Source of the DNA: Eggerthellaceae bacterium
GTDB lineage: Bacteria; Actinomycetota; Coriobacteriia; Coriobacteriales; Eggerthellaceae
Reading direction: 5' to 3'
NCBI GenBank assembly: GCA_017440565.1
Contig: JAFSHA010000098.1
Location: forward strand, 1 to 56,690
DNA: 56,690 nt
Made by a program: the position numbers and the translations under genes. A model generated the notes under the pieces. That model ran no database searches. It was not told where the DNA came from and saw only the letters and a list, made by a program, of their open reading frames with translations. Below, piece by piece: positions 1-56,690 of the stretch. Numbering within the stretch: position 1 is the stretch's first letter; the number at the start of each line of letters is the position of its first letter.

Positions 1-1
1 C

Positions 2-853
2 CAGCCCTTCCGCGTCTGGGAGCTCTTCGTGTACTCGAACCTGAGCTCGCCCCTCATGTGGGACATCATCGTGCTCATGACCTACCTCGTCCTGTCCGTC
101 GTCTACCTCTGGGCGCAGCTTCGCGCCGAGGCCGGCAAGGTCTCCCAGGTGGCGCTTCGCGTCATCAGCGTGATCGCGCTCGTCTGCGCCGTCATGGTGC
201 ACACCGTGACCGCCTGGATCTTCGGCCTGCAGCAGTCCCACGAGCTCTGGCACACGGCGCTGCTGGGCCCATGGTTCGTGTCCTCGGCGCTCGTGTGCGG
301 CACCGCGCTCGTCATCGTCGTGGTCATCGCGCTTCGCAAGGCGGGCTACCTCGAGCTCGACCAGAAGTACCTGGTGAAGCTCGCCAAGATGCTCGGCGCC
401 TTCTGCATGGTCGACCTCTACTTCTTCGGCTGCGACCTGCTGACCGCGGGCTTCCCCGGCGGCTCCGGCGCCGAGGTCGTCGAGATGCTCGTGTTCGGCC
501 CGCTCGCGCCCTTCTTCTGGGCCGAGGTCGTCGGCACCGCGCTCGCCGCGGCCATCTGCTTCGTGCCCGCCGCGCGCGGCAACGGCATGCTCGTGATCGC
601 CTCGCTGCTCGCCATCGTCGCCATCCTCTGCAAGCGCGTGCAGCTGCTCTTCGGCGGCTTCCAGATCCCCAACCTGGAGATGCCCTTCGCCATGACCCCC
701 ATGGCCGCCGTCGACTGGCAGGGCGGCTTCGCGAACGCCTACCAGGGCCTCGTCTACATGCCCACCGCGCTGGAATTCGGCGTGTGCCTCGGCGTCGTCG
801 CCCTGGGCGCGCTGCTGCTCTTCCTCGGCCTGAAGAAGCTCCCGCTCAAGTAG
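2..853 (+). CDS. NrfD/PsrC-family membrane subunit of a molybdopterin or polysulfide-type reductase (5' partial)
   Basis: The reading frame is open from the window edge, so the start lies upstream; 283 residues are visible. The first residues (a VWELF...SPLMWD pattern) match the region between early helices of NrfD/PsrC proteins. About seven hydrophobic segments follow, and the protein ends with a helix and a basic KKLPLK tail. In this family the protein anchors a periplasmic or cytoplasmic oxidoreductase with a ferredoxin-like subunit and exchanges electrons with menaquinone. The partner genes would be upstream and are not visible, so the substrate cannot be told. A strong terminator hairpin follows at 938-969, so this is the last gene of its operon. 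Confidence 0.8.
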   Translation, partial: QPFRVWELFVYSNLSSPLMWDIIVLMTYLVLSVVYLWAQLRAEAGKVSQVALRVISVIALVCAVMVHTVTAWIFGLQQSHELWHTALLGPWFVSSALVCGTALVIVVVIALRKAGYLELDQKYLVKLAKMLGAFCMVDLYFFGCDLLTAGFPGGSGAEVVEMLVFGPLAPFFWAEVVGTALAAAICFVPAARGNGMLVIASLLAIVAILCKRVQLLFGGFQIPNLEMPFAMTPMAAVDWQGGFANAYQGLVYMPTALEFGVCLGVVALGALLLFLGLKKLPLK

Positions 854-867
854 GCCGCAGGCTGGAG

Positions 868-888
868 CAGGGCTACGACCCCCGTTCC
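868..888 (+). repeat. Direct repeat copy 1 bracketing the XRE/zinc-ribbon islet
   Basis: A 21-bp block beginning CAGGGCTACGACC and ending CCGTTCC recurs at 4057-4077 in the same orientation with 19 of 21 identical bases. Each copy lies just ahead of a GC-rich terminator hairpin. The two copies bracket the AT-richer accessory genes. It may be a duplicated target or attachment core, or simply a repeated pre-terminator motif. Confidence 0.5.
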
Positions 889-937
889 AGTTTCGACTTC
901 CGCTGAGCCGGGGCGCGGCCTCGGGCTCGGCCTTGCG

Positions 938-969
938 GCCCCGCCGGTCACCCGATCGGCGGGGCTTTT
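938..969 (+). terminator. Rho-independent terminator after the NrfD-family gene
   Basis: GCCCCGCCG at 938-946 pairs with CGGCGGGGC at 957-965 and is followed by TTTTGCTTGTTTT. Position, 85 bases after the stop, fits the end of the reductase operon. Confidence 0.8.
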
Positions 970-977
970 GCTTGTTT

Positions 978-1175
978 TGGCAGGAACCGACGGTTTGTCT
1001 CAATCGGGCCCTTCCGTGGCAGGAATCGACGGTTTGGAGCACCCAAACCGTCAGTTTCTGCCAGAAAGTGGCAGGTTTCGACGGTTTGGATCAGTTTCGG
1101 GGCCTTCCGACTGCTCCAAACCGTCAGTTTCTGCCACGCGGAAGGCAAATCGAGACAAACCGTCAGTTTCTGCCA
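978..1175 (+). repeat. 198-bp folded repeat element, copy A (six 20-bp units)
   Basis: Six near-copies of TGGCAGAAACTGACGGTTTG are present. Units at 978-997, 1017-1036 and 1069-1088 are forward; those at 1044-1063, 1117-1136 and 1156-1175 are reversed. The order forward, forward, reverse, forward, reverse, reverse nests as one outer stem enclosing two hairpins, so a single strand can form a three-way junction. The spacers next to the outer units also pair in part, with TCTC after unit 1 facing GAGA before unit 6. A second copy with identical unit offsets lies inverted at 25821-26018. No protein is encoded convincingly. It could be a non-autonomous mobile element or a structured RNA; function unknown. 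Confidence 0.85.
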
Positions 1176-1418
1176 TTTTTCCGATAGAAACCTAGCTCAC
1201 GTACCGGATCGGTGGTTTCTTGCGTGAGTTGGACGAAAAACGTAAACTCACGCACTTTTGGTCTCCCGCTCACATTCTGGGAGTATCTCTCATTAACCCT
1301 GCTTTTCAAACAGGGTCAGGGTCGTGGGGGTCCTGGAAGATGAGGGCAATACATGGTGGCTGCCGCGATTAGATGCAATTGGCGCTTCGAGCGCGAGGGG
1401 GTTTGGCTCCTGCTGCCG
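1176..1418. other. Hairpin-rich intergenic stretch without a gene
   Basis: No coding region is convincing here. There is a perfect 9-bp inverted repeat (GCGTGAGTT at about 1224-1232 with AACTCACGC at about 1247-1255). An overlapping alternative pairing is possible with CTCACG near 1196. Further hairpins are CTCCC/GGGAG (about 1264-1283) and ACCCTG/CAGGGT (about 1297-1316). The hairpin set adjoins the 198-bp repeat and may belong to an old insertion. Confidence 0.4.
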
Positions 1419-1649
1419 CTAATTGTCCTCGAAGTTGGTAAGCGCTCCGATGCTCACTCCGAGACCATCGGCGATTTTGCATAGGTTCTCGAATCCGATA
1501 TTTCTTTGCCCGTTCTCCACGTCGCTTAAATACGTTTGCCCGAGGCCGACCATTAATGCAAATTTGCGTTGGGACATGCCTTGATATTCGCGCTCGGCGC
1601 GAATGTTTCTTCCAAGCAGTATTTTCCTCGCACTTATATCCATGTGCAT
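1419..1649 (-). CDS. XRE-family helix-turn-helix transcriptional regulator
   Basis: A 76-residue protein that is almost entirely an HTH_3 (Cro/C1) domain: an N-terminal helix (NIRAEREYQ), the helix-turn-helix around MSQRKFALMVGLGQTYLSDVENGQ, then NLCKIADGLGVSIGAL. Such small XRE proteins usually bind palindromic operators and repress their own promoter. A perfect 32-bp palindrome lies 27 bases upstream of the start at 1676-1707, between this gene and the divergent lipoprotein gene. Two in-frame ATGs (1649 and 1643) are possible; the first is used here. The gene is AT-richer than the chromosomal genes around it. Regulation of the divergent cassette is an inference from position. Confidence 0.85.
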   Translation of the reverse strand: MHMDISARKILLGRNIRAEREYQGMSQRKFALMVGLGQTYLSDVENGQRNIGFENLCKIADGLGVSIGALTNFEDN

Positions 1650-1675
1650 AGGCTATTTGGGAAAACTTAGAGTCT

Positions 1676-1707
1676 GATATCAAATTTATGATCATAAATT
1701 TGATATC
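1676..1707. promoter_or_regulatory. 32-bp perfect palindrome, candidate XRE operator between divergent genes
   Basis: The sequence runs GATATCAAATTTATGA and then its exact reverse complement. It is in the 124-bp divergent spacer between the XRE regulator (start 1649) and the lipoprotein gene (start 1774). A palindrome of this length without a T-tract fits an operator better than a terminator. Binding by the neighbouring regulator is inferred. Confidence 0.6.
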
Positions 1708-1773
1708 ATCAAATACGTCGAAAGCCTGCTTGAGGTAGATGGGTATGGCACGACGAACCAGATAGGAGAAACA

Positions 1774-2445
1774 ATGAAAACGACCGGAAAAATAACGGCT
1801 CTGGCGATGGCGGCATCTCTTGCTTTCGCGCTTGCTGCATGTTCTCCCTCTCCAGCGGAGGAAGCCCGATCCTTGATCAAGTCGGGGGATTATGCCGGCG
1901 CGGTGGAGGTGGCATTAACGATAGCCGATGAAGCTGAACAAGCTGCCGTTTTCGATGAGCTGCTTATTAGCGCGATGGATGTGCAGAGCACGCTCGATTA
2001 TGCCACTTTGGGCTTGGGAGATGTAACCAGCTATGTTGAAGTTTACGCAGACAAATTCATCTCAGAATTACTGTCCGCGGCTTTTTCGGGAGGCTCCGCC
2101 TCTCCCAAGATTGACACTGGCAATGCTGACTACAGGGCGGCGATCGAGACGGGGGATAAAGTTCGCTCTATCTACGCCGATTACAAAGGGATCATCACCT
2201 CTGAGGTGCAGCCCCTGTTGAGCGATGATGCGAAAAACCTCGACACGAGATATCGGGAGCTCTGCGAAGACCTCAGCTTGATTCTCAGTGATATGGGTAT
2301 GATCGAATACCTTTACAGCGAGGACGTGCTCGGATCGACTCTTAGCAATAGCAGCGCCCCGGTTGACCTTGCGGAATTGGGAAACGATGTTGAGCGCCTG
2401 TCGCTTGACTATGAGAAGTTCGCAGAGGGATTGTCGGGCGAGTAG
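1774..2445 (+). CDS. Predicted lipoprotein of unknown function
   Basis: The protein has 223 residues. The N-terminus is a lipoprotein signal: MKTTGK, a hydrophobic core, then LAAC with the lipidated Cys at about residue 23. The mature part begins SPSPAEEARSLIKSGDYAGAVEVAL, which resembles a helical TPR-like hairpin, and the remainder is predicted helical and acidic. The start is set by AGGAGA seven bases upstream of ATG 1774. It is first in a three-gene cassette with two zinc-ribbon membrane proteins and faces an XRE regulator across a palindrome. Base composition is lower in GC than the housekeeping genes, suggesting acquisition. No function can be assigned. Confidence 0.75.
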   Translation: MKTTGKITALAMAASLAFALAACSPSPAEEARSLIKSGDYAGAVEVALTIADEAEQAAVFDELLISAMDVQSTLDYATLGLGDVTSYVEVYADKFISELLSAAFSGGSASPKIDTGNADYRAAIETGDKVRSIYADYKGIITSEVQPLLSDDAKNLDTRYRELCEDLSLILSDMGMIEYLYSEDVLGSTLSNSSAPVDLAELGNDVERLSLDYEKFAEGLSGE

Positions 2446-2475
2446 GCCGACGCCAGGCGAAAGGAAGGGGTCGCC

Positions 2476-3360
2476 ATGTATTGTCCTCAATGCGGTAGGG
2501 AGATTGTCTCAATTGCAAGATTCTGTCCAGAGTGTGGTTCCCCTGTAGCTTCTGGTGAGAAACAAAGGGCTGTGACTGCATCTCATGCGGATGAGGCCAA
2601 GCGGCCTAGGCTCGGCAGGCGTCGCGGCAAGCTATCCGTGAAGAGAATTCTTTCGGTTGTAGTCCTAGCGATTTTGGTGGTCGGTGTCTGTCTAACCGCT
2701 AAAACGTTTTTGTTTCTAAATGAGCCCTGCTACCTCGTTGAGACAGATACTGCGTTTTACTACGACGGTGACATAATGCATGAAACGAGCTACCGCTACA
2801 ACGACATCGGCGCCAACGTAGAGACATCTTTTGAGGGTGAGACTTACACCCATGAATGCAGCGAGGATCAAGGGATTGCCATGGGTGAGCATAGGGTCAA
2901 ATGGCGCGAAAATCTGTTCGGAGATGTGACGTTGATCGAATACTTCGATGGAGATGATCTTTTCAGGACCGTTGCTTACGAGTACTACGGACCCGGAAGG
3001 ATCAGGAAAGAGACCAATACGTATCATCAGGATGGCGAGTACTGGGATGCGGGGGAGACAAGCTGGTGCTGGTTCAACAGGGATGGATGGATTGAGCGAT
3101 CGGATGGTACGGATGGAGAGAGGTGCGTCTATTCGTATGAAAGAGACAACCGAGGGCGAATCATAAAGCAGATCAAAACCTATTCCGGCGCCTCGGAAGA
3201 GGTGTGGGTTTCGACGTACGTGTACAACGACGATGATCAGATTGTCACCGAGTTCGTGGACATAGGCAATGAGGGTGATGGTGTGAAAAGCGCTTACACC
3301 TACGTGGAGGTGGATGATCCCTCAAAGTACATCTTTGCCACCTCGCGGCTTCATTACTGA
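2476..3360 (+). CDS. Zinc-ribbon membrane protein with YD-repeat-like extracytoplasmic domain
   Basis: The protein has 294 residues. Residues 1-21 form a zinc ribbon (MYCPQCGREI, then FCPECG). A basic linker follows (KRPRLGRRRGK), then one transmembrane segment at roughly residues 56-78 (ILSVVVLAILVVGVCLTA). The rest is rich in aromatic and acidic residues, with loosely repeated YRYND, YEYYGPG, YSYERDNRGRI and YVYNDDDQI motifs like the YD repeats of RHS proteins. The likely topology is ribbon inside, repeat domain outside. It lies 30 bp after the lipoprotein gene, with GGAAGGGG upstream of the start. The domain set suggests an envelope-associated sensor or adhesion role, but this is a guess. 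Confidence 0.75.
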   Translation: MYCPQCGREIVSIARFCPECGSPVASGEKQRAVTASHADEAKRPRLGRRRGKLSVKRILSVVVLAILVVGVCLTAKTFLFLNEPCYLVETDTAFYYDGDIMHETSYRYNDIGANVETSFEGETYTHECSEDQGIAMGEHRVKWRENLFGDVTLIEYFDGDDLFRTVAYEYYGPGRIRKETNTYHQDGEYWDAGETSWCWFNRDGWIERSDGTDGERCVYSYERDNRGRIIKQIKTYSGASEEVWVSTYVYNDDDQIVTEFVDIGNEGDGVKSAYTYVEVDDPSKYIFATSRLHY

Positions 3361-3385
3361 GTAGGTTCTATCCGAAGGAAGAGAA

Positions 3386-3994
3386 ATGTACTGCGCTAAT
3401 TGCGGAAACGAAATGGCCGAAGAGGCAAAATACTGCCCGAACTGTGGGACAAGCAATGGTTCTCCGATAGTGCCGAGCGCCGGGGTCGTCCCGCAAGACA
3501 ATCGACGGGTGTACGACGATGCACCTAGGATGAACGCTTCTGCTCCGGTAGCGGAGTCGATTTATCCAGAAAGAGGAAGGGCAGCCAAGAAGGGGGTTTC
3601 GAAGCCTGTTCTGATCGGCGCTGTGGCGATGGTCGTCGCCTTGGTGGTGTGTGTGGGGGTGTTTGCTTTGGCCAAAGGCGCACCGGCTGTCGATTTCGCG
3701 AGGCAATACAACGACATAGCCTTGGAGCGCTTCTGCGAAATTGCCGAGGATGGCAGCTATATGCAATTGGATACTAACCCACTTGATATCGAGGACGAGG
3801 TGTTGTTGGATGCTTGGTATGCCATCGAGCGCGTAAACGAAGAGCTGGGTTTTCCCGACTCCGTTGCGGCCAAAATGGGTGAGACGCGGTCTTTGGACGG
3901 CATGCAAGAGGCGGAGACCGAAGACGTTAGGGTCACTTGGACGTATCATCCCGACAACGGGCTCGAGGTTATGTATGAGCTAAAAGAAGCTTGA
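3386..3994 (+). CDS. Zinc-ribbon single-pass membrane protein
   Basis: The protein has 202 residues. It starts MYCANCGNEM with a second pair YCPNCG, giving a Cys4 zinc ribbon over residues 1-22. A hydrophilic linker of about 45 residues and a basic patch (RGRAAKKGVSK) precede one transmembrane helix at about residues 72-94 (VLIGAVAMVVALVVCVGVFAL). The outer domain of about 105 residues is acidic and unrecognised. It is the last gene of the cassette, 25 bp after the preceding stop, with GGAAGAGA before the ATG. It shares the ribbon-linker-helix plan with the proteins at 2476 and 26358, so this looks like a lineage-expanded family. Confidence 0.75.
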   Translation: MYCANCGNEMAEEAKYCPNCGTSNGSPIVPSAGVVPQDNRRVYDDAPRMNASAPVAESIYPERGRAAKKGVSKPVLIGAVAMVVALVVCVGVFALAKGAPAVDFARQYNDIALERFCEIAEDGSYMQLDTNPLDIEDEVLLDAWYAIERVNEELGFPDSVAAKMGETRSLDGMQEAETEDVRVTWTYHPDNGLEVMYELKEA

Positions 3995-4056
3995 AACAGC
4001 TTCTGTTGAAATAAACTGGGAGGCGAATAGCACTTTCGGGATCTGTCGAGTTGGGA

Positions 4057-4077
4057 CAGGGCTACAACCTCCGTTCC
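4057..4077 (+). repeat. Direct repeat copy 2 bracketing the XRE/zinc-ribbon islet
   Basis: Begins CAGGGCTACAACC and ends CCGTTCC. It matches the copy at 868-888 in 19 of 21 positions and has the same orientation, 3.2 kb away. Confidence 0.5.
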
Positions 4078-4085
4078 GATTCCCG

Positions 4086-4121
4086 AGGCCCCGTCGATCG
4101 CGCGATCGGTGGGGCCTTTTT
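4086..4121 (+). terminator. Rho-independent terminator after the zinc-ribbon cassette
   Basis: AGGCCCC (4086-4092) pairs with GGGGCCT (4111-4117) around an inner palindrome CGATCGCGCGATCG, followed by a short T run. Confidence 0.8.
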
Positions 4122-4131
4122 GGCTCTAGGC

Positions 4132-4137
4132 TATAAT
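4132..4137 (+). promoter_or_regulatory. -10 box of the acpS promoter
   Basis: A perfect TATAAT directly follows the terminator. Transcription would start near 4144, which rules out the upstream in-frame ATG at 4136 as start of acpS and supports ATG 4175. No good -35 box is seen. Confidence 0.55.
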
Positions 4138-4174
4138 GGTCGCAAAGGGAACCGAGCCTTCAGACGGAGGATCC

Positions 4175-4807
4175 ATGACAGACGTGCAGGAGACGCCTTT
4201 TGCCAGCGATCAGGTTGGCCTTGGCGTCGACATAGTCGACATAGCTCGCATGAAGCGCATCCTCGAGAGGACGCCCGCGTTCGCGCAACGTGCGTTCTCA
4301 GAGACCGAGCGTGCCTATTGCGATTCGAAGGCTTCGCCTGAGGTTCACTACGCCACGCGCTTTGCCGCCAAAGAGGCTGTCATGAAAGCCTTGGGGACGG
4401 GCCTTCTGCAAGGCATCTCCGTTCGCGATATCGAGGTGCGTCGAACAAGCAAGGGCCGGCCCTACGTGGTTCTGACCGGGCGAATGCGCCAGATCGCACG
4501 CGAGCGGGGCGTGCGCGAGATCCCCATTTCGCTTTCCTACACCCACTCCGAGGCGGTTGCCTGCGCCATGGCCATTACCGACGAGGCGGTGGCGGCTTCC
4601 AAGCGGCGCGTCGACCCCATGGAGGAGCTGGCGAAGCAGTTCAAGGAGGCGCGCGGCATGCTCGACGATCTGCCGACGCGATCCTTAGGCTCATCCCAGC
4701 CTGAGCCGCGTGAGGCTTCCGCTCATCAGGCTGAGGAAGTGTTCGGCCTGTTCTCTCGCGAAGAGGTTCCGACGGATTCCGCTTCGCTTTTGGATGGGAC
4801 TCTCTAA
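4175..4807 (+). CDS. acpS: Holo-[acyl-carrier-protein] synthase
   Basis: AcpS transfers 4'-phosphopantetheine from CoA to the acyl carrier protein in the cytoplasm. The family motifs are clear: GVDIVDIARMKRIL near the start (metal-binding Asp) and RFAAKEAVMKALGTG (catalytic Glu-Lys) about 60 residues in, then PISLSYTHSEAVACAMAI. The start is ATG 4175 with CGGAGG just upstream. The protein is 210 residues whereas AcpS is usually about 120-130, so about 80 residues of hydrophilic, probably disordered C-terminal tail are added. The stop overlaps the nnrD start (TAATG), so the two are translationally coupled, a common pairing. Confidence 0.92.
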   Translation: MTDVQETPFASDQVGLGVDIVDIARMKRILERTPAFAQRAFSETERAYCDSKASPEVHYATRFAAKEAVMKALGTGLLQGISVRDIEVRRTSKGRPYVVLTGRMRQIARERGVREIPISLSYTHSEAVACAMAITDEAVAASKRRVDPMEELAKQFKEARGMLDDLPTRSLGSSQPEPREASAHQAEEVFGLFSREEVPTDSASLLDGTL

Positions 4808-5688
4808 TGCTTGAAATCGATGTGCCTACGTACTCGAGGGATTGTCTCCGTTCTCTCGTCCCGCAGCTTGATGCACGTGCCAACAAGTACACGCGCGGAA
4901 AGCTTGCGCTCGTGGCAGGCTGTGAGCGCTATCCCGGCGCAGCCTGTTTGGCCGCCAGCGCGGCTCAGCGAGCGGGTGCCGGGTACGTGCATGTTTTCTG
5001 CGCCCCCGAATCGGTGCCAACGGTGCGTGCGTATCGTTCCTCGCTGGTTGTTTCCCCCTGGGGCGACATCGGCGAAGACGCCCTGCCCGGCAATCGTCCG
5101 GGCAAGCCTGCGGCCTGCGTGGTGGGTCCGGGCTTCGATGCGGGCGATCCCGCCCAGCACAAGCTCGCTCTCGACGTCTTGCGCATGGCGAAGGCCCCTG
5201 TTCTCGTTGACGGAGGGGCCCTTTCGGCCATGGCTTCCGCCCACGGCCGCCTGCTTGGCGAAGCGCGCGCTCAGGATGGTTTTCCCACCGTGCTTACCCC
5301 GCATGGGGGAGAGGCAGCGCGCCTTGCGAAGGCTGCCCGGGCAGACGAGCCTCATGCGCCCGATCTTGCTTGCGCGTTGGCAAACGCCTACCGGTCGATC
5401 GTCGTGCTCAAAGGCCCCGATACCTTCGTTTCCGACGGAACGCGCACGGTAGCCGTGACATGCGGCACCCCGGCGCTCGCCAAAGCCGGAACGGGAGACG
5501 TCCTGGCGGGAATCGCCGGCGCGCTTCTGGCTCAGGCGCTCGACCCGTTCGACGCCTGCGTGCTTGCCGTCGAGCTGCACGCCCGTGCAGGCCTTGCCTG
5601 CGAGTCCCGCATGCCCGCGCTCTGCGTGACGCCCGAAGACGTGATCGACGCCGTTTCAGAAGCCGTGGCGAACGTGCTTGCCGAATAG
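4807..5688 (+). CDS. nnrD: ADP-dependent (S)-NAD(P)H-hydrate dehydratase
   Basis: The enzyme repairs hydrated NAD(P)H in the cytoplasm. The 293-residue protein is a ribokinase-like carbohydrate kinase domain (YjeF C-terminal type). It has KYTRGKLALVAGCERYPGAA near the N-terminus, GPGFDAGD and VDGGALSAM in the middle, TPHGGEAARL, VLKGPDTFV, and the GTPALAKAGTGDVLAG glycine-rich signature with the catalytic Asp. The N-terminal epimerase domain found in fused YjeF/Nnr proteins is absent, and no separate epimerase gene is adjacent. It overlaps acpS by one base. Confidence 0.9.
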   Translation: MLEIDVPTYSRDCLRSLVPQLDARANKYTRGKLALVAGCERYPGAACLAASAAQRAGAGYVHVFCAPESVPTVRAYRSSLVVSPWGDIGEDALPGNRPGKPAACVVGPGFDAGDPAQHKLALDVLRMAKAPVLVDGGALSAMASAHGRLLGEARAQDGFPTVLTPHGGEAARLAKAARADEPHAPDLACALANAYRSIVVLKGPDTFVSDGTRTVAVTCGTPALAKAGTGDVLAGIAGALLAQALDPFDACVLAVELHARAGLACESRMPALCVTPEDVIDAVSEAVANVLAE

Positions 5689-5822
5689 GCCCCACGCTGA
5701 AACCCCAGTCTTCGTTTCGCGTCGTTGTCGGAAGGGTTACGGATGCCGCGAAAAGCCCTTGGCATCTTGGAATGCGCTCAAAATCGAAGGAGGAAAGCAA
5801 AGCCTCTTTCGAAAGGAGCGTG

Positions 5823-6452
5823 ATGAACATGGATGGGACGATGAAACGCGATTGGGGCATGGTGGCAGCGGGCGTGGGAATGATTCTCATTGGGTTCGCC
5901 TTCCTCCTGGTCCCGGGTATCACCCTCATAGCCCTCGCGGTCATTGCGGGTGCGGCGTTGATCGCAAGTGGCGTCGTCGACGTGATCGCCTACGCGCGCT
6001 ACCGCAAAGACCTGGGGCTGAGCGGTTGGATGCTTGCCGCGGCCATTCTCGACATCGTATTGGGAGCTGCGTTCGTCATCCACCCGCTTGTGTCGGCGGT
6101 GGTGCTTCCGTGGCTGGCCGCCATTGCGTTTGCCGTTTACGGCGTGCTTGAGATCGTGGCCGCATGGCGCATTGCCGCCGACGGGCGCAAGGCTTCCGAG
6201 GCGCGTACGCGGGCAGCCATGGGCGGAATGGCCTCCGAATACACTGCGCAGGTTCGCGAGACGCAGGCGGGAAGCTGGGGATGGTCGCTGTTCGGCGGCT
6301 TGGTGGCCTTGGCCTGCGCCGCGGCCTTCTTCTTTGCGCCTGAATCGTTTGCCCTCTTCCTGGCTTTCTTCGTGATGATTCGCGGCATCGTCATGATCGG
6401 GCACGGGGTCAGCTTGGGCGCCGTCGGCGGTGTCAGGCATCAGGGCGCGTAG
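5823..6452 (+). CDS. HdeD-family (DUF308) membrane protein
   Basis: The protein has 209 residues and about six transmembrane helices in three hairpins, with Gly- and Ala-rich helices (MVAAGVGMILIGFAFLLVPG, GWMLAAAILDIVLGAAF, WGWSLFGGLVALACAAAFFF). The short FAPESFALFLAFF and GIVMIGHG motifs fit the DUF308/HdeD family, which is associated with acid resistance in enterobacteria but uncharacterised here. The open frame extends far upstream, but AAAGGAG at 5812-5818 points to ATG 5823 (ATG 5829 is also possible). The gap after nnrD is 134 bp, so it may have its own promoter. Confidence 0.8.
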   Translation: MNMDGTMKRDWGMVAAGVGMILIGFAFLLVPGITLIALAVIAGAALIASGVVDVIAYARYRKDLGLSGWMLAAAILDIVLGAAFVIHPLVSAVVLPWLAAIAFAVYGVLEIVAAWRIAADGRKASEARTRAAMGGMASEYTAQVRETQAGSWGWSLFGGLVALACAAAFFFAPESFALFLAFFVMIRGIVMIGHGVSLGAVGGVRHQGA

Positions 6453-6499
6453 AGCGCGTTGCGTTTAGTGGTACCATTACCCTGTGACTGCTGAATTGC

Positions 6500-6530
6500 G
6501 AAAGGCCCTGGCATTCTCGGGGCCTTTCTT
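6500..6530 (+). terminator. Rho-independent terminator between the HdeD-like gene and ligA
   Basis: GAAAGGCCC (6500-6508) pairs with GGGCCTTTC (6520-6528), then TT. The T-tract is short. Confidence 0.55.
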
Positions 6531-6536
6531 GAGTAA

Positions 6537-8690
<2,154 letters not shown>

Positions 8691-8716
8691 CAGCCCGGAT
8701 ACGTGAGGTCAGCGGT

Positions 8717-9022
8717 ATGTGCGCCAAGAAGCGAGCAAACTGGTCCAAGCAGAAGGCCGACTTCCAGGCGCGTCTGGGGGATGCGGGCAATTCGCTGGAC
8801 GACCTGTTCGCCGATGTCGATCGTCGGCGCAACGAGGCCGCGCTTCGCCGGGAGGGGGAACTGCGCATCAAGGCATGCGAGTCGAAGAACCGCTACGCGC
8901 ACCTCGACGAAGCCGAGGAGGCGCTTGCATGGTGCGTAGCACGCGGCCGCCGGGGCCTTTCCATCTACGAATGCCCCTACTGCGGGGGCTGGCATCTTAC
9001 TTCGAAGCCGCGAAGGGATTAG
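8717..9022 (+). CDS. Small conserved protein with C-terminal Cys/His motif
   Basis: A 101-residue hydrophilic protein, basic at the N-terminus (MCAKKRANWSKQKADF). The C-terminal half contains AWCVARGRRGLSIYECPYCGGWHLTSKP; the CPYCGGWH segment resembles half of a zinc knuckle, perhaps completed by the earlier Cys residues. It starts 26 bp after the ligA stop and may be cotranscribed. No function is known to me. The frame, not the two overlapping alternatives, keeps the conserved-looking Cys motif. Confidence 0.6.
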   Translation: MCAKKRANWSKQKADFQARLGDAGNSLDDLFADVDRRRNEAALRREGELRIKACESKNRYAHLDEAEEALAWCVARGRRGLSIYECPYCGGWHLTSKPRRD

Positions 9023-9058
9023 GCGAGGGCGTGCCTCCGCGCGACGCCAAGCATGCAA

Positions 9059-9092
9059 GAGGGGCCCGATCGGCTTGACCGAGCCCCCCTCT
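9059..9092. terminator. Possible bidirectional terminator between convergent genes
   Basis: GAGGGG and CCCCTC flank an imperfect inner stem (ATCGG/ACCGA). It lies between the convergent genes ending at 9022 and 9126. There is no clear T-tract. Confidence 0.4.
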
Positions 9093-9125
9093 CAAGGTGC
9101 CTTTGGTTATAGTTGCTGACTTGCC

Positions 9126-9671
9126 TTACGCGTCGAGCAGGGCGATGGCTTCGTCGACGCTTACGACCTCGGCCCCGGCAACCGTCTTGAGGTACTCGAG
9201 GTCGGACTCGTAGGCGCTTTCGTCGAAGGACGTCATAGCCTCGCGGGCGATGGTGATCTTGTAACCGTTCTGGAAGCCGTCGATGCAGGTCAGACGACAG
9301 CAGATGTTCGAGTACAGGCCGACGACGATAAGGCTGTCCACGCCAAGGCCCTTCAGCGTTTCGTCAAGCTCGGTCTTGAAGAAGCCCGAGTAGTTGTGCT
9401 TCTCGATGACGATGTCGCCTTCCTGCGGGGCAACGGCTGCGTAGACCTGGCCGCCCTGGCTGCCCTTCATGGCATGCTCGCCCCAGATGGCAAGTTCGTG
9501 GTCTTCTCCCACGTGGGCGTCGTTGGTGTAGACAACGGGGACGTTGCGCTCGCGCGCCGCCGCGATGAGCTTTTGGCAGGGTTCGATTACGGTAATGGCG
9601 TGAGGGCTTCCGACGAGTCCCTCGACGAAGTCGTTGAGGACGTCAACGACGACTACGGCGTGTTTTGCCAT
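9126..9671 (-). CDS. Cysteine hydrolase of the isochorismatase/nicotinamidase family
   Basis: A 181-residue protein with the isochorismatase-like fold. MAKHAVVVVDVLNDFVEG gives the catalytic Asp at about residue 10, EKHNYSGFFKTEL the catalytic Lys region, and GLYSNICCRLTCIDGFQNGY the nucleophilic Cys loop. Family members hydrolyse nicotinamide, isochorismate, ureidoacrylate or related amides, and the substrate cannot be read from the sequence. The start has AGGAGG six bases upstream. It is transcribed alone, convergent with the ligA side and divergent from yebC. Confidence 0.85.
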   Translation of the reverse strand: MAKHAVVVVDVLNDFVEGLVGSPHAITVIEPCQKLIAAARERNVPVVYTNDAHVGEDHELAIWGEHAMKGSQGGQVYAAVAPQEGDIVIEKHNYSGFFKTELDETLKGLGVDSLIVVGLYSNICCRLTCIDGFQNGYKITIAREAMTSFDESAYESDLEYLKTVAGAEVVSVDEAIALLDA

Positions 9672-9964
9672 GCTAACCTCCTGGAATTCCTAGCTTGTCG
9701 CGCTTTCTGATTGTACGACGGGGACTGCGAGGTGTGAACGTTTCATTATGTTAAATTAGGTTTTCGGTCTCCTCGGGGACTCGCGGTAGCCGTTTCGACC
9801 TAAATCTGAGAAAAAATTGCAAGCGTCCCGAATAGGGCACATGGCTGTGTTATCATAATCGGCTGGTGTTTCGCGTGGCAGGCTTGCCTGTCTGGGGCTG
9901 AAGCGGAGGGCGAATCCGCAGGGCCTCGCGAAACCTGAAAGTGAAAAACGCAGAAGGGACCTTT
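9672..9964. other. Divergent spacer before yebC with a possible structured leader
   Basis: The 293-bp spacer holds no gene. Its right part (9861-9937) can fold: GTTTCGCG (9868-9875) pairs with CGCGAAAC (9927-9934), enclosing a CAGGCTTGCCTG hairpin (9879-9890) and a GCGGA/TCCGC hairpin (9903-9919). An extended -10-like TGTGTTATCAT lies just upstream, around 9846-9856. I do not recognise it as a known riboswitch class. Confidence 0.45.
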
Positions 9965-10765
9965 ATGTCTGGACATTCAAAATGGGCAACTACGAAGCAT
10001 CGCAAGGCTGCGCAGGACGCAAAGCGCTCGGCCTTGTTCTCCAAGCTCTCTCGTAACATCACGGTAGCGGCGAAGGAGGGCGGTGACCCGAACCCTGAGA
10101 ATAACGCATCCCTGGCTGCTGCAATTGAGAAGGCGAAGGGTTATTCGCTTCCGAAGGACAAGATCAAGGCCGCTATCGACAAGGCCTTCGGCTCCGGCAA
10201 GGACGCCGCTAACTACGAGACGGTCGTCTACGAGGGCTACGGCCCGGCTGGTATCGCCGTGTACTGCGAGGCCCTGACCGACAACCGCAACCGCACCGCC
10301 GCCGATGTGCGCGCCGCCTTCAATCACCACGGCGGCAATCTGGGCACCTCCGGCTCCGTTGCGTTCCAGTTCGAGCGCAAGGGTCAGATCATGATCCTCA
10401 AGACCATCGAGGGCGACGGCAAGAAGGTTGCCGACCGTCCCAACGGCGCTGCGGGCGACGCCGACGAGTTCGAGATGCTGCTGCTCGAGGTTGGCGCCGA
10501 TGATTACGAGGACGCCGACGAGGAGTGGATCGTCTACACCGACCCGTCCGAGCTCATGGCTGTGAAGAAGGCCCTCGAGGAGGCCGGCGTCGAGACCAAG
10601 GGCGCCGAGATGACCATGGAGGCCACCACCCCCACCGCCGTCTCCGTCAACGATGCGAAGAAGGTCATGCGCCTTATCGATCGCCTCGAAGAGCTTGAGG
10701 ACCTGCAGAACGTCTACCACACGATGGACATCACCGACGAAATCGCCGAGGCTCTCGACGAGTAG
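9965..10765 (+). CDS. yebC: YebC/PmpR-family protein (TACO1-like)
   Basis: The protein is cytoplasmic. YebC-family proteins were annotated as transcriptional regulators, and members have been tied to relief of ribosome stalling. The hallmark start MSGHSKWATTKHRKAAQDAKR is present, then KAKGYSLPKDKIKAAIDKA, YEGYGPAGIAVYCEALTDNRNRTAADVR and HHGGNLGTSGSVAFQFERKG. An upstream in-frame GTG at 9941 is rejected because the conserved N-terminus begins at 9965, with AGAAGG before it. The protein has 266 residues against a usual 240-250; an inserted stretch (IEGDGKKVADRPNGAAGDAD) accounts for much of the difference. Confidence 0.93.
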   Translation: MSGHSKWATTKHRKAAQDAKRSALFSKLSRNITVAAKEGGDPNPENNASLAAAIEKAKGYSLPKDKIKAAIDKAFGSGKDAANYETVVYEGYGPAGIAVYCEALTDNRNRTAADVRAAFNHHGGNLGTSGSVAFQFERKGQIMILKTIEGDGKKVADRPNGAAGDADEFEMLLLEVGADDYEDADEEWIVYTDPSELMAVKKALEEAGVETKGAEMTMEATTPTAVSVNDAKKVMRLIDRLEELEDLQNVYHTMDITDEIAEALDE

Positions 10766-10780
10766 CCTGAAAGCAAGCGA

Positions 10781-10809
10781 AACGGGGCGCACAGCAGGCG
10801 CCCCGTTTT
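10781..10809 (+). terminator. Rho-independent terminator after yebC
   Basis: AACGGGGCGC (10781-10790) pairs perfectly with GCGCCCCGTT (10798-10807), followed by TT. Confidence 0.8.
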
Positions 10810-10975
10810 ACGTGGCGCTCGCGAAGTGGGTCACCGAGCCCGGCTCGCTGACTCATTGCTCGCGATTAAAACCGCGTTACAACCCGTATGCCATCCGCGC
10901 TTTACAAGGCCGTTCGGGTATGGTATGCGTGTTTCTGAGTTTCATGTTGGATTCAATCTATAGGGAGGGTTCTCT

Positions 10976-12175
10976 ATGACCCGTATGGTTGGTACCGTTT
11001 CCCGAGGCCTTCGCGCTCCCATCATCCGCGCCAATGACGACTTGGTTCAGATCGTCACCGACACGGTGCTCGAGGCCGCGCGTCAGGAGGTAGACGGCTT
11101 CGAGGTACGCGACCGTGACATCATCGCCATGACCGAGGCCATCGTTGCTCGCGCTCAGGGCAACTACGCCAGCGTCGCCGACATCGCCGAAGACGTGCGC
11201 GCCAAGCTTGGCGGCGAGACCATCGGCGTGATTTTCCCCATCCTCTCGCGCAACCGCTTTGCCATCTGCCTGCGCGGCATCGCCGCCGGCGCGAAGAAGG
11301 TCGTGCTGCAGCTTTCCTATCCTTCCGACGAAGTGGGCAACCACCTTATCGACTACGACATGATGGACGAAAAGGGCATCGATCCTTATAAGGACGTGCT
11401 TTCCCTCGAGCGCTACCGCGAGCTGTTTGGCAACAACGTGCACACCTTCACCGGCGTTGACTACGTGGCCTACTACGAGCAGCTCATCCGCGAGAGCGGC
11501 GCCGAGGTCGAGATCATCTTCGCAAACGATCCGCGTGCCATCCTCGACTACGCCAAGGACGTCCTCCATTGCGACATCCACACGCGTGCACGCACCAAGC
11601 GCCTGCTGAAGGCTGCTGGTGGCGACCGCATCCTGGGTCTTGACGAGATCATGACCGAGTCGGTCAACGGCTCGGGCTTCAACGCCGAGTACGGCCTTCT
11701 GGGCTCCAACAAGGCTACCGAGGACACGGTGAAGCTGTTCCCGCGCGACTGCCAGGATCTTGTCGACGAGATCCAGTCCAAGATGCTTGCCGAAACCGGC
11801 AAGTGCGTCGAGGTCATGGTGTATGGTGACGGCGCTTTCAAAGATCCGATCGGCAAGATTTGGGAGCTGGCCGATCCGGTTGTCTCGCCTGCTCATACCG
11901 CTGGCCTTGTGGGCACGCCCAACGAGCTTAAGCTCAAGTACCTGGCCGACAACGACTTCGCCGAGCTTTCCGGCGAGGCTTTGCGCGACGCCATCAAGGC
12001 CGAGATCGTCAAGAAGGATGACAACCTGGTGGGCAAGATGGTGTCCGAGGGCACCACGCCGCGCCGTCTGACCGACCTTATCGGCTCTCTGTGTGACCTC
12101 ACCTCTGGCTCGGGCGACAAGGGCACGCCCATCGTCTACATCCAGGGCTACTTCGACAACTACACGACTGAGTAA
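10976..12175 (+). CDS. CofE-like protein (coenzyme F420:L-glutamate ligase family)
   Basis: A 399-residue cytoplasmic protein resembling the F420-0:L-glutamate ligase fold. The N-terminus has TVSRGLRAPIIRANDDLVQIVTDTV and VRDRDIIAMTEAIVARAQGNY. Later, GETIGVIFPILSRNRFAICLRGIA and MVYGDGAFKDPIGKIWELADPVVSP carry the family's metal and nucleotide-binding type residues. Many anaerobes without F420 carry this longer paralogue, so its substrate is uncertain and I give no symbol. It has GGGAGGG before the start. A terminator follows at once, so it is probably monocistronic. Confidence 0.8.
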   Translation: MTRMVGTVSRGLRAPIIRANDDLVQIVTDTVLEAARQEVDGFEVRDRDIIAMTEAIVARAQGNYASVADIAEDVRAKLGGETIGVIFPILSRNRFAICLRGIAAGAKKVVLQLSYPSDEVGNHLIDYDMMDEKGIDPYKDVLSLERYRELFGNNVHTFTGVDYVAYYEQLIRESGAEVEIIFANDPRAILDYAKDVLHCDIHTRARTKRLLKAAGGDRILGLDEIMTESVNGSGFNAEYGLLGSNKATEDTVKLFPRDCQDLVDEIQSKMLAETGKCVEVMVYGDGAFKDPIGKIWELADPVVSPAHTAGLVGTPNELKLKYLADNDFAELSGEALRDAIKAEIVKKDDNLVGKMVSEGTTPRRLTDLIGSLCDLTSGSGDKGTPIVYIQGYFDNYTTE

Positions 12176-12201
12176 CGCTCGGGGATGGAATAGACTTGCG
12201 A

Positions 12202-12228
12202 GAAAGGGCCTTCGGGCCCTTTCTTTTT
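12202..12228 (+). terminator. Rho-independent terminator after the CofE-like gene
   Basis: GAAAGGGCC, a TTCG loop, GGCCCTTTC, then TTTTT. A textbook intrinsic terminator. Confidence 0.92.
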
Positions 12229-12270
12229 GCATGCTCGCATATTGCTTGCTGCAAATTCGCGAAAGAGCGC

Positions 12271-12276
12271 TACAAT
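12271..12276 (+). promoter_or_regulatory. -10 box for the lysine-riboswitch transcript
   Basis: TACAAT lies 17 bases before the first paired base of the riboswitch. A TTGCTG at 12246-12251 is a possible -35 box, with a long 19-bp spacer. Confidence 0.5.
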
Positions 12277-12292
12277 AGCTCCACCAAAAACA

Positions 12293-12456
12293 CATGATAG
12301 AGGTGCGTCCTCCATCAGTAGCCTCGATCAAGCGACGGGAATCGCGGGGTGAAAGGGGAGGTCGCCGAAGGGCCGCTGGGGTTTCCCGACTCCTCGGAAC
12401 CTGGAGCTCAGGAGAACATCCTGCGCGCTGTCGCTTTTTGGCGGAGAGCTGTCATG
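12293..12456 (+). promoter_or_regulatory. Lysine riboswitch (L box)
   Basis: The conserved lysine aptamer blocks are present in order: ATAGAGGTGCG at the start, AGTA at 12317-12320, GGTGAAAGGGGAGGTCGCCG around 12348-12366, GCTGGGG, GCTGTCGCT, and GGAGAGCTGTCATG at the end. The ends pair as P1 (CATGATAG with CTGTCATG). It lies upstream of an NhaC-type transporter, a known setting for this class. An intrinsic terminator at 12486-12513 provides the off state. Recognised by eye; a covariance search would confirm it. Confidence 0.88.
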
Positions 12457-12485
12457 GTTGGGCCAGAATATTCCATCATTCTCGT

Positions 12486-12513
12486 CGAGCCATGGCATCA
12501 TGGCTCGTTTTTT
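12486..12513 (+). terminator. Riboswitch-controlled attenuator terminator
   Basis: CGAGCCATG (12486-12494), loop GCAT, CATGGCTCG (12499-12507), then six T residues. It lies between the lysine aptamer and the transporter start, so lysine binding would favour termination. The upstream segment 12457-12485 is available for an antiterminator. Confidence 0.88.
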
Positions 12514-12536
12514 ATTGGTTCTCGAAAGGGGAAGAG

Positions 12537-14084
12537 ATGGAATTCGTAGGTACATTCTGGGCATTGGTGCCTCCGATCGTCGCGATCGTGTTGGCGCTGA
12601 TCACCAAGGAGGCGTACAGCTCGCTGTTCGTGGGCATCGTCGTCGGTGCGCTCCTTGTCTGCGGCTTTGACCTGGTCGCCGCGCTCGACACGCTGGTCAA
12701 CCAGGGCTTCGTGCCCGCCATTGCCGACAATGCCGGCATCTTCATGTTCCTGGTGCTTCTGGGCATGATGGTGGCGCTCGTGAACTCCACGGGCAGCGCC
12801 GCGGCGTTTGGCAAGTGGGCCGCCACGCACGTGAAGTCGCGCGTGGGCTCCATGCTGGCCACGTTCGTCTTCAGCTTGCTCATCTTCATCGACGACTACT
12901 TCGCCTGCCTCACCGTCGGCGGCGTCATGCGTCCTGTGACTGACGCTCAGAAGATCTCCCGCGCCAAGCTGGCGTATCTCATCGATGCCACCGCGGCTCC
13001 CATCTGCATGATCGCGCCGGTGTCCTCTTGGGCTGCCGCCGTCTCCGGCGTTGCCGCCGACCTCAACGTCGATGGCATCCAGCTGTTCATCAGCGCTATC
13101 CCGTACAACTTCTACTCCCTCATGACGCTCGTGTTCGTGCTCGGCATCATCATCATGAGCTTCGATTACGGCCCGATGGCCAAGGCCGAGCTCGAGGCTT
13201 ATCGCAACGGCGAGCTGGGCTCCCTCGGCAAGGAAGAGGTCGTCGAGGTCAAGCGCGCCTCCCTGTGGGATATGATCATCCCCGTCATCGTGCTCATTGT
13301 CTGCTGCGTCGTGGGCATGCTCTACGTCGGCGGCTTCTTCGGCGTTGACGCCTGGGGCGGCACCGAGTGCGCTGGCGACTTCATCGCCGCGTTCGGCAAC
13401 ACCGACGCCTTCATCGCCCTGCCTTGGGGTGCTGTGATCGCGGTTGTCTTCACCATCGCCTACGTGCTCATCCGTCGCGTCACCTCCTTCAAAGTGGCCA
13501 TGGAAAGCACCGTCAAGGGCTTCGAGGCCATGGTTCCGGCCATCCTCATCCTCACCTTCGCCGTCGCTTTGAAGAACATGACCGGTGCCCTGGGCGCTGA
13601 CGTTTACATCGCCGGCCTCATGGAGGGCGCGGCTGCTGGCCTGTTCGCGCTGCTTCCCGCCGTCATCTTCCTGGTCGCCTGCGGCCTGGCCTTCTCGACG
13701 GGCACCAGCTGGGGTACCTTCGGCATCCTCATTCCCATCGTGCTGCCCATCTTCGCCAACGAGCCCGAGCTGCTGACCATCGGCATCTCCGCTTGCTTGG
13801 CGGGCGCCGTGTGCGGCGACCACTGCTCGCCTATCTCGGATACCACCATCATGGCTTCGGCGGGTGCGAACTGCAACCACGTCGAGCACGTGTCCACGCA
13901 GCTGCCCTACGCGCTTACGGTGGCGGCTATCTCGTTTGTGCTGTTCCTCATCGCCGGCTTCGTGCAGAACGCCTTTGTCTGCCTCGGCATTGGTCTGGTG
14001 CTCACCATCGGCACGCTGTTCGTGCTGCGCAACACCGTTGGCAAGAAGTCCGTTGAGGACATGAAGGCCGCCGGCGTCAAGTAG
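12537..14084 (+). CDS. lysW: NhaC-superfamily transporter, predicted lysine transporter (LysW type)
   Basis: A 515-residue inner-membrane protein with about 11-12 transmembrane helices. It opens EFVGTFWALVPPIVAIVLALITKEAYSS and has the NhaC-type hallmarks IFIDDYFACLTVGGVMRPVTD, TAAPICMIAPVSSWAAAVSG, FSTGTSWGTFGILIPIVLPI and GAVCGDHCSPISDTTIMAS. Automatic annotation would say Na+/H+ antiporter. The lysine riboswitch and attenuator directly upstream argue for lysine uptake, as established for LysW proteins of this superfamily. The open frame runs back into the riboswitch, but GAAAGGGGA before ATG 12537 and the leader structure set the start. Confidence 0.88.
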   Translation: MEFVGTFWALVPPIVAIVLALITKEAYSSLFVGIVVGALLVCGFDLVAALDTLVNQGFVPAIADNAGIFMFLVLLGMMVALVNSTGSAAAFGKWAATHVKSRVGSMLATFVFSLLIFIDDYFACLTVGGVMRPVTDAQKISRAKLAYLIDATAAPICMIAPVSSWAAAVSGVAADLNVDGIQLFISAIPYNFYSLMTLVFVLGIIIMSFDYGPMAKAELEAYRNGELGSLGKEEVVEVKRASLWDMIIPVIVLIVCCVVGMLYVGGFFGVDAWGGTECAGDFIAAFGNTDAFIALPWGAVIAVVFTIAYVLIRRVTSFKVAMESTVKGFEAMVPAILILTFAVALKNMTGALGADVYIAGLMEGAAAGLFALLPAVIFLVACGLAFSTGTSWGTFGILIPIVLPIFANEPELLTIGISACLAGAVCGDHCSPISDTTIMASAGANCNHVEHVSTQLPYALTVAAISFVLFLIAGFVQNAFVCLGIGLVLTIGTLFVLRNTVGKKSVEDMKAAGVK

Positions 14085-14109
14085 CCGAGCGCTTTCTTCT
14101 AGCTTTACG

Positions 14110-14142
14110 ACGGGCCGTCGGGTGTAACTCGGCGGCCCGTTT
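14110..14142 (+). terminator. Terminator after the lysine transporter gene
   Basis: ACGGGCC (14110-14116) pairs with GGCCCGT (14134-14140), then TT. Confidence 0.65.
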
Positions 14143-14170
14143 CTCGTTTACGGGGCGGGGCCTTTCCGTA

Positions 14171-14217
14171 TTGCGAATCTTTGTTCGTGTGGTATCATGT
14201 ATCGAACATTCGTTTGA
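14171..14217 (+). promoter_or_regulatory. ruvCAB promoter with LexA (SOS) box
   Basis: TTGCGA (14171-14176), a 16-bp spacer and TATCAT (14193-14198) form a promoter. Immediately downstream, TCGAACATTCGTTTGA (14202-14217) matches the actinobacterial LexA consensus TCGAAC-N4-GTTCGA with one mismatch, covering the likely start site. A weaker dyad, CGAATCTTTGTTCG, overlaps the spacer at 14174-14187. LexA repression of ruvCAB is inferred. Confidence 0.75.
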
Positions 14218-14230
14218 AGGAGATTTGCCG

Positions 14231-14764
14231 TTGGCTTCTGAGCGCGTCATATTGGGCATCGACCCGGGTCTGGCTAACACCGGCTGGGGCGTGGTGCGCC
14301 AGGAAGGGTCGCGCCTTGCCTGCGTGGCGTACGGATGCGCCTCTACGCCGGCAAGCCTGCCGCTTGAGCGCCGCCTCCTTAAAATTCACGAGCAAATCGG
14401 TGCGGTAATCGAGCGCTTCTCGCCTACGTGCGTGGGTATCGAGACGGTGTGGTTCGGGCAGAACGTCACCGCCGCCTTCGCAACCGGTCAGGCGCGGGGC
14501 GCCGCGTTGGTGGCCTGCGCGGAAGGAGGCCTTGCGGTGGGGGAGTTCTCGCCCCGTCAAATCAAGCTCGCGGTGGTGGGCACGGGCTCTGCCGAAAAGG
14601 ACCAGGTTCAGTACATGGTCCGTCAAATCCTCCAGCTTGAAGAGGCACCACGCCCCGATCATGCGGCCGACGCCTTGGCTGCCGCCATCTGCTACACCAC
14701 CCACGACGGGTTCGCCCATGCGCAGGACCGTTACGAGCGGCTTGCCTCGAAAGGAGCGCTATGA
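14231..14764 (+). CDS. ruvC: Holliday junction resolvase RuvC
   Basis: RuvC cleaves Holliday junctions after RuvAB branch migration. The 177-residue protein has the acidic active site in ILGIDPGLANTGWGVV (first Asp), IETVWFGQNVTAAFATGQARG (Glu) and PDHAADALAAAIC (last Asp pair). The start is TTG 14231, eight bases after AAGGAG; extending upstream would run through the SOS box, which also argues against it. It overlaps ruvA by four bases (ATGA), so the operon is translationally coupled. Confidence 0.93.
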   Translation: MASERVILGIDPGLANTGWGVVRQEGSRLACVAYGCASTPASLPLERRLLKIHEQIGAVIERFSPTCVGIETVWFGQNVTAAFATGQARGAALVACAEGGLAVGEFSPRQIKLAVVGTGSAEKDQVQYMVRQILQLEEAPRPDHAADALAAAICYTTHDGFAHAQDRYERLASKGAL

Positions 14765-15384
14765 TCGCCTTTCTCAACGGAACGTACGCCGGAAGGTCGG
14801 CGCAGGCCGCTTTCGTGGAGGTTGGCGGCGTTGGCTACCAGGTGCTTATGTCCCAGCTTGCCCTGTCCAAGCTGCCCGAGCCGGGCTCGCCTGTGCGGGT
14901 GCTGACGTATTTGCAGGCATCCGACAGCGGTCTTGCCCTTTACGGTTTCCTACGTGAGGACGAACGGGCTTTGTTTGAGAAGCTCATTTCCGTGAGCGGC
15001 GTTGGCCCCAAGGTGGCGCTTGCCGTCCTGTCCACGTTCTCGCCGGCCGATTTCGCGGCCGCTGTTGCGGCGCAGGATGTCTCGGCCGTGCAGAAGGTAC
15101 CGGGGGTGGGCAAGAAGTCGGCCTCGCGCATCATCCTCGAGCTCAAGGGATCGCTTGACCACGGGGCGCCCGGCCTGTTCGATGCGCAGGCTCCCGAAGC
15201 CGCCTCGCCTCGCACGCCCGACGCGTCAGCTTCGAAGGGCGGCGCTCTCAAGGACATCGAATCGGCCCTCCTTGGCATGGGCTTTTCCCCCGCCGAGGCT
15301 CAGCTTGCCCTCGAGGGGGCGCCCGAGGGCGCTTCGGAGGCCGCCGTCTTGCAGTACGCGCTTCGTCGCCTGGGAGGGAGGTAG
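14761..15384 (+). CDS. ruvA: Holliday junction branch migration protein RuvA
   Basis: RuvA binds four-way junctions and loads RuvB. The protein has 207 residues: an N-terminal OB fold (MIAFLNGTYAG ... VEVGGVGYQVLMS, ALYGFLREDERALFEKLI), two helix-hairpin-helix motifs (VSGVGPKVALAVLS and VPGVGKKSASRIILELKG), an acidic linker, and a C-terminal domain that contacts RuvB (DIESALLGMGFSPAEAQLAL). It is encoded between ruvC and ruvB with a 4-bp overlap and a 3-bp gap. Confidence 0.95.
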   Translation: MIAFLNGTYAGRSAQAAFVEVGGVGYQVLMSQLALSKLPEPGSPVRVLTYLQASDSGLALYGFLREDERALFEKLISVSGVGPKVALAVLSTFSPADFAAAVAAQDVSAVQKVPGVGKKSASRIILELKGSLDHGAPGLFDAQAPEAASPRTPDASASKGGALKDIESALLGMGFSPAEAQLALEGAPEGASEAAVLQYALRRLGGR

Positions 15385-15387
15385 CCC

Positions 15388-16458
15388 GTGTCCGGCGGAA
15401 TCGAAATCGAGGGTTTGGTATTCCAGGCGGGTGCGTCTGGCCAAGCTGCCGCATCGGCGCCCGACCGTGCGGTCGCTTCCCATCTCATACCCGAAGACCT
15501 CGCTATAGACCGATCCTTGCGCCCCCGGCGCCTTTCTGACTATCTGGGGCAGGAAAAGGTGAAGGAGTCCCTCTCCATCATGCTCGATGCTGCCAAGGCG
15601 CGCGGGGAGGTGGCTGACCACATTCTGTTCTCGGGGCCTCCTGGCCTCGGGAAAACCACGCTCGCTTCGGTGGTTGCCAACGAGATGGGGTCGAACATTC
15701 GCGTGACCAGCGGGCCTGCCATCGTGCGCGTGGGCGATCTCACCTCTATCCTCACCACCCTCGAGGAGGGTGACGTCCTGTTCATCGATGAGATCCACCG
15801 CATGAACCGCGCGGTCGAAGAGGTTCTCTATCCCGCAATCGAGGATTTCGCGCTTGACGTCATCTTGGGGGAGGGCCCGGCTGCCCGTACGGCCCGCCTG
15901 CCGCTCAACCGCTTCACGCTTATCGGAGCCACCACGCGAACGGGCCTTCTGACGGGTCCCTTGCGCGACCGCTTCGGCGTGTCGTTCCGCATGGAGTACT
16001 ACACGCCCGAAGAGCTGGCGGCTATCGTGCGCAGATCGGCTGCCATTCTCGACGTCGCCATTGACGACGCGGGCGCGATCGAGATAGCCCGTCGCAGCCG
16101 CGGGACGCCGCGATTGGCCAACCGCCTGCTCAAGCGCGTGCGCGATTTCGCCCAGGTGCGTGGCGACGGCGTCATCACCGAGGATATGGCGGCTTGTGCG
16201 CTCGACTTCTTCGAGGTCGACCACGTGGGCCTCGATGCGACCGACAACCGGCTTCTTGAGGTGTTGTGCGTCCAGTTCTCGGGGCGTCCCGTGGGCCTTA
16301 CCACGCTTGCCGCCGCCCTTTCGGAAGATCCCGATACGGTGGAGGACGTCTACGAGCCCTACCTTATGCGTCAGGGCCTCATCATGCGTACTCCCAAGGG
16401 TCGTCAGGCAACTGCGCGCGCATGGGAGCACCTTGGCATGGCGCCTCCGGTCGAGTAG
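15388..16458 (+). CDS. ruvB: Holliday junction branch migration ATPase RuvB
   Basis: RuvB is the AAA+ motor that pumps DNA through the RuvA-junction complex. The 356-residue protein shows Walker [10 protein letters not shown], Walker [12 protein letters not shown], sensor 1 IGATTRTG, arginine finger RDRFG and sensor 2 [17 protein letters not shown], then a winged-helix domain ending in [15 protein letters not shown]. An N-terminal extension of about 40 residues precedes the conserved [16 protein letters not shown]. The start is GTG 15388, preceded by GGGAGG within ruvA. It is the last gene of the ruv operon. Confidence 0.96.
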
Positions 16459-16706
16459 GGCCTTAAGGGCGTTCGTTGCGAAATACGCCTGCTTCGTTAC
16501 GTCGAACCTGTCGTTTGCTGCATGCTTTTCTCCGATGGGGTTTTCCCCATTGCAGGGGCAAACATCGGCGAGTGGCTGTGAATTGCCGAGTGCTTTCCCT
16601 TGAAACTAGCGTATAGTGATCGGTGGCCCAAAAACGGGTCAAAGCTGGGCATCCGGCTTGTGCTAGGACTTCCCCGTGGCTTGGGGGAAAGAAAACGAGG
16701 AGTATC
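16459..16706. other. Leader region of the cold-shock gene
   Basis: The 248-bp spacer has no gene. A TATAGT at 16612-16617 is a plausible -10 box, giving a leader of about 85 nt. A small GGGGTTTTCCCC hairpin lies near 16538. Long leaders are usual for cold-shock mRNAs. Confidence 0.4.
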
Positions 16707-16910
16707 ATGGCAGAAGGAACGGTGAAGTGGTTCAACCCGGAGAAGGGTTACGGGTTCATCTCTCAGAAGGGTGGCGAAGATCTGTTCGTCCATTTCTCCG
16801 AGATCAAGATGGACGGCTTCAAGACTCTTGACGAAGGACAGGCAGTGTCCTTCGAGGTGACCACCGGTCAGAACGGCAAGCTTCAGGCCAGCAACGTCGT
16901 GAAGCTCTAA
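16707..16910 (+). CDS. Cold-shock protein (CspA family)
   Basis: A 67-residue OB-fold RNA/DNA chaperone with both nucleic-acid binding motifs: KGYGFISQ (RNP1) and DLFVHFSEI (RNP2). It begins [14 protein letters not shown], the usual start, which fixes ATG 16707 with GAGGAG seven bases before it, although the open frame extends further upstream. It is monocistronic, between the ruv operon and a strong terminator. Confidence 0.95.
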
Positions 16911-16931
16911 CGCTCGCGAACAACCATCCCT

Positions 16932-16966
16932 AAGAGAAAAGCCCGCAGGTTGCGGGTTTTTCTCTT
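16932..16966. terminator. Strong terminator, likely bidirectional
   Basis: AAGAGAAAAGCCCGCA pairs over 16 bp with TGCGGGTTTTTCTCTT, with one wobble and a GGT loop. A-rich and T-rich flanks could serve both the cold-shock gene and the convergent queA. Confidence 0.9.
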
Positions 16967-17023
16967 TTGAGGGCCGATTTTGGCGGCAGGTGAAGCGACC
17001 TTGGCTTCGCCTGACCTGGATTC

Positions 17024-18133
17024 CTAGTGGATGAACATGGCGTCGCCGAAGGAGAGCATGCGGTAGCGCTCGGCGATTGCGTGCTCGTAAGCCGCAAGCA
17101 GGTTCTCGCGGCTCGAGAAGGCGCTTACCAGCATCATGAGCGTGCTTCGCGGCACGTGGAAGTTCGTGATGAGCGCATCGACGGTCTTGAACTGATATCC
17201 GGGAAGGATGTAGAGCGAGGTGGCTTCGCGTTCACGGGCGCGCAGGCAGCCGGCATCGGCGTCCCAAGCGCTCTCGAGGCTGCGTACGCTGGTGGTTCCC
17301 ACGGCGATGACGCGTCCGCCTCGCGCATGCGCCTCGTTGACGGCATCGATGGTGCGTTGGGGAACGGTGAAGAACTCGGTGTGGATCTGGTGTGTGGCCG
17401 GGTCCTCCTCATCGACGACGCGGAAGGTGTCAAGCCCCACTTCAAGCTCGACGGTTTCCCAGCGCACGCCCTTCGCTCGCAATCTCTCGATAAGTTCGGG
17501 TGTGAAGTGAAGGCCGGCCGTGGGGGCGGCAGCCGAGCTTTCCCGCTTGGAGAAGACGGTCTGGTACAGCTCGGTGTCGCCGGCGTAGCCCTTGATGTAG
17601 GGCGGAAGCGGCGTGTTTCCCACCGCGTGCAGCGCCTCGTCAAGCGAGGGCATGGTGGTGGTGAGCAAGGCCACGCGCTCTCCCTTTTGCGCGCCGGGCG
17701 CCCAGTCTACTATCTCGGCAGAGAGGACGACCTTTCCCGCTTCATCCGTGAAGTCGACCACAGCTCCCGTTCTCGGTTTCAGGCGCTTGCCGGGCCGCAC
17801 GAGCACTTCCCAATAGGCCCGTTGGTTGGTACGCGGCAGCTCGCCGGCCACTTCCCTGAGGAGAAACACCTCTGCAGCTCCGCCGGTACCGCGCTTTGCG
17901 CCCAGAAGGCGTGCCGGAAGCACGCGCGTTTCGTTGGCGACCAGCAGGTCACCGGGGCGCAGGTATTCCTCGATGTCGCGGAAGATGCGGTCGGTTAGCG
18001 CGCCGCTTTCGCGCTCCATCACCAAAAGGCGACAGCCGTCGCGCTCGGCGGCGGGCTCCTGCGCGATGAGCTCCTCGGGCAGGGAGTAGTTGAAGTCCTC
18101 GGTTTTCATGATGCCGGTGGCATAGGTGGTCAT
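17024..18133 (-). CDS. queA: S-adenosylmethionine:tRNA ribosyltransferase-isomerase QueA
   Basis: QueA adds the ribosyl moiety of SAM to preQ1-modified tRNA, giving epoxyqueuosine. The 369-residue protein has EDFNYSLPEELIAQEPAAERD, the AEVFLLRE and WEVLVRPGKRLKPR core, SSAAAPTAGLHFTPEL, VELEVGLDTFRVV and the C-terminal NFHVPRSTLMMLVSAF. The frame extends 41 codons upstream, but AGAGGA before ATG 18133 and the family start (a short lead before MKTEDFNY) decide it. A TATAAT on this strand at 18179-18174 gives it its own promoter downstream of queH. Confidence 0.94.
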   Translation of the reverse strand: MTTYATGIMKTEDFNYSLPEELIAQEPAAERDGCRLLVMERESGALTDRIFRDIEEYLRPGDLLVANETRVLPARLLGAKRGTGGAAEVFLLREVAGELPRTNQRAYWEVLVRPGKRLKPRTGAVVDFTDEAGKVVLSAEIVDWAPGAQKGERVALLTTTMPSLDEALHAVGNTPLPPYIKGYAGDTELYQTVFSKRESSAAAPTAGLHFTPELIERLRAKGVRWETVELEVGLDTFRVVDEEDPATHQIHTEFFTVPQRTIDAVNEAHARGGRVIAVGTTSVRSLESAWDADAGCLRAREREATSLYILPGYQFKTVDALITNFHVPRSTLMMLVSAFSSRENLLAAYEHAIAERYRMLSFGDAMFIH

Positions 18134-18173
18134 GCGTTCGTCCTCTTGCGTTCGCGAAATAATTCGATAGCGG

Positions 18174-18179
18174 ATTATA
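18174..18179 (-). promoter_or_regulatory. -10 box of the queA promoter
   Basis: A perfect TATAAT on the minus strand, 41 bases upstream of the queA start. No clear -35 box. Confidence 0.5.
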
Positions 18180-18288
18180 GCCCAGAACAACAGCTGCGTC
18201 TCGGCGTTGCCCGTTTGCGGCGCCGCTGCATGGCAGGGGTCGGCGCCTCGCCTCACCTACGCCCGTTGCGCTTGCGGATTCAGCGGGG

Positions 18289-19116
18289 TTATTTCTGCTC
18301 GCGCAGCTGCTTGAGGATGGCGCGCTTGCGTGCCTGCTTGTCGGCGTAAGCGGCCTTTTCGGCTCGGCTTTCCGCGCGAGCCTTCTCTTCGGCGGCTTGC
18401 GCCTGCGCTTTCTGGGCGCGCAGGCTTTCCTTGGTCGCCTTGCGAGCAATCTTTCGCATCTCGCGTTCGACGCGCGCCTCCTCCTCGGAGAAGCGGCAGG
18501 CGCAGTAGTTCTGACGGTACATGCCGGCTTCGCGGGACCTGGTCGTGGCGTTGTCGTAGTAAGGGCGATAGTCGGCGAAGCGGGCCTCGACGCCGGCTTG
18601 GGCGGCGGCGCGCTCGAGCTCCTCGCGGATGATGCCCGTATATTGGTAGGGGCTTACCGAAAGCGTGGTGCCGATCGACTCAAAGCCGTGCTCGGCCGCG
18701 TAACGCGCCGTTTCCTCGAAGCGAAGGCGATAGCAGGCGCGGCAGCGTGCCCGCCGTGCGGCTTCGGCTTCGTCGGGCGTGCCCTCGGGGGCCTCTTTGG
18801 TTAGGGGATCGTTGCTGGCCTCGTGGATGATGACGCCGTGCTTCTCTCGCGCTGCCTCGCCGATGCGCCCGACGCTCGCTTCCCAGGCTTGCGAATCGTA
18901 TGCGCCCTCGATGACCTCAAGCGCTTCGTCTTGTGCCCAGAAGGCGAGGGTCTCCAGACGCCGTGCGTATTCCTCCTCGGGCTGGATGTTGGAGTTCGCG
19001 TAGTAGATCACCGGTTCCGTGCCCGCTTCGCGCAAAAGGCGCACGGGCTCCAGCGAGCATGGCCCGCAGCACGCGTGAAGCAGCATTTTCCGATGTTTTT
19101 CGCCGTTGTGTCCCAT
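18289..19116 (-). CDS. queH: Epoxyqueuosine reductase QueH
   Basis: QueH reduces epoxyqueuosine to queuosine, the last step of the pathway, and replaces QueG in many anaerobes. The 275-residue protein starts with a MLLHACCGPCSLEPV motif (Cys pair), has RCRACYRLRFEETA in the middle and YRQNYCACRFSEEEA at the end of the enzyme, giving the Fe-S and metal Cys set. A tail of about 70 residues rich in Lys, Arg, Ala and Glu is added, probably a coiled coil. The start could be ATG 19116 or ATG 19086; neither has a good ribosome-binding site, so a leaderless or weakly translated mRNA is possible. Confidence 0.9.
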   Translation of the reverse strand: MGHNGEKHRKMLLHACCGPCSLEPVRLLREAGTEPVIYYANSNIQPEEEYARRLETLAFWAQDEALEVIEGAYDSQAWEASVGRIGEAAREKHGVIIHEASNDPLTKEAPEGTPDEAEAARRARCRACYRLRFEETARYAAEHGFESIGTTLSVSPYQYTGIIREELERAAAQAGVEARFADYRPYYDNATTRSREAGMYRQNYCACRFSEEEARVEREMRKIARKATKESLRAQKAQAQAAEEKARAESRAEKAAYADKQARKRAILKQLREQK

Positions 19117-19173
19117 GTGTCTTATACTAGCAGACTTAAGAAATCGTTCGACCTTTTGAAGAGGGAAGTGCCC

Positions 19174-21275
<2,102 letters not shown>

Positions 21276-21591
21276 GGTTGCGTTGACCTGCGGGAGCGCC
21301 CCGAGCCGCAGCCGCGTTCCGGGCACCCGCTTTCGCTGCTCGCCTTTGGCTCGTGCGCTTCGCTACCTCATGCTTTTATGGAGCGTCCTTCGGGCGCTAT
21401 CAGGAATGGTGTTCAGAGTGCCCCGAACGCGGCTGCGGCTCGGGGCGTTGTCGCTGTCCCGTTGCTCATCAGAGATACCGCTTTCGGGTGAGCAAATGTG
21501 GATTAACGGGCGGTTTCCTTCGCTGACTTATGGAAATGTGGCAAAATAGAAAAGTTGACTATTCGCGCATATTCCGAAGGAGCCCGTGTCA
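21276..21591. other. Spacer after tgt, largely an inverted-repeat element
   Basis: 316 bp without a gene. 21297-21447 is an inverted-repeat element (described separately). The rest holds the upstream region of secDF, with AAGGAG at 21577-21582. Confidence 0.5.
21297..21447. repeat. 151-bp element with 30-bp terminal inverted repeats
   Basis: The left arm at 21297-21326 (CGCCCCGAGCCGCAGCCGCG...) matches the reverse complement of the right arm at 21418-21447 in 29 of 30 positions. They enclose 91 bp containing a smaller AGCG...CGCT hairpin. No coding sequence is evident. It could be a MITE-like insertion or an outsized transcription terminator for tgt. Confidence 0.75.
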
Positions 21592-24183
21592 ATGGCTTTG
21601 GAACGAAACAACGATAAGAAGAAGAAAGCCCAGTCGGCCAAGGCGACGAACCGTCGTAACGTGTGGCTGTTGGTGCTCACGACGCTTTTGGTGGCCGTCT
21701 CGGTGGTGCTGTTCACGCCGCCGAATGAGAAGATCAACCAGGGTCTCGACATCCAAGGCGGTCTTTCCGTGGTACTTTCCGCCGAAACCGAGGCGGGCGA
21801 GATTCCCTCCAGCGAGGACATGGAGAAGTCCCGTTCGGTTATCGAGAGCCGCGTGAACGCGCTTGGCGCGTCTGAAGCTGTGGTGCAGCTGCAGGGTGAC
21901 AACCAGATTCTCGTGCAGATCCCCGGTCTGTCGGATACCGAGGAGGCGCTCAACACCATCGGCAAGACGGGCCAGCTGGTGTTCGCGCGCTTGGATAGCT
22001 TCACCGACGAAGAGGTGAAGTCCCAGATCGAAAGCGGCGCCTACGCGTACGGCAACGTGGTCACCGACGAATTCGGCAACACCTTCCCCACGGGCGGCAC
22101 CGATAACCTCTATGTCGAGCCGGGTACGTACACGCCGCTTATCACCGGCGAGCAGATCGTCAACGTCACGGTGGGTCTCGAGTCCGAAACCTCCACCCAC
22201 TACGCCGTCAACCTCACCCTGAATGGCGACGCCTCCAGGGCCTTCGCCGACGCCACGCGCGAGCTTGCGCCCACCAAGGGTCAAATCGTCATTATTCTCG
22301 ACAATGAAGTCCAGTCCGCCCCCGCGGTCCAGTCCGAAATTAGCGGAGGCCAGGTTTCTATCACGGGCAACTACACCATGGAGGAGGCCCAGTCGCTGCA
22401 GACCATCCTCGAAAGCGGCAGCCTTCCCATCAACTTCCACTACGAGCAGAGCCAGGTGGTCGGTCCGACGCTCGGCCAGGATGCGCTGAAGTCCGGCGTC
22501 ATCGTGGCGCTTATCGGCTTGGCCATCGTCATGCTCTACCTCTTGTTCTTCTACAAGGGCCTGGGCGTGATCGTCGCGGGCGCCATGCTCGTGTTTGCGA
22601 CGCTCTACTTGGGCCTGCTTGCCGCGCTTTCGGCCTTCGGTCTGTTCAGCCTTTCGCTTGCGGGCGTGGCCGGCATCGTGCTTACCATCGGCATGGCCGC
22701 CGACTCCTCCATCCTCACGCTCGAGCGCTTCCGCGAGGAGATTCGCATGGGCCGCAGCGTGCGCGCTGCCTCCATTACCGGCGTACGTCACGCTATCGAG
22801 ACGTCCATCGACGCCGACCTGGTCACGCTCATTTCCGCGCTTACCCTGTTCTTCCTGGCCAGCGCCTCGGTCAAGGGCTTCGGCCTTACGCTCGCGCTCG
22901 GCATTTGCTGCGATATCGTGATGATGCTCATCTTCAAGGCGCCGCTCATTCGCCTGCTGGCCCCGAAGGTTATCGCGAAGAACCCTGGCTTCTGGGGCAT
23001 TTCCGACAGCCTGGAGGTTGCACGCATCGGCCAGGAGCACGACGCGCAGAAGGTCGCCGTCGACGAGGACGGCACTTCTCCGCTGCGCAAGGTCAAGGGT
23101 CGCTTCATCAAGCATGACATTAACTTCATGGGCCATCGCAAGGTGTTCCTCACGGTGGCAGCCGTGCTGTTGGTTGCCAGCTTTGCCGTTATGGGTATCC
23201 GCGGTTTGAACTTCGGCATCGAGTTCGTGGGCGGCACATCGGTTGAGTTCCACGGCACGGGCGATGTCACCACCGAGCAGATGCGCGATGCCTTCGACGC
23301 CGCGGGCGAGCCCGACGCCGTCATCCAGACCACCAATTCCGATGGCGAGCCTGGCTTCCTCGTGCGTACCACCACCACCGAGGCCGAGCAGGCTACCTCT
23401 AGCGCCACGCAGGTGGCAAGCGAGCTGGGGCTTTCCACGGAAAGCTTTGAAGTGACCACCATCGGCCCGGACTGGGGAACCTCAGTCATCAAGTCGTCAG
23501 TCATCGCGCTCATCGTGTCGCTGCTGCTCATCATTGCGTTCATCGCCTTCCGCTTTGAGTACAAGATGGGCGTCACGGCAGTCATCGCGCTGTTCCACGA
23601 CATCATCATCGTGGTGGGCATCTACGCGCTTGTCGGCCGCGAGGTCAACCCCAACACCATCGCCGCGCTGCTCACCATCTTGGGCTACTCGCTCTACGAT
23701 AAGGTGGTCGTGTTCCACCGCATCAACGACAACATGCAGGGCGAGGACATCAAGTGCTCGTTCTTCACCATGGCCAACCATTCGGTCAACCAGGTGTTCC
23801 TGCGTACGCTCAACACGTCCATCACCTCGGTTATCCCGGTGTTCGCCATGCTGCTGTTTGGCGGTGAGACGCTGAAGGACTTCGCGTTTGCCATGGTGCT
23901 CGGCCTGGTGATCGGCTCCTACTCGTCCATCGCCGTGGCCACGCCGCTCTACAGCATGTGGAAGACGCGCGAGCCGCAATTCGCCAAGCTGGTGAAGAAG
24001 TACGGCCCGGGCATTGACCTGTTCGATTGCGACTACGCGGGCCACACCGTTATCGAGTCGGTGCCGGTGGCTCGTCTCGAGGCTGCTGCGAAGAAGGCCG
24101 AGGCTGCTGCCGCTGCTGCCGAGGGTGAGGCGAACTCTTCTCAGTTATCGGCTAAGGGCGGCAAGGGCAAGAAGAGGGGCTAG
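21592..24183 (+). CDS. secDF: Fused protein translocase subunit SecDF
   Basis: SecD and SecF use the proton gradient to pull proteins across the membrane after SecYEG. This 863-residue protein fuses both. The SecD half has helix 1, a P1 domain (EKINQGLDIQGGLSVVLSAE, VIESRVNALGASEAVVQ, LETTIGKTG-like stretch), and five helices with VLTIGMAADSSILTLERFREE. The SecF half begins near residue 500 (GHRKVFLTVAAVLL, LNFGIEFVGGTSVEF) and has LTILGYSLYDKVVVFHRINDN. The Asp and Arg of the usual TM4 motif are present. AAGGAG nine bases upstream selects ATG 21592 over GTG 21586. The Ala/Lys-rich tail is cytoplasmic. Confidence 0.94.
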   Translation: MALERNNDKKKKAQSAKATNRRNVWLLVLTTLLVAVSVVLFTPPNEKINQGLDIQGGLSVVLSAETEAGEIPSSEDMEKSRSVIESRVNALGASEAVVQLQGDNQILVQIPGLSDTEEALNTIGKTGQLVFARLDSFTDEEVKSQIESGAYAYGNVVTDEFGNTFPTGGTDNLYVEPGTYTPLITGEQIVNVTVGLESETSTHYAVNLTLNGDASRAFADATRELAPTKGQIVIILDNEVQSAPAVQSEISGGQVSITGNYTMEEAQSLQTILESGSLPINFHYEQSQVVGPTLGQDALKSGVIVALIGLAIVMLYLLFFYKGLGVIVAGAMLVFATLYLGLLAALSAFGLFSLSLAGVAGIVLTIGMAADSSILTLERFREEIRMGRSVRAASITGVRHAIETSIDADLVTLISALTLFFLASASVKGFGLTLALGICCDIVMMLIFKAPLIRLLAPKVIAKNPGFWGISDSLEVARIGQEHDAQKVAVDEDGTSPLRKVKGRFIKHDINFMGHRKVFLTVAAVLLVASFAVMGIRGLNFGIEFVGGTSVEFHGTGDVTTEQMRDAFDAAGEPDAVIQTTNSDGEPGFLVRTTTTEAEQATSSATQVASELGLSTESFEVTTIGPDWGTSVIKSSVIALIVSLLLIIAFIAFRFEYKMGVTAVIALFHDIIIVVGIYALVGREVNPNTIAALLTILGYSLYDKVVVFHRINDNMQGEDIKCSFFTMANHSVNQVFLRTLNTSITSVIPVFAMLLFGGETLKDFAFAMVLGLVIGSYSSIAVATPLYSMWKTREPQFAKLVKKYGPGIDLFDCDYAGHTVIESVPVARLEAAAKKAEAAAAAAEGEANSSQLSAKGGKGKKRG

Positions 24184-24331
24184 GCTCGCCCTAACCGAAG
24201 AGAGCATGTTGAGCTAACTCTAACGCGCGGTGGAAGTGCACGATGCTTTCGCCGCGCTTTCCGTTACAATGCCGCTTGAGCCTGTGTTATCTCGGCGGGT
24301 TCAAGCGATGATTCGAGAGGAGAACCAATTC

Positions 24332-24655
24332 ATGGTACGTGAGGGAAGCGCGCCGAATTTCTGCCCGCCCGTCGAAGAGGGCATCACCATTTCCGTTGCC
24401 GACGAGCGCGGCGACGAGATGACGCTCGAGTTCTTGGGTCTCATTCTGCACGAGGGCAAGAGCTACGGTTTCTTCATGCCCGTCGACGACGACAACCCGG
24501 TGCTCTCCTCTGGCGAGCTCGTGCTGCTTGAGGTGGTCGATGAAGACGAGGAGGGTCAGCCTTCCGAGTTCGAGCTGGTTTTCGACGAGGCCATTGCCGC
24601 GGAAGTCTATGAAGCCTTCCGCGAGGCGACGAAGGACCTGTACTTGTTTGAATAG
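24332..24655 (+). CDS. DUF1292-family protein
   Basis: A 107-residue acidic protein. ITISVADERGDEMTLEFLGLILHEGKSYGFFMPVDD and LVLLEVVDEDEEGQPSEFELVFDEAIAAEVYEAF match the DUF1292 pattern, a small beta-rich domain of unknown function widespread in Firmicutes and Coriobacteriia. The open frame begins 34 codons earlier, but GAGAGGAG nine bases before ATG 24332 sets the start. It is flanked by secDF and a perfect 10-bp terminator stem. Confidence 0.8.
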   Translation: MVREGSAPNFCPPVEEGITISVADERGDEMTLEFLGLILHEGKSYGFFMPVDDDNPVLSSGELVLLEVVDEDEEGQPSEFELVFDEAIAAEVYEAFREATKDLYLFE

Positions 24656-24667
24656 CGTTTCAGCTGG

Positions 24668-24700
24668 ATGCGGGGCGAGAGGGCGCCCCGCATCTGCTTT
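24668..24700 (+). terminator. Terminator after the DUF1292 gene
   Basis: ATGCGGGGCG (24668-24677) pairs perfectly with CGCCCCGCAT (24684-24693), followed by CTGCTTTT. Confidence 0.7.
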
Positions 24701-24721
24701 TCGCGCGTGGGGGAGGGGCTC

Positions 24722-25612
24722 ATGAGCGCGCAAACCGTTGGCTATATCTTGGCGGTGGCCCAGGCCATCCTGTACTCGACCATGGGAGTGGCCGCGAAGT
24801 TCCTGTACGGAACGGGCCTTACGCCCGAGCAGGTCATTCTCCTGCGCTTTTTGGGCACCGTCGTAGTACTGGGTGCGTTTCTGCTGGTATGGCGCAAGCA
24901 GCCGCTGTTTAGCCGTCGTCCCATCGTGTACGTTCAGGGCGTATTCTTCGCGTTGTGCGCCATCTTCTATTTCCTCGCCGTTGATGAGATGACCGCCAAC
25001 GTGGCCACGGTGCTGTTCTACGCGTATCCGGCTATGGTGGCGCTGCTTGCTACGTTCGTGCTTAAGGAGCGCTTGACGGCGCGCATCTTGGTTTCGCTCG
25101 CTGTTGCCATGGCGGGCATCGTTTTGATATCGGGTGTGGTCGACGGCCTTATGGGTACGACGAGCATCGAATTCTCGCCCGTTGGCGTGCTCTACGGCAT
25201 CCTTTCGTGCGCGGCGTTTGCCGTTTACAACGTGATAGGCCAGAAGGCGGTGGGGAAGAAAGACGGCCCCATGACCATGACGTTTTCCATGTGCGTGGTC
25301 GGCTCGATCATGATGGTCGTGGCTTTCCCGACGTACGTGCCTACGCTCGTTGAGGTCAATGCGCTGCAGCTTGGCGTGGCGCTGTTCATCGTGGTGTGCA
25401 ACACCATCGTTCCGGTGGTTATGCTGCTCGAGGCCATCAAACGTATCGGCGCCATGAAGTCCTCGCTTATTGGTATTTCCGAGACTCCCTTCGCCCTTGC
25501 GTTCGCCTTCGCCATTCTGGGCGAGACGCTCACCGTCCTTCAGGGTGCCGGTGCCGTGCTCGTGGTCATCTCCATTTTGCTGGTAACTCTTCCGAGCAAA
25601 AAGAGCGAATAA
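24722..25612 (+). CDS. EamA/DMT-superfamily transporter
   Basis: A 296-residue inner-membrane protein of ten helices formed by two EamA repeats. Repeat 1 runs from AVAQAILYSTMGVAAKFLYG through LLRFLGTVVVLGAFLLVW to VLFYAYPAMVALLATFVLKERL. Repeat 2 runs from GVLYGILSCAAFAVYNVIGQKAV to GISETPFALAFAFAILGETL. The EKL/GET-type signature before the last helix is typical. Substrates of this family vary (amino acids, metabolites, drugs) and cannot be predicted. GGGGGAGGGG precedes ATG 24722. Confidence 0.88.
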   Translation: MSAQTVGYILAVAQAILYSTMGVAAKFLYGTGLTPEQVILLRFLGTVVVLGAFLLVWRKQPLFSRRPIVYVQGVFFALCAIFYFLAVDEMTANVATVLFYAYPAMVALLATFVLKERLTARILVSLAVAMAGIVLISGVVDGLMGTTSIEFSPVGVLYGILSCAAFAVYNVIGQKAVGKKDGPMTMTFSMCVVGSIMMVVAFPTYVPTLVEVNALQLGVALFIVVCNTIVPVVMLLEAIKRIGAMKSSLIGISETPFALAFAFAILGETLTVLQGAGAVLVVISILLVTLPSKKSE

Positions 25613-25683
25613 CCCAGCCTCACCGACCCATCGACGGTTTGTCCCTTTGCTTGTTCTCGCCGGAGGCCGTCGCTCGGAAGCGG

Positions 25684-25808
25684 CCCTCTGTTAAACCACC
25701 ATTGACATGGGCGATTTAGTCTGCCGTGGAAGCGCAGATCGGATGCGAGGTTTTGGCGGAAGGCTCGGAACCCCATCAGGCGCATGTCAATTCTGGTTTA
25801 ACAGAGGG
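25684..25808. repeat. 125-bp element with 26-bp terminal inverted repeats
   Basis: The left arm CCCTCTGTTAAACCACC... (25684-25709) equals the reverse complement of the right arm (25783-25808) in 24 of 26 positions, around a 73-bp non-coding core. It ends 12 bp before the 198-bp repeat. It fits a MITE-like element; no transposase is nearby. Confidence 0.75.
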
Positions 25809-25820
25809 GAAAGCGGGTCG

Positions 25821-26018
25821 TGGCAGAAACCGACGGTTTGTATCGATTCGTCTCTTCCTTGGCAGAAACTGACGGTTTGTCCTGGTCTAAAGGCCCCGAA
25901 ACTGATCCAAATCGTCAAAACCTGCCATTTCCTGGCAGAAACTGACGGTTTGGGTAGTCCAAACCGTCAGTTTCTGCCACGGAAGGCCCCGATCGATACA
26001 AACCGTCAGTTTCTGCCA
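25821..26018 (-). repeat. 198-bp folded repeat element, copy B (inverted relative to copy A)
   Basis: Units are at 25821-25840, 25860-25879, 25908-25927 (divergent), 25933-25952, 25960-25979 and 25999-26018. Read on the minus strand, the unit offsets (39, 27, 25, 48, 39) are identical to copy A at 978-1175, and the internal GATCAGTTTCGGGGCCTT is shared. The outer spacers pair as TATCGAT with ATCGATA, where copy A has TCTC with GAGA, so the stem is kept by paired changes. Confidence 0.88.
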
Positions 26019-26083
26019 GGATGGGACGGATCCAAAGTCGACGTCGTTGCCGACGTCTGCCCGCGCCCGTCTCGCCAAGCGAA

Positions 26084-26161
26084 CGTTCCTGAACGTTCAT
26101 CTCGGACAGAATGGGGTGGTTTTCGCCTTCCGACCCGTTCCTGAACGTTCATCCGGGACAG
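26084..26161 (+). repeat. Pair of direct repeats, 52 bp apart
   Basis: CGTTCCTGAACGTTCATC occurs at 26084-26101 (last base differing by alignment) and 26136-26153, each followed by a GGACAG. It contains the palindrome GAACGTTC. It lies about 200 bp upstream of the zinc-ribbon gene and could be a paired binding site or a remnant repeat. Confidence 0.55.
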
Positions 26162-26357
26162 GGGTGCAACCTAGGTTGGCTGAAAGTCCGGTTCGAACGA
26201 GGAGGGGCGCTTTCTGCCCGCAGCTGGAGGTTGCTCTTTGGTCGTCGGCGAGGCTGGAGGAACGACGAGCCAATAAACTAGATTCATCGACTCGTTGCGC
26301 ACCATTCAAAATAGTAGAATGTGGTCAGTTAGGAAGAAACCTGCGAAAGGGGTTGTC

Positions 26358-28151
26358 ATGTATTGCATGCACTGCGGGCAGCAGCTTCCCGATGATGCGA
26401 AGTTCTGCTTCAGCTGCGGCGAAAAGCCTCGGGGGACATCGTTCGTTGAGGAACCGGTGGGAAACGCTGGGAAAACGGCTGGCTCGAGCAGCGATTCGCC
26501 GAAGGAGCCTATCTGGCAAGACGAACCCGAACCCGAGCCTGATCCGACGCCTGCGCCCGAGCCGACTCCCGCACCGGCGCCCGAGCCGACTCCTGCGCCG
26601 GCACCCGAACCCGAGCCGACGCCCGAATTGCAGCCGGTTCCTGAACCGCAGCCCGCGCCTGTGCCCGAGCCAGATCCCGCACCGCAGCCGACGCCCGCAC
26701 CCCAGCCCGCGCCTGCGCCTGAACCAACTCCCGCGCCGCAGCCGGCTCCCATTCCGACACCCGCGCCCGCACCGCAGCCGACGCCCGCACCCCAGCCCGC
26801 TCCTGCGCCCGCTCCCGCGCCTGTGCCGGATTCCGACCCTGCCTTCGCGCGAGAGAAGGCCGCCAAGACCTCGAGGATCCCCAAGATTCCGAACGCCCCG
26901 AAAATCCCGAAGGCACCCAAGGTTGCCGCGCCCGCCCCGAGCAAGAAGCTCATCGGCATCGTGGTCGGCATCGTGGCCGTAGCTGTCATTCTGGCCTACG
27001 CCCTGTTCGGTGGCGATTCCTCGGCCGACCGCGACCGCAAAGTGGAAATCCCCGATCCTGAATACTACTTCGCCCTGCCGATCAGCTCGATCGAAGAGGA
27101 CGACGGAGTCACCACCTACACCATGGACGCCAACGGCGACGAGGATCTGAGCGACCAGGTATACGCCTACATCGACATCCTGCGCCACGACTACGGGTTC
27201 CTCCTCAACTCAAACGAGGAGGACGAGGGATACATAAACGCCGACCTGTTCAGCGACGACGTTTTGGACGAGGTGCAGGTAATCTACCTCCACGACTCGT
27301 ACGGCAACAGGCTCGCAGTGAAGACGACACGCGATGTGGTCTTTGTAGGTGGCGTGCGCTACGAGGGCCCCAGCGGGTTTGCCGCGGAAAGCAATGCGAG
27401 CGAGAACGAAGTCGATGCCCCCGATGAAGGCCTCGAAGAACCCGTCCATCAGGAGGAGCCGCAGGTCGACCCTTGGGCAACGGGCGACCTTTCCGTGCTG
27501 CCCGACTTCGCAGAGTTCGACCAGACAGGCACGTTCAGCTATTCGACCGCGTTTTTCGCCTCCACCACCTACGATGTGGACAGGCTGTATTTCTCGTACA
27601 GCTCCAAGGACGTTAACGCCGTCTACCAGGCGAATCACTACGTCGAGATGCTCTACGATCTGGGCTGGCAGCTTGAGTTCATCGATGAAGACAACGCCTT
27701 CTACCTGTATCACCCTGACGTGGACGCACCCAGCCTTCCCGATGCGGAGAGGGCGCAGATTTTCATTGAAGGCCACGTCAACTCCACAGGCGACACGGCA
27801 TTCGTGAGCTTCATGCTGCCCGAGGAAATCTGCATCAAGAACTACGAGGACAAGTGGCAGTGGAACGTGGAGTGGCGCGAGAACCGCGAGAAGGAGAAGG
27901 CTGAGGAGGAGAGGAACTCTTCAAGCTCGAGCTCCAGCTCATCCTCGTCTTCGTCCTCGAGCAGCTCGTTCAACCGCGACCTGTACGACAACGACCCCAT
28001 CTGCGGCGTATGCAACGGAGACGGCGACTGCAGCAAGTGCGGCGGAAGCGGCTATCTGTACAGCAGCGCCTCGGATGAAAAGGACCGCAACTGCTACAAG
28101 TGCAACGGCAGCGGCAACTGCCGAAGCTGCGGCGGAGACGGTCGCCTGTAG
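26358..28151 (+). CDS. Large zinc-ribbon membrane protein with Pro-rich stalk, poly-Ser linker and DnaJ-like CxxCxGxG tail
   Basis: The protein has 597 residues. An N-terminal zinc ribbon (MYCMHCGQQL ... FCFSCGEK) is followed by about 100 residues of PEP/PAP/PQP repeats, a KIPKAPK basic stretch and one transmembrane helix near residues 197-220 (LIGIVVGIVAVAVILAYALF). Two acidic domains of unknown fold follow, then about 16 consecutive Ser. The C-terminus has CGVCNGDGDCSKCGGSGY and CYKCNGSGNCRSCGGDG, like the DnaJ zinc finger. Start ATG 26358 has AAAGGGG upstream. It shares the ribbon-helix plan with 2476 and 3386. Function unknown; two zinc sites on opposite sides of the membrane are predicted. 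Confidence 0.8.
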   Translation: MYCMHCGQQLPDDAKFCFSCGEKPRGTSFVEEPVGNAGKTAGSSSDSPKEPIWQDEPEPEPDPTPAPEPTPAPAPEPTPAPAPEPEPTPELQPVPEPQPAPVPEPDPAPQPTPAPQPAPAPEPTPAPQPAPIPTPAPAPQPTPAPQPAPAPAPAPVPDSDPAFAREKAAKTSRIPKIPNAPKIPKAPKVAAPAPSKKLIGIVVGIVAVAVILAYALFGGDSSADRDRKVEIPDPEYYFALPISSIEEDDGVTTYTMDANGDEDLSDQVYAYIDILRHDYGFLLNSNEEDEGYINADLFSDDVLDEVQVIYLHDSYGNRLAVKTTRDVVFVGGVRYEGPSGFAAESNASENEVDAPDEGLEEPVHQEEPQVDPWATGDLSVLPDFAEFDQTGTFSYSTAFFASTTYDVDRLYFSYSSKDVNAVYQANHYVEMLYDLGWQLEFIDEDNAFYLYHPDVDAPSLPDAERAQIFIEGHVNSTGDTAFVSFMLPEEICIKNYEDKWQWNVEWRENREKEKAEEERNSSSSSSSSSSSSSSSSSFNRDLYDNDPICGVCNGDGDCSKCGGSGYLYSSASDEKDRNCYKCNGSGNCRSCGGDGRL

Positions 28152-28187
28152 CGTCGAGCTATAGGGACATCTCGGCGAATTTGTGCA

Positions 28188-28215
28188 TTGCGCAGCACGC
28201 GCGCACTGTTAGAAT
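28188..28215 (+). promoter_or_regulatory. Promoter of the FMN-riboswitch transcript
   Basis: TTGCGC (28188-28193), 16-bp spacer, TAGAAT (28210-28215). Transcription would begin just before the aptamer. Confidence 0.6.
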
Positions 28216-28233
28216 ACGGCGTATGAATTCTGT

Positions 28234-28392
28234 TTCAGGGCGGGGTGAAATTCCCCACTGGCGGTAATCGGAAACTGGCGCAAGCTGGTGAACGAAAGCC
28301 CGCGACCCTCAGGTAATCGCGCAAGCGGCGCCCTGGGGCTGACATCGGTGAGATTCCGAGGCCAACGGTTACAGTCCGGATGGAAGAGGCAG
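28234..28392 (+). promoter_or_regulatory. FMN riboswitch (RFN element)
   Basis: The RFN core is plain: TTCAGGGCGGGGTGAAATTCC at the start, CCCCACTGGCGGTAAT, GCCCGCGACCCTC, GGGGCTGACATCGGTGAGATTCCG-type strand near 28336-28360, and GGTTACAGTCCGGATGGAAGAG at the end. It lies upstream of a RibU-type gene and is followed by an intrinsic terminator at 28486-28530, so FMN would reduce riboflavin uptake by termination. Confidence 0.95.
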
Positions 28393-28485
28393 ATATTCGC
28401 GTGAGCGTTCGCCGTGGGCGGGCGCGTCGAGTGCAATGGCGCAGCGCGTAGCCGCTTGCCGAAGGTGCTCGTCAAGCGAATTTCC

Positions 28486-28530
28486 ACGAGCCTGTATGAA
28501 TTGGAATTCATGCGGGCTCGTTTCCTTTTT
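28486..28530 (+). terminator. FMN-riboswitch-controlled terminator
   Basis: ACGAGCC (28486-28492) pairs with GGCTCGT (28515-28521) around an inner TGAATT/AATTCA stem, followed by TTTCCTTTTT. Confidence 0.85.
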
Positions 28531-28590
28531 CGGCGAAGGTGGGGAATCGAATCCGATCAACCCCGCACCTTCGCGGAAAGAAGGACCATC

Positions 28591-29202
28591 ATGGCGAAAG
28601 ATCCCACCACGACCTACAAGGCCCCGACCGCTCAGGCCACCATTGCGAACACCAACAAATGGGGAACGCGCGAGCTTGTGACCATGGCGCTTCTGTGCGC
28701 TATCGGCGTGCTCCTTTCGTTTGTCGAGTTCCCGCTGCTGCCTGGCGTCACGTTCCTCAAGTTCGACGCCTCCCTCATGCCCGCCATGGTATGCGGCTTT
28801 GCGTACGGCCCCGCAGGCGGCTTGGCCGTCGGCGTCGTGGGCGCCATCATCCACGGCATTCTGTTTGCCGACTTCACCGGCTGCGCCATGAACATCATGG
28901 TCGTGTTCGGCTTCATCCTGCCCGCAGCGCTGGTGTACAAGCGCAGCCGCACCTACAAAGCCGCCATCATCGGCCTTGCCCTCGGCATCATCGGCGCCAC
29001 CATCATGGCCGTTGTGGGTAACCTGCTGCTCACCCCGGCATGGCTGGGCGTTCCGCTGCAGGCCGTCATCGACATGATCATCCCGGTGTTCATCCCGTTC
29101 AACCTGCTGAAGGCCCTCATCAACTCGGTGCTCACGCTTGCCGTGTACAAGGCCATCTCCAACCTCATCACTCCCAAGAAAGATCAGGTGAAGGGCAAGT
29201 AG
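28591..29202 (+). CDS. ribU: Riboflavin ECF transporter S component RibU
   Basis: A 203-residue inner-membrane substrate-binding protein with six helices. RELVTMALLCAIGVLLSFVEFPLLPG, FLKFDASLMPAMVCGFAYGPAGGLAVGVVGAIIHGILF and NLLLTPAWLGV match RibU family patterns. An N-terminal hydrophilic lead of about 25 residues is present. The FMN riboswitch upstream makes riboflavin the likely substrate. GGAAAGAAGGA before ATG 28591 sets the start within a longer open frame. It is followed after 9 bp by the ECF ATPase genes, so this operon encodes a dedicated complex, although ECF modules can serve several S components. Confidence 0.93.
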   Translation: MAKDPTTTYKAPTAQATIANTNKWGTRELVTMALLCAIGVLLSFVEFPLLPGVTFLKFDASLMPAMVCGFAYGPAGGLAVGVVGAIIHGILFADFTGCAMNIMVVFGFILPAALVYKRSRTYKAAIIGLALGIIGATIMAVVGNLLLTPAWLGVPLQAVIDMIIPVFIPFNLLKALINSVLTLAVYKAISNLITPKKDQVKGK

Positions 29203-29211
29203 CCCGCCCTT

Positions 29212-30045
29212 ATGGCAAAACCATTCGTTGAGTTCGACCACGCCGGCTTCACCTATGACGGCCAGCGCTTCGTCTTCGAGGACTTGAGCCTTACCATTCC
29301 CCAAGGGCAGTTCGTCTGCATCCTCGGCGGAAACGGCTCGGGGAAGTCGACGCTGGCCAAGCATGTAAACGCGCTGCTCGTGCCCGATGCGGGCGTGGTG
29401 CGCACGTTCGGGTGCGACACGCGAGACGCCGAGCACACCTACTTCATCCGCAGTAACGCGGGTATGGTGTTCCAGAGCCCCGATGACCAGCTGGTGGCGA
29501 GTCTCGTCGAAAACGACGTGGCGTTCGGCCCCGAAAACCTGGGCATCGAAAACCCCGAGCTTGCGCGTCGCGTCAAGAACGCGCTTGCCGAGGTGGGTTT
29601 GCAAGGCTTCGAGAAGCACGAGACCACGGCCCTTTCGGGCGGGCAGAAGCAGCGCGTCACCATCGCGGGCGTGCTTGCCATGGACCCCGCCATCCTCATC
29701 CTCGATGAAGCGTCGGCTATGCTCGACCCGCGCGGACGTGCTGGGCTCATGCGCGTATGCCGCGAGCTTCACGAGGCGGGGATGACCATCGTCATGATTA
29801 CCCACTTCATGGAGGAGGCGGCCCAAGCTCAGCGCGTGGTGGTTCTCGACTCGGGGTGCGTGCGTCTCGACGGAACGCCCGGCGAAGTGCTTTCGCAAGC
29901 GGCTGTGCTGGCCGAGCTTAACCTTGACGTCCCCTTTGCCTGCAGGCTTTCCCTGGAGTTGCAGTCGCGCGGCATTCCTGTTGCCACGTGCATTACCGAA
30001 AGCGAGATCGAGGAGGAGCTATGCCGATTGAATTCGATCAGGTAG
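29212..30045 (+). CDS. ecfA1: ECF transporter ATPase EcfA1
   Basis: One of the two ABC ATPases powering the ECF complex. The 277-residue protein has Walker A GGNGSGKST, a Q-loop in VFQSPDDQLVASLVENDVAFGPEN, signature LSGGQKQR, Walker B ILILDEASAMLDP and the H-loop in MITHFMEEA. The FQSPDDQ and VAFGPEN motifs are typical for EcfA rather than general ABC proteins. The 3' end overlaps ecfA2 by 25 bp. The A1/A2 assignment follows order and the ASAMLDP Walker B, and is the less certain part. Confidence 0.92.
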   Translation: MAKPFVEFDHAGFTYDGQRFVFEDLSLTIPQGQFVCILGGNGSGKSTLAKHVNALLVPDAGVVRTFGCDTRDAEHTYFIRSNAGMVFQSPDDQLVASLVENDVAFGPENLGIENPELARRVKNALAEVGLQGFEKHETTALSGGQKQRVTIAGVLAMDPAILILDEASAMLDPRGRAGLMRVCRELHEAGMTIVMITHFMEEAAQAQRVVVLDSGCVRLDGTPGEVLSQAAVLAELNLDVPFACRLSLELQSRGIPVATCITESEIEEELCRLNSIR

Positions 30046-30974
30046 GCTACACCTACATCGATCCGAAGTCGCGTAAGCGCAAGGCGCGTCGTGTCGAACG
30101 CGGCCAGGGGGCTTCCGAACGCGGGAAGTGGGGAACCGACCCCGATGCCATTTGGGCGCTGCGTGAGATAAGCTTCACCGTCGAAGACGGCGAGTTTTTG
30201 GGCGTGTGCGGGCATACCGGCAGCGGTAAGTCGACGCTCATCCAGCACATGAACGGCCTCGTTCATCCCGCTGAGGGCCGCGTGCTTTTCGATGGCAAGG
30301 ACATGGCCGACAAGGCGGTTGCCGCCCGTGTGCGCACCAGCTGCGGAATGGTGTTTCAGTATCCCGAACACCAGCTGTTTGCCGAGACGGTATACGAGGA
30401 TGTGGCGTTCGGACCTCGCAACATGGGCCTTTCCGCCGATGACGTCGATGCGCGCGTGCGCGAGGGCCTTTCCAGCGTCGGCCTTGATTTCGAAGAGCTG
30501 CACGAGAAAAGCCCCTTCGAGCTTTCGGGCGGCCAGCAGCGGCGCGTGGCGTTTGCCGGCGTGCTCGCCATGCGTCCGAAGGTGCTCGTGCTCGACGAGC
30601 CGGTTGCGGGTCTTGATCCCAAGGCGCGTCGTGAGTTCCTCGCCCTTATCAAGGGCCTGCACGAGACGGGCCTTACGGTGGTCATGGTCTCTCACAGCAT
30701 GGAGGACCTGGCCGAGCTGTGCGATCGCGTTCTCGTGTTAAGCGAAGGCCGCAGGCTTTTGCTGGGGACGCCAGATGAGGTGTTCGCCAACGCCGAGCTG
30801 CTGAAGTCGGTTGGCTTGGCGGTGCCTGCGCCGCAGGCGCTCGCCCTGCGGTTGCGCGAACGCGGGTTCAGTTTGAACCGCGGCCTCTACGATGTGGAGG
30901 GTCTTGCCGCCGACTTGGCCGATGAGCTTGCGCCGTGTCTCGCCGCCCGTTTTGAGGAAGCGGGGAAGCGATGA
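30021..30974 (+). CDS. ecfA2: ECF transporter ATPase EcfA2
   Basis: The second ECF ATPase, 317 residues, with Walker A GHTGSGKST, Q-loop FQYPEHQLFAETVYEDVAFGPRN, signature LSGGQQRR, Walker B VLVLDEPVAGLDP and H-loop VSHSMEDLA. An insertion of about 30 basic residues (RKRKARRVERGQG...) after the first strand is unusual. The start is ATG 30021, with AGGAGG six bases upstream, inside the end of ecfA1, so it is translationally coupled. It overlaps ecfT by four bases. Confidence 0.93.
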   Translation: MPIEFDQVGYTYIDPKSRKRKARRVERGQGASERGKWGTDPDAIWALREISFTVEDGEFLGVCGHTGSGKSTLIQHMNGLVHPAEGRVLFDGKDMADKAVAARVRTSCGMVFQYPEHQLFAETVYEDVAFGPRNMGLSADDVDARVREGLSSVGLDFEELHEKSPFELSGGQQRRVAFAGVLAMRPKVLVLDEPVAGLDPKARREFLALIKGLHETGLTVVMVSHSMEDLAELCDRVLVLSEGRRLLLGTPDEVFANAELLKSVGLAVPAPQALALRLRERGFSLNRGLYDVEGLAADLADELAPCLAARFEEAGKR

Positions 30975-31786
30975 GCGAGGTCGCCGTTTTCGGCCAATAC
31001 TGGGCGGGGGACAGTCCCGTCCATCGCATGGATCCGCGCGTGAAGATGCTGCTTTCCCTTGCCGTCATGGTCGTTGTTTTCTGCGCGCAGGGATGGCTTG
31101 GCCTGGGTGCGTGCGCAGCGTTCATCGTCGGCTTCTTCCTCGCTGCTCAGATCCCCATTTCCCAGGCGCTTCGCTCCATTGCCCCGCTTTTGTTCCTCGT
31201 GGTGCTCACGGCGTTGCTCAACGTGCTTTTCGTACAGGGCGGGGAAGTGTACTTCCAATGGTGGATCATCTGCGTCAGCGAAGAGGGCGTAACCCGTGCG
31301 GCGTTCGTTGCCTGCCGGCTGTTTTTGCTTCTCATGAGCGCAAGCCTGCTTACGCTCACCACGGCGACGCTCGATATCACCGAGGCGTTCGAGCGGCTTC
31401 TCGCCCCGTTTGCGCGTATCGGACTGCCTGCGCACGAACTGGGGATGATGATGGGGATCGCCCTTCGATTCCTTCCGCAGTTCACCAGCGAGCTGCGCAC
31501 GGTGTACCGTGCCCAGGTAAGCCGAGGGGCGACGTTTACCGCCAACCCCTTCAAGGGCGGGGTGAGATCCCTTCTCGCCCTCATGATCCCGCTGTTCACC
31601 AGCGCATTTCGCCATGCGGAAACCCTTTCGAGCGCCATGGACGCTCGCTGTTATCACGGGGGAGTGGGGCGCACGCGCTTGCGCGAGCTTTCCCTAGGTC
31701 GCCTCGACGCGGCGGGCGTTGCGGCAGTGGCGCTCATGCTGGCGGCTGTTCTGGCCTGCAACGTCCTTGCTGCGGGCATTTTGTAA
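30971..31786 (+). CDS. ecfT: ECF transporter transmembrane subunit EcfT
   Basis: EcfT links the two ATPases to the S component in the membrane. The 271-residue protein has five to six helices after the family opening GQYWAGDSPVHRMDPRVKMLLSL. The two coupling motifs are seen in VYRAQVSRGATF (A-x3-RG) and SSAMDARCYHG (a variant of the second motif). It is the last gene of the ribU-ecfA1-ecfA2-ecfT operon and overlaps ecfA2 by ATGA. Confidence 0.93.
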   Translation: MSEVAVFGQYWAGDSPVHRMDPRVKMLLSLAVMVVVFCAQGWLGLGACAAFIVGFFLAAQIPISQALRSIAPLLFLVVLTALLNVLFVQGGEVYFQWWIICVSEEGVTRAAFVACRLFLLLMSASLLTLTTATLDITEAFERLLAPFARIGLPAHELGMMMGIALRFLPQFTSELRTVYRAQVSRGATFTANPFKGGVRSLLALMIPLFTSAFRHAETLSSAMDARCYHGGVGRTRLRELSLGRLDAAGVAAVALMLAAVLACNVLAAGIL

Positions 31787-31868
31787 ATATTGAATGCGTG
31801 CTGAGCGAGTCAACAGGCCCAGCCTGCGGATTCATTGAGGCATGCCGAAACGCGGAAAGGAGGCCGTC

Positions 31869-32327
31869 GTGGCCATCAATCACGCATCAACCGAAGTCAA
31901 TGCCGAAATAGCTGCCGGGGGTTTGCAAAAGGTGCTCGAGTACCTGACCGGCGTTCCCGCTTGGTATCTGGCTACCACCGAAGGCGATCAGCCCCATGTG
32001 CGACCGTTCAGCTTCGCTGCCGAACACGAGGGGCGCATCTGGTTCTGCACCGCCACCACGAAAGACGTTTACCGCGAGCTTGCGGCCAACCCTAAGTTCG
32101 AACTTACGGCATGGAAGTCGGGCAGTGGTTGGCTTATCATGCGCGGCGAGGCCGACCTGGTCGATCAGGCCACGCCCGAGATTCGCCAGGCGGGCTACGA
32201 GCACATGCTCGACCTCGGCGAATACCACAGCGGCCCCGATGCTCCCGAGCTCACGTTCTTCAGCACGCTTCGTGCCGAGGCGTGGATCTGCGATATAGAC
32301 GGAACGAAGACCAGGGTGGAGCTCTAA
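31869..32327 (+). CDS. Pyridoxamine 5'-phosphate oxidase-like flavin-binding protein
   Basis: A 152-residue split-barrel protein. The core VPAWYLATTEGDQPHVRPFSFAAEHEGRIWFCTATTKDVYRELAANPKFELTAW is the PNPOx-like FMN-binding fold, followed by WLIMRGEADLVD and a C-terminal strand. Such short members bind FMN, F420 or haem and are rarely true PNP oxidases. GTG 31869 is chosen because AAAGGAGG lies at 31856-31863; the upstream ATG at 31842 has no such site. It directly follows the riboflavin uptake operon, which is suggestive for a flavoprotein but not proof. Confidence 0.82.
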   Translation: MAINHASTEVNAEIAAGGLQKVLEYLTGVPAWYLATTEGDQPHVRPFSFAAEHEGRIWFCTATTKDVYRELAANPKFELTAWKSGSGWLIMRGEADLVDQATPEIRQAGYEHMLDLGEYHSGPDAPELTFFSTLRAEAWICDIDGTKTRVEL

Positions 32328-32409
32328 AGCCCCACTTCGTTTCGGCGTCTGCCCCCGCTTTGCCACTGCCAGCTGTTTTGGTCGCGTGAAATGCTTTTTA
32401 TCCGTTACG

Positions 32410-32487
32410 GCGGTTGTTTCGATCATGTTTCAGTACAATAGAGCGTTGCTGTGTCAGCTTCCATTTTGAGGGGATCGAAACAACCGC
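32410..32487. promoter_or_regulatory. 15-bp perfect inverted repeat flanking the AGCS symporter promoter
   Basis: GCGGTTGTTTCGATC (32410-32424) is repeated inverted at 32473-32487 (GATCGAAACAACCGC), ending exactly at the ATG. A TACAAT -10 box lies between at 32434-32439. The left arm is upstream of the likely start site, so the arms act at the DNA level (paired operator) unless transcription starts earlier. Confidence 0.6.
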
Positions 32488-33924
32488 ATGGATATTATGG
32501 AGATTCTCAACTCTATCGACTCGTTTGTGTGGGGCCCGGCGATGATCGTGCTTCTTTTGGGCTCGCACCTTTTCCTGACTGTTCGCACTGGCTTCATTCA
32601 GCGTAAGCTTCCCATGGCCATTCGCATGTCTTTCAAGGGCAGCAAGGGCGAGGACGGCAAGGGCGATATCTCGAATTTCGGCGCCTTGGCAACGGCGCTT
32701 GCCGCCACCATCGGCACGGGCTCCATCGTGGGCGTGGCCACTGCCATCTTGGCGGGCGGCCCGGGTGCGGTCTTCTGGATGTGGATCACTGGCATCTTCG
32801 GCATTGCCACCAAGTACGTCGAGGTGTATGCCTCGGTGCGCTATCGCGTGCGCGACCATGCCGGCAATATGCTTGGCGGCGCCATGTACGTGTGGGAGCG
32901 CGCCTTCAAGCGTGAAGACGGAAGCATTCCCGGCTGGGCTAAGCTCGGGGCCGTGGCCTTTGCCGGCTTTGCCGTCATCGCTACCATCGGCACGGGTTCT
33001 GCTGTGCAGGCGTCCGCCATCACCGGCATCGTGACTTCGAGCTTCCCGGCTATCCCGAAGGTGGCAGTGGCTCTCGTTATCGCCATCATGGTGTCTATCG
33101 TCATCTTCGGCGGCGTGAAGACCATCTCGAACGTGTGCGAGAAGCTAGTCCCTATCATGGCCGTGGCCTATGCGGGTGGTTGCGTGGTCATCCTCGTCCT
33201 CAATGCCAGCGTGCTCGGCGAGGCGCTTGCGCTTATCCTTGAGTGCGCCTTTACGGCGAAGGCCGCCTTCGGTGGCGCCGTGGGTTCGGGCATCATGGTT
33301 GCCCTGCAGTTCGGTTGCGCGCGCGGCTTGTTCTCCAACGAGTCCGGTTTGGGCTCGGCGCCTATCGTCGCAGCTGCTGCGAAGACGAAGAACCCCGCCG
33401 AGCAGGCCGTCATCGCCATGACGGGAACCTTCTGGTCCACGGTTGTCATCTGCCTGCTTACGGGCCTGGTGCTGGTTTCCACCATGATCTTGAACCCCGA
33501 CATTCAGGCCGAAATCTTGGTGAACCCCACCGTCTACACGGGTTCGGCGCTTGCGAGCGCAGCCTTCGCGCAAATCCCCTTCGTGGGCACGCCCATCCTC
33601 GTTGTCGGCATGGTGTCGTTCGCCTACTCCACCATCATCGGCTGGTCCTACTACGGCAATCGCTGCGCGACGTACCTGTTCGGCAAAAAGGCCATCGCGC
33701 CCTACCACGTGGTGTACGTGGCCGTGGGGTTCTTGGGCGCTATGGGCGTGGGCGATGCCGTGTGGCTCATCTCTGACATCGGAAACGCCCTCATGGCTAT
33801 TCCGAATATCATTGCCTGCCTTCTGCTTTCCGGGCTTATTGCGCGTGAGACGAAGCACTACGTCTACGATGACAACCTCGATGAGGAGTTCACCGAGGAG
33901 ATCCCCATCATCGAGAGCAAATAA
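32488..33924 (+). CDS. Alanine/glycine:cation symporter (AGCS family)
   Basis: A 478-residue inner-membrane Na+-coupled amino-acid symporter with about 11 helices. AGCS hallmarks are present: LLGSHLFLTVRTGFIQ, GKGDISNFGALATALAATIGTGSIVGVATAI, GPGAVFWMWITGIFGIATKYVEV, GCARGLFSNESGLGSAPIVAAAA and SFAYSTIIGWSYYGNRC. Family members take up alanine, glycine or glutamine. GAGGGG precedes the ATG. A 15-bp inverted repeat brackets its promoter. It appears monocistronic. Confidence 0.94.
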   Translation: MDIMEILNSIDSFVWGPAMIVLLLGSHLFLTVRTGFIQRKLPMAIRMSFKGSKGEDGKGDISNFGALATALAATIGTGSIVGVATAILAGGPGAVFWMWITGIFGIATKYVEVYASVRYRVRDHAGNMLGGAMYVWERAFKREDGSIPGWAKLGAVAFAGFAVIATIGTGSAVQASAITGIVTSSFPAIPKVAVALVIAIMVSIVIFGGVKTISNVCEKLVPIMAVAYAGGCVVILVLNASVLGEALALILECAFTAKAAFGGAVGSGIMVALQFGCARGLFSNESGLGSAPIVAAAAKTKNPAEQAVIAMTGTFWSTVVICLLTGLVLVSTMILNPDIQAEILVNPTVYTGSALASAAFAQIPFVGTPILVVGMVSFAYSTIIGWSYYGNRCATYLFGKKAIAPYHVVYVAVGFLGAMGVGDAVWLISDIGNALMAIPNIIACLLLSGLIARETKHYVYDDNLDEEFTEEIPIIESK

Positions 33925-33983
33925 GCCGCCATTGTATAATTGCCTCGGCGGAAAAGGCGCAAGTGCGCGAAAGCGGGGTAGGC

Positions 33984-35360
33984 ATGAAGACACTGGCGAT
34001 CATAGGCGGCGGGGCCGCTGGCTTGACGGCCGCGGTGGTGGCCTCTTTGAGCGTGCGCAAGGCGCGTCTGGGCGAGGGCGGTAGCGCGCTCGAGGGCGTG
34101 CACGTGGTGCTGTACGAGGCCGACGAACGCGTGGGGCGCTCTATCCTGGCGACGGGCAACGGGCGCTGCAACTTCTCCAACTCCGACATATCCCAGGGGG
34201 ATTTCCGCAACGGCGCGTTCGTTGCTGATGCCGTGATGGTCCTCGAGGACGTCGTTTCCGAACTGGACTTGGGGAAAAAGCGCCCGCGTTACGTATACGG
34301 CCAGGCGGTCCATGATTTCTTCGCGGCCTTGGGCCTTGAGTGGCGGGAGGAAGGCGAGGGACGTCTGTACCCGCGTTCCGGCAGGGCATCCTCGGTGCTC
34401 GACGTACTGCGCGGAGCCTGCGATGCGCTGGGAGTGGAGCTGCGATGCGGCCTTGCGGTCGAAGCGGTGGAGCCGCCCGCCGGCCTTGCGTCGAAAACTA
34501 CGCGAGATAGGGGCTCGCGGTTCACGCTCAAGATGGCCGATGGCTCGTTCGAGCGCGCTGATGCGGTCATCGTGGCATGCGGCGGCTCGGTGGCACGCGC
34601 GATGCTGCCCGATTCCTTCCTCTTTGTCGAGACCACGCCCGTTCTGGGCCCCCTTGCAACCGACGCTCGCGTTGCCCGTCAGCTCGACAACATCCGCGTG
34701 CGCGGAACTGCCCGGCTTATGCGCAATGAGGCCCAGGTGGCATGTGAGGAAGGCGAGGTTCTCTTCCGCAAGTACGGCCTGTCGGGCATCGCGGTGTTCA
34801 ACCTGTCGCGCGATGCGCAACCGGGAGACGTCGTTGAGGTGGACCTGCTCCCGGGCCTGCGCGATTGCGACGTCGAGCCCTACGCCTTCAGTCGCTTCAA
34901 GGCGCTTACCAAGATTTACGGGCATGGTCTGACCTGCGGCGCGTATCTGAGGGGTTTCGTGTTGCCGCAGGTGGCGCGCGTGGTGCTGAAGGAAGTCGGA
35001 TTCGATGAAGACGCCAAGTGCCTCAAAGCCGATGTCCCGGAAATCATGCGCGCCTTTAAGCGTCTGCGCTTTACGGTGGAAGGCATTGCCGACGCGCGTC
35101 AGTGCCAGGTGCATCGCGGCGGCTTTTCCGTGGAGACTTTCAGCCCCTGCACCATGGAGGCGCTGAAGGTTCCGGGCCTGTTCGCCGCAGGCGAGATGCT
35201 TGACGTCGACGCCGCCTGCGGTGGCTACAACCTGCATTGGGCGTGGACGAGCGGAATCATCGCGGGCAGCAGCGCCGTGGCGCGCCTTACGGGCGGCGAG
35301 GTCCGATCGTTTCCCGCTTCCAGCGCTTCGGCTGGCGCCCTGGTGGGTGGGGAGGAATAA
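33984..35360 (+). CDS. HI0933-family (BaiN/YhiN-like) FAD-dependent oxidoreductase
   Basis: A 458-residue flavoprotein. The N-terminal Rossmann motif is LAIIGGGAAGLTAAVV. The family signature GRSILATGNGRCNFSN follows near residue 50, and the C-terminal FAD contact is PGLFAAGEMLDVDAACGGYNLHWAWTSG. Related proteins include BaiN, which reduces bile-acid intermediates in gut Clostridia, but most are uncharacterised. ATG 33984 follows GGGGTAGG. The stop overlaps the next gene by one base, so two flavoenzymes are coupled. Confidence 0.88.
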   Translation: MKTLAIIGGGAAGLTAAVVASLSVRKARLGEGGSALEGVHVVLYEADERVGRSILATGNGRCNFSNSDISQGDFRNGAFVADAVMVLEDVVSELDLGKKRPRYVYGQAVHDFFAALGLEWREEGEGRLYPRSGRASSVLDVLRGACDALGVELRCGLAVEAVEPPAGLASKTTRDRGSRFTLKMADGSFERADAVIVACGGSVARAMLPDSFLFVETTPVLGPLATDARVARQLDNIRVRGTARLMRNEAQVACEEGEVLFRKYGLSGIAVFNLSRDAQPGDVVEVDLLPGLRDCDVEPYAFSRFKALTKIYGHGLTCGAYLRGFVLPQVARVVLKEVGFDEDAKCLKADVPEIMRAFKRLRFTVEGIADARQCQVHRGGFSVETFSPCTMEALKVPGLFAAGEMLDVDAACGGYNLHWAWTSGIIAGSSAVARLTGGEVRSFPASSASAGALVGGEE

Positions 35361-37045
35361 TGCTCGTCGCCGTTTCCAACATGCCGCTCTCGCTTGATGC
35401 GGCCCTGCCGAATGCGGAGGGTAAGCGCAACCGGGAGATCGCCCAGGCGCTTGGGATCTCACCTGCCGCCGTGCTCTGCGCGCGCCTCGTCAAGCGCAGC
35501 GTTGATGCGCGCAAGAAGGCAAACGTCCATTTCGTGGCATCGTTTGAGGTCGAGATCGACGATGCGTTCGCGAAAAGCCTCGAAGACCTGCATCCCGCAC
35601 GCGGGGTGAACGTGGCGGCGCCGAAACCTTCGCCCGCGCTGGACATCCCCGATTGCGCCGCGTCTTTCGAACGCTCGGGCGAGCCGCGCTCCGTTGTGGT
35701 GGGCTCGGGACCGGCGGGTCTGTTCTGCGCGCTGTACCTGGCGCGCGCCGGCTTGCGTCCGCTTGTGGTTGAACGCGGCGCGTGCGTGGACGATCGCATG
35801 CGCGCCATCGATGCGTTCGCGAAGGGCGGCCCGCTCGATGAGGCTACGAACGTGCAGTTCGGCGAAGGCGGAGCGGGCACGTTTTCCGACGGCAAGCTCA
35901 ACACGGGAACGAAAAGCCCGCACATTCGCCATGTTCTCGAGCAGTTCGTCGCAGCTGGCGCTCCCGGTGAGATTCTTTGGCAGGCGAAGCCCCATATTGG
36001 CACCGATAAGCTGGTCGACGTGGTGCGCAACCTGAGAAACGCCATTATCGAAGCCGGTGGCGAGGTGCGTTTCAACACGCTCATGGAGCGTATCGTCCTT
36101 GACGCGGGGGAAGATGGCCTGCCAACGCACGTTGCCGCCGTTTTCCTGAGGGATCTGACGACTGGCGATGCCGAGTGCGTGCCCGCGCGACGCGTGGTGC
36201 TTGCCTGCGGACACTCCGCCCGCGATACGTTCGAGATGGTGCGCGATGCGGGCTTTCCCCTTGAGCGCAAGCCCTTCGCCGTGGGCGTGCGCATCGAGCA
36301 TCCGCAAAAGCTTATCAGCCGTTCTCAATATGGAGAGGCGGCAAGCCATTCCGCGCTTGGAGCTGCCGACTACAAGCTGGCCGTGCATACCAAGGATGGT
36401 CGTGGCGTCTACACTTTCTGCATGTGCCCGGGTGGAGAAGTGGTGGCGGCTGCCAGCGAAGAGGGCGGCGTGTGCGTCAACGGCATGAGCCGCTTTGCGC
36501 GTGACGGAGAAAACGCTAACAGCGCCCTGCTTGTCGGCGTTGAGCCCGATGACTTTCCGGGAGACGATCCTCTCGCCGGCGTCGGCTTCCAACGTAAGCT
36601 CGAGCGTGCCGCCTACAGCCTCGCTTGCGAAACGGGCGCGCGTCCTTATGCTGCTCCGGCTCAGACAGTGGGGGACTTCTTGGCGAACGAGGGCGGAAAT
36701 GCAAGTTCGCTCGTTAATCCCACCTACCCGCGCGGCGTTGTCTGGGCGAATCTGCGCGACTGCCTACCCGCTTTCGTGACCGAGGCCATGGCCGAAGCGC
36801 TGCCCCTGCTCGATCGCAAGCTTGCCGGCTTCGCGCACCCGCAGGCCGTTATGACCGCCGTCGAGGCGCGCAGTTCAAGCCCGGTGCGCATCTTGCGCGG
36901 CGATGACTTCCAGGCATTGCTTGCCTCCGCTTGCCCCTCGGGCCTTTACCCCTGCGGCGAAGGTGCTGGATACGCGGGCGGCATCACCAGCGCCGCCGTG
37001 GACGGTCTGCGCGTGGCCGAGGCAATCGCGGCTGATTTCCGATAA
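35360..37045 (+). CDS. FAD-dependent dehydrogenase (COG2509 type)
   Basis: A 561-residue flavoprotein. An N-terminal domain of about 100 residues (including AQALGISPAAVLCARLVKRSVDARKK and FVASFEVEI) precedes the Rossmann motif SVVVGSGPAGLFCALYLARAGLRPLVVERG. Then come GPLDEATNVQFGEGGAGTFSDGKLNTGTKS and a C-terminal GLYPCGEGAGYAGGITSAAVDGLR FAD site. This is the usual plan of the COG2509 family of unknown substrate. GGAGG lies just before the ATG, which overlaps the previous stop (TAATG). Confidence 0.88.
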   Translation: MLVAVSNMPLSLDAALPNAEGKRNREIAQALGISPAAVLCARLVKRSVDARKKANVHFVASFEVEIDDAFAKSLEDLHPARGVNVAAPKPSPALDIPDCAASFERSGEPRSVVVGSGPAGLFCALYLARAGLRPLVVERGACVDDRMRAIDAFAKGGPLDEATNVQFGEGGAGTFSDGKLNTGTKSPHIRHVLEQFVAAGAPGEILWQAKPHIGTDKLVDVVRNLRNAIIEAGGEVRFNTLMERIVLDAGEDGLPTHVAAVFLRDLTTGDAECVPARRVVLACGHSARDTFEMVRDAGFPLERKPFAVGVRIEHPQKLISRSQYGEAASHSALGAADYKLAVHTKDGRGVYTFCMCPGGEVVAAASEEGGVCVNGMSRFARDGENANSALLVGVEPDDFPGDDPLAGVGFQRKLERAAYSLACETGARPYAAPAQTVGDFLANEGGNASSLVNPTYPRGVVWANLRDCLPAFVTEAMAEALPLLDRKLAGFAHPQAVMTAVEARSSSPVRILRGDDFQALLASACPSGLYPCGEGAGYAGGITSAAVDGLRVAEAIAADFR

Positions 37046-37314
37046 GCGAAAACGAGCCAACGAGCCAGGCTCATTGGCTCCAGATGGTTATGTTCAAAAA
37101 ACGCATCCTTGTAGGCACATAGCCGCCCATCGCGTTCGAAAAAGCCAAGTTTACTGGACATTTAACCTTTGAATGTTGAATATCTTTCCTCCCATAGGCA
37201 GAAATCGACGGTTTGTCATGCCAACCTGCCTACAAGGATGCGCTTTTTGAACATGAACCTGAGGGACGGGGCGGGGCGTAGTCGGGCGGACGACGCCCCG
37301 CTGACCGCAAAAGG
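37046..37314. other. Spacer between convergent genes, with hairpin and inverted-repeat element
   Basis: No gene. GAGCCAA (37054-37060) pairs with TTGGCTC (37074-37080) as a possible terminator without T-tract. The rest is the 174-bp element at 37086-37259 (separate entry). Confidence 0.5.
37086..37259. repeat. 174-bp element with about 33-bp inverted repeats, carrying one unit of the 198-bp repeat
   Basis: The left arm (37086-37117, GGTTATGTTCAAAAAACGCA...) matches the reverse complement of the right arm (37227-37259) except for one indel and one mismatch. Inside, AGGCAGAAATCGACGGTTTG (37196-37215) is a single copy of the 20-bp unit found six times in each 198-bp element. No coding sequence. 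MITE-like. Confidence 0.78.
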
Positions 37315-38796
37315 CTACTTGTGGTAGTAGCGGTGCTGCTCGTACTTCGGCTCGCAGCACACGTTGATGCCAAGCGTCTTGTACAGCTTCTCGTCGGTGG
37401 ACGAAATGATGACCGAGAAGAACGCATCGCAGCCGCGCAGCTTGTCTGCGTTGTCGATGAGCTGCTCGGCAAGTGGGTTGTTCACCGAGCTCACCGAAAG
37501 GGCAAGCAGCGTCTCATCAGAATGCAGGCGCGGGTTCTGGCTGTTAAGGTGAGCCGTCTTCAAATGGCAGATAGGCTCTATGACCTCGTCGCTAATGACG
37601 TCGATGTCGTCGGGCACGCCCGCAACGCCCTTCAGGGCGTTCATCAGCAGCGAGGATGCCGCGCCAAGCAGGTTGCTCGTCTTGCCCGTAACCACGCGCC
37701 CATCGGGCAGGACCATGGCACCCGCCGGCGCACCGGTGGTTTCTTCCTTAAGCAGGGCGGCGCTGCGCGCAGGCGAGAGGTTCACGTTCACGCCGGTCTT
37801 CTTCATGAGCAGCTCGAGTTTCTCGAGGTCGCGCTCACCGTCGCCGGTGCGCTTCACCTCGACGGCCGTCTTGAAGTAGCGTCGCATGATCTCCATCTTG
37901 GAGGCCTCGCGGCACGCTTCGTCATCGATGATGGCGAGACCGGCCATGTTGACGCCCATGTCGGTGGGCGACTGGTACGGGCTTTCCCCCTGAATGCACT
38001 CCATCATGTTCTTGAGCACGGGGAAGATCTCGACGTCACGGTTGTAGTTGGTGGTGGTGATGCCGTACGCCTCAAGATGGAACGGGTCGATGATGTTGTC
38101 GTCGTCAAGATCAACCGTCGCGGCCTCGTAGGCTATGTTGACCGGGTGCGTAAGCGGCAGGTTCCATACCGGGAAAGTCTCATACTTAGCGTAGCCGGCC
38201 TTCACGCCACGCTTGTTCTCGTGATAGAGCTGAGAAAGGCACGTGGCCATCTTGCCCGAGCCGGGGCCGGGCGCGGTGACTACCACAAGCGGGCGGCTCG
38301 TCTCGATGAAGTCGTTCTTGCCGAAGCCCTCTTCGCTGGCTATGCCGTCGACATCGTAGGGGTAGCCAGCGATGGGGTAGTGAAGGTAGCTCGTGATCCC
38401 CATTGCCGTAAGGCGCTTGCGGAAGGCGTCGGCTGCGGGTTGGTTGCTGTAGCGCGTAAGCACCACGCTTCCCACCATGAACCCCATGGAGCGGAAGATG
38501 TCCATCAGGCGCAGAACGTCTTCGTCATAGGTGATGCCCAAATCGCCGCGCACCTTGCTCTTCTCGATGTCGTTGGCGTTGATGGCGATGACAATCTCGA
38601 CTTCGTCGACGAGGCTTTTCAGCATGCGGATCTTGGAATCGGGCTCGAAGCCGGGCAGCACGCGCGAGGCGTGGTAATCGTCGAACAGCTTGCCGCCGAA
38701 CTCGAGGTAAAGCTTGCCTCCGAACAGGGCGATGCGCTCGCGAATGTGCTCGGCCTGCAGCTCGATGTACCTGTCGTTGTCGAATCCGATTCGCAT
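37315..38796 (-). CDS. DUF1846 family protein
   Basis: A 493-residue cytoplasmic protein of the DUF1846 family, common in anaerobic Gram-positives. The P-loop-like N-terminal part has ITYDEDVLRLMDIFRSMG and the APGPGSGKMATCLSQLYHENKRG motif. The middle has TFPVWNLPLTHPVNIAYEAATVDLDDDN and the C-terminal part VLPDGRVVTGKTSNLLGAASSLLMNALK. Structures exist for the family but no settled function. TTTGGAG four bases before ATG 38796 sets the start, and TATAAT on this strand at 38856-38851 is the likely -10 box. Confidence 0.9.
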   Translation of the reverse strand: MRIGFDNDRYIELQAEHIRERIALFGGKLYLEFGGKLFDDYHASRVLPGFEPDSKIRMLKSLVDEVEIVIAINANDIEKSKVRGDLGITYDEDVLRLMDIFRSMGFMVGSVVLTRYSNQPAADAFRKRLTAMGITSYLHYPIAGYPYDVDGIASEEGFGKNDFIETSRPLVVVTAPGPGSGKMATCLSQLYHENKRGVKAGYAKYETFPVWNLPLTHPVNIAYEAATVDLDDDNIIDPFHLEAYGITTTNYNRDVEIFPVLKNMMECIQGESPYQSPTDMGVNMAGLAIIDDEACREASKMEIMRRYFKTAVEVKRTGDGERDLEKLELLMKKTGVNVNLSPARSAALLKEETTGAPAGAMVLPDGRVVTGKTSNLLGAASSLLMNALKGVAGVPDDIDVISDEVIEPICHLKTAHLNSQNPRLHSDETLLALSVSSVNNPLAEQLIDNADKLRGCDAFFSVIISSTDEKLYKTLGINVCCEPKYEQHRYYHK

Positions 38797-38850
38797 ATGC
38801 TCCAAATTCCTCTCATCGAGACGCCTGCCGTGCTTTAACGCACCTTCGAA

Positions 38851-38856
38851 ATTATA
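38851..38856 (-). promoter_or_regulatory. -10 box of the DUF1846 gene
   Basis: TATAAT on the minus strand, 55 bases before the start codon. Confidence 0.5.
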
Positions 38857-38943
38857 CCCAAGCATTCGGTTGTGCGCGGCGTGTTTGTGGGGGAATCGGG
38901 CGCAAGCGGGCTAGCGCTGCCTGCCGAGCATTTCGCGCCGGCT

Positions 38944-39369
38944 TTAGTTGACCATCGTGCCCCGGTGCGTTCCGTAGCGCTCGCGCGTGGCGCTCAAGAG
39001 CTCCTGGAGCCTGCCGAAGGCTGCTTCGAAGTCGCTGAAGCGCTCGGCTATGATGTCGATTCCTATGCTGGTTATCAAACCGCCCGAGAAAAACCTGCTG
39101 AAAGTACCGTAGGCGCCTAAGAACTCGTCGATGATCGCGCTGCTGATCTCTGTTCGGTTGGTGAAGTAGTACAGCTTCATGCTCTGATAGGCGGCGTACG
39201 ACATGGAGAATCGCGTGTGCACGGCAAGCTCGCCGAAAGCCACGCCGGACCCTTGCGCTTCGAGCGCCGTCATGTAGTAGGCGTACTGGCTGTTCGTGAA
39301 CACGTCGAAGGCAAGCTCGCCGAGCGCCTCGCAGTGCATGAGGGCAGTCCGGGATTTCTTGTCGTCCAT
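38944..39369 (-). CDS. Hypothetical helical protein
   Basis: A 141-residue protein starting MDDKKSRTALMHCEALGELAF. It is predicted mostly helical, with conserved-looking aromatic stretches (NSQYAYYMTALEAQG, FSMSYAAYQSMKLYYFTNR) and a C-terminal helix (FGRLQELLSATRERYG). No signal peptide or membrane segment. The start at 39369 is preferred over the upstream 39408 because GGGGGTG lies just before it. I do not recognise a family. It is divergent from xerD. Confidence 0.6.
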   Translation of the reverse strand: MDDKKSRTALMHCEALGELAFDVFTNSQYAYYMTALEAQGSGVAFGELAVHTRFSMSYAAYQSMKLYYFTNRTEISSAIIDEFLGAYGTFSRFFSGGLITSIGIDIIAERFSDFEAAFGRLQELLSATRERYGTHRGTMVN

Positions 39370-39527
39370 AGCGCACCCCCTGGAAAAGCAGGGCTTAAGT
39401 TGTCGCAATGCGCGTCATGCTAGCTTCTGAAAAGGCGTTTCGCAATACGCGTGTATTAAACGATGCTCTTTTCGCTAGAATTAACGACGCGGGAAGGCGG
39501 TTTGACGTTGTGCGCGAAGGAGGCGGC

Positions 39528-40424
39528 ATGCTGCACGAGCTGGTTGGCGAATACCTGGCGTACCTGCGCGTGGAGCGGGGAAGCGCCGTGCGCACCGTCG
39601 AGGCTTACGAGCGCGATCTTTCTGACTACTTGGCGTTTTTGGAAGACGTTGGCGTGACGGATGTCGACGGCGTCGAGCGCATGATGATCGTCGACTACGA
39701 GGCGTCGCTTTTCGAGCGCGGGCTTGCCGCGTCGAGCGTCAAGCGGCGCGTGTCGGCTGTCAAGGGCCTGCACCGCTTCGCCGTGCGAGAAGGCTTCACG
39801 GGGAAAAACCCCGCCGATGCGCTTGCCCTGCCCAAGGTTGCCGAGCGGCTCCCCGACGTCTTGAGTGTCGAACAGATCTTCGCCCTGCTCGATGGGCTTC
39901 CCGCCGCAACGCCTGCCGAGCGGCGCGACCGCGCCATCATGGAGGTGCTGTACGGATGCGGCTTGCGCGTAAGCGAGGCGTGCGGGCTTGATGTGGCCGA
40001 CCTTTTTCTGGCCGAGGGCTATTTGCGCGTGACTGGCAAAGGCGAGAAGGACCGCATCGTCCCCGTTTCGGGGAGCGCTCTTTCCGCGGTTGTGGAATAC
40101 CTTGACGACGCCCGGGCGGCCTTCGCGCGGCCTCAGGCCGAATCGTCGGCGCTGTTCCTCAACGCGCGCGGCGGACGGCTTTCCCGGCAGAGCGTGCATA
40201 AGATGGTGGCGCGCGCGGGGCTTGCCATCGGGGTGGCTAACCTGCATCCGCACACGCTTCGCCATTCGTTTGCAACGCATCTGCTCGAGGGCGGGGCCGA
40301 TCTGCGCGTCATTCAGGAGCTGCTTGGGCATGCCGACATCTCGACGACGCAGATATACACCCATCTGGATCGCAGCCGGATGCGAGCGGAGTACCTCGCC
40401 GCGCATCCGCGGGCGGGAGGTTAG
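39528..40424 (+). CDS. xerD: Site-specific tyrosine recombinase XerD
   Basis: XerD with XerC resolves chromosome dimers at dif. The 298-residue protein has a SAM-like N-terminal domain (FLAYLRVERG-type opening, TVEAYERDLSDYLAFLE, SVKRRVSAVKGLHRFAVREG) and a catalytic domain with Arg in CGLRVSEACGL, Lys in GKGEKDRIVP, HTLRHSFATHLLEGGADLR (His-x2-Arg), GHADIS and Tyr in QIYTHLD. Start ATG 39528 follows GAAGGAGG. A housekeeping recombinase is likely from its setting near the dcw cluster, though XerC cannot be excluded from sequence alone. Confidence 0.88.
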   Translation: MLHELVGEYLAYLRVERGSAVRTVEAYERDLSDYLAFLEDVGVTDVDGVERMMIVDYEASLFERGLAASSVKRRVSAVKGLHRFAVREGFTGKNPADALALPKVAERLPDVLSVEQIFALLDGLPAATPAERRDRAIMEVLYGCGLRVSEACGLDVADLFLAEGYLRVTGKGEKDRIVPVSGSALSAVVEYLDDARAAFARPQAESSALFLNARGGRLSRQSVHKMVARAGLAIGVANLHPHTLRHSFATHLLEGGADLRVIQELLGHADISTTQIYTHLDRSRMRAEYLAAHPRAGG

Positions 40425-40519
40425 GGTTCAGACGCGCTGGCTGCGGGTGCTGTCGGGTGGATCGCGAAGGCAACGTCCCGTTGACGCCCGCGTGGAGATT
40501 GTGTCCGTTGTGGGGCGAA

Positions 40520-40573
40520 AAAGTGCATAAAGTGCAGCAAAGTGTTGCGATGTGGGGCAAAGTGCATTAATAT
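40520..40573 (+). promoter_or_regulatory. MraZ operator boxes and promoter of the dcw cluster
   Basis: AAAGTG occurs at 40520, 40529, 40539 and 40559, with a degenerate GATGTG at 40549, giving five boxes at 9-10 bp spacing. Such phased AAAGTG-type boxes are the known MraZ operator. A TAATAT (40568-40573) next to the last box is the likely -10. MraZ bound here would block its own promoter. Confidence 0.8.
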
Positions 40574-40613
40574 GCATGCTACGAACTTTTGCGTACGTAG
40601 CTAAGGAGCATCA

Positions 40614-41093
40614 TTGCCCGAACAGGTCGACATGGAGGTGAAGCAGGCCGAGCAGCCCCGCGAGGTGGTTGATCTCAACGGCATCTTCCGCTTCAAGGTC
40701 GACGGCAAAGGCCGCGTTGCCCTTCCCGCTAAGTTTCGCAAGGTTCTCTCCAAAGATCTCGTGGTGACCTTGGAGCTTAAGGACGAATGCGTTTACGTGT
40801 TCGAGACCCCCGATTTCAACGATTGGGTCCATAAGCTTTTCGTCGACAAGTTCGGCGAGTACAAGGAATCGGATCGCATGCACGTGAGGCTTCGCAGCAA
40901 GCTCAAGGCGAGGGCAAACGACGTCGAGGTTGACTCCTCGGGCCGTATCATGCTTCCCGCCGAGATTCGCGCCGCTGCGGGCATCGACAAGGAAGTCGTG
41001 ATCGTGGGCGACACCGGCCGCTTCGAGATCTGGGATGCGAAGCGTTACGAGCAGGTCGACGCCGAAGTCGATCTGGGGCTGTTCTACAGCTAA
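40614..41093 (+). CDS. mraZ: Transcriptional regulator MraZ
   Basis: MraZ is an AbrB-fold ring-forming DNA-binding protein that controls the division and cell-wall cluster. The 159-residue protein has two SpoVT/AbrB-like repeats: FRFKVDGKGRVALPAKFRKVL with TLELKDECVYVFE, and DVEVDSSGRIMLPAEIRAAAG with VIVGDTGRFEIWDAKRYEQ. The two DxxGR motifs are diagnostic. An N-terminal lead of about 20 residues is extra. It starts at TTG 40614 after AAGGAG; ATG 40632 is an alternative. Phased AAAGTG boxes upstream support autoregulation. Confidence 0.94.
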   Translation: MPEQVDMEVKQAEQPREVVDLNGIFRFKVDGKGRVALPAKFRKVLSKDLVVTLELKDECVYVFETPDFNDWVHKLFVDKFGEYKESDRMHVRLRSKLKARANDVEVDSSGRIMLPAEIRAAAGIDKEVVIVGDTGRFEIWDAKRYEQVDAEVDLGLFYS

Positions 41094-41111
41094 CCGTAAG
41101 ACGTGAGCGCT

Positions 41112-42068
41112 ATGACAAGCGAATACCGGCATATTCCCGTCCTGCTAGCCGAGTGCCTCGAACAACTCGCACTCCAAACACACCACACGTTCGTGGATGC
41201 AACACTCGGCTTTGCAGGGCATTCCCGAGAGGTCGCGAAGATTCTTGGGGAAGAGGGGACGCTCATAGGAATCGACCAGGATGAGGTGGCGCTTGCCTCC
41301 TCGTCGGCAACGCTTGAGTCGCTTTCCTTAGGAAACGCGCCCCGCTTCGAGCTTCTGCGCGGCAACTTCGGAGATTTGGACGAGCTTCTGGTTTCCGCCG
41401 AGGTTCCCGGGATCGACGCGATCCTGTTCGACCTGGGGGTTTCCTCCGTTCAGATCGATACGCCGTCGCGCGGCTTCACCTTCAAGGAGAACGGCCCGCT
41501 GGATATGCGGATGGATCCGGGTAAACAAACCCTAACCGCACAAGAGATCATCGAAACCTACAACGCAGCAGATCTCACCCGGATTATTCGAGCGTATTCG
41601 GACGAGAAGTGGGCAAGCCGCATTGCCGACTTCATCGTGAGGGCGCGCGAGACGGAGCGCATCGAAACGAGCGAGCAGCTGGTGGAAATCATCAAGGCGG
41701 CCATTCCCGCATCCGCCCGCAGGGCGGGGGGTCATCCCGCTAAGCGCACGTTCCAAGCTCTGCGCATCGAGGTAAATTCAGAGCTCACCGTGCTTCGGCA
41801 GGGGCTTGATGCGGCCATTCGTTGGCTCAATCCCGGCGGAAGGATAGCGGTCATAAGCTATCACTCGCTTGAGGACCGCATCGTAAAGGATACGTTCGCA
41901 TCGTTTGCCAATCGGTGCACCTGTCCGCCCGATTTACCCGTTTGCATGTGCGGAAAACAGCCGGTACTCGACATTGTAACGCGCAAGCCGATTCTTCCCA
42001 CCCCCGAGGAGATCGAACGAAACCCCCGCGCGCGCAGCGCAAAGCTACGCGTCGCGGTCAAGCGATAG
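41112..42068 (+). CDS. rsmH: 16S rRNA (cytosine-1402 N4)-methyltransferase RsmH
   Basis: RsmH (MraW) methylates C1402 in the ribosomal P site using SAM. The 318-residue protein begins TSEYRHIPVLLAECLEQL and has the SAM-binding FVDATLGFAGHS, LIGIDQDEVAL, FDLGVSSVQIDTPSRGF, GPLDMRMDP, KRTFQALRIEVNSEL, GGRIAVISYHSLEDRIVK and a C-terminal NPRARSAKLRVA. GTG 41103 is an in-frame alternative start. It lies 18 bp after mraZ. Confidence 0.95.
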   Translation: MTSEYRHIPVLLAECLEQLALQTHHTFVDATLGFAGHSREVAKILGEEGTLIGIDQDEVALASSSATLESLSLGNAPRFELLRGNFGDLDELLVSAEVPGIDAILFDLGVSSVQIDTPSRGFTFKENGPLDMRMDPGKQTLTAQEIIETYNAADLTRIIRAYSDEKWASRIADFIVRARETERIETSEQLVEIIKAAIPASARRAGGHPAKRTFQALRIEVNSELTVLRQGLDAAIRWLNPGGRIAVISYHSLEDRIVKDTFASFANRCTCPPDLPVCMCGKQPVLDIVTRKPILPTPEEIERNPRARSAKLRVAVKR

Positions 42069-42154
42069 GCGGCCGCTTCACGCGGCTGTCTCATTATTAG
42101 GAGCCCTCGCCCGCATCAAGCGGGCGGACGAAGAGAAGCGAAGGAGGTTTTGGC

Positions 42155-42649
42155 ATGTCGGCGGCACCAGCCTATTCAAGCTATGCGCAGCAGGCGCCGC
42201 AACGCTACGCCCAGCCAACCTATCGCGACTTCGAATCCTTCGAGCGAACGCCCGATATCAGCGTCGTCGAGGGAAGGGGTGCCAAGAACAAGTCGGCTGC
42301 TGAGTCGGCGCTTTTCTTCGCAAAGATCACGGCCATAGTGATGGTTCTCATTGCGCTCGTGTGCTGCGCGCGCGTTTTCCTAAGCTCCATGGCTGTGTCC
42401 ACGGCGCTCGAATCCCGCGAGATCTCGTCGCAGATCGACGATGCGCGTTCGAGCGGAAGCCGGCTCGAGGTGGCTTTGAGCTCGCTTTCCAACCCCAGCT
42501 ACGTGAAGCAGGAGGCCGCGGCCCTCGGCATGTTCGCGCCTGATCCGCAGGCCGTGCTCAAGATCGACCTTTCCGACGATGTGGTGGCCACCGACGCCTC
42601 CGGGAACCTGTCGCTTTCGGGAAGCGCCGCTGCGCTTGCGCAGGGGTAG
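42155..42649 (+). CDS. ftsL: FtsL-like cell division protein
   Basis: A 164-residue single-pass protein: a cytoplasmic N-terminus of about 50 residues, a transmembrane helix near 51-75 (AKITAIVMVLIALVCCARVFL), then a leucine-zipper-like coiled segment (EISSQIDDARSSGSRLEVALSSLSNPSYVKQEAAALGM). The YVKQEAAALGM stretch is typical for FtsL/DivIC C-terminal parts. Its place between rsmH and the class B PBP is the classic ftsL position. AAGGAGG precedes the ATG. The sequence is divergent, so the symbol rests on topology and context. Confidence 0.75.
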   Translation: MSAAPAYSSYAQQAPQRYAQPTYRDFESFERTPDISVVEGRGAKNKSAAESALFFAKITAIVMVLIALVCCARVFLSSMAVSTALESREISSQIDDARSSGSRLEVALSSLSNPSYVKQEAAALGMFAPDPQAVLKIDLSDDVVATDASGNLSLSGSAAALAQG

Positions 42650-42653
42650 GCCC

Positions 42654-44408
42654 ATGTCTCGTGGCGGAAACGGGGGAGCCGGCAAAAGACGCCCTGGCTC
42701 CTCTCCTCATCAGAATCGACAAGGCGCCTCGTACGGCAGCTCTGCGCGCGAGGCCCTCATAGGGCCTGATGCGCGCATCGGCATCGTGGCGGCTCTCTTC
42801 GCCCTCATTGCGGTGGTGTTTCTGGGCCGCCTTCTCTACCTGCAGGTCATCGTGGCAGACGAGTACTCCCGCATGGCCGAGGAGTCCCGCACGATAAGTT
42901 TCGAGACCACCCCGCGCCGCGGGACCATTTACGACCGCAACGGCAACGTTCTTGCCATCAGCATCGACGCAACCACCATCTACGCCAACCCGGTCGAGGT
43001 GACCGATCCCATTGGCGAAGCGGCTAAGCTTGCGAGCGTACTTGGCGGGGAGGCGGCCGACTACCAGGCCATTCTCTCCGACACTTCCACCACGTTCGTC
43101 TACATCAAGCGTCAGTCGGAAGTTGAGCTGGCCGAGCAGGTCAAGGCCATGAAGCTTCCCGGCGTCTACTTCATAGCCGACACGCGTCGCGAATATCCCA
43201 ACGGCTCCATCGGGGGCCAGGTCATCGGCTACTGCAACGTCGACGGCGTCGGCATCACCGGGCTCGAGCTGCAATACGACAGCGTGCTGCGCGGAACGCC
43301 GGGCACCTATTCGGCCGAGCGCGGCGAGGACGGCTTGCCCATCCCCGGCGGCGTGCACGTCGACACGCCGGCTGTCGACGGAACCGACATCATGGTCTCG
43401 CTTGACATCAAGATGCAGGACGCCATGGAGCAGGCGCTGCTCGAGGGCTGCACGAGCATGGGCACCGACCAGGGCAGCGCGATGCTCATGAACCACGAGA
43501 CCGGCGAGATACTGGCCACGTGCTCGCTTCCCTTCATGAACCCCGCCAACATGGCCGAATCCGAGGTGGGCTCTGACCAGGTGAAGGGCATTACCCAGCA
43601 GTTCGAGCCAGGCTCTATCTTCAAGACCGTCTCCATCTTGAGCGTGCTGGAAAACGAGGTCATGGAGCCAGATGACGAGCTGTTCTGCCCCGCTGAGATC
43701 GAGGCTGACGGCTACACCATCTCCGACGCCCATGAGCGCGAGGACGCAACCTTTACCTTGCGCGAGATCTTCGACCAGTCCTCCAACGTCGGCGTATCGC
43801 TTGTGACCGAGCAGATGGGCTTTGACGCGCTGCATGAGAACATTTTGCAGTACAACCTCAACGAACGCACTGGCGTCGACTATCCCGGCGAGGCGTCGGG
43901 CTACATGCAGGACTTCGGCACCTGGGGCAGGATCACGGGCTACAACGTGAGCTTCGGCCAGGGCATCTCGGTCACCCCGCTGCAAATCACGCGCCTCTAC
44001 GGTGCCATCGCTAACGACGGCGTCGAGGTCACCCCGCATTTTCTGGTAAGCAAGCCGCAAACCGGCGAGCTCATTCGGTACGACTCCGAGCTGGTGATCG
44101 ACAACCTTGCGGCGCTCGACACCATGAAGAGCATGCTGCGAAGCGTCGTGACCGACGGTACGGGCAAGGCCGCCGACATCGAGGGCTATGACGTAGTGGG
44201 AAAGACTTCCACCGCCGAGATAGCCGAGGGCGGCGTCTACAAGAGGGGCGTCTACAACCTGTGCTTTACGGGCTTCATCGACAACTCGACGAGCGACTTA
44301 GTTTGTTTTGTGGGAGCGAACGAGGTTTACGGCATGGCTTCGGTGGCGCACATCTTTAAGGATATAATGACGTTTGCCATTGACCAGTACGACATCACTC
44401 CGGAATAG
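42654..44408 (+). CDS. Class B penicillin-binding protein (FtsI/SpoVD type)
   Basis: A septal peptidoglycan transpeptidase, 584 residues. A basic cytoplasmic tail precedes one helix (GIVAALFALIAVVFLGRLLYLQVI). The dimerisation/pedestal domain includes PRRGTIYDRNGNVLAIS and GGQVIGYCNVDGVGITGLE. The transpeptidase domain has the active-site Ser in EPGSIFKTVS (SxxK) and SSNVG (SxN). The third motif reads VVGKTSTAE, where most relatives have K(T/S)GT. The start is ATG 42654, four bases after ftsL. No PASTA domain is present. Confidence 0.92.
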   Translation: MSRGGNGGAGKRRPGSSPHQNRQGASYGSSAREALIGPDARIGIVAALFALIAVVFLGRLLYLQVIVADEYSRMAEESRTISFETTPRRGTIYDRNGNVLAISIDATTIYANPVEVTDPIGEAAKLASVLGGEAADYQAILSDTSTTFVYIKRQSEVELAEQVKAMKLPGVYFIADTRREYPNGSIGGQVIGYCNVDGVGITGLELQYDSVLRGTPGTYSAERGEDGLPIPGGVHVDTPAVDGTDIMVSLDIKMQDAMEQALLEGCTSMGTDQGSAMLMNHETGEILATCSLPFMNPANMAESEVGSDQVKGITQQFEPGSIFKTVSILSVLENEVMEPDDELFCPAEIEADGYTISDAHEREDATFTLREIFDQSSNVGVSLVTEQMGFDALHENILQYNLNERTGVDYPGEASGYMQDFGTWGRITGYNVSFGQGISVTPLQITRLYGAIANDGVEVTPHFLVSKPQTGELIRYDSELVIDNLAALDTMKSMLRSVVTDGTGKAADIEGYDVVGKTSTAEIAEGGVYKRGVYNLCFTGFIDNSTSDLVCFVGANEVYGMASVAHIFKDIMTFAIDQYDITPE

Positions 44409-44419
44409 GGGCATTTACC

Positions 44420-45904
44420 ATGAGCAAGACGTGCGCGGAATTATTCGCAGGGCTTGAATGCACGATCATCGGCAACGCGCAGGAGAGCGTTTCGGGCCTT
44501 GCCTACCGCAGCGACCGCGTCAAGCCCCACGACGCCTTCTTCTGCATCGTGGGCCTGACTACCGACGGCCACTCCTTCGCCCAAGACGCCATTGACCGCG
44601 GCGCGAAGGTGCTCGTGGTCGAGCGCAAGATGTACCTGGCCGATGCAAGCGACGTCACCGTCGTCGTGGTTTCCGATAGCCGCAAGGCCATGGCGCATGC
44701 CTCTGCCGCCTTTTACGGCGACCCTTCCGCCTCCTTCCAGCTGGTGGGCGTGACGGGCACTAACGGAAAAACCACCACCACCTACCTGGTCGAGCACATT
44801 GCGCGCACGGCCAACAAGCGCACCGGCGTCATCGGCACGGTGGGCAACGCCATCGGAGACGTCGTGGAGGAGTCGGCGCGCACCACTCCCGAGTCTCCCG
44901 ACCTGCAGCAGCTGTTCGCCCGCATGCGCGACGCGCGTTGCGACGTAGTGGCCATGGAAGTAAGCTCGCATGCGCTCGATCTGGTGCGCACCTGGAAGAC
45001 GCGCTTTTCGGTCACGGCCTTTACCAACCTCACGCAGGACCACCTCGATTACCACCACACGTTCGAGGCGTACTTCAACGCCAAGGCGCTGCTGTTCTCG
45101 CGCGACTACCCGGCCCGCCGCGTCATCAACGTGGGCGACGCCTGGGGAAAGCGCCTTTTGCGCGTGTGCTCGGAAAACGGCGACAACGTGATCACCACCG
45201 GTTTTGACCCCTCGGCGCAGATCCATCCCGTCGAGGTCGATTACGGCCCCGCCTCCACGAGCATCGTGCTTGACGTGCGAGGCACGCGTTGCTCCTTCAC
45301 CTATCCGCTTGTCGGCAAGTTCAACGTCGAGAACGTCATGACCGCCTTCGGCATTGGCTTGCAGCTGGGCATTTCGGCTGCCACCATCGTCGAGGCCCTT
45401 TCCGATTGCCGTTCGGTGCCCGGGCGCCTCGAGCGCGTGCGCGTGCCCGATGACGGCGGCGTGAGCGTGTTCGTCGACTACGCGCACACTCCCGATGCAC
45501 TTGCCAAGGCCATCTCGTCCATCAAGGCTCTTGCGCCCAAGCGGACTATCGTGGTGTTCGGCTGCGGCGGCGACCGCGACGCCACCAAGCGCCCCATTAT
45601 GGGCGCGGCTGCGCTTGAGGCCGATCTTGCCATCGTGACCAGCGACAACCCCCGCAGCGAGGATCCGGCGGCTATCATCGCCGACATCGTGGCGGGTATG
45701 GGATCGGGGGCAACCTTCGAGGTCGTGGCTGATCGCAGGGCCGCTATCGCGCGTGCCATTGAGCTGGCCGAGCCCGGCGACTGCATCCTCGTCGCCGGCA
45801 AGGGGCACGAAACCTACCAGCTGGTAGGTGACGAGGTCCTGCCGTTCGATGATCGCCTCGTTGCCGCCGAAGAGCTTGAGCTTGCGCGCGCGCAGGCTCG
45901 CTAA
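44420..45904 (+). CDS. murE: UDP-N-acetylmuramoyl-tripeptide synthetase MurE
   Basis: MurE adds the third amino acid to the peptidoglycan stem. The 494-residue Mur ligase has VGVTGTNGKTTTTYLVEHI (P-loop), ARTTPESPDLQQL, MEVSSHALDL, NLTQDHLDYH, GRLERV, FVDYAHTPDAL and GCGGDRDATKRPIMG. The C-terminal DNPRSEDP motif contains the DNPR loop associated with meso-diaminopimelate specificity, so the wall is probably of the mDAP type. It starts 11 bp after the PBP gene. Confidence 0.95.
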   Translation: MSKTCAELFAGLECTIIGNAQESVSGLAYRSDRVKPHDAFFCIVGLTTDGHSFAQDAIDRGAKVLVVERKMYLADASDVTVVVVSDSRKAMAHASAAFYGDPSASFQLVGVTGTNGKTTTTYLVEHIARTANKRTGVIGTVGNAIGDVVEESARTTPESPDLQQLFARMRDARCDVVAMEVSSHALDLVRTWKTRFSVTAFTNLTQDHLDYHHTFEAYFNAKALLFSRDYPARRVINVGDAWGKRLLRVCSENGDNVITTGFDPSAQIHPVEVDYGPASTSIVLDVRGTRCSFTYPLVGKFNVENVMTAFGIGLQLGISAATIVEALSDCRSVPGRLERVRVPDDGGVSVFVDYAHTPDALAKAISSIKALAPKRTIVVFGCGGDRDATKRPIMGAAALEADLAIVTSDNPRSEDPAAIIADIVAGMGSGATFEVVADRRAAIARAIELAEPGDCILVAGKGHETYQLVGDEVLPFDDRLVAAEELELARAQAR

Positions 45905-45922
45905 TCCGAAGGGAACATCGCC

Positions 45923-47434
45923 GTGCGATTGAATTCAAAGCAGATCGCCGCCTATACGGGCGGTCAAATGGTCGTCAATCCCATCGACCCGTCCGCCCTG
46001 ATGACGGGCATAAGCTGGGACTCGCGGGAAATAGGCGCGGGCGACCTGTACGTTGCCTTGCCGGGAGAGCGCGTTGACGGCCACGACTTCGTCGCGCAGG
46101 CCCTGCAAGCGGGGGCTGCCGGCGCGCTTGTCATGCAGCCTTTGCCCGATGCGGTGCTCGTGCTCGCGCGCGAGATGGGCGCTGCCATTATCGAGGTGGC
46201 CAACACGCAAAGCGCTATAACCGACCTCGCTCGCGAGTGGCGCGCTTACCACCTCAAGGGCCGCATCATCGGCCTCACTGGCTCGACGGGCAAAACCACC
46301 ACGAAAAACCTCGTGCGAGACGTTCTGGCCGCGAAGCACTCGGTGGTTGCCACGCTTGCGAACCAAAACAACGAGCTGGGCGTACCGCGCACCCTGCTTA
46401 ACGCCAACCCCGAGACCGAAGCCGTCGTCGTCGAGATGGGCATGCGCGGCTTGGGACAGATAGCCGAGCTGTGCGAGCTTGCCAAGCCCCATTGGGGCGT
46501 GGTGGTCAACGCGGGCGAGGCGCACATCGAGCTTCTGGGGAGCCGTGAGAACATCGCGCGCGCCAAGGCGGAGCTTTTCGAGGCCCTTCCCATGGCAAGC
46601 GGCGTTGCCTTCGTGAACGGGGCCGACGACATGGCCGACTTCATGGTGGAGCACGCGCGTCTTTCCGAGCGTCTGGTCACATCGGTGTGCTGCGACGGAT
46701 CCGGCGACTACGTTCCCATTACAAGGGGGCCTGAAGTTAGCTCATGGCGGGCGCGCCCTGCCGTGTGGGCTGAGGACATTCAGCTTGATGACCAGGGTCG
46801 CCCCAGCTTCATGCTTTGCTGTCGCGGCTTTGCCGAAGGGTGGCCGCCCGATGTCGACGATTCCCGCACGTGGCGCCAAGAGGTTTCACTCGGCCTGCGC
46901 GGCCTGCACAACGTCTCGAACTCGTGCCAGGCGGCGGCCGTCGGTCTCATGATGGGCATTGACCTGCCGACTATCGCGCAGGCTCTTGCCGACGCCCTTC
47001 CCGAGGAGGGACGCCAGGAGGTCATAAAGGCGCGCGGCGGGTTCACCATCGTCAACGACGCCTATAACGCCAATCCCGACTCCATGAAGGCGTCGCTTTC
47101 CATGTTCTGTTCGATGGAGGTGCATGGAAAGCGCTATGCGGTTCTGGGAGACATGGGCGAGCTGGGCGATTTCGCGGCGGCTTGCCACGAGGGCGTGGGC
47201 GAGTTCGCGGCGGGCCAGGACGTCGACATGCTCGTGTGCGTCGGAGAGCTTTCCGAGCGCATCGCCGAGGGCGCACGCGCAGCCGGCATGGATGAGGGTA
47301 AGATCATGCACGTCGATGCGATTTCCGACGTGTTGAGGGAGTTGGACGCGCGCCTTGAGCCGGGCGATGCCGTGCTGGTGAAGGCGTCGCACTTCATGGG
47401 CCTCGAGCGCGTCGTTGAAGGATTGGTTAGCTAG
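45923..47434 (+). CDS. murF: UDP-N-acetylmuramoyl-tripeptide:D-Ala-D-Ala ligase MurF
   Basis: MurF attaches D-Ala-D-Ala to complete the pentapeptide. The 503-residue Mur ligase has WDSREIGAGDLYVALPGERVDGH at the N-terminus, IGLTGSTGKTTTKNLV (P-loop), ATLANQNNELGVPRTLL, VVEMGMRGLGQI, VNAGEAHIELLGS, VNDAYNANPDSMKASL and VLGDMGELGDF. It starts at GTG 45923 after GAAGGGA. An insertion in the central domain (about residues 255-305) makes it longer than usual, around 450-460. It is two bases ahead of mraY. Confidence 0.95.
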   Translation: MRLNSKQIAAYTGGQMVVNPIDPSALMTGISWDSREIGAGDLYVALPGERVDGHDFVAQALQAGAAGALVMQPLPDAVLVLAREMGAAIIEVANTQSAITDLAREWRAYHLKGRIIGLTGSTGKTTTKNLVRDVLAAKHSVVATLANQNNELGVPRTLLNANPETEAVVVEMGMRGLGQIAELCELAKPHWGVVVNAGEAHIELLGSRENIARAKAELFEALPMASGVAFVNGADDMADFMVEHARLSERLVTSVCCDGSGDYVPITRGPEVSSWRARPAVWAEDIQLDDQGRPSFMLCCRGFAEGWPPDVDDSRTWRQEVSLGLRGLHNVSNSCQAAAVGLMMGIDLPTIAQALADALPEEGRQEVIKARGGFTIVNDAYNANPDSMKASLSMFCSMEVHGKRYAVLGDMGELGDFAAACHEGVGEFAAGQDVDMLVCVGELSERIAEGARAAGMDEGKIMHVDAISDVLRELDARLEPGDAVLVKASHFMGLERVVEGLVS

Positions 47435-47436
47435 CT

Positions 47437-48480
47437 ATGTTCGCAATGTTCGCGCAGTACCCGACGTTTCTCACGTTTTTGGCCGTGTTCATCACGGTGG
47501 TGGTTACCATGGTGCTCATGCCCATGTGGATACGCTTCCTGAAATCGAGTCACATTGGCCAGCAGGTGCGCGCCGACGGTCCGCAGAGCCATTTGGTCAA
47601 GCAGGGAACTCCCACCATGGGCGGCGTCATCATGCTCATTGCCGTCATCGTCTGCACGCTTTTGGTCGGGGCTCCTACGCCCGAAACCTTCCTCTTGCTG
47701 GGCGCCACCGTGCTTGCGGGTGCCCTCGGATTGGTTGACGATGCCTCCAAGGTCGCGCATGAGCGCTCGCTCGGACTGACCCCGAAGGCCAAGCTCATCG
47801 GTCAGTTCTCCATCGCGACGGTTTTCGCGCTTATCGCCGTGAACGTCATAGGAATCGAGCCGACGGTTGAGATCCCCTTCGTCTACACGTTCGATCTTGG
47901 CATTCTTACCACGGTCATTCCATTTGGCGAAGAGGGCATCTCCGTTCCCTGGCTGTATTTGGTGTTCGTGAACATTTTGCTGGTGGGCATGTGCAACGCG
48001 GTTAACCTTACCGACGGCCTCGACGGCTTGGCGGCGGGCACGGTCATGATCGTCATGATCGTCATGGCGGCTATCGCATACCGCCAGAACCTGCTTGAGC
48101 CTGCCATCTTCGCCGCTACGCTTGCGGGCGCGTGCCTGGGTTTCCTCTGGTTCAACTCGCATCCGGCCGACATCTTCATGGGCGATACGGGTTCGCTTGC
48201 CCTCGGCATGGCGCTTGGATGTTTGGCCGTGGTCACCAAGACCGAGTTCGTGGTCATCATCATCGGAGGCTTGTTCGTGGCCGAAGCCCTTTCGGTCATG
48301 ATCCAGGTTTTCTACTACAAGAAGACCAAGAAGCGCATCTTCCTCATGGCGCCGCTGCATCACCATTTCGAGAAGAAGGGTTGGAGCGAGACGAAGGTGG
48401 TCATGCGCTTCTGGATTATCTCCGGTGTGCTCGCATCGGCCGGCTTCGCCCTCTATTTCGCCACCACCGTTTTCGCATAA
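47437..48480 (+). CDS. mraY: Phospho-N-acetylmuramoyl-pentapeptide transferase MraY
   Basis: MraY makes lipid I at the inner membrane. The 347-residue protein has ten helices. KQGTPTMGGVIML, LGLVDDASKVAHE (Asp pair), GMCNAVNLTDGLDGLA, FMGDTGSLALGMALG and the LMAPLHHHFEKKGWSETKVVMRFW loop are all present. It ends the visible dcw run: no murD, ftsW, murG or murC follows in the remaining 8 kb. Confidence 0.96.
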   Translation: MFAMFAQYPTFLTFLAVFITVVVTMVLMPMWIRFLKSSHIGQQVRADGPQSHLVKQGTPTMGGVIMLIAVIVCTLLVGAPTPETFLLLGATVLAGALGLVDDASKVAHERSLGLTPKAKLIGQFSIATVFALIAVNVIGIEPTVEIPFVYTFDLGILTTVIPFGEEGISVPWLYLVFVNILLVGMCNAVNLTDGLDGLAAGTVMIVMIVMAAIAYRQNLLEPAIFAATLAGACLGFLWFNSHPADIFMGDTGSLALGMALGCLAVVTKTEFVVIIIGGLFVAEALSVMIQVFYYKKTKKRIFLMAPLHHHFEKKGWSETKVVMRFWIISGVLASAGFALYFATTVFA

Positions 48481-48563
48481 GGCTGCTGGGGGCTGTCTCG
48501 TCCCCTCGAGCTTCAAGTTTGTCCGCCCTCGCTTTCGGGTGGGGGACCTTCCCGCTCCTGCGT

Positions 48564-48569
48564 TACAAT
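48564..48569 (+). promoter_or_regulatory. -10 box ahead of the Fe-S protein gene
   Basis: TACAAT, 77 bases before the start; no clear -35. It suggests that the redox pair is transcribed apart from the dcw genes. Confidence 0.4.
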
Positions 48570-48645
48570 GCGCTACGGGGCGGCGCTCTGTGCGCCGCAG
48601 GCATCGTTGACGGAAAACCGATGCTTACGTGGGGAAGGACACGGC

Positions 48646-49845
48646 ATGGGATTGCTGAAGCATTCTGATGTGTACTGGAGTTTCATCGGGCAGTGCACCC
48701 AGTGCGGGTACTGCACGGGCGCGTGCACGTCTTTGACGAATAACGACATAACGCTGGGCGGCATCGCGCGTGCGCTGCTGGCCGCCGAGCGCAAGGCGTC
48801 GACGCTTGAAGAGCTGCGTGACAACATCATGGCCGATGAGAGCCTCGTGAACGCGGTACGCGGCTGCTTTTTCTGCACGTCCTGCAAAAACACCTGCTTT
48901 GCGCATAACGACGTGTGCGACCTCATCTACCACGCGCGCGTCGACTTCCTGAACCTCGGTCTCATTCCGCGTGAGGCGTACTCCAGCGTCATGGTTGACG
49001 AGGAGTGGGATATCTTCACGGCGTACCGCGCCATCCACGGTATCGGCTACGCCGACCTTACGCGCCATCGTGCGCAAGAGGGCGCCGAAGCCGCCACCGA
49101 TTGCGACGTGGCCTTCTTCCCGGGTTGCTCGCTTGCCGCCTACGGGCCCGAGCTTACGCGTGAGATTTTCGAAACCATCGATGGCTTCTCGGAGAAGGCC
49201 ACGATGCTCGACAGCTGCTGCGGCTCGTCGCTCAAAAGCGCCGGCTTCTTCGAGCGTGCCGAAGCCCTGTGCGATCGCAACGCCGTGGAAATCGAGCAGT
49301 CGGGTGCCAAGCGGCTCGTGTGCGTGTGCCCCGGTTGCGCCAACGACATGAAGGCCGCGCTCTCGGCGCGCGGGCTCGACATCGAGGTCGTAAGCCTGTC
49401 GGCCTTCCTTTCCGAAAACGGCTTTACGCCAAAACGCCCTCTGCCCGAAACGCCGCTCGTGTTCTCGAAGTCCTGCCAGGACCGTGACGGCCGCTACCTC
49501 GAGGAAACGTGCGGGGCGCTTGGCGTTGACCCCGAGACGCCCGCCATTTTCCGCGGTTGTTGCGGCGCGGGCGGTGCGGTGAGCGCGTTTGCGCCCGAGC
49601 GTCAGGCGGCCCAAGCTGATTCGAAGCTTTCCTTCGTGCCCGACGGCGCCACGGTTGTCTCCATGTGCCCCACGTGCACCTACACGTATGCCTACAGGCT
49701 TATGGAGTCTCCGCGCGACATTCAAAGCAAACATTACGCCGAGCTTCTGTTTGAGAACCAGTTTGACTGGGATTTGACGTTTGCCCAGCTCGGCGGCATG
49801 TGGTGCGGCGAGTACGGCGCGTGGCTCGCGCAGGTTTTCGCGTAA
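48646..49845 (+). CDS. Iron-sulfur protein with two CCG domains (HdrD/GlpC-like)
   Basis: A 399-residue cytoplasmic or membrane-associated redox protein. The N-terminal ferredoxin-like part has two Cys clusters (CTQCGYCTGAC and CFFCTSCKNTC), each lacking the usual distant Pro-flanked fourth Cys pattern but compatible with 4Fe-4S binding. Two CCG (cysteine-rich) domains follow: FFPGCSLAAYG ... DSCCGSSLKSAG ... CVCPGCANDM, and SKSCQDRDG ... GCCGAGGAVSAF ... SMCPTCTYTY. Relatives move electrons to disulfides or quinones. The start is ATG 48646 after GGGGAAGGA. The next gene, an FAD oxidoreductase, starts 19 bp later, so the two probably form one electron-transfer unit of unknown substrate. Confidence 0.85.
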   Translation: MGLLKHSDVYWSFIGQCTQCGYCTGACTSLTNNDITLGGIARALLAAERKASTLEELRDNIMADESLVNAVRGCFFCTSCKNTCFAHNDVCDLIYHARVDFLNLGLIPREAYSSVMVDEEWDIFTAYRAIHGIGYADLTRHRAQEGAEAATDCDVAFFPGCSLAAYGPELTREIFETIDGFSEKATMLDSCCGSSLKSAGFFERAEALCDRNAVEIEQSGAKRLVCVCPGCANDMKAALSARGLDIEVVSLSAFLSENGFTPKRPLPETPLVFSKSCQDRDGRYLEETCGALGVDPETPAIFRGCCGAGGAVSAFAPERQAAQADSKLSFVPDGATVVSMCPTCTYTYAYRLMESPRDIQSKHYAELLFENQFDWDLTFAQLGGMWCGEYGAWLAQVFA

Positions 49846-49864
49846 GGGAAGCAGAGGGATTGTC

Positions 49865-51115
49865 ATGACCGAGCAAACGGTTGCCATCGTCGGATTCGGA
49901 ACGGCGGGCGTCAACGCCGCCATCGCCCTGAGGGGCGCGGGATACGAAGGAAGGATCGTCGCCATCACGCGAGGACCTGCCGTGCCGTACAGCCCCATTC
50001 TCACGTCGTACTATGCGGGTGGGCAGAAGTCGTTTGAGGAATGCTTTCCCTGGACGGCCGAGGAGATCGATTGCCTGAACGTCGACATCATCGAGCATTG
50101 CGAAGTCGACAGCATCGACGTCAACGCCCGGTGCCTGCGCACCAGCCGAGGCGACTTTGCCTATGACAAGTGCCTCATCGCTACGGGATCCGACCCCGTC
50201 ACTCGCGGCTTTCCGCAGGTGGAGGGTTTCGAGCCGCTGACCTTGAGGTCCATGGAGGATGCCGAGCGCTTGAAGAGGGTCGCGGAAGATCCTGCCTGCA
50301 AGCGCGTGCTGGTCAGTGGCGCTTCCATGGTGGCCCTCAAGACGCTTGAGGCCTGCGTGCTGCGCGGGCTGGAGGTCACGCTCGTGGGCATGATGCCCCA
50401 CGTGCTTGACATGAACGCGTTGCCGGTGGCCGCCGAACGCTTCGAGCGCGGCCTTTCCAATATGGGCGTGGCCCTGAAGCTTGGCACCACCATCGCCTCG
50501 GTTGAGGTCATCTCCGATGCCGAGGGCTTCGAGGGCCGCCGCCTCGAGGTAACCTTCGCCAACGGTGATGTCGAGAGGTTCGACCATATTAGCGTGGCTC
50601 ACGGCATGCGTTCGAACCTCGGTTTCATCCCCCAGGGGGCCCTTGAAATCGATCGCGCCTTGCTGGTCGATCCTTACATGCGAACGAGCGATCCGCATGT
50701 GTATGCTGCAGGCGATGTTGCCCAGGCTCTCGAGCTCATCTCGGGTGAGAGAAGCATCGTGGGAATCTGGAAGAACGCTGCCGTTCAGGGTGCATGCGCG
50801 GGTCGTGCCATTGTCTATGAGCTCGCAAGCCGCGAAATCCCCGAGTCTTTCGCCTACGTTGGGTCCATTTCAACGAACACCATTGTCGTGGGAGATCTGC
50901 TCTTCATATCTGCGGGTACCATTAAGCTTACCGACGCCCGTCGCGTCGAAGTGCGCGAGGACGACGACATGCTGGTCGCTCACATTTATGAAGGCTCCCG
51001 TTTGGTGGGCTTCAACCTCGTGTGTGACAATACCAGCGCGCGCGGCGTCGCCTACGACACCGGCGGCATGCTCACCATTCGCATCATAGGTGGTCTTGCG
51101 GGTGCGCGGCCTTAA
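49865..51115 (+). CDS. FAD/NAD(P)-dependent pyridine nucleotide-disulfide oxidoreductase
   Basis: A 416-residue flavoprotein. FAD motif VAIVGFGTAGVNAAIALRGAGY, then YSPILTSYYAGG, CLIATGSDP and the NAD(P) motif RVLVSGASMVALKTLEACVLRGLEV, which lacks the usual GxGxxG glycine spacing. The second FAD contact is DPHVYAAGDVAQ. The plan is that of NADH oxidase/CoA-disulfide reductase proteins. No redox-active CxxxxC is seen; a Cys in the ECF stretch near residue 61 is a candidate. It is probably cotranscribed with the Fe-S protein. Confidence 0.85.
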   Translation: MTEQTVAIVGFGTAGVNAAIALRGAGYEGRIVAITRGPAVPYSPILTSYYAGGQKSFEECFPWTAEEIDCLNVDIIEHCEVDSIDVNARCLRTSRGDFAYDKCLIATGSDPVTRGFPQVEGFEPLTLRSMEDAERLKRVAEDPACKRVLVSGASMVALKTLEACVLRGLEVTLVGMMPHVLDMNALPVAAERFERGLSNMGVALKLGTTIASVEVISDAEGFEGRRLEVTFANGDVERFDHISVAHGMRSNLGFIPQGALEIDRALLVDPYMRTSDPHVYAAGDVAQALELISGERSIVGIWKNAAVQGACAGRAIVYELASREIPESFAYVGSISTNTIVVGDLLFISAGTIKLTDARRVEVREDDDMLVAHIYEGSRLVGFNLVCDNTSARGVAYDTGGMLTIRIIGGLAGARP

Positions 51116-51238
51116 AGGCTGCTCGTCTACGTGCCGCGACATTGGGATTGATTGAAGCCGAAGAACGCGGCTGCAATGCCGGATGATCCGGGCGATGCGG
51201 CTGGTGCTTCGGCTATTTGCCAGAGGAGATGAACCAAC

Positions 51239-51325
51239 ATGACCGTGCTCGATCGCGACAAGCAGCGCAACGAGCTGCACAAGACAATCTGGTCTATCGC
51301 CGATCTGGAAGGCGGTGCGCGATGA
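51239..51325 (+). pseudogene. hsdM remnant: first residues of a type I restriction-modification M subunit
   Basis: A 28-codon frame reads [18 protein letters not shown] then [10 protein letters not shown] and stops. [13 protein letters not shown] is the conserved N-terminus of HsdM proteins, which normally continue DLRG...WDFK for about 500 residues. AGAGGAG lies upstream. The stop overlaps the fic start (ATGA). An internal deletion joining the two ends of hsdM would explain this. It could also survive as a short leader peptide for fic. Confidence 0.6.
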
Positions 51326-52425
51326 GCGAGCGCAAGGCGTGGGACTTTGGTGATCTGGATGGTTATATCAGGCAGGGTGAACCTGGGCAGGCGGAGCGTG
51401 CCGACAATTGGCAGGTTGCCATTGGCCTGCAGGCGGTAGACGGACTCACGCCTTCGGCGTATCTGCTGGAGACGGCCAAAGAGCACATAGAGGGGCGTAT
51501 CGACATCGGCGAGGCGCAGCGTCGCATTAGCAGCTACTATGAGACTCGCGTGGGACGAGATGAAGTTGATGGAACGGAAGAGGCCGACAAGGTTTCCGGA
51601 CGCATCGCGGAGATTCTCGGCGAGGTGGCATTCACGTTCTCTCCCGTGCAGCTGCAGGAGATTCACCGCCGGCTTTTCGACCAAGTACTGCCGAGGGCTG
51701 GCAAATACCGGACGTACAACATCACCAAAAAGGAGTGGGTGCTCAAGGGCGGGACTGTTTACTATGCATCGTATGGCAGCATCGCGGATACGTTGAAGTA
51801 TGACTTTGACCAAGAGCGAGAATTTGACTACCGTGGCCTTACGACCTCCGAGCTCGTTGCGCATGTGGCTCGGTTCATCTCGGGTATCTGGCAGATTCAT
51901 CCTTTTGGCGAGGGAAATACGCGCACGACCGCCGTCTTCGCAATCAAATATCTGCGCAGCATGGGCTACGCGATGAGCAACGAACCGTTCAAGGCGCATT
52001 CATGGTACTTCCGCAACGCGCTTGTGCGGGCTAACTACGAGGACGTGACGTGTGGCGTTTCGTCAACGACCGTCTATCTCGAGCGTTTCTTGGAGAACCA
52101 GCTTTGCGGTGCGCAACATGAGTTGAGGAACCGGTATATGCATCTGGATTGGCCGCAGGGCGAAATTGGGCAGGAAGAAGTATCGGCTGATCGGGTTACC
52201 CCACAAGTTACCCCACAAGTTACCCCACAAGTTGAGTTGCTGCTAAATGCGCTTGATAACGACGAGGCGAGCTTGAAAGAGCTTATGGGCAGGCTGCTTC
52301 TTTCTGACCGGAAAAACTTCCTTGCGAACTATCTGAATCCAGCGTTGGAGGCCGGCTTGGTCGAGCGTACGATTCCCGACAAGCCTACAAGTAAGCTTCA
52401 GAAATATAGGAAGGCAATCAGATAG
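51322..52425 (+). CDS. Fic-domain protein with C-terminal winged-helix domain
   Basis: Fic enzymes transfer AMP or similar groups to protein hydroxyls. The 367-residue protein has an N-terminal DUF4172-like helix set with [10 protein letters not shown] (close to the inhibitory SxxxEG/N helix), a Fic core with the loop [15 protein letters not shown], and a C-terminal winged helix ([33 protein letters not shown]). The active loop lacks the final Arg and second Gly of the HxFx(D/E)GNGRxxR consensus. The two domains are joined by three tandem TPQV, encoded by a 12-bp triplicate. Fic genes of this kind occur inside type I RM operons, and remnants on both sides agree. Confidence 0.85.
52192..52233 (+). 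repeat. Tandem 12-bp repeat within the fic gene
   Basis: GTTACCCCACAA is repeated three times in frame, encoding TPQV repeats in the interdomain linker. Copy-number change would alter linker length without a frameshift. Confidence 0.75.
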
Positions 52426-52427
52426 CT

Positions 52428-52580
52428 AAGATTGTCGAGCTGGCTGAGCGCCTGCTCCCCGACGGGGTGGCGTGCACGACGCTGTTACCTGGCAATGCCG
52501 CACGTGGTCCGGTCGCATCACGGTGTTTCCGAGATGGCGCCTTCCTTGACGGGCAATCGCTGGTAGGCTGGCTCAGTTAA
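52428..52580 (+). pseudogene. Possible hsdS 5' remnant
   Basis: Just after the fic stop, an open stretch reads KIVELAERLLPDGVACTTL and runs to a TAA at 52578-52580. The ELxxRLLPDGV pattern resembles the start of HsdS specificity subunits, which in type I loci often follows fic. It has no clear start codon and loses similarity after about 20 residues. The call depends on context. Confidence 0.4.
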
Positions 52581-52616
52581 GCTATACACCCTGTTTTCCG
52601 CAGTAAGCTCTGACAA

Positions 52617-52650
52617 GAAGACCCCGTGACCTGCGGTTACGGGGTCTTCT
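52617..52650. terminator. Strong terminator between fic remnant and transposase fragment
   Basis: GAAGACCCCGTGACC (52617-52631) pairs with GGTTACGGGGTCTTC (52635-52649), one wobble. It could serve both strands. Confidence 0.75.
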
Positions 52651-53420
52651 CTACGATTGTTTCGCCTGTGGTATTTTGCCCTTGGCCGCCTTGGCCAGAA
52701 CCTCCCTCGCCTTTCCGGTGGTCAGGTTCTTGAACTTGAGCTCCTCCAGGCCGACCGCCCCCGCTATCAGGTCCGACGCCTCGGTGCGGTGGTCGAAGAC
52801 CCACCAGTTCGCGTCGACGTTGGTCCCCGACATCGCGGCTATCTCCTCGCTGATCGTGGCGCACGGCAGCCCCGTCGCGCGCTGCAGCAGGCGCAGGATC
52901 ACGAGCGCGACGTAGCACGTGAGGAAGTGCGCCTCGATGTGGGCCGGCGTGCGGACGAACACGGGCCTGGCCTCGAGCTCGGACTTGGTCACCCTGAACG
53001 ATTCCTCGATCCTCCACAGCTCCCGGTACGCGTCGATCACCCTCTCGTCGCTCCAGCCCGTCTCGCTCGTGACGATGAGGTAGTAGCCGTCGAGCGCCTC
53101 GGCCTCGACGATCGCGTCCTCGTCGATGGACAACGAGCGCGCGTCGGCGACCTCGCCGGTGGCCTTGTCGAAGTGCAGGCCCTTGACGTACCTGGCCGCC
53201 CCGTAGCTGGTGGCGCGCGTGTAGGCGCCGGGGTCGGCCATGAGCGCGCGCGCCTTCTCGACGACCTTCGCCCGCTCGTGGCGGGCGCGCCTGGCGTAGT
53301 CGCCCGACCAGAAGGCGACGTACTTCACCTCGACCTCGACGTCCTCGGCCCTCCCGCCGGCGGTTTCCCCCGCCTTGAGATGGACCGTCTTCGCCCTCTG
53401 TGCATGGCGGAGAGTCCGCG
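52651..53420 (-). pseudogene. C-terminal fragment of an IS1634-type transposase
   Basis: On the minus strand the last about 250 residues look like an IS4/IS1634-group transposase: VKYVAFWSGDYARRARHE, ATSYGAARYVKGLHFD, EALDGYYLIVTSETGWSDERVIDAYRELWRIEESFR (YREK-like region with Glu), and FVRTPAHIEAHFLTCYVALVILRLLQ. The catalytic N-terminal half, with the first Asp residues, is missing. The frame upstream of about 53420 overlaps another frame coding for a different protein, so the element is truncated or frameshifted. The exact upper limit cannot be set. Confidence 0.7.
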
Positions 53421-53990
53421 CAGCTTCCTGTCCAGCGCGAGCGCACCGAGCTCTCCCGCCAGCGTGAAGCTGCATTCGCCCTCGGAGCGGGCTTCGACGC
53501 ACTCCGTTGACGCGGCTGCGCCCTCGGGTTCCGGCTGAGTAGGTGCCGGCTCCTCGCAGCTCTCGGTGCTCGCCGCATGGCCGGATGCGCCCTCTTCGGC
53601 CCTTTCGGTCTCGTCGGGTGCCTGCGATCCCGGCTGCACGCCCCGCGCGCGAAGCTGGTAGTACACGCTCTTGTCGCTGATGCCCCACGTCTCGGCCAGC
53701 TCCCTCACGGAGTACGCCGCCCGCAGCTTGTAGAGGGCCAGGGTCTTGGCCTGCTTGCCGAGGGCCTTGTACTCCTCGTAGGGGATGATCGGCTCGACGG
53801 TGCCCGTCCGGACGGTCCGCACGGGCGAGGTGCCCATGTACTCGCGGCGTTCCCTGCCGCTTAGGAGGTCGACGGGCGTCTTGACGCCGCCGCGCACGTA
53901 TCCGCGCTTGCCCTTCTTCCCGCGCACGCCGCTTCCCGCCCTCTTCTTATCGCGGACCTCTTCGTTCCAAGTTCTCTCAATATCGTTCAA
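53325..53990 (-). CDS. Helix-turn-helix protein, possibly disrupted at its C-terminus
   Basis: A 221-residue frame starting at TTG 53990. It opens with a basic region (RDKKRAGSGVRGKKGKRGYVRGGVK), then EYMGTSPVRTVRTGTVEPIIPYEEYKAL, and a clear helix-turn-helix (AAYSVRELAETWGISDKSVYYQLRARGV). A Glu/Ala/Pro-rich spacer follows. The last about 65 residues (from FTLAGELGALAL) run into the transposase fragment in another frame, so the original end is probably lost or a frameshift separates the two. A hairpin at 54035-54064 upstream could be its operator. Confidence 0.55.
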   Translation of the reverse strand: MNDIERTWNEEVRDKKRAGSGVRGKKGKRGYVRGGVKTPVDLLSGRERREYMGTSPVRTVRTGTVEPIIPYEEYKALGKQAKTLALYKLRAAYSVRELAETWGISDKSVYYQLRARGVQPGSQAPDETERAEEGASGHAASTESCEEPAPTQPEPEGAAASTECVEARSEGECSFTLAGELGALALDRKLRGLSAMHRGRRRSISRRGKPPAGGPRTSRSR

Positions 53991-54034
53991 GCCACAGACG
54001 CCACCTTTCGGGATACTATATATTCCGATTATAC

Positions 54035-54064
54035 GGTAAAACGCCCCTGAACTGGGGTTTTACC
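54035..54064. promoter_or_regulatory. Inverted repeat upstream of the HTH gene, candidate operator or element end
   Basis: GGTAAAACGCCCC (54035-54047) faces GGGGTTTTACC (54054-54064), pairing 11 bp with two bases bulged. It lies 45 bp upstream of the HTH start. There is no terminator T-tract on the minus strand. Confidence 0.4.
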
Positions 54065-54172
54065 ATTCATTACCGCTTGCCATGACGCCCTGTCAGCATG
54101 GGATACCGGACTGCTTTGACAAATCCGGTCGAACAAATGTATTCTTGAGGAAAAGCACGGGAGTGATCATGG

Positions 54173-54484
54173 ATGAGAATCAAGGGAATAACGCGCGAGG
54201 ACGAGGCTAAGCTGCCGAGGTTCGGAAGCTTAGCCGAGGCCAGGGCGTACTTTTCCGCCAGGTACGGTGATGATGCGTTCCGGATCGAGGAAAGCTTCGT
54301 GGTGGGGGAGGGTGATGATGCGACCGTCATTTACAGGTTCGCACTCGTGCTCGATCGAGACGCTTACGAGGAGGGCCGCCGTCGGCTGATGATAGGCTCG
54401 CTGGATGAGGGGGCTTTGAGGTTCCTGCAGTCATACCAAGTCATCGAGGTCAGCTTGGAGGGGTCCGTCCACGTGATCCACTGA
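54173..54484 (+). CDS. Hypothetical protein in the accessory region
   Basis: A 103-residue soluble protein: MRIKGITREDEAKLPRFGSLAEARAYFSARYGDDAFRIEES, then beta-rich VVGEGDDATVIYRFALVLDRDAYEEG and a C-terminal LRFLQSYQVIEVSLEGSVHVIH. It looks like a small alpha/beta domain. A GGGAG lies about ten bases before ATG 54173. I do not recognise the family. It is probably first of three accessory genes in the same direction, between two transposase remnants. Confidence 0.6.
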   Translation: MRIKGITREDEAKLPRFGSLAEARAYFSARYGDDAFRIEESFVVGEGDDATVIYRFALVLDRDAYEEGRRRLMIGSLDEGALRFLQSYQVIEVSLEGSVHVIH

Positions 54485-54723
54485 CGCAGCACCGGAATTG
54501 AATATGCAGTTCATGGGGCGGCTGAGAGGCCGCCTTCGTGCTGCCATGCCTTGCAGGCGGTGGCTTCCAGGCCGGCGTGAAGGTTTGGAACATGGTTCCG
54601 GGCGAACGCCGTCGCTGTAGATGCGTGCATCGTGCGTTCGATTCGCGTGCGCGCTTGGATGCCAGGGGCACGCGAGCGAACATGAAGACAGAGAAAACCA
54701 CACAACGAGGAAGGTGGAGGAAC
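54485..54723. other. Spacer between accessory genes with a GC-rich hairpin
   Basis: No gene. GGCGGC...GCCGCC at about 54517-54533 followed by TTCG may be a weak terminator. Longer open frames across it show no features. Confidence 0.4.
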
Positions 54724-55383
54724 ATGGAGAAGACAATCAAATACGCGGAGATTCCGCAGGTAAGGGGAGGGGTTGCGTTTTCGGATCCCGATTATTCGCC
54801 GGATACCTGGTGCTGCTACCAAAGGGCGTTCAACCCCTCGGGCGGCTGGATCATGAAGATGGAGTCGGCGCGTGACGAAGACGGTTACGTCGAGTTCGCG
54901 CTCACACTCGGAAGAAGGTCGATGATGTCGGGGCTCAGGGTCGTCGAGAACGGCGAGGGCGCCGTCATCCGCCACCTCGCCCATCACCAGCTCGAGGCCA
55001 AGGCGATCGGCTGCGATACGGCCAGGGTCTTCGTAGGGAGCCTCGACTGCTTCGAGAGATGGGGCGAGGAGGCTTCGATATACACGGCAGCCGACGGTCT
55101 GTTCGCGAATTTGCAGGTTGTCACCTGCAAGGGAGAGGACGAGCCGGCGGGGTTCCTGCTCATAGGCGCCATCGATGGCGGCATCACCAGCGAGGACGAA
55201 CTGTTCCGCACCATCGTATCGGCCTTCGACGGCCACGAGATTGACCGAAGCCGCTTCGCGAAGCTCGTCGATCCGAACAGTTTGGAGATACGCAGGGAGC
55301 TCGTTAAGGAGCTTCGCCGCGCCCGCGCCTTCGAGCAAGGCGAAAAGCCCAATGAGAAGGGCGAGGGCGACACGGAGCGATAG
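54724..55383 (+). CDS. Hypothetical protein in the accessory region
   Basis: A 219-residue soluble protein without membrane segments. It starts MEKTIKYAEIPQVRGGVAF and contains DTWCCYQRAFNPSGGWIMKME, beta-rich segments (GRRSMMSGLRVVENGEGAVIRHLAHHQLEAKA) and a charged C-terminal tail (LVKELRRARAFEQGEKPNEKGEG). GGAGGAAC precedes ATG 54724; the open frame starts earlier but lacks a ribosome-binding site there. No family recognised. The style resembles mobile-element cargo proteins near DUF4313 genes. Confidence 0.6.
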   Translation: MEKTIKYAEIPQVRGGVAFSDPDYSPDTWCCYQRAFNPSGGWIMKMESARDEDGYVEFALTLGRRSMMSGLRVVENGEGAVIRHLAHHQLEAKAIGCDTARVFVGSLDCFERWGEEASIYTAADGLFANLQVVTCKGEDEPAGFLLIGAIDGGITSEDELFRTIVSAFDGHEIDRSRFAKLVDPNSLEIRRELVKELRRARAFEQGEKPNEKGEGDTER

Positions 55384-55436
55384 CGGGCTTGCCCCGCATC
55401 GCTTCGGGCCAAAATAACGTACAAGGAGACATTTAT

Positions 55437-55907
55437 GTGAGCACAGACAAACCGCATTACATCTACGAATCATTCTACGGGGGAAAGCAGGAGGTCGAGC
55501 TTATGCTCAACGCCTACAGGCTGAACGACAACATCTACGTGGGCCTGAAGGCCGTCGAGCCCGACGGCAGCACCTGCCACTACGCCGACCTCACGGTGAA
55601 CATCCCCTCGGCCCCACCCCTCGAGCCGTTCCAAGCGGCAATTGACATCGAGCACCTAGGCCAGCTGGACGTCATGAACTTCCTATCGGAGAGCGGCCTG
55701 GCCACCCACACAGGCAAATACCTGCCAAGCGGGTACATGCTGTTCCCGGTCTACAGTTTCGATCCCGGGAAGCTGTCTGAGGCCGACCCCTGCGGCTTCA
55801 AGGATTACCTGAAGATCGCTGGGCTTGGCGAGAAGCAGATCGATAATAAGCCGCTCGACGAATTGATGGGGTTAGCGAAAGAGCGCTACCGGGAAATGCG
55901 CAGCTAA
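55437..55907 (+). CDS. DUF4313-like protein
   Basis: A 156-residue acidic protein. YESFYGGKQEVELMLNAYRLNDNIYVGL, YADLTVNIPSAPPLEPFQAAIDIEHLGQLDVMNFLSESG and CGFKDYLKIAGLGE fit DUF4313, a family common on integrative and conjugative elements and plasmids of Gram-positive anaerobes. The start is GTG 55437, eight bases after AAGGAG. It is 53 bp after the preceding gene and ahead of a strong terminator, so it ends this small accessory group. Role unknown. Confidence 0.65.
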   Translation: MSTDKPHYIYESFYGGKQEVELMLNAYRLNDNIYVGLKAVEPDGSTCHYADLTVNIPSAPPLEPFQAAIDIEHLGQLDVMNFLSESGLATHTGKYLPSGYMLFPVYSFDPGKLSEADPCGFKDYLKIAGLGEKQIDNKPLDELMGLAKERYREMRS

Positions 55908-56360
55908 GAAAGCTGGCGCAGACGAACCTCGCGGGAGCGGCATGGGCTTCGAGTCGTTGCAAGCGCACGAACAGGTGTTTTACGAAGCGGCGGGGTGCTG
56001 CATGGCATCAAGGCGATACGCGTGCAGCACTCCGCCGCTTTTTAATAAGAGCAGAACATTGTCAAGAGTCAATAAACGGCCAGGTCCAACTTTAGAGTCG
56101 GGTCTGGCCTTCTCTATCTTCACCCGGTGATCCGCCCGCTGAGTCGCGTGTCTGTTCGACGCTCGTCTTGCGGTTTAATATTCGCCCGTGGCGCTAGGCG
56201 CTGGTGCAGTTCGTCGCTACGGCTGGGCCCTCGTCATCATCTGAGTCTTGCTGCGTGCGTGCCGCATTGCGCGGCGCAGCGAAAAAGGAACGGGAGTGGG
56301 TCCCAACGGCCTCGAACGCGGGCGGGCCGGGATCGGAATCCTGTGTTCGGCGGCGTCCCC
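55908..56360. other. 453-bp non-coding region next to the IS110-family transposase
   Basis: It contains the terminator at 55985-56045 and a hairpin GGCCAGGTCC/GGGTCTGGCC (about 56079-56110). The roughly 250 bp after it are the 3' non-coding flank of the transposase, where the IS1111 group places its bridge RNA. I could not mark the element end. Confidence 0.4.
55985..56045 (+). terminator. Strong rho-independent terminator after the DUF4313-like gene
   Basis: AAGCGGCGGGGTGCTGCA (55985-56002) pairs with TGCAGCACTCCGCCGCTT (56023-56040) over 18 positions with one wobble, followed by TTTAATAA after two further T residues. Confidence 0.85.
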
Positions 56361-56690
56361 CTAGGCGGCCTCCACCATGCAGCCGATCACCCAGCACCAG
56401 CATGCGAGCTCGCGCGCTATCGCGCAGTTGGCGACCACCGGCTTCTTCCTCACCTCGTCGAGCGCCTCTCGCCTCTCGACGAGCCTCCTCGCGCCCTTGA
56501 GCGCGTGCCTCCTCACCGCGGGGTCGACCACCTGGCCCTTCTCGATCTTCTTGGCGTGCCTCGTCGCGTTCGAGTAATGCCAAGCCGCCTCCACGAGCAG
56601 CTTCCTCAGGTGCTTGTTCCCGGACTTCGTTATCCCGCCCCGCCCCTCGCGCTCTCCGCTCGAGTCCTCGGACGGGACGATGCCGAGCCA
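56361..56690 (-). CDS. IS110-family transposase, C-terminal part (runs off the window)
   Basis: 109 residues are visible in frame from the window edge to a TAG at 56361-56363. WLGIVPSEDSSGERRGRGG-type start, then GITKSGNKHLRKLLVEAAWHY, are the hallmarks of the transposase_20 domain of IS110 proteins, with the Ser-rich active site region. The remainder (EKGQVVDPAVRRHALKGARRLVERR ... ELACWCWVIGCMVEAA) is a usual helical tail. IS110 elements use a bridge RNA to choose their target. The N-terminal DEDD domain lies outside the window, so intactness cannot be judged. Confidence 0.85.
   Translation of the reverse strand, partial: WLGIVPSEDSSGEREGRGGITKSGNKHLRKLLVEAAWHYSNATRHAKKIEKGQVVDPAVRRHALKGARRLVERREALDEVRKKPVVANCAIARELACWCWVIGCMVEAA

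Follow-up and report, generated by a model that had tools for sequence, protein, structure and literature searches.

The 198-bp sequence found twice in the 56,690-bp window (the whole stretch of DNA analyzed) is probably a non-autonomous, dispersed palindromic mobile element of MITE- or REPIN-like type that ends exactly at the first and the last of its six 20-bp units. The family to which it belongs is real, consists of non-autonomous palindromic repeats built on an unusual plan of six units, and is undescribed within the searches made. Among the origins proposed in a first-pass annotation of the window, a non-autonomous transposon with units 1 and 6 as its ends was best supported, by dispersed intergenic copies, sharp ends at these units and unrelated flanks, and also because the congeneric G001 lacks the element and a simpler relative differs in presence/absence between two Paraeggerthella species. 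The mobility of the 198-bp form itself would follow from its dispersal, its sharp ends and its absence from relatives.

Architecture and copies of the 198-bp element

Copy A and copy B, the latter on the minus strand, share 85% identity across exactly 198 bp (BLAST of B against A; E value, 3.5e−59, a likeness beyond chance), and the repeat search returned the same arms, 978 to 1175 and 25821 to 26018, as 198 nt with 85% complementarity. All six units of A match TGGCAGNNNNYGAYGGTTTG perfectly. B carries the mirror set, in which unit 4 has one mismatch. Direct reading and the repeat search agree in this with the annotated pair of 198-bp copies, each with six 20-bp units at the same offsets. The features are as follows.

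978..1175, plus strand: copy A, 198-bp six-unit element (direct reading, repeat search, BLAST, unit pattern)
978..997, plus strand: unit 1 of A, outer left end (unit pattern; boundary from nine copies aligned with their flanks)
1017..1036, plus strand: unit 2 of A, 5′ side of hairpin 2/3 (unit pattern)
1044..1063, minus strand: unit 3 of A, 3′ side of hairpin 2/3 (unit pattern)
1069..1088, plus strand: unit 4 of A, with variant core TGGCAGGTTTCGACGGTTTG, a core also present in Paraeggerthella (unit pattern)
1089..1116, plus strand: 28-nt loop of A from unit 4 to unit 5, with 83% mean pairwise identity among copies
1117..1136, minus strand: unit 5 of A (unit pattern)
1156..1175, minus strand: unit 6 of A, outer right end (unit pattern)
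25821..26018, minus strand: copy B, 198-bp six-unit element (direct reading, repeat search, BLAST, unit pattern)
25999..26018, minus strand: unit 1 of B (unit pattern)
25960..25979, minus strand: unit 2 of B (unit pattern)
25933..25952, plus strand: unit 3 of B (unit pattern)
25908..25927, minus strand: unit 4 of B, one mismatch (unit pattern)
25860..25879, plus strand: unit 5 of B (unit pattern)
25821..25840, plus strand: unit 6 of B (unit pattern)

The window's genome (G000) is an Eggerthellaceae draft of 172 contigs, 95% complete with 4.8% contamination. Allowing up to 2 mismatches, TGGCAGNNNNYGAYGGTTTG had 73 matches in this genome against 6 for a reversed control. BLAST of copy A identified nine full-length copies, namely A, B and those on contigs C10, C12, C60 (two), C65, C67 and C127; in this C127 copy, unit 1 is damaged. 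Further non-standard copies comprised one with an internal deletion (C127), one with a 112-bp tandem extension (C12) and a decayed remnant on C28 that kept units 1 and 2, followed by another repeat array. Pairwise identity between the full-length copies was 79 to 94% (mean, 87%). When the nine were aligned, identity ended sharply at the two termini, TGGCAG and CTGCCA, and the arrangement of the asymmetric interior was unchanged in nearly every copy.

All copies were intergenic, each with different neighbors, and the gene orientations around them (genes called with a codon-usage script) did not depart clearly from those of the genome's own intergenic gaps. No target-site duplication was identified, as abutting direct repeats had a mean length of 1.8 nt compared with 1.6 nt for mismatched flank pairs. 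Outside the ends, pyrimidines predominated at positions −3 and −2 (15/18 and 16/18 ends, respectively); the element may have a slight preference for such targets, or the unit may extend further out. The flanks of A and B are unrelated, with no sequence in common, so the pair does not belong to a longer ordinary segmental duplication. The locus of A is itself duplicated, positions 1 to 894 of the window being 94% identical to positions 1 to 903 of C28; this region carries a gene for an NrfD-type membrane subunit, and the terminator and first unit downstream of it also match.

RNA folding gave −126.9 kcal/mol compared with −64.4 kcal/mol for shuffled sequences (z = −13). The minimum-energy fold of copy A was a nested form (units 1/6, 2/5, and 3/4 paired), and the consensus fold of the nine copies was a cloverleaf (1/6, 2/3, and 4/5). 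Five base pairs of the cloverleaf had changed on both sides, a score reached in 11 of 500 column shuffles, against two in the nested alternative, whose score was reached in 468 of 500. Copy C65 gave the clearest covariation, with TGGCAC in unit 2 and GTGCCA in unit 3. Covariation modestly favors the cloverleaf over one long hairpin, which lends the annotated fold, with its outer stem 1/6 and hairpins 2/3 and 4/5, a modest degree of support. Nine sequences are few, and a palindrome can be corrected against its neighbor at replication; the covariation therefore supports pairing of units 2 and 3 in DNA or RNA and proves no RNA function.

By the tests done, the element is not a REP, a REPIN, a CRISPR or an Rfam family. 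Its units lie in both orientations and its spacers are common to different copies, where a CRISPR array has direct repeats and unique spacers. REPs of the GTAG and CGTC superfamilies are 20- to 40-bp palindromes that carry GTAG or CGTC as an unpaired tag (PMC3733652); the unit TGGCAGNNNNYGACGGTTTG carries no such tag, and its only stem of its own is AAACC-GAC-GGTTT, in some versions. The annotation had excluded both of these, as well as a simple inverted repeat; the last point stands for the six-unit plan, yet the element can also be read as a conventional inverted repeat, with 64-bp arms and a 70-bp center.

No Rfam family was above the gathering threshold for the element, and no described match was found in the literature on Eggerthella and Paraeggerthella repeats, cloverleaf mobile elements or terminator-targeting IS. 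That no named family has this plan accordingly held for Rfam and this literature, but the related kinds (MITE, REPIN, BIME, and TIR-flanked tyrosine transposases) are well known. BIMEs of Escherichia coli are mosaics in which palindromic units alternate in orientation and are separated by defined spacers. The present element has a comparable mosaic layout, although its units are not REPs, their sequence and length are unrelated, and the plan is a fixed one of six units in 198 bp. In parvovirus terminal repeats, an outer stem closes two internal hairpins. This likeness is one of shape only; with no virus, no Rep gene and no sequence relation, parvoviruses are not proposed as relatives.

Simpler relatives and evidence for movement

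Within Eggerthellaceae, the unit was found in G000, Paraeggerthella (G008 and G112), the genera g31 and g5, and G074, nearly always as an inverted pair. The full-length 198-bp element was absent from the congeneric G001 and from all 60 relatives searched, among which two weak partial matches were identified, both in Paraeggerthella hongkongensis (G008). The exact two-unit pattern had no match across 84,980 species, the inverted-pair pattern was found in P. hongkongensis alone when compared with the genome contig collection, and no inverted unit pair 5 to 35 bp apart was present in viral contigs. Outside Eggerthellaceae, a class-wide search for the unit returned single matches per genome, about as frequent as those of a reversed-pattern control. 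The wider search proposed in the annotation, and its caveat that related genomes might hold no further copies, were answered in part: additional copies exist and are dispersed, but among the genomes searched the 198-bp form is confined to that of the window.

In other Eggerthellaceae genera, a simpler relative consists of one inverted unit pair around a center that often bears CCWGGTC. P. hongkongensis carries ∼43 such elements of near-constant size, in which the inverted unit pair spans 160 bp and outer arms (TGCGCACGAAAAACCGCC) extend the element to ∼208 bp. The central CCWGGTC was present in 19/23 elements compared with 3.8% in shuffles. The ends of the Paraeggerthella form carry AAAAACCGCC/GGCGGTTTTT and resemble a bidirectional terminator. 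Genus g31 has shorter forms, several of them centered on GACCAGGCATTATGC, and further forms of unit-bearing element occur in genera g5 and g7. One of the g31 relatives occupies a locus shared by three species of this genus, which would fit old, immobile copies as well.

The sister species Paraeggerthella G112 had 6 unit matches compared with the ∼43 elements of P. hongkongensis. At locus L090, a P. hongkongensis copy is absent from G112, with flanks 93% and 94% identical. A second copy (L136) is also absent, and both flanks align (86% and 90%); the junction is not clean, since some flanking bases are missing from the empty G112 site along with the element. From these alignments, the two loci appear to represent a presence/absence polymorphism of the simpler Paraeggerthella relative. 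At a third locus, both Paraeggerthella species carry the element within a block of 98% identity, probably through transfer.

Candidate movers and routes of transposition

As a mobile element, the 198-bp sequence would depend on a DNA-processing enzyme supplied in trans, with the 20-bp unit as its recognition site, a putative site that the six units would offer repeatedly. Copying or movement may take place with the element folded as a single strand, a three-way junction formed by stem 1/6 and hairpins 2/3 and 4/5. Such a single-strand (HUH-like) route is favored over cut-and-paste by a DDE transposase by the absence of target duplications. Of the annotated recombinase-binding array, what survives is the unit as a probable protein-binding site.

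No autonomous element was identified in these draft genomes; the unit pairs in the loci read were all short (∼160 bp in P. hongkongensis), and none was a long-range pair with a transposase of its own. A 1.7-kb unit pair in G112 contains an unrelated IS3-family IS (C1:18742-20480; L139/L118) that was first taken as the autonomous parent. This IS had inserted into a 160-bp element, with a TSD-like CAAAC, and is therefore not the parent; its own ends are GGGG(A)TGCGGCAG. An inverted pair 1.9 kb apart on C41 is not an IS: an ATPase-like gene (assigned by reading its translation) lies there between two copies of another element, 166 bp long.

A specific form of the preferred explanation, and one compatible with it, is that the element is an HUH element proper (RAYT/TIRYT-like), derived in REPIN-like fashion from a tyrosine-transposase transposon; we regard this as a tentative possibility. 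It would account for the absence of target duplications. REPINs, the RAYT-mobilized REP dimers, are likewise short inverted units between genes, non-autonomous and with a population-like intragenomic spread (PMC3116915, PMC3733652), from which the present element differs in having no GTAG/CGTC tag, mostly no stem of its own and six units rather than two. TIR-type units of TIRtrons (TIRYT repeats) also exist as single units, dimers or groups (PMC3733652), and in the congeneric G001 a RAYT-like transposase gene (L107, 1063 to 2278) is bounded by multi-unit arrays in inverted orientation, in which a 17-bp unit, GTGACAAATCAGCTCG, is repeated in tandem. As the driver this gene was rejected, its multi-unit flank being of different sequence and confined to one contig.

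Single unit copies in G000 read GTGACAAACCGTC, another G000 repeat starts with GTGACAA and contains GGGGACAG, and several G000 repeats, single unit copies included, have GTGACAA at one end. These readings fit GGGGWSAS, the motif that TIRYT repeats carry (PMC3733652); the unit itself is without this motif. Going by these motifs, the GTGACAA ends and the RAYT-like flank of G001 may be taken as leads for an HUH-type origin, not as proof.

Searches with PF01797 (Y1 transposase) returned one match in G000, IS200-like, a count from a draft assembly in which a gene could be missing, and none in P. hongkongensis, despite its ∼43 copies. RAYT was rejected as the driver on this ground, and the absence of a Y1 gene from this carrier, another difference from REPINs, counts against an HUH-type origin unless the gene was lost. 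Neither in G000 or P. hongkongensis nor at the Y1 loci was a Y1 gene flanked by the repeat. RAYT-like loci in five relatives were bounded by their own inverted repeats and not by the TGGCAGNNNNYGACGGTTTG unit; the flanks of the Y1 loci L104 to L108 hold other inverted repeats, and the only unit-like sequence at Y1 loci was one match with 3 mismatches; no TIRYT gene bounded by TGGCAGNNNNYGACGGTTTG was found.

A classical MITE, that is, a deletion derivative of a DDE IS with TIRs moved by cut-and-paste, is an unlikely origin. The element is short and dispersed in many copies, has no coding capacity, and carries long terminal inverted repeats that start with TG and end with CA. NEMIS/Correia, RUP, ERIC and YPAL/RU-2 MITEs are similarly intergenic sequences of 100 to 200 bp that form long stem-loops and encode no protein, and YPAL lies at or beside dyad symmetries (PMC2229807), as the present element lies beside terminator hairpins. 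In contrast to these MITEs, neither genome showed a target duplication, the terminal repeats are arrays of a unit that recurs six times in both orientations, unlike a simple TIR, and no parent IS was found: none with TGGCAG...CTGCCA ends lay in the loci read, and the one candidate was the IS inserted into a 160-bp element.

Small palindromic repeats are common in bacteria; those in the literature consulted mostly have one or two units, with REPINs tied to RAYT transposases. The conserved asymmetric six-unit plan and the ∼43 relatives in P. hongkongensis, whose genome returned no Y1 match, point to a mover not yet recognized in Eggerthellaceae, a family of gut bacteria. Whether these sequences amount to a new class, namely a multi-site three-way-junction mobile repeat of Eggerthellaceae whose 20-bp unit, offered repeatedly in both orientations, is processed as folded single-stranded DNA by a non-Y1 enzyme, is doubtful. 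On this view a single genome would have produced such an architecture from more than one unit, the other being a 24-bp unit placed three times forward and three times inverted at 52-bp steps.

Terminators, alternative roles and neighboring palindromes

Copy A is abutted by a hairpin resembling an intrinsic terminator.

937..977, plus strand: intrinsic-terminator-like hairpin with TTTTGCTTGTTT, abutting copy A (direct reading, comparison of loci)

Similar hairpins abut the element on C65, on C127 (first copy) and at the paralogous C28 locus; they are of a type resembling GGCCCCGNCGRTCNNNCGATCGGCGGGGCCTTTGC, with the element directly after. In a repeat census of ∼0.61 Mb of the window's genome, taken as stretches, 4/4 matches to this hairpin type had the element after them. 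As the A and C28 loci are paralogous (94% over 900 bp), the association amounts to three independent sites.

These hairpins, the very stable RNA fold, the terminator-like Paraeggerthella ends, the unit sitting singly in other palindromic elements of the same genome and the one copy held at the same locus across three g31 species would all suit a BIME/REP-like host element, acting as an RNA 3′-end structure, a terminator partner or a site for a chromosome-organizing protein, with its spread incidental. Such a role appears improbable as the main explanation, given that copies were not clearly enriched between convergent genes in either genome, the distribution is patchy with copy numbers that differ widely between sister species, G001 lacks the element, and orthologous sites are empty for the Paraeggerthella relative. 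An effect on neighboring genes, as an RNA 3′-end hairpin or the neighbor of a terminator, is likely secondary to movement as a non-autonomous element. If the units act only as RNA 3′-end structures, the family still informs how terminators and mobile repeats are joined.

A structured regulatory RNA or noncoding RNA gene, the annotation's large structured RNA, would agree with the stable fold and the covariation in hairpin 2/3. It is very unlikely, because the element is multi-copy with unrelated, unconserved neighbors and without an Rfam match, only weak microRNA-type matches appearing below the gathering threshold; G-U versus A-C changes also showed no clear strand preference in a manual count. 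An invertible switch, in which inverted units act as recombinase sites that flip the interior, has inverted site pairs at constant spacing to commend it and is hardly credible, with an inconsistent promoter context and sites that are grouped by six, not two, in the window's genome.

In the window's genome, single units are also embedded in inverted-repeat elements of two further kinds, one of which lies in the window.

37196..37215, plus strand: solo unit-like sequence AGGCAGAAATCGACGGTTTG within a 166-bp inverted-repeat element (unit pattern)

This 166-bp element (37089 to 37254) has 28-bp inverted ends (ATGTTCAAAAAACGCATCCTTGTAGGCA) and further copies on C41 (two), C61 and C132. A 148-bp inverted-repeat element on C28 (L062, 1598 to 1745) contains a terminator hairpin and one unit copy. 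Arrays of a second multi-unit family, at L246 (C28; 1027 to 1333) and L230 (C11; 375 to 629), repeat a 24-bp unit (TATCCGAAAACGCACGACTTGTCA) in 51- to 52-bp steps, three times in forward and three or four times in inverted orientation. With single units in other elements and this second family, the intergenic space of the genome is partly a mosaic of palindromic modules.

Beside copy B lie a ∼125-bp inverted-repeat element (25684 to 25808; CCCTCTGTTAAACCA...), with several copies in the sampled genome, and two 26-bp repeats (CGTTCCTGAACGTTCATCYSGGACAG) 52 bp apart (26084 to 26161). Elsewhere in the window, Rfam identified lysine and FMN riboswitches (12290 to 12459 and 28227 to 28395, respectively), a 37-nt inverted repeat with 89% complementarity and arms 91 nt apart spans 21290 to 21454, and coding repeats with 18-bp spacing (26532 to 26860) give a zinc-ribbon protein a Pro/Ala-rich stretch.
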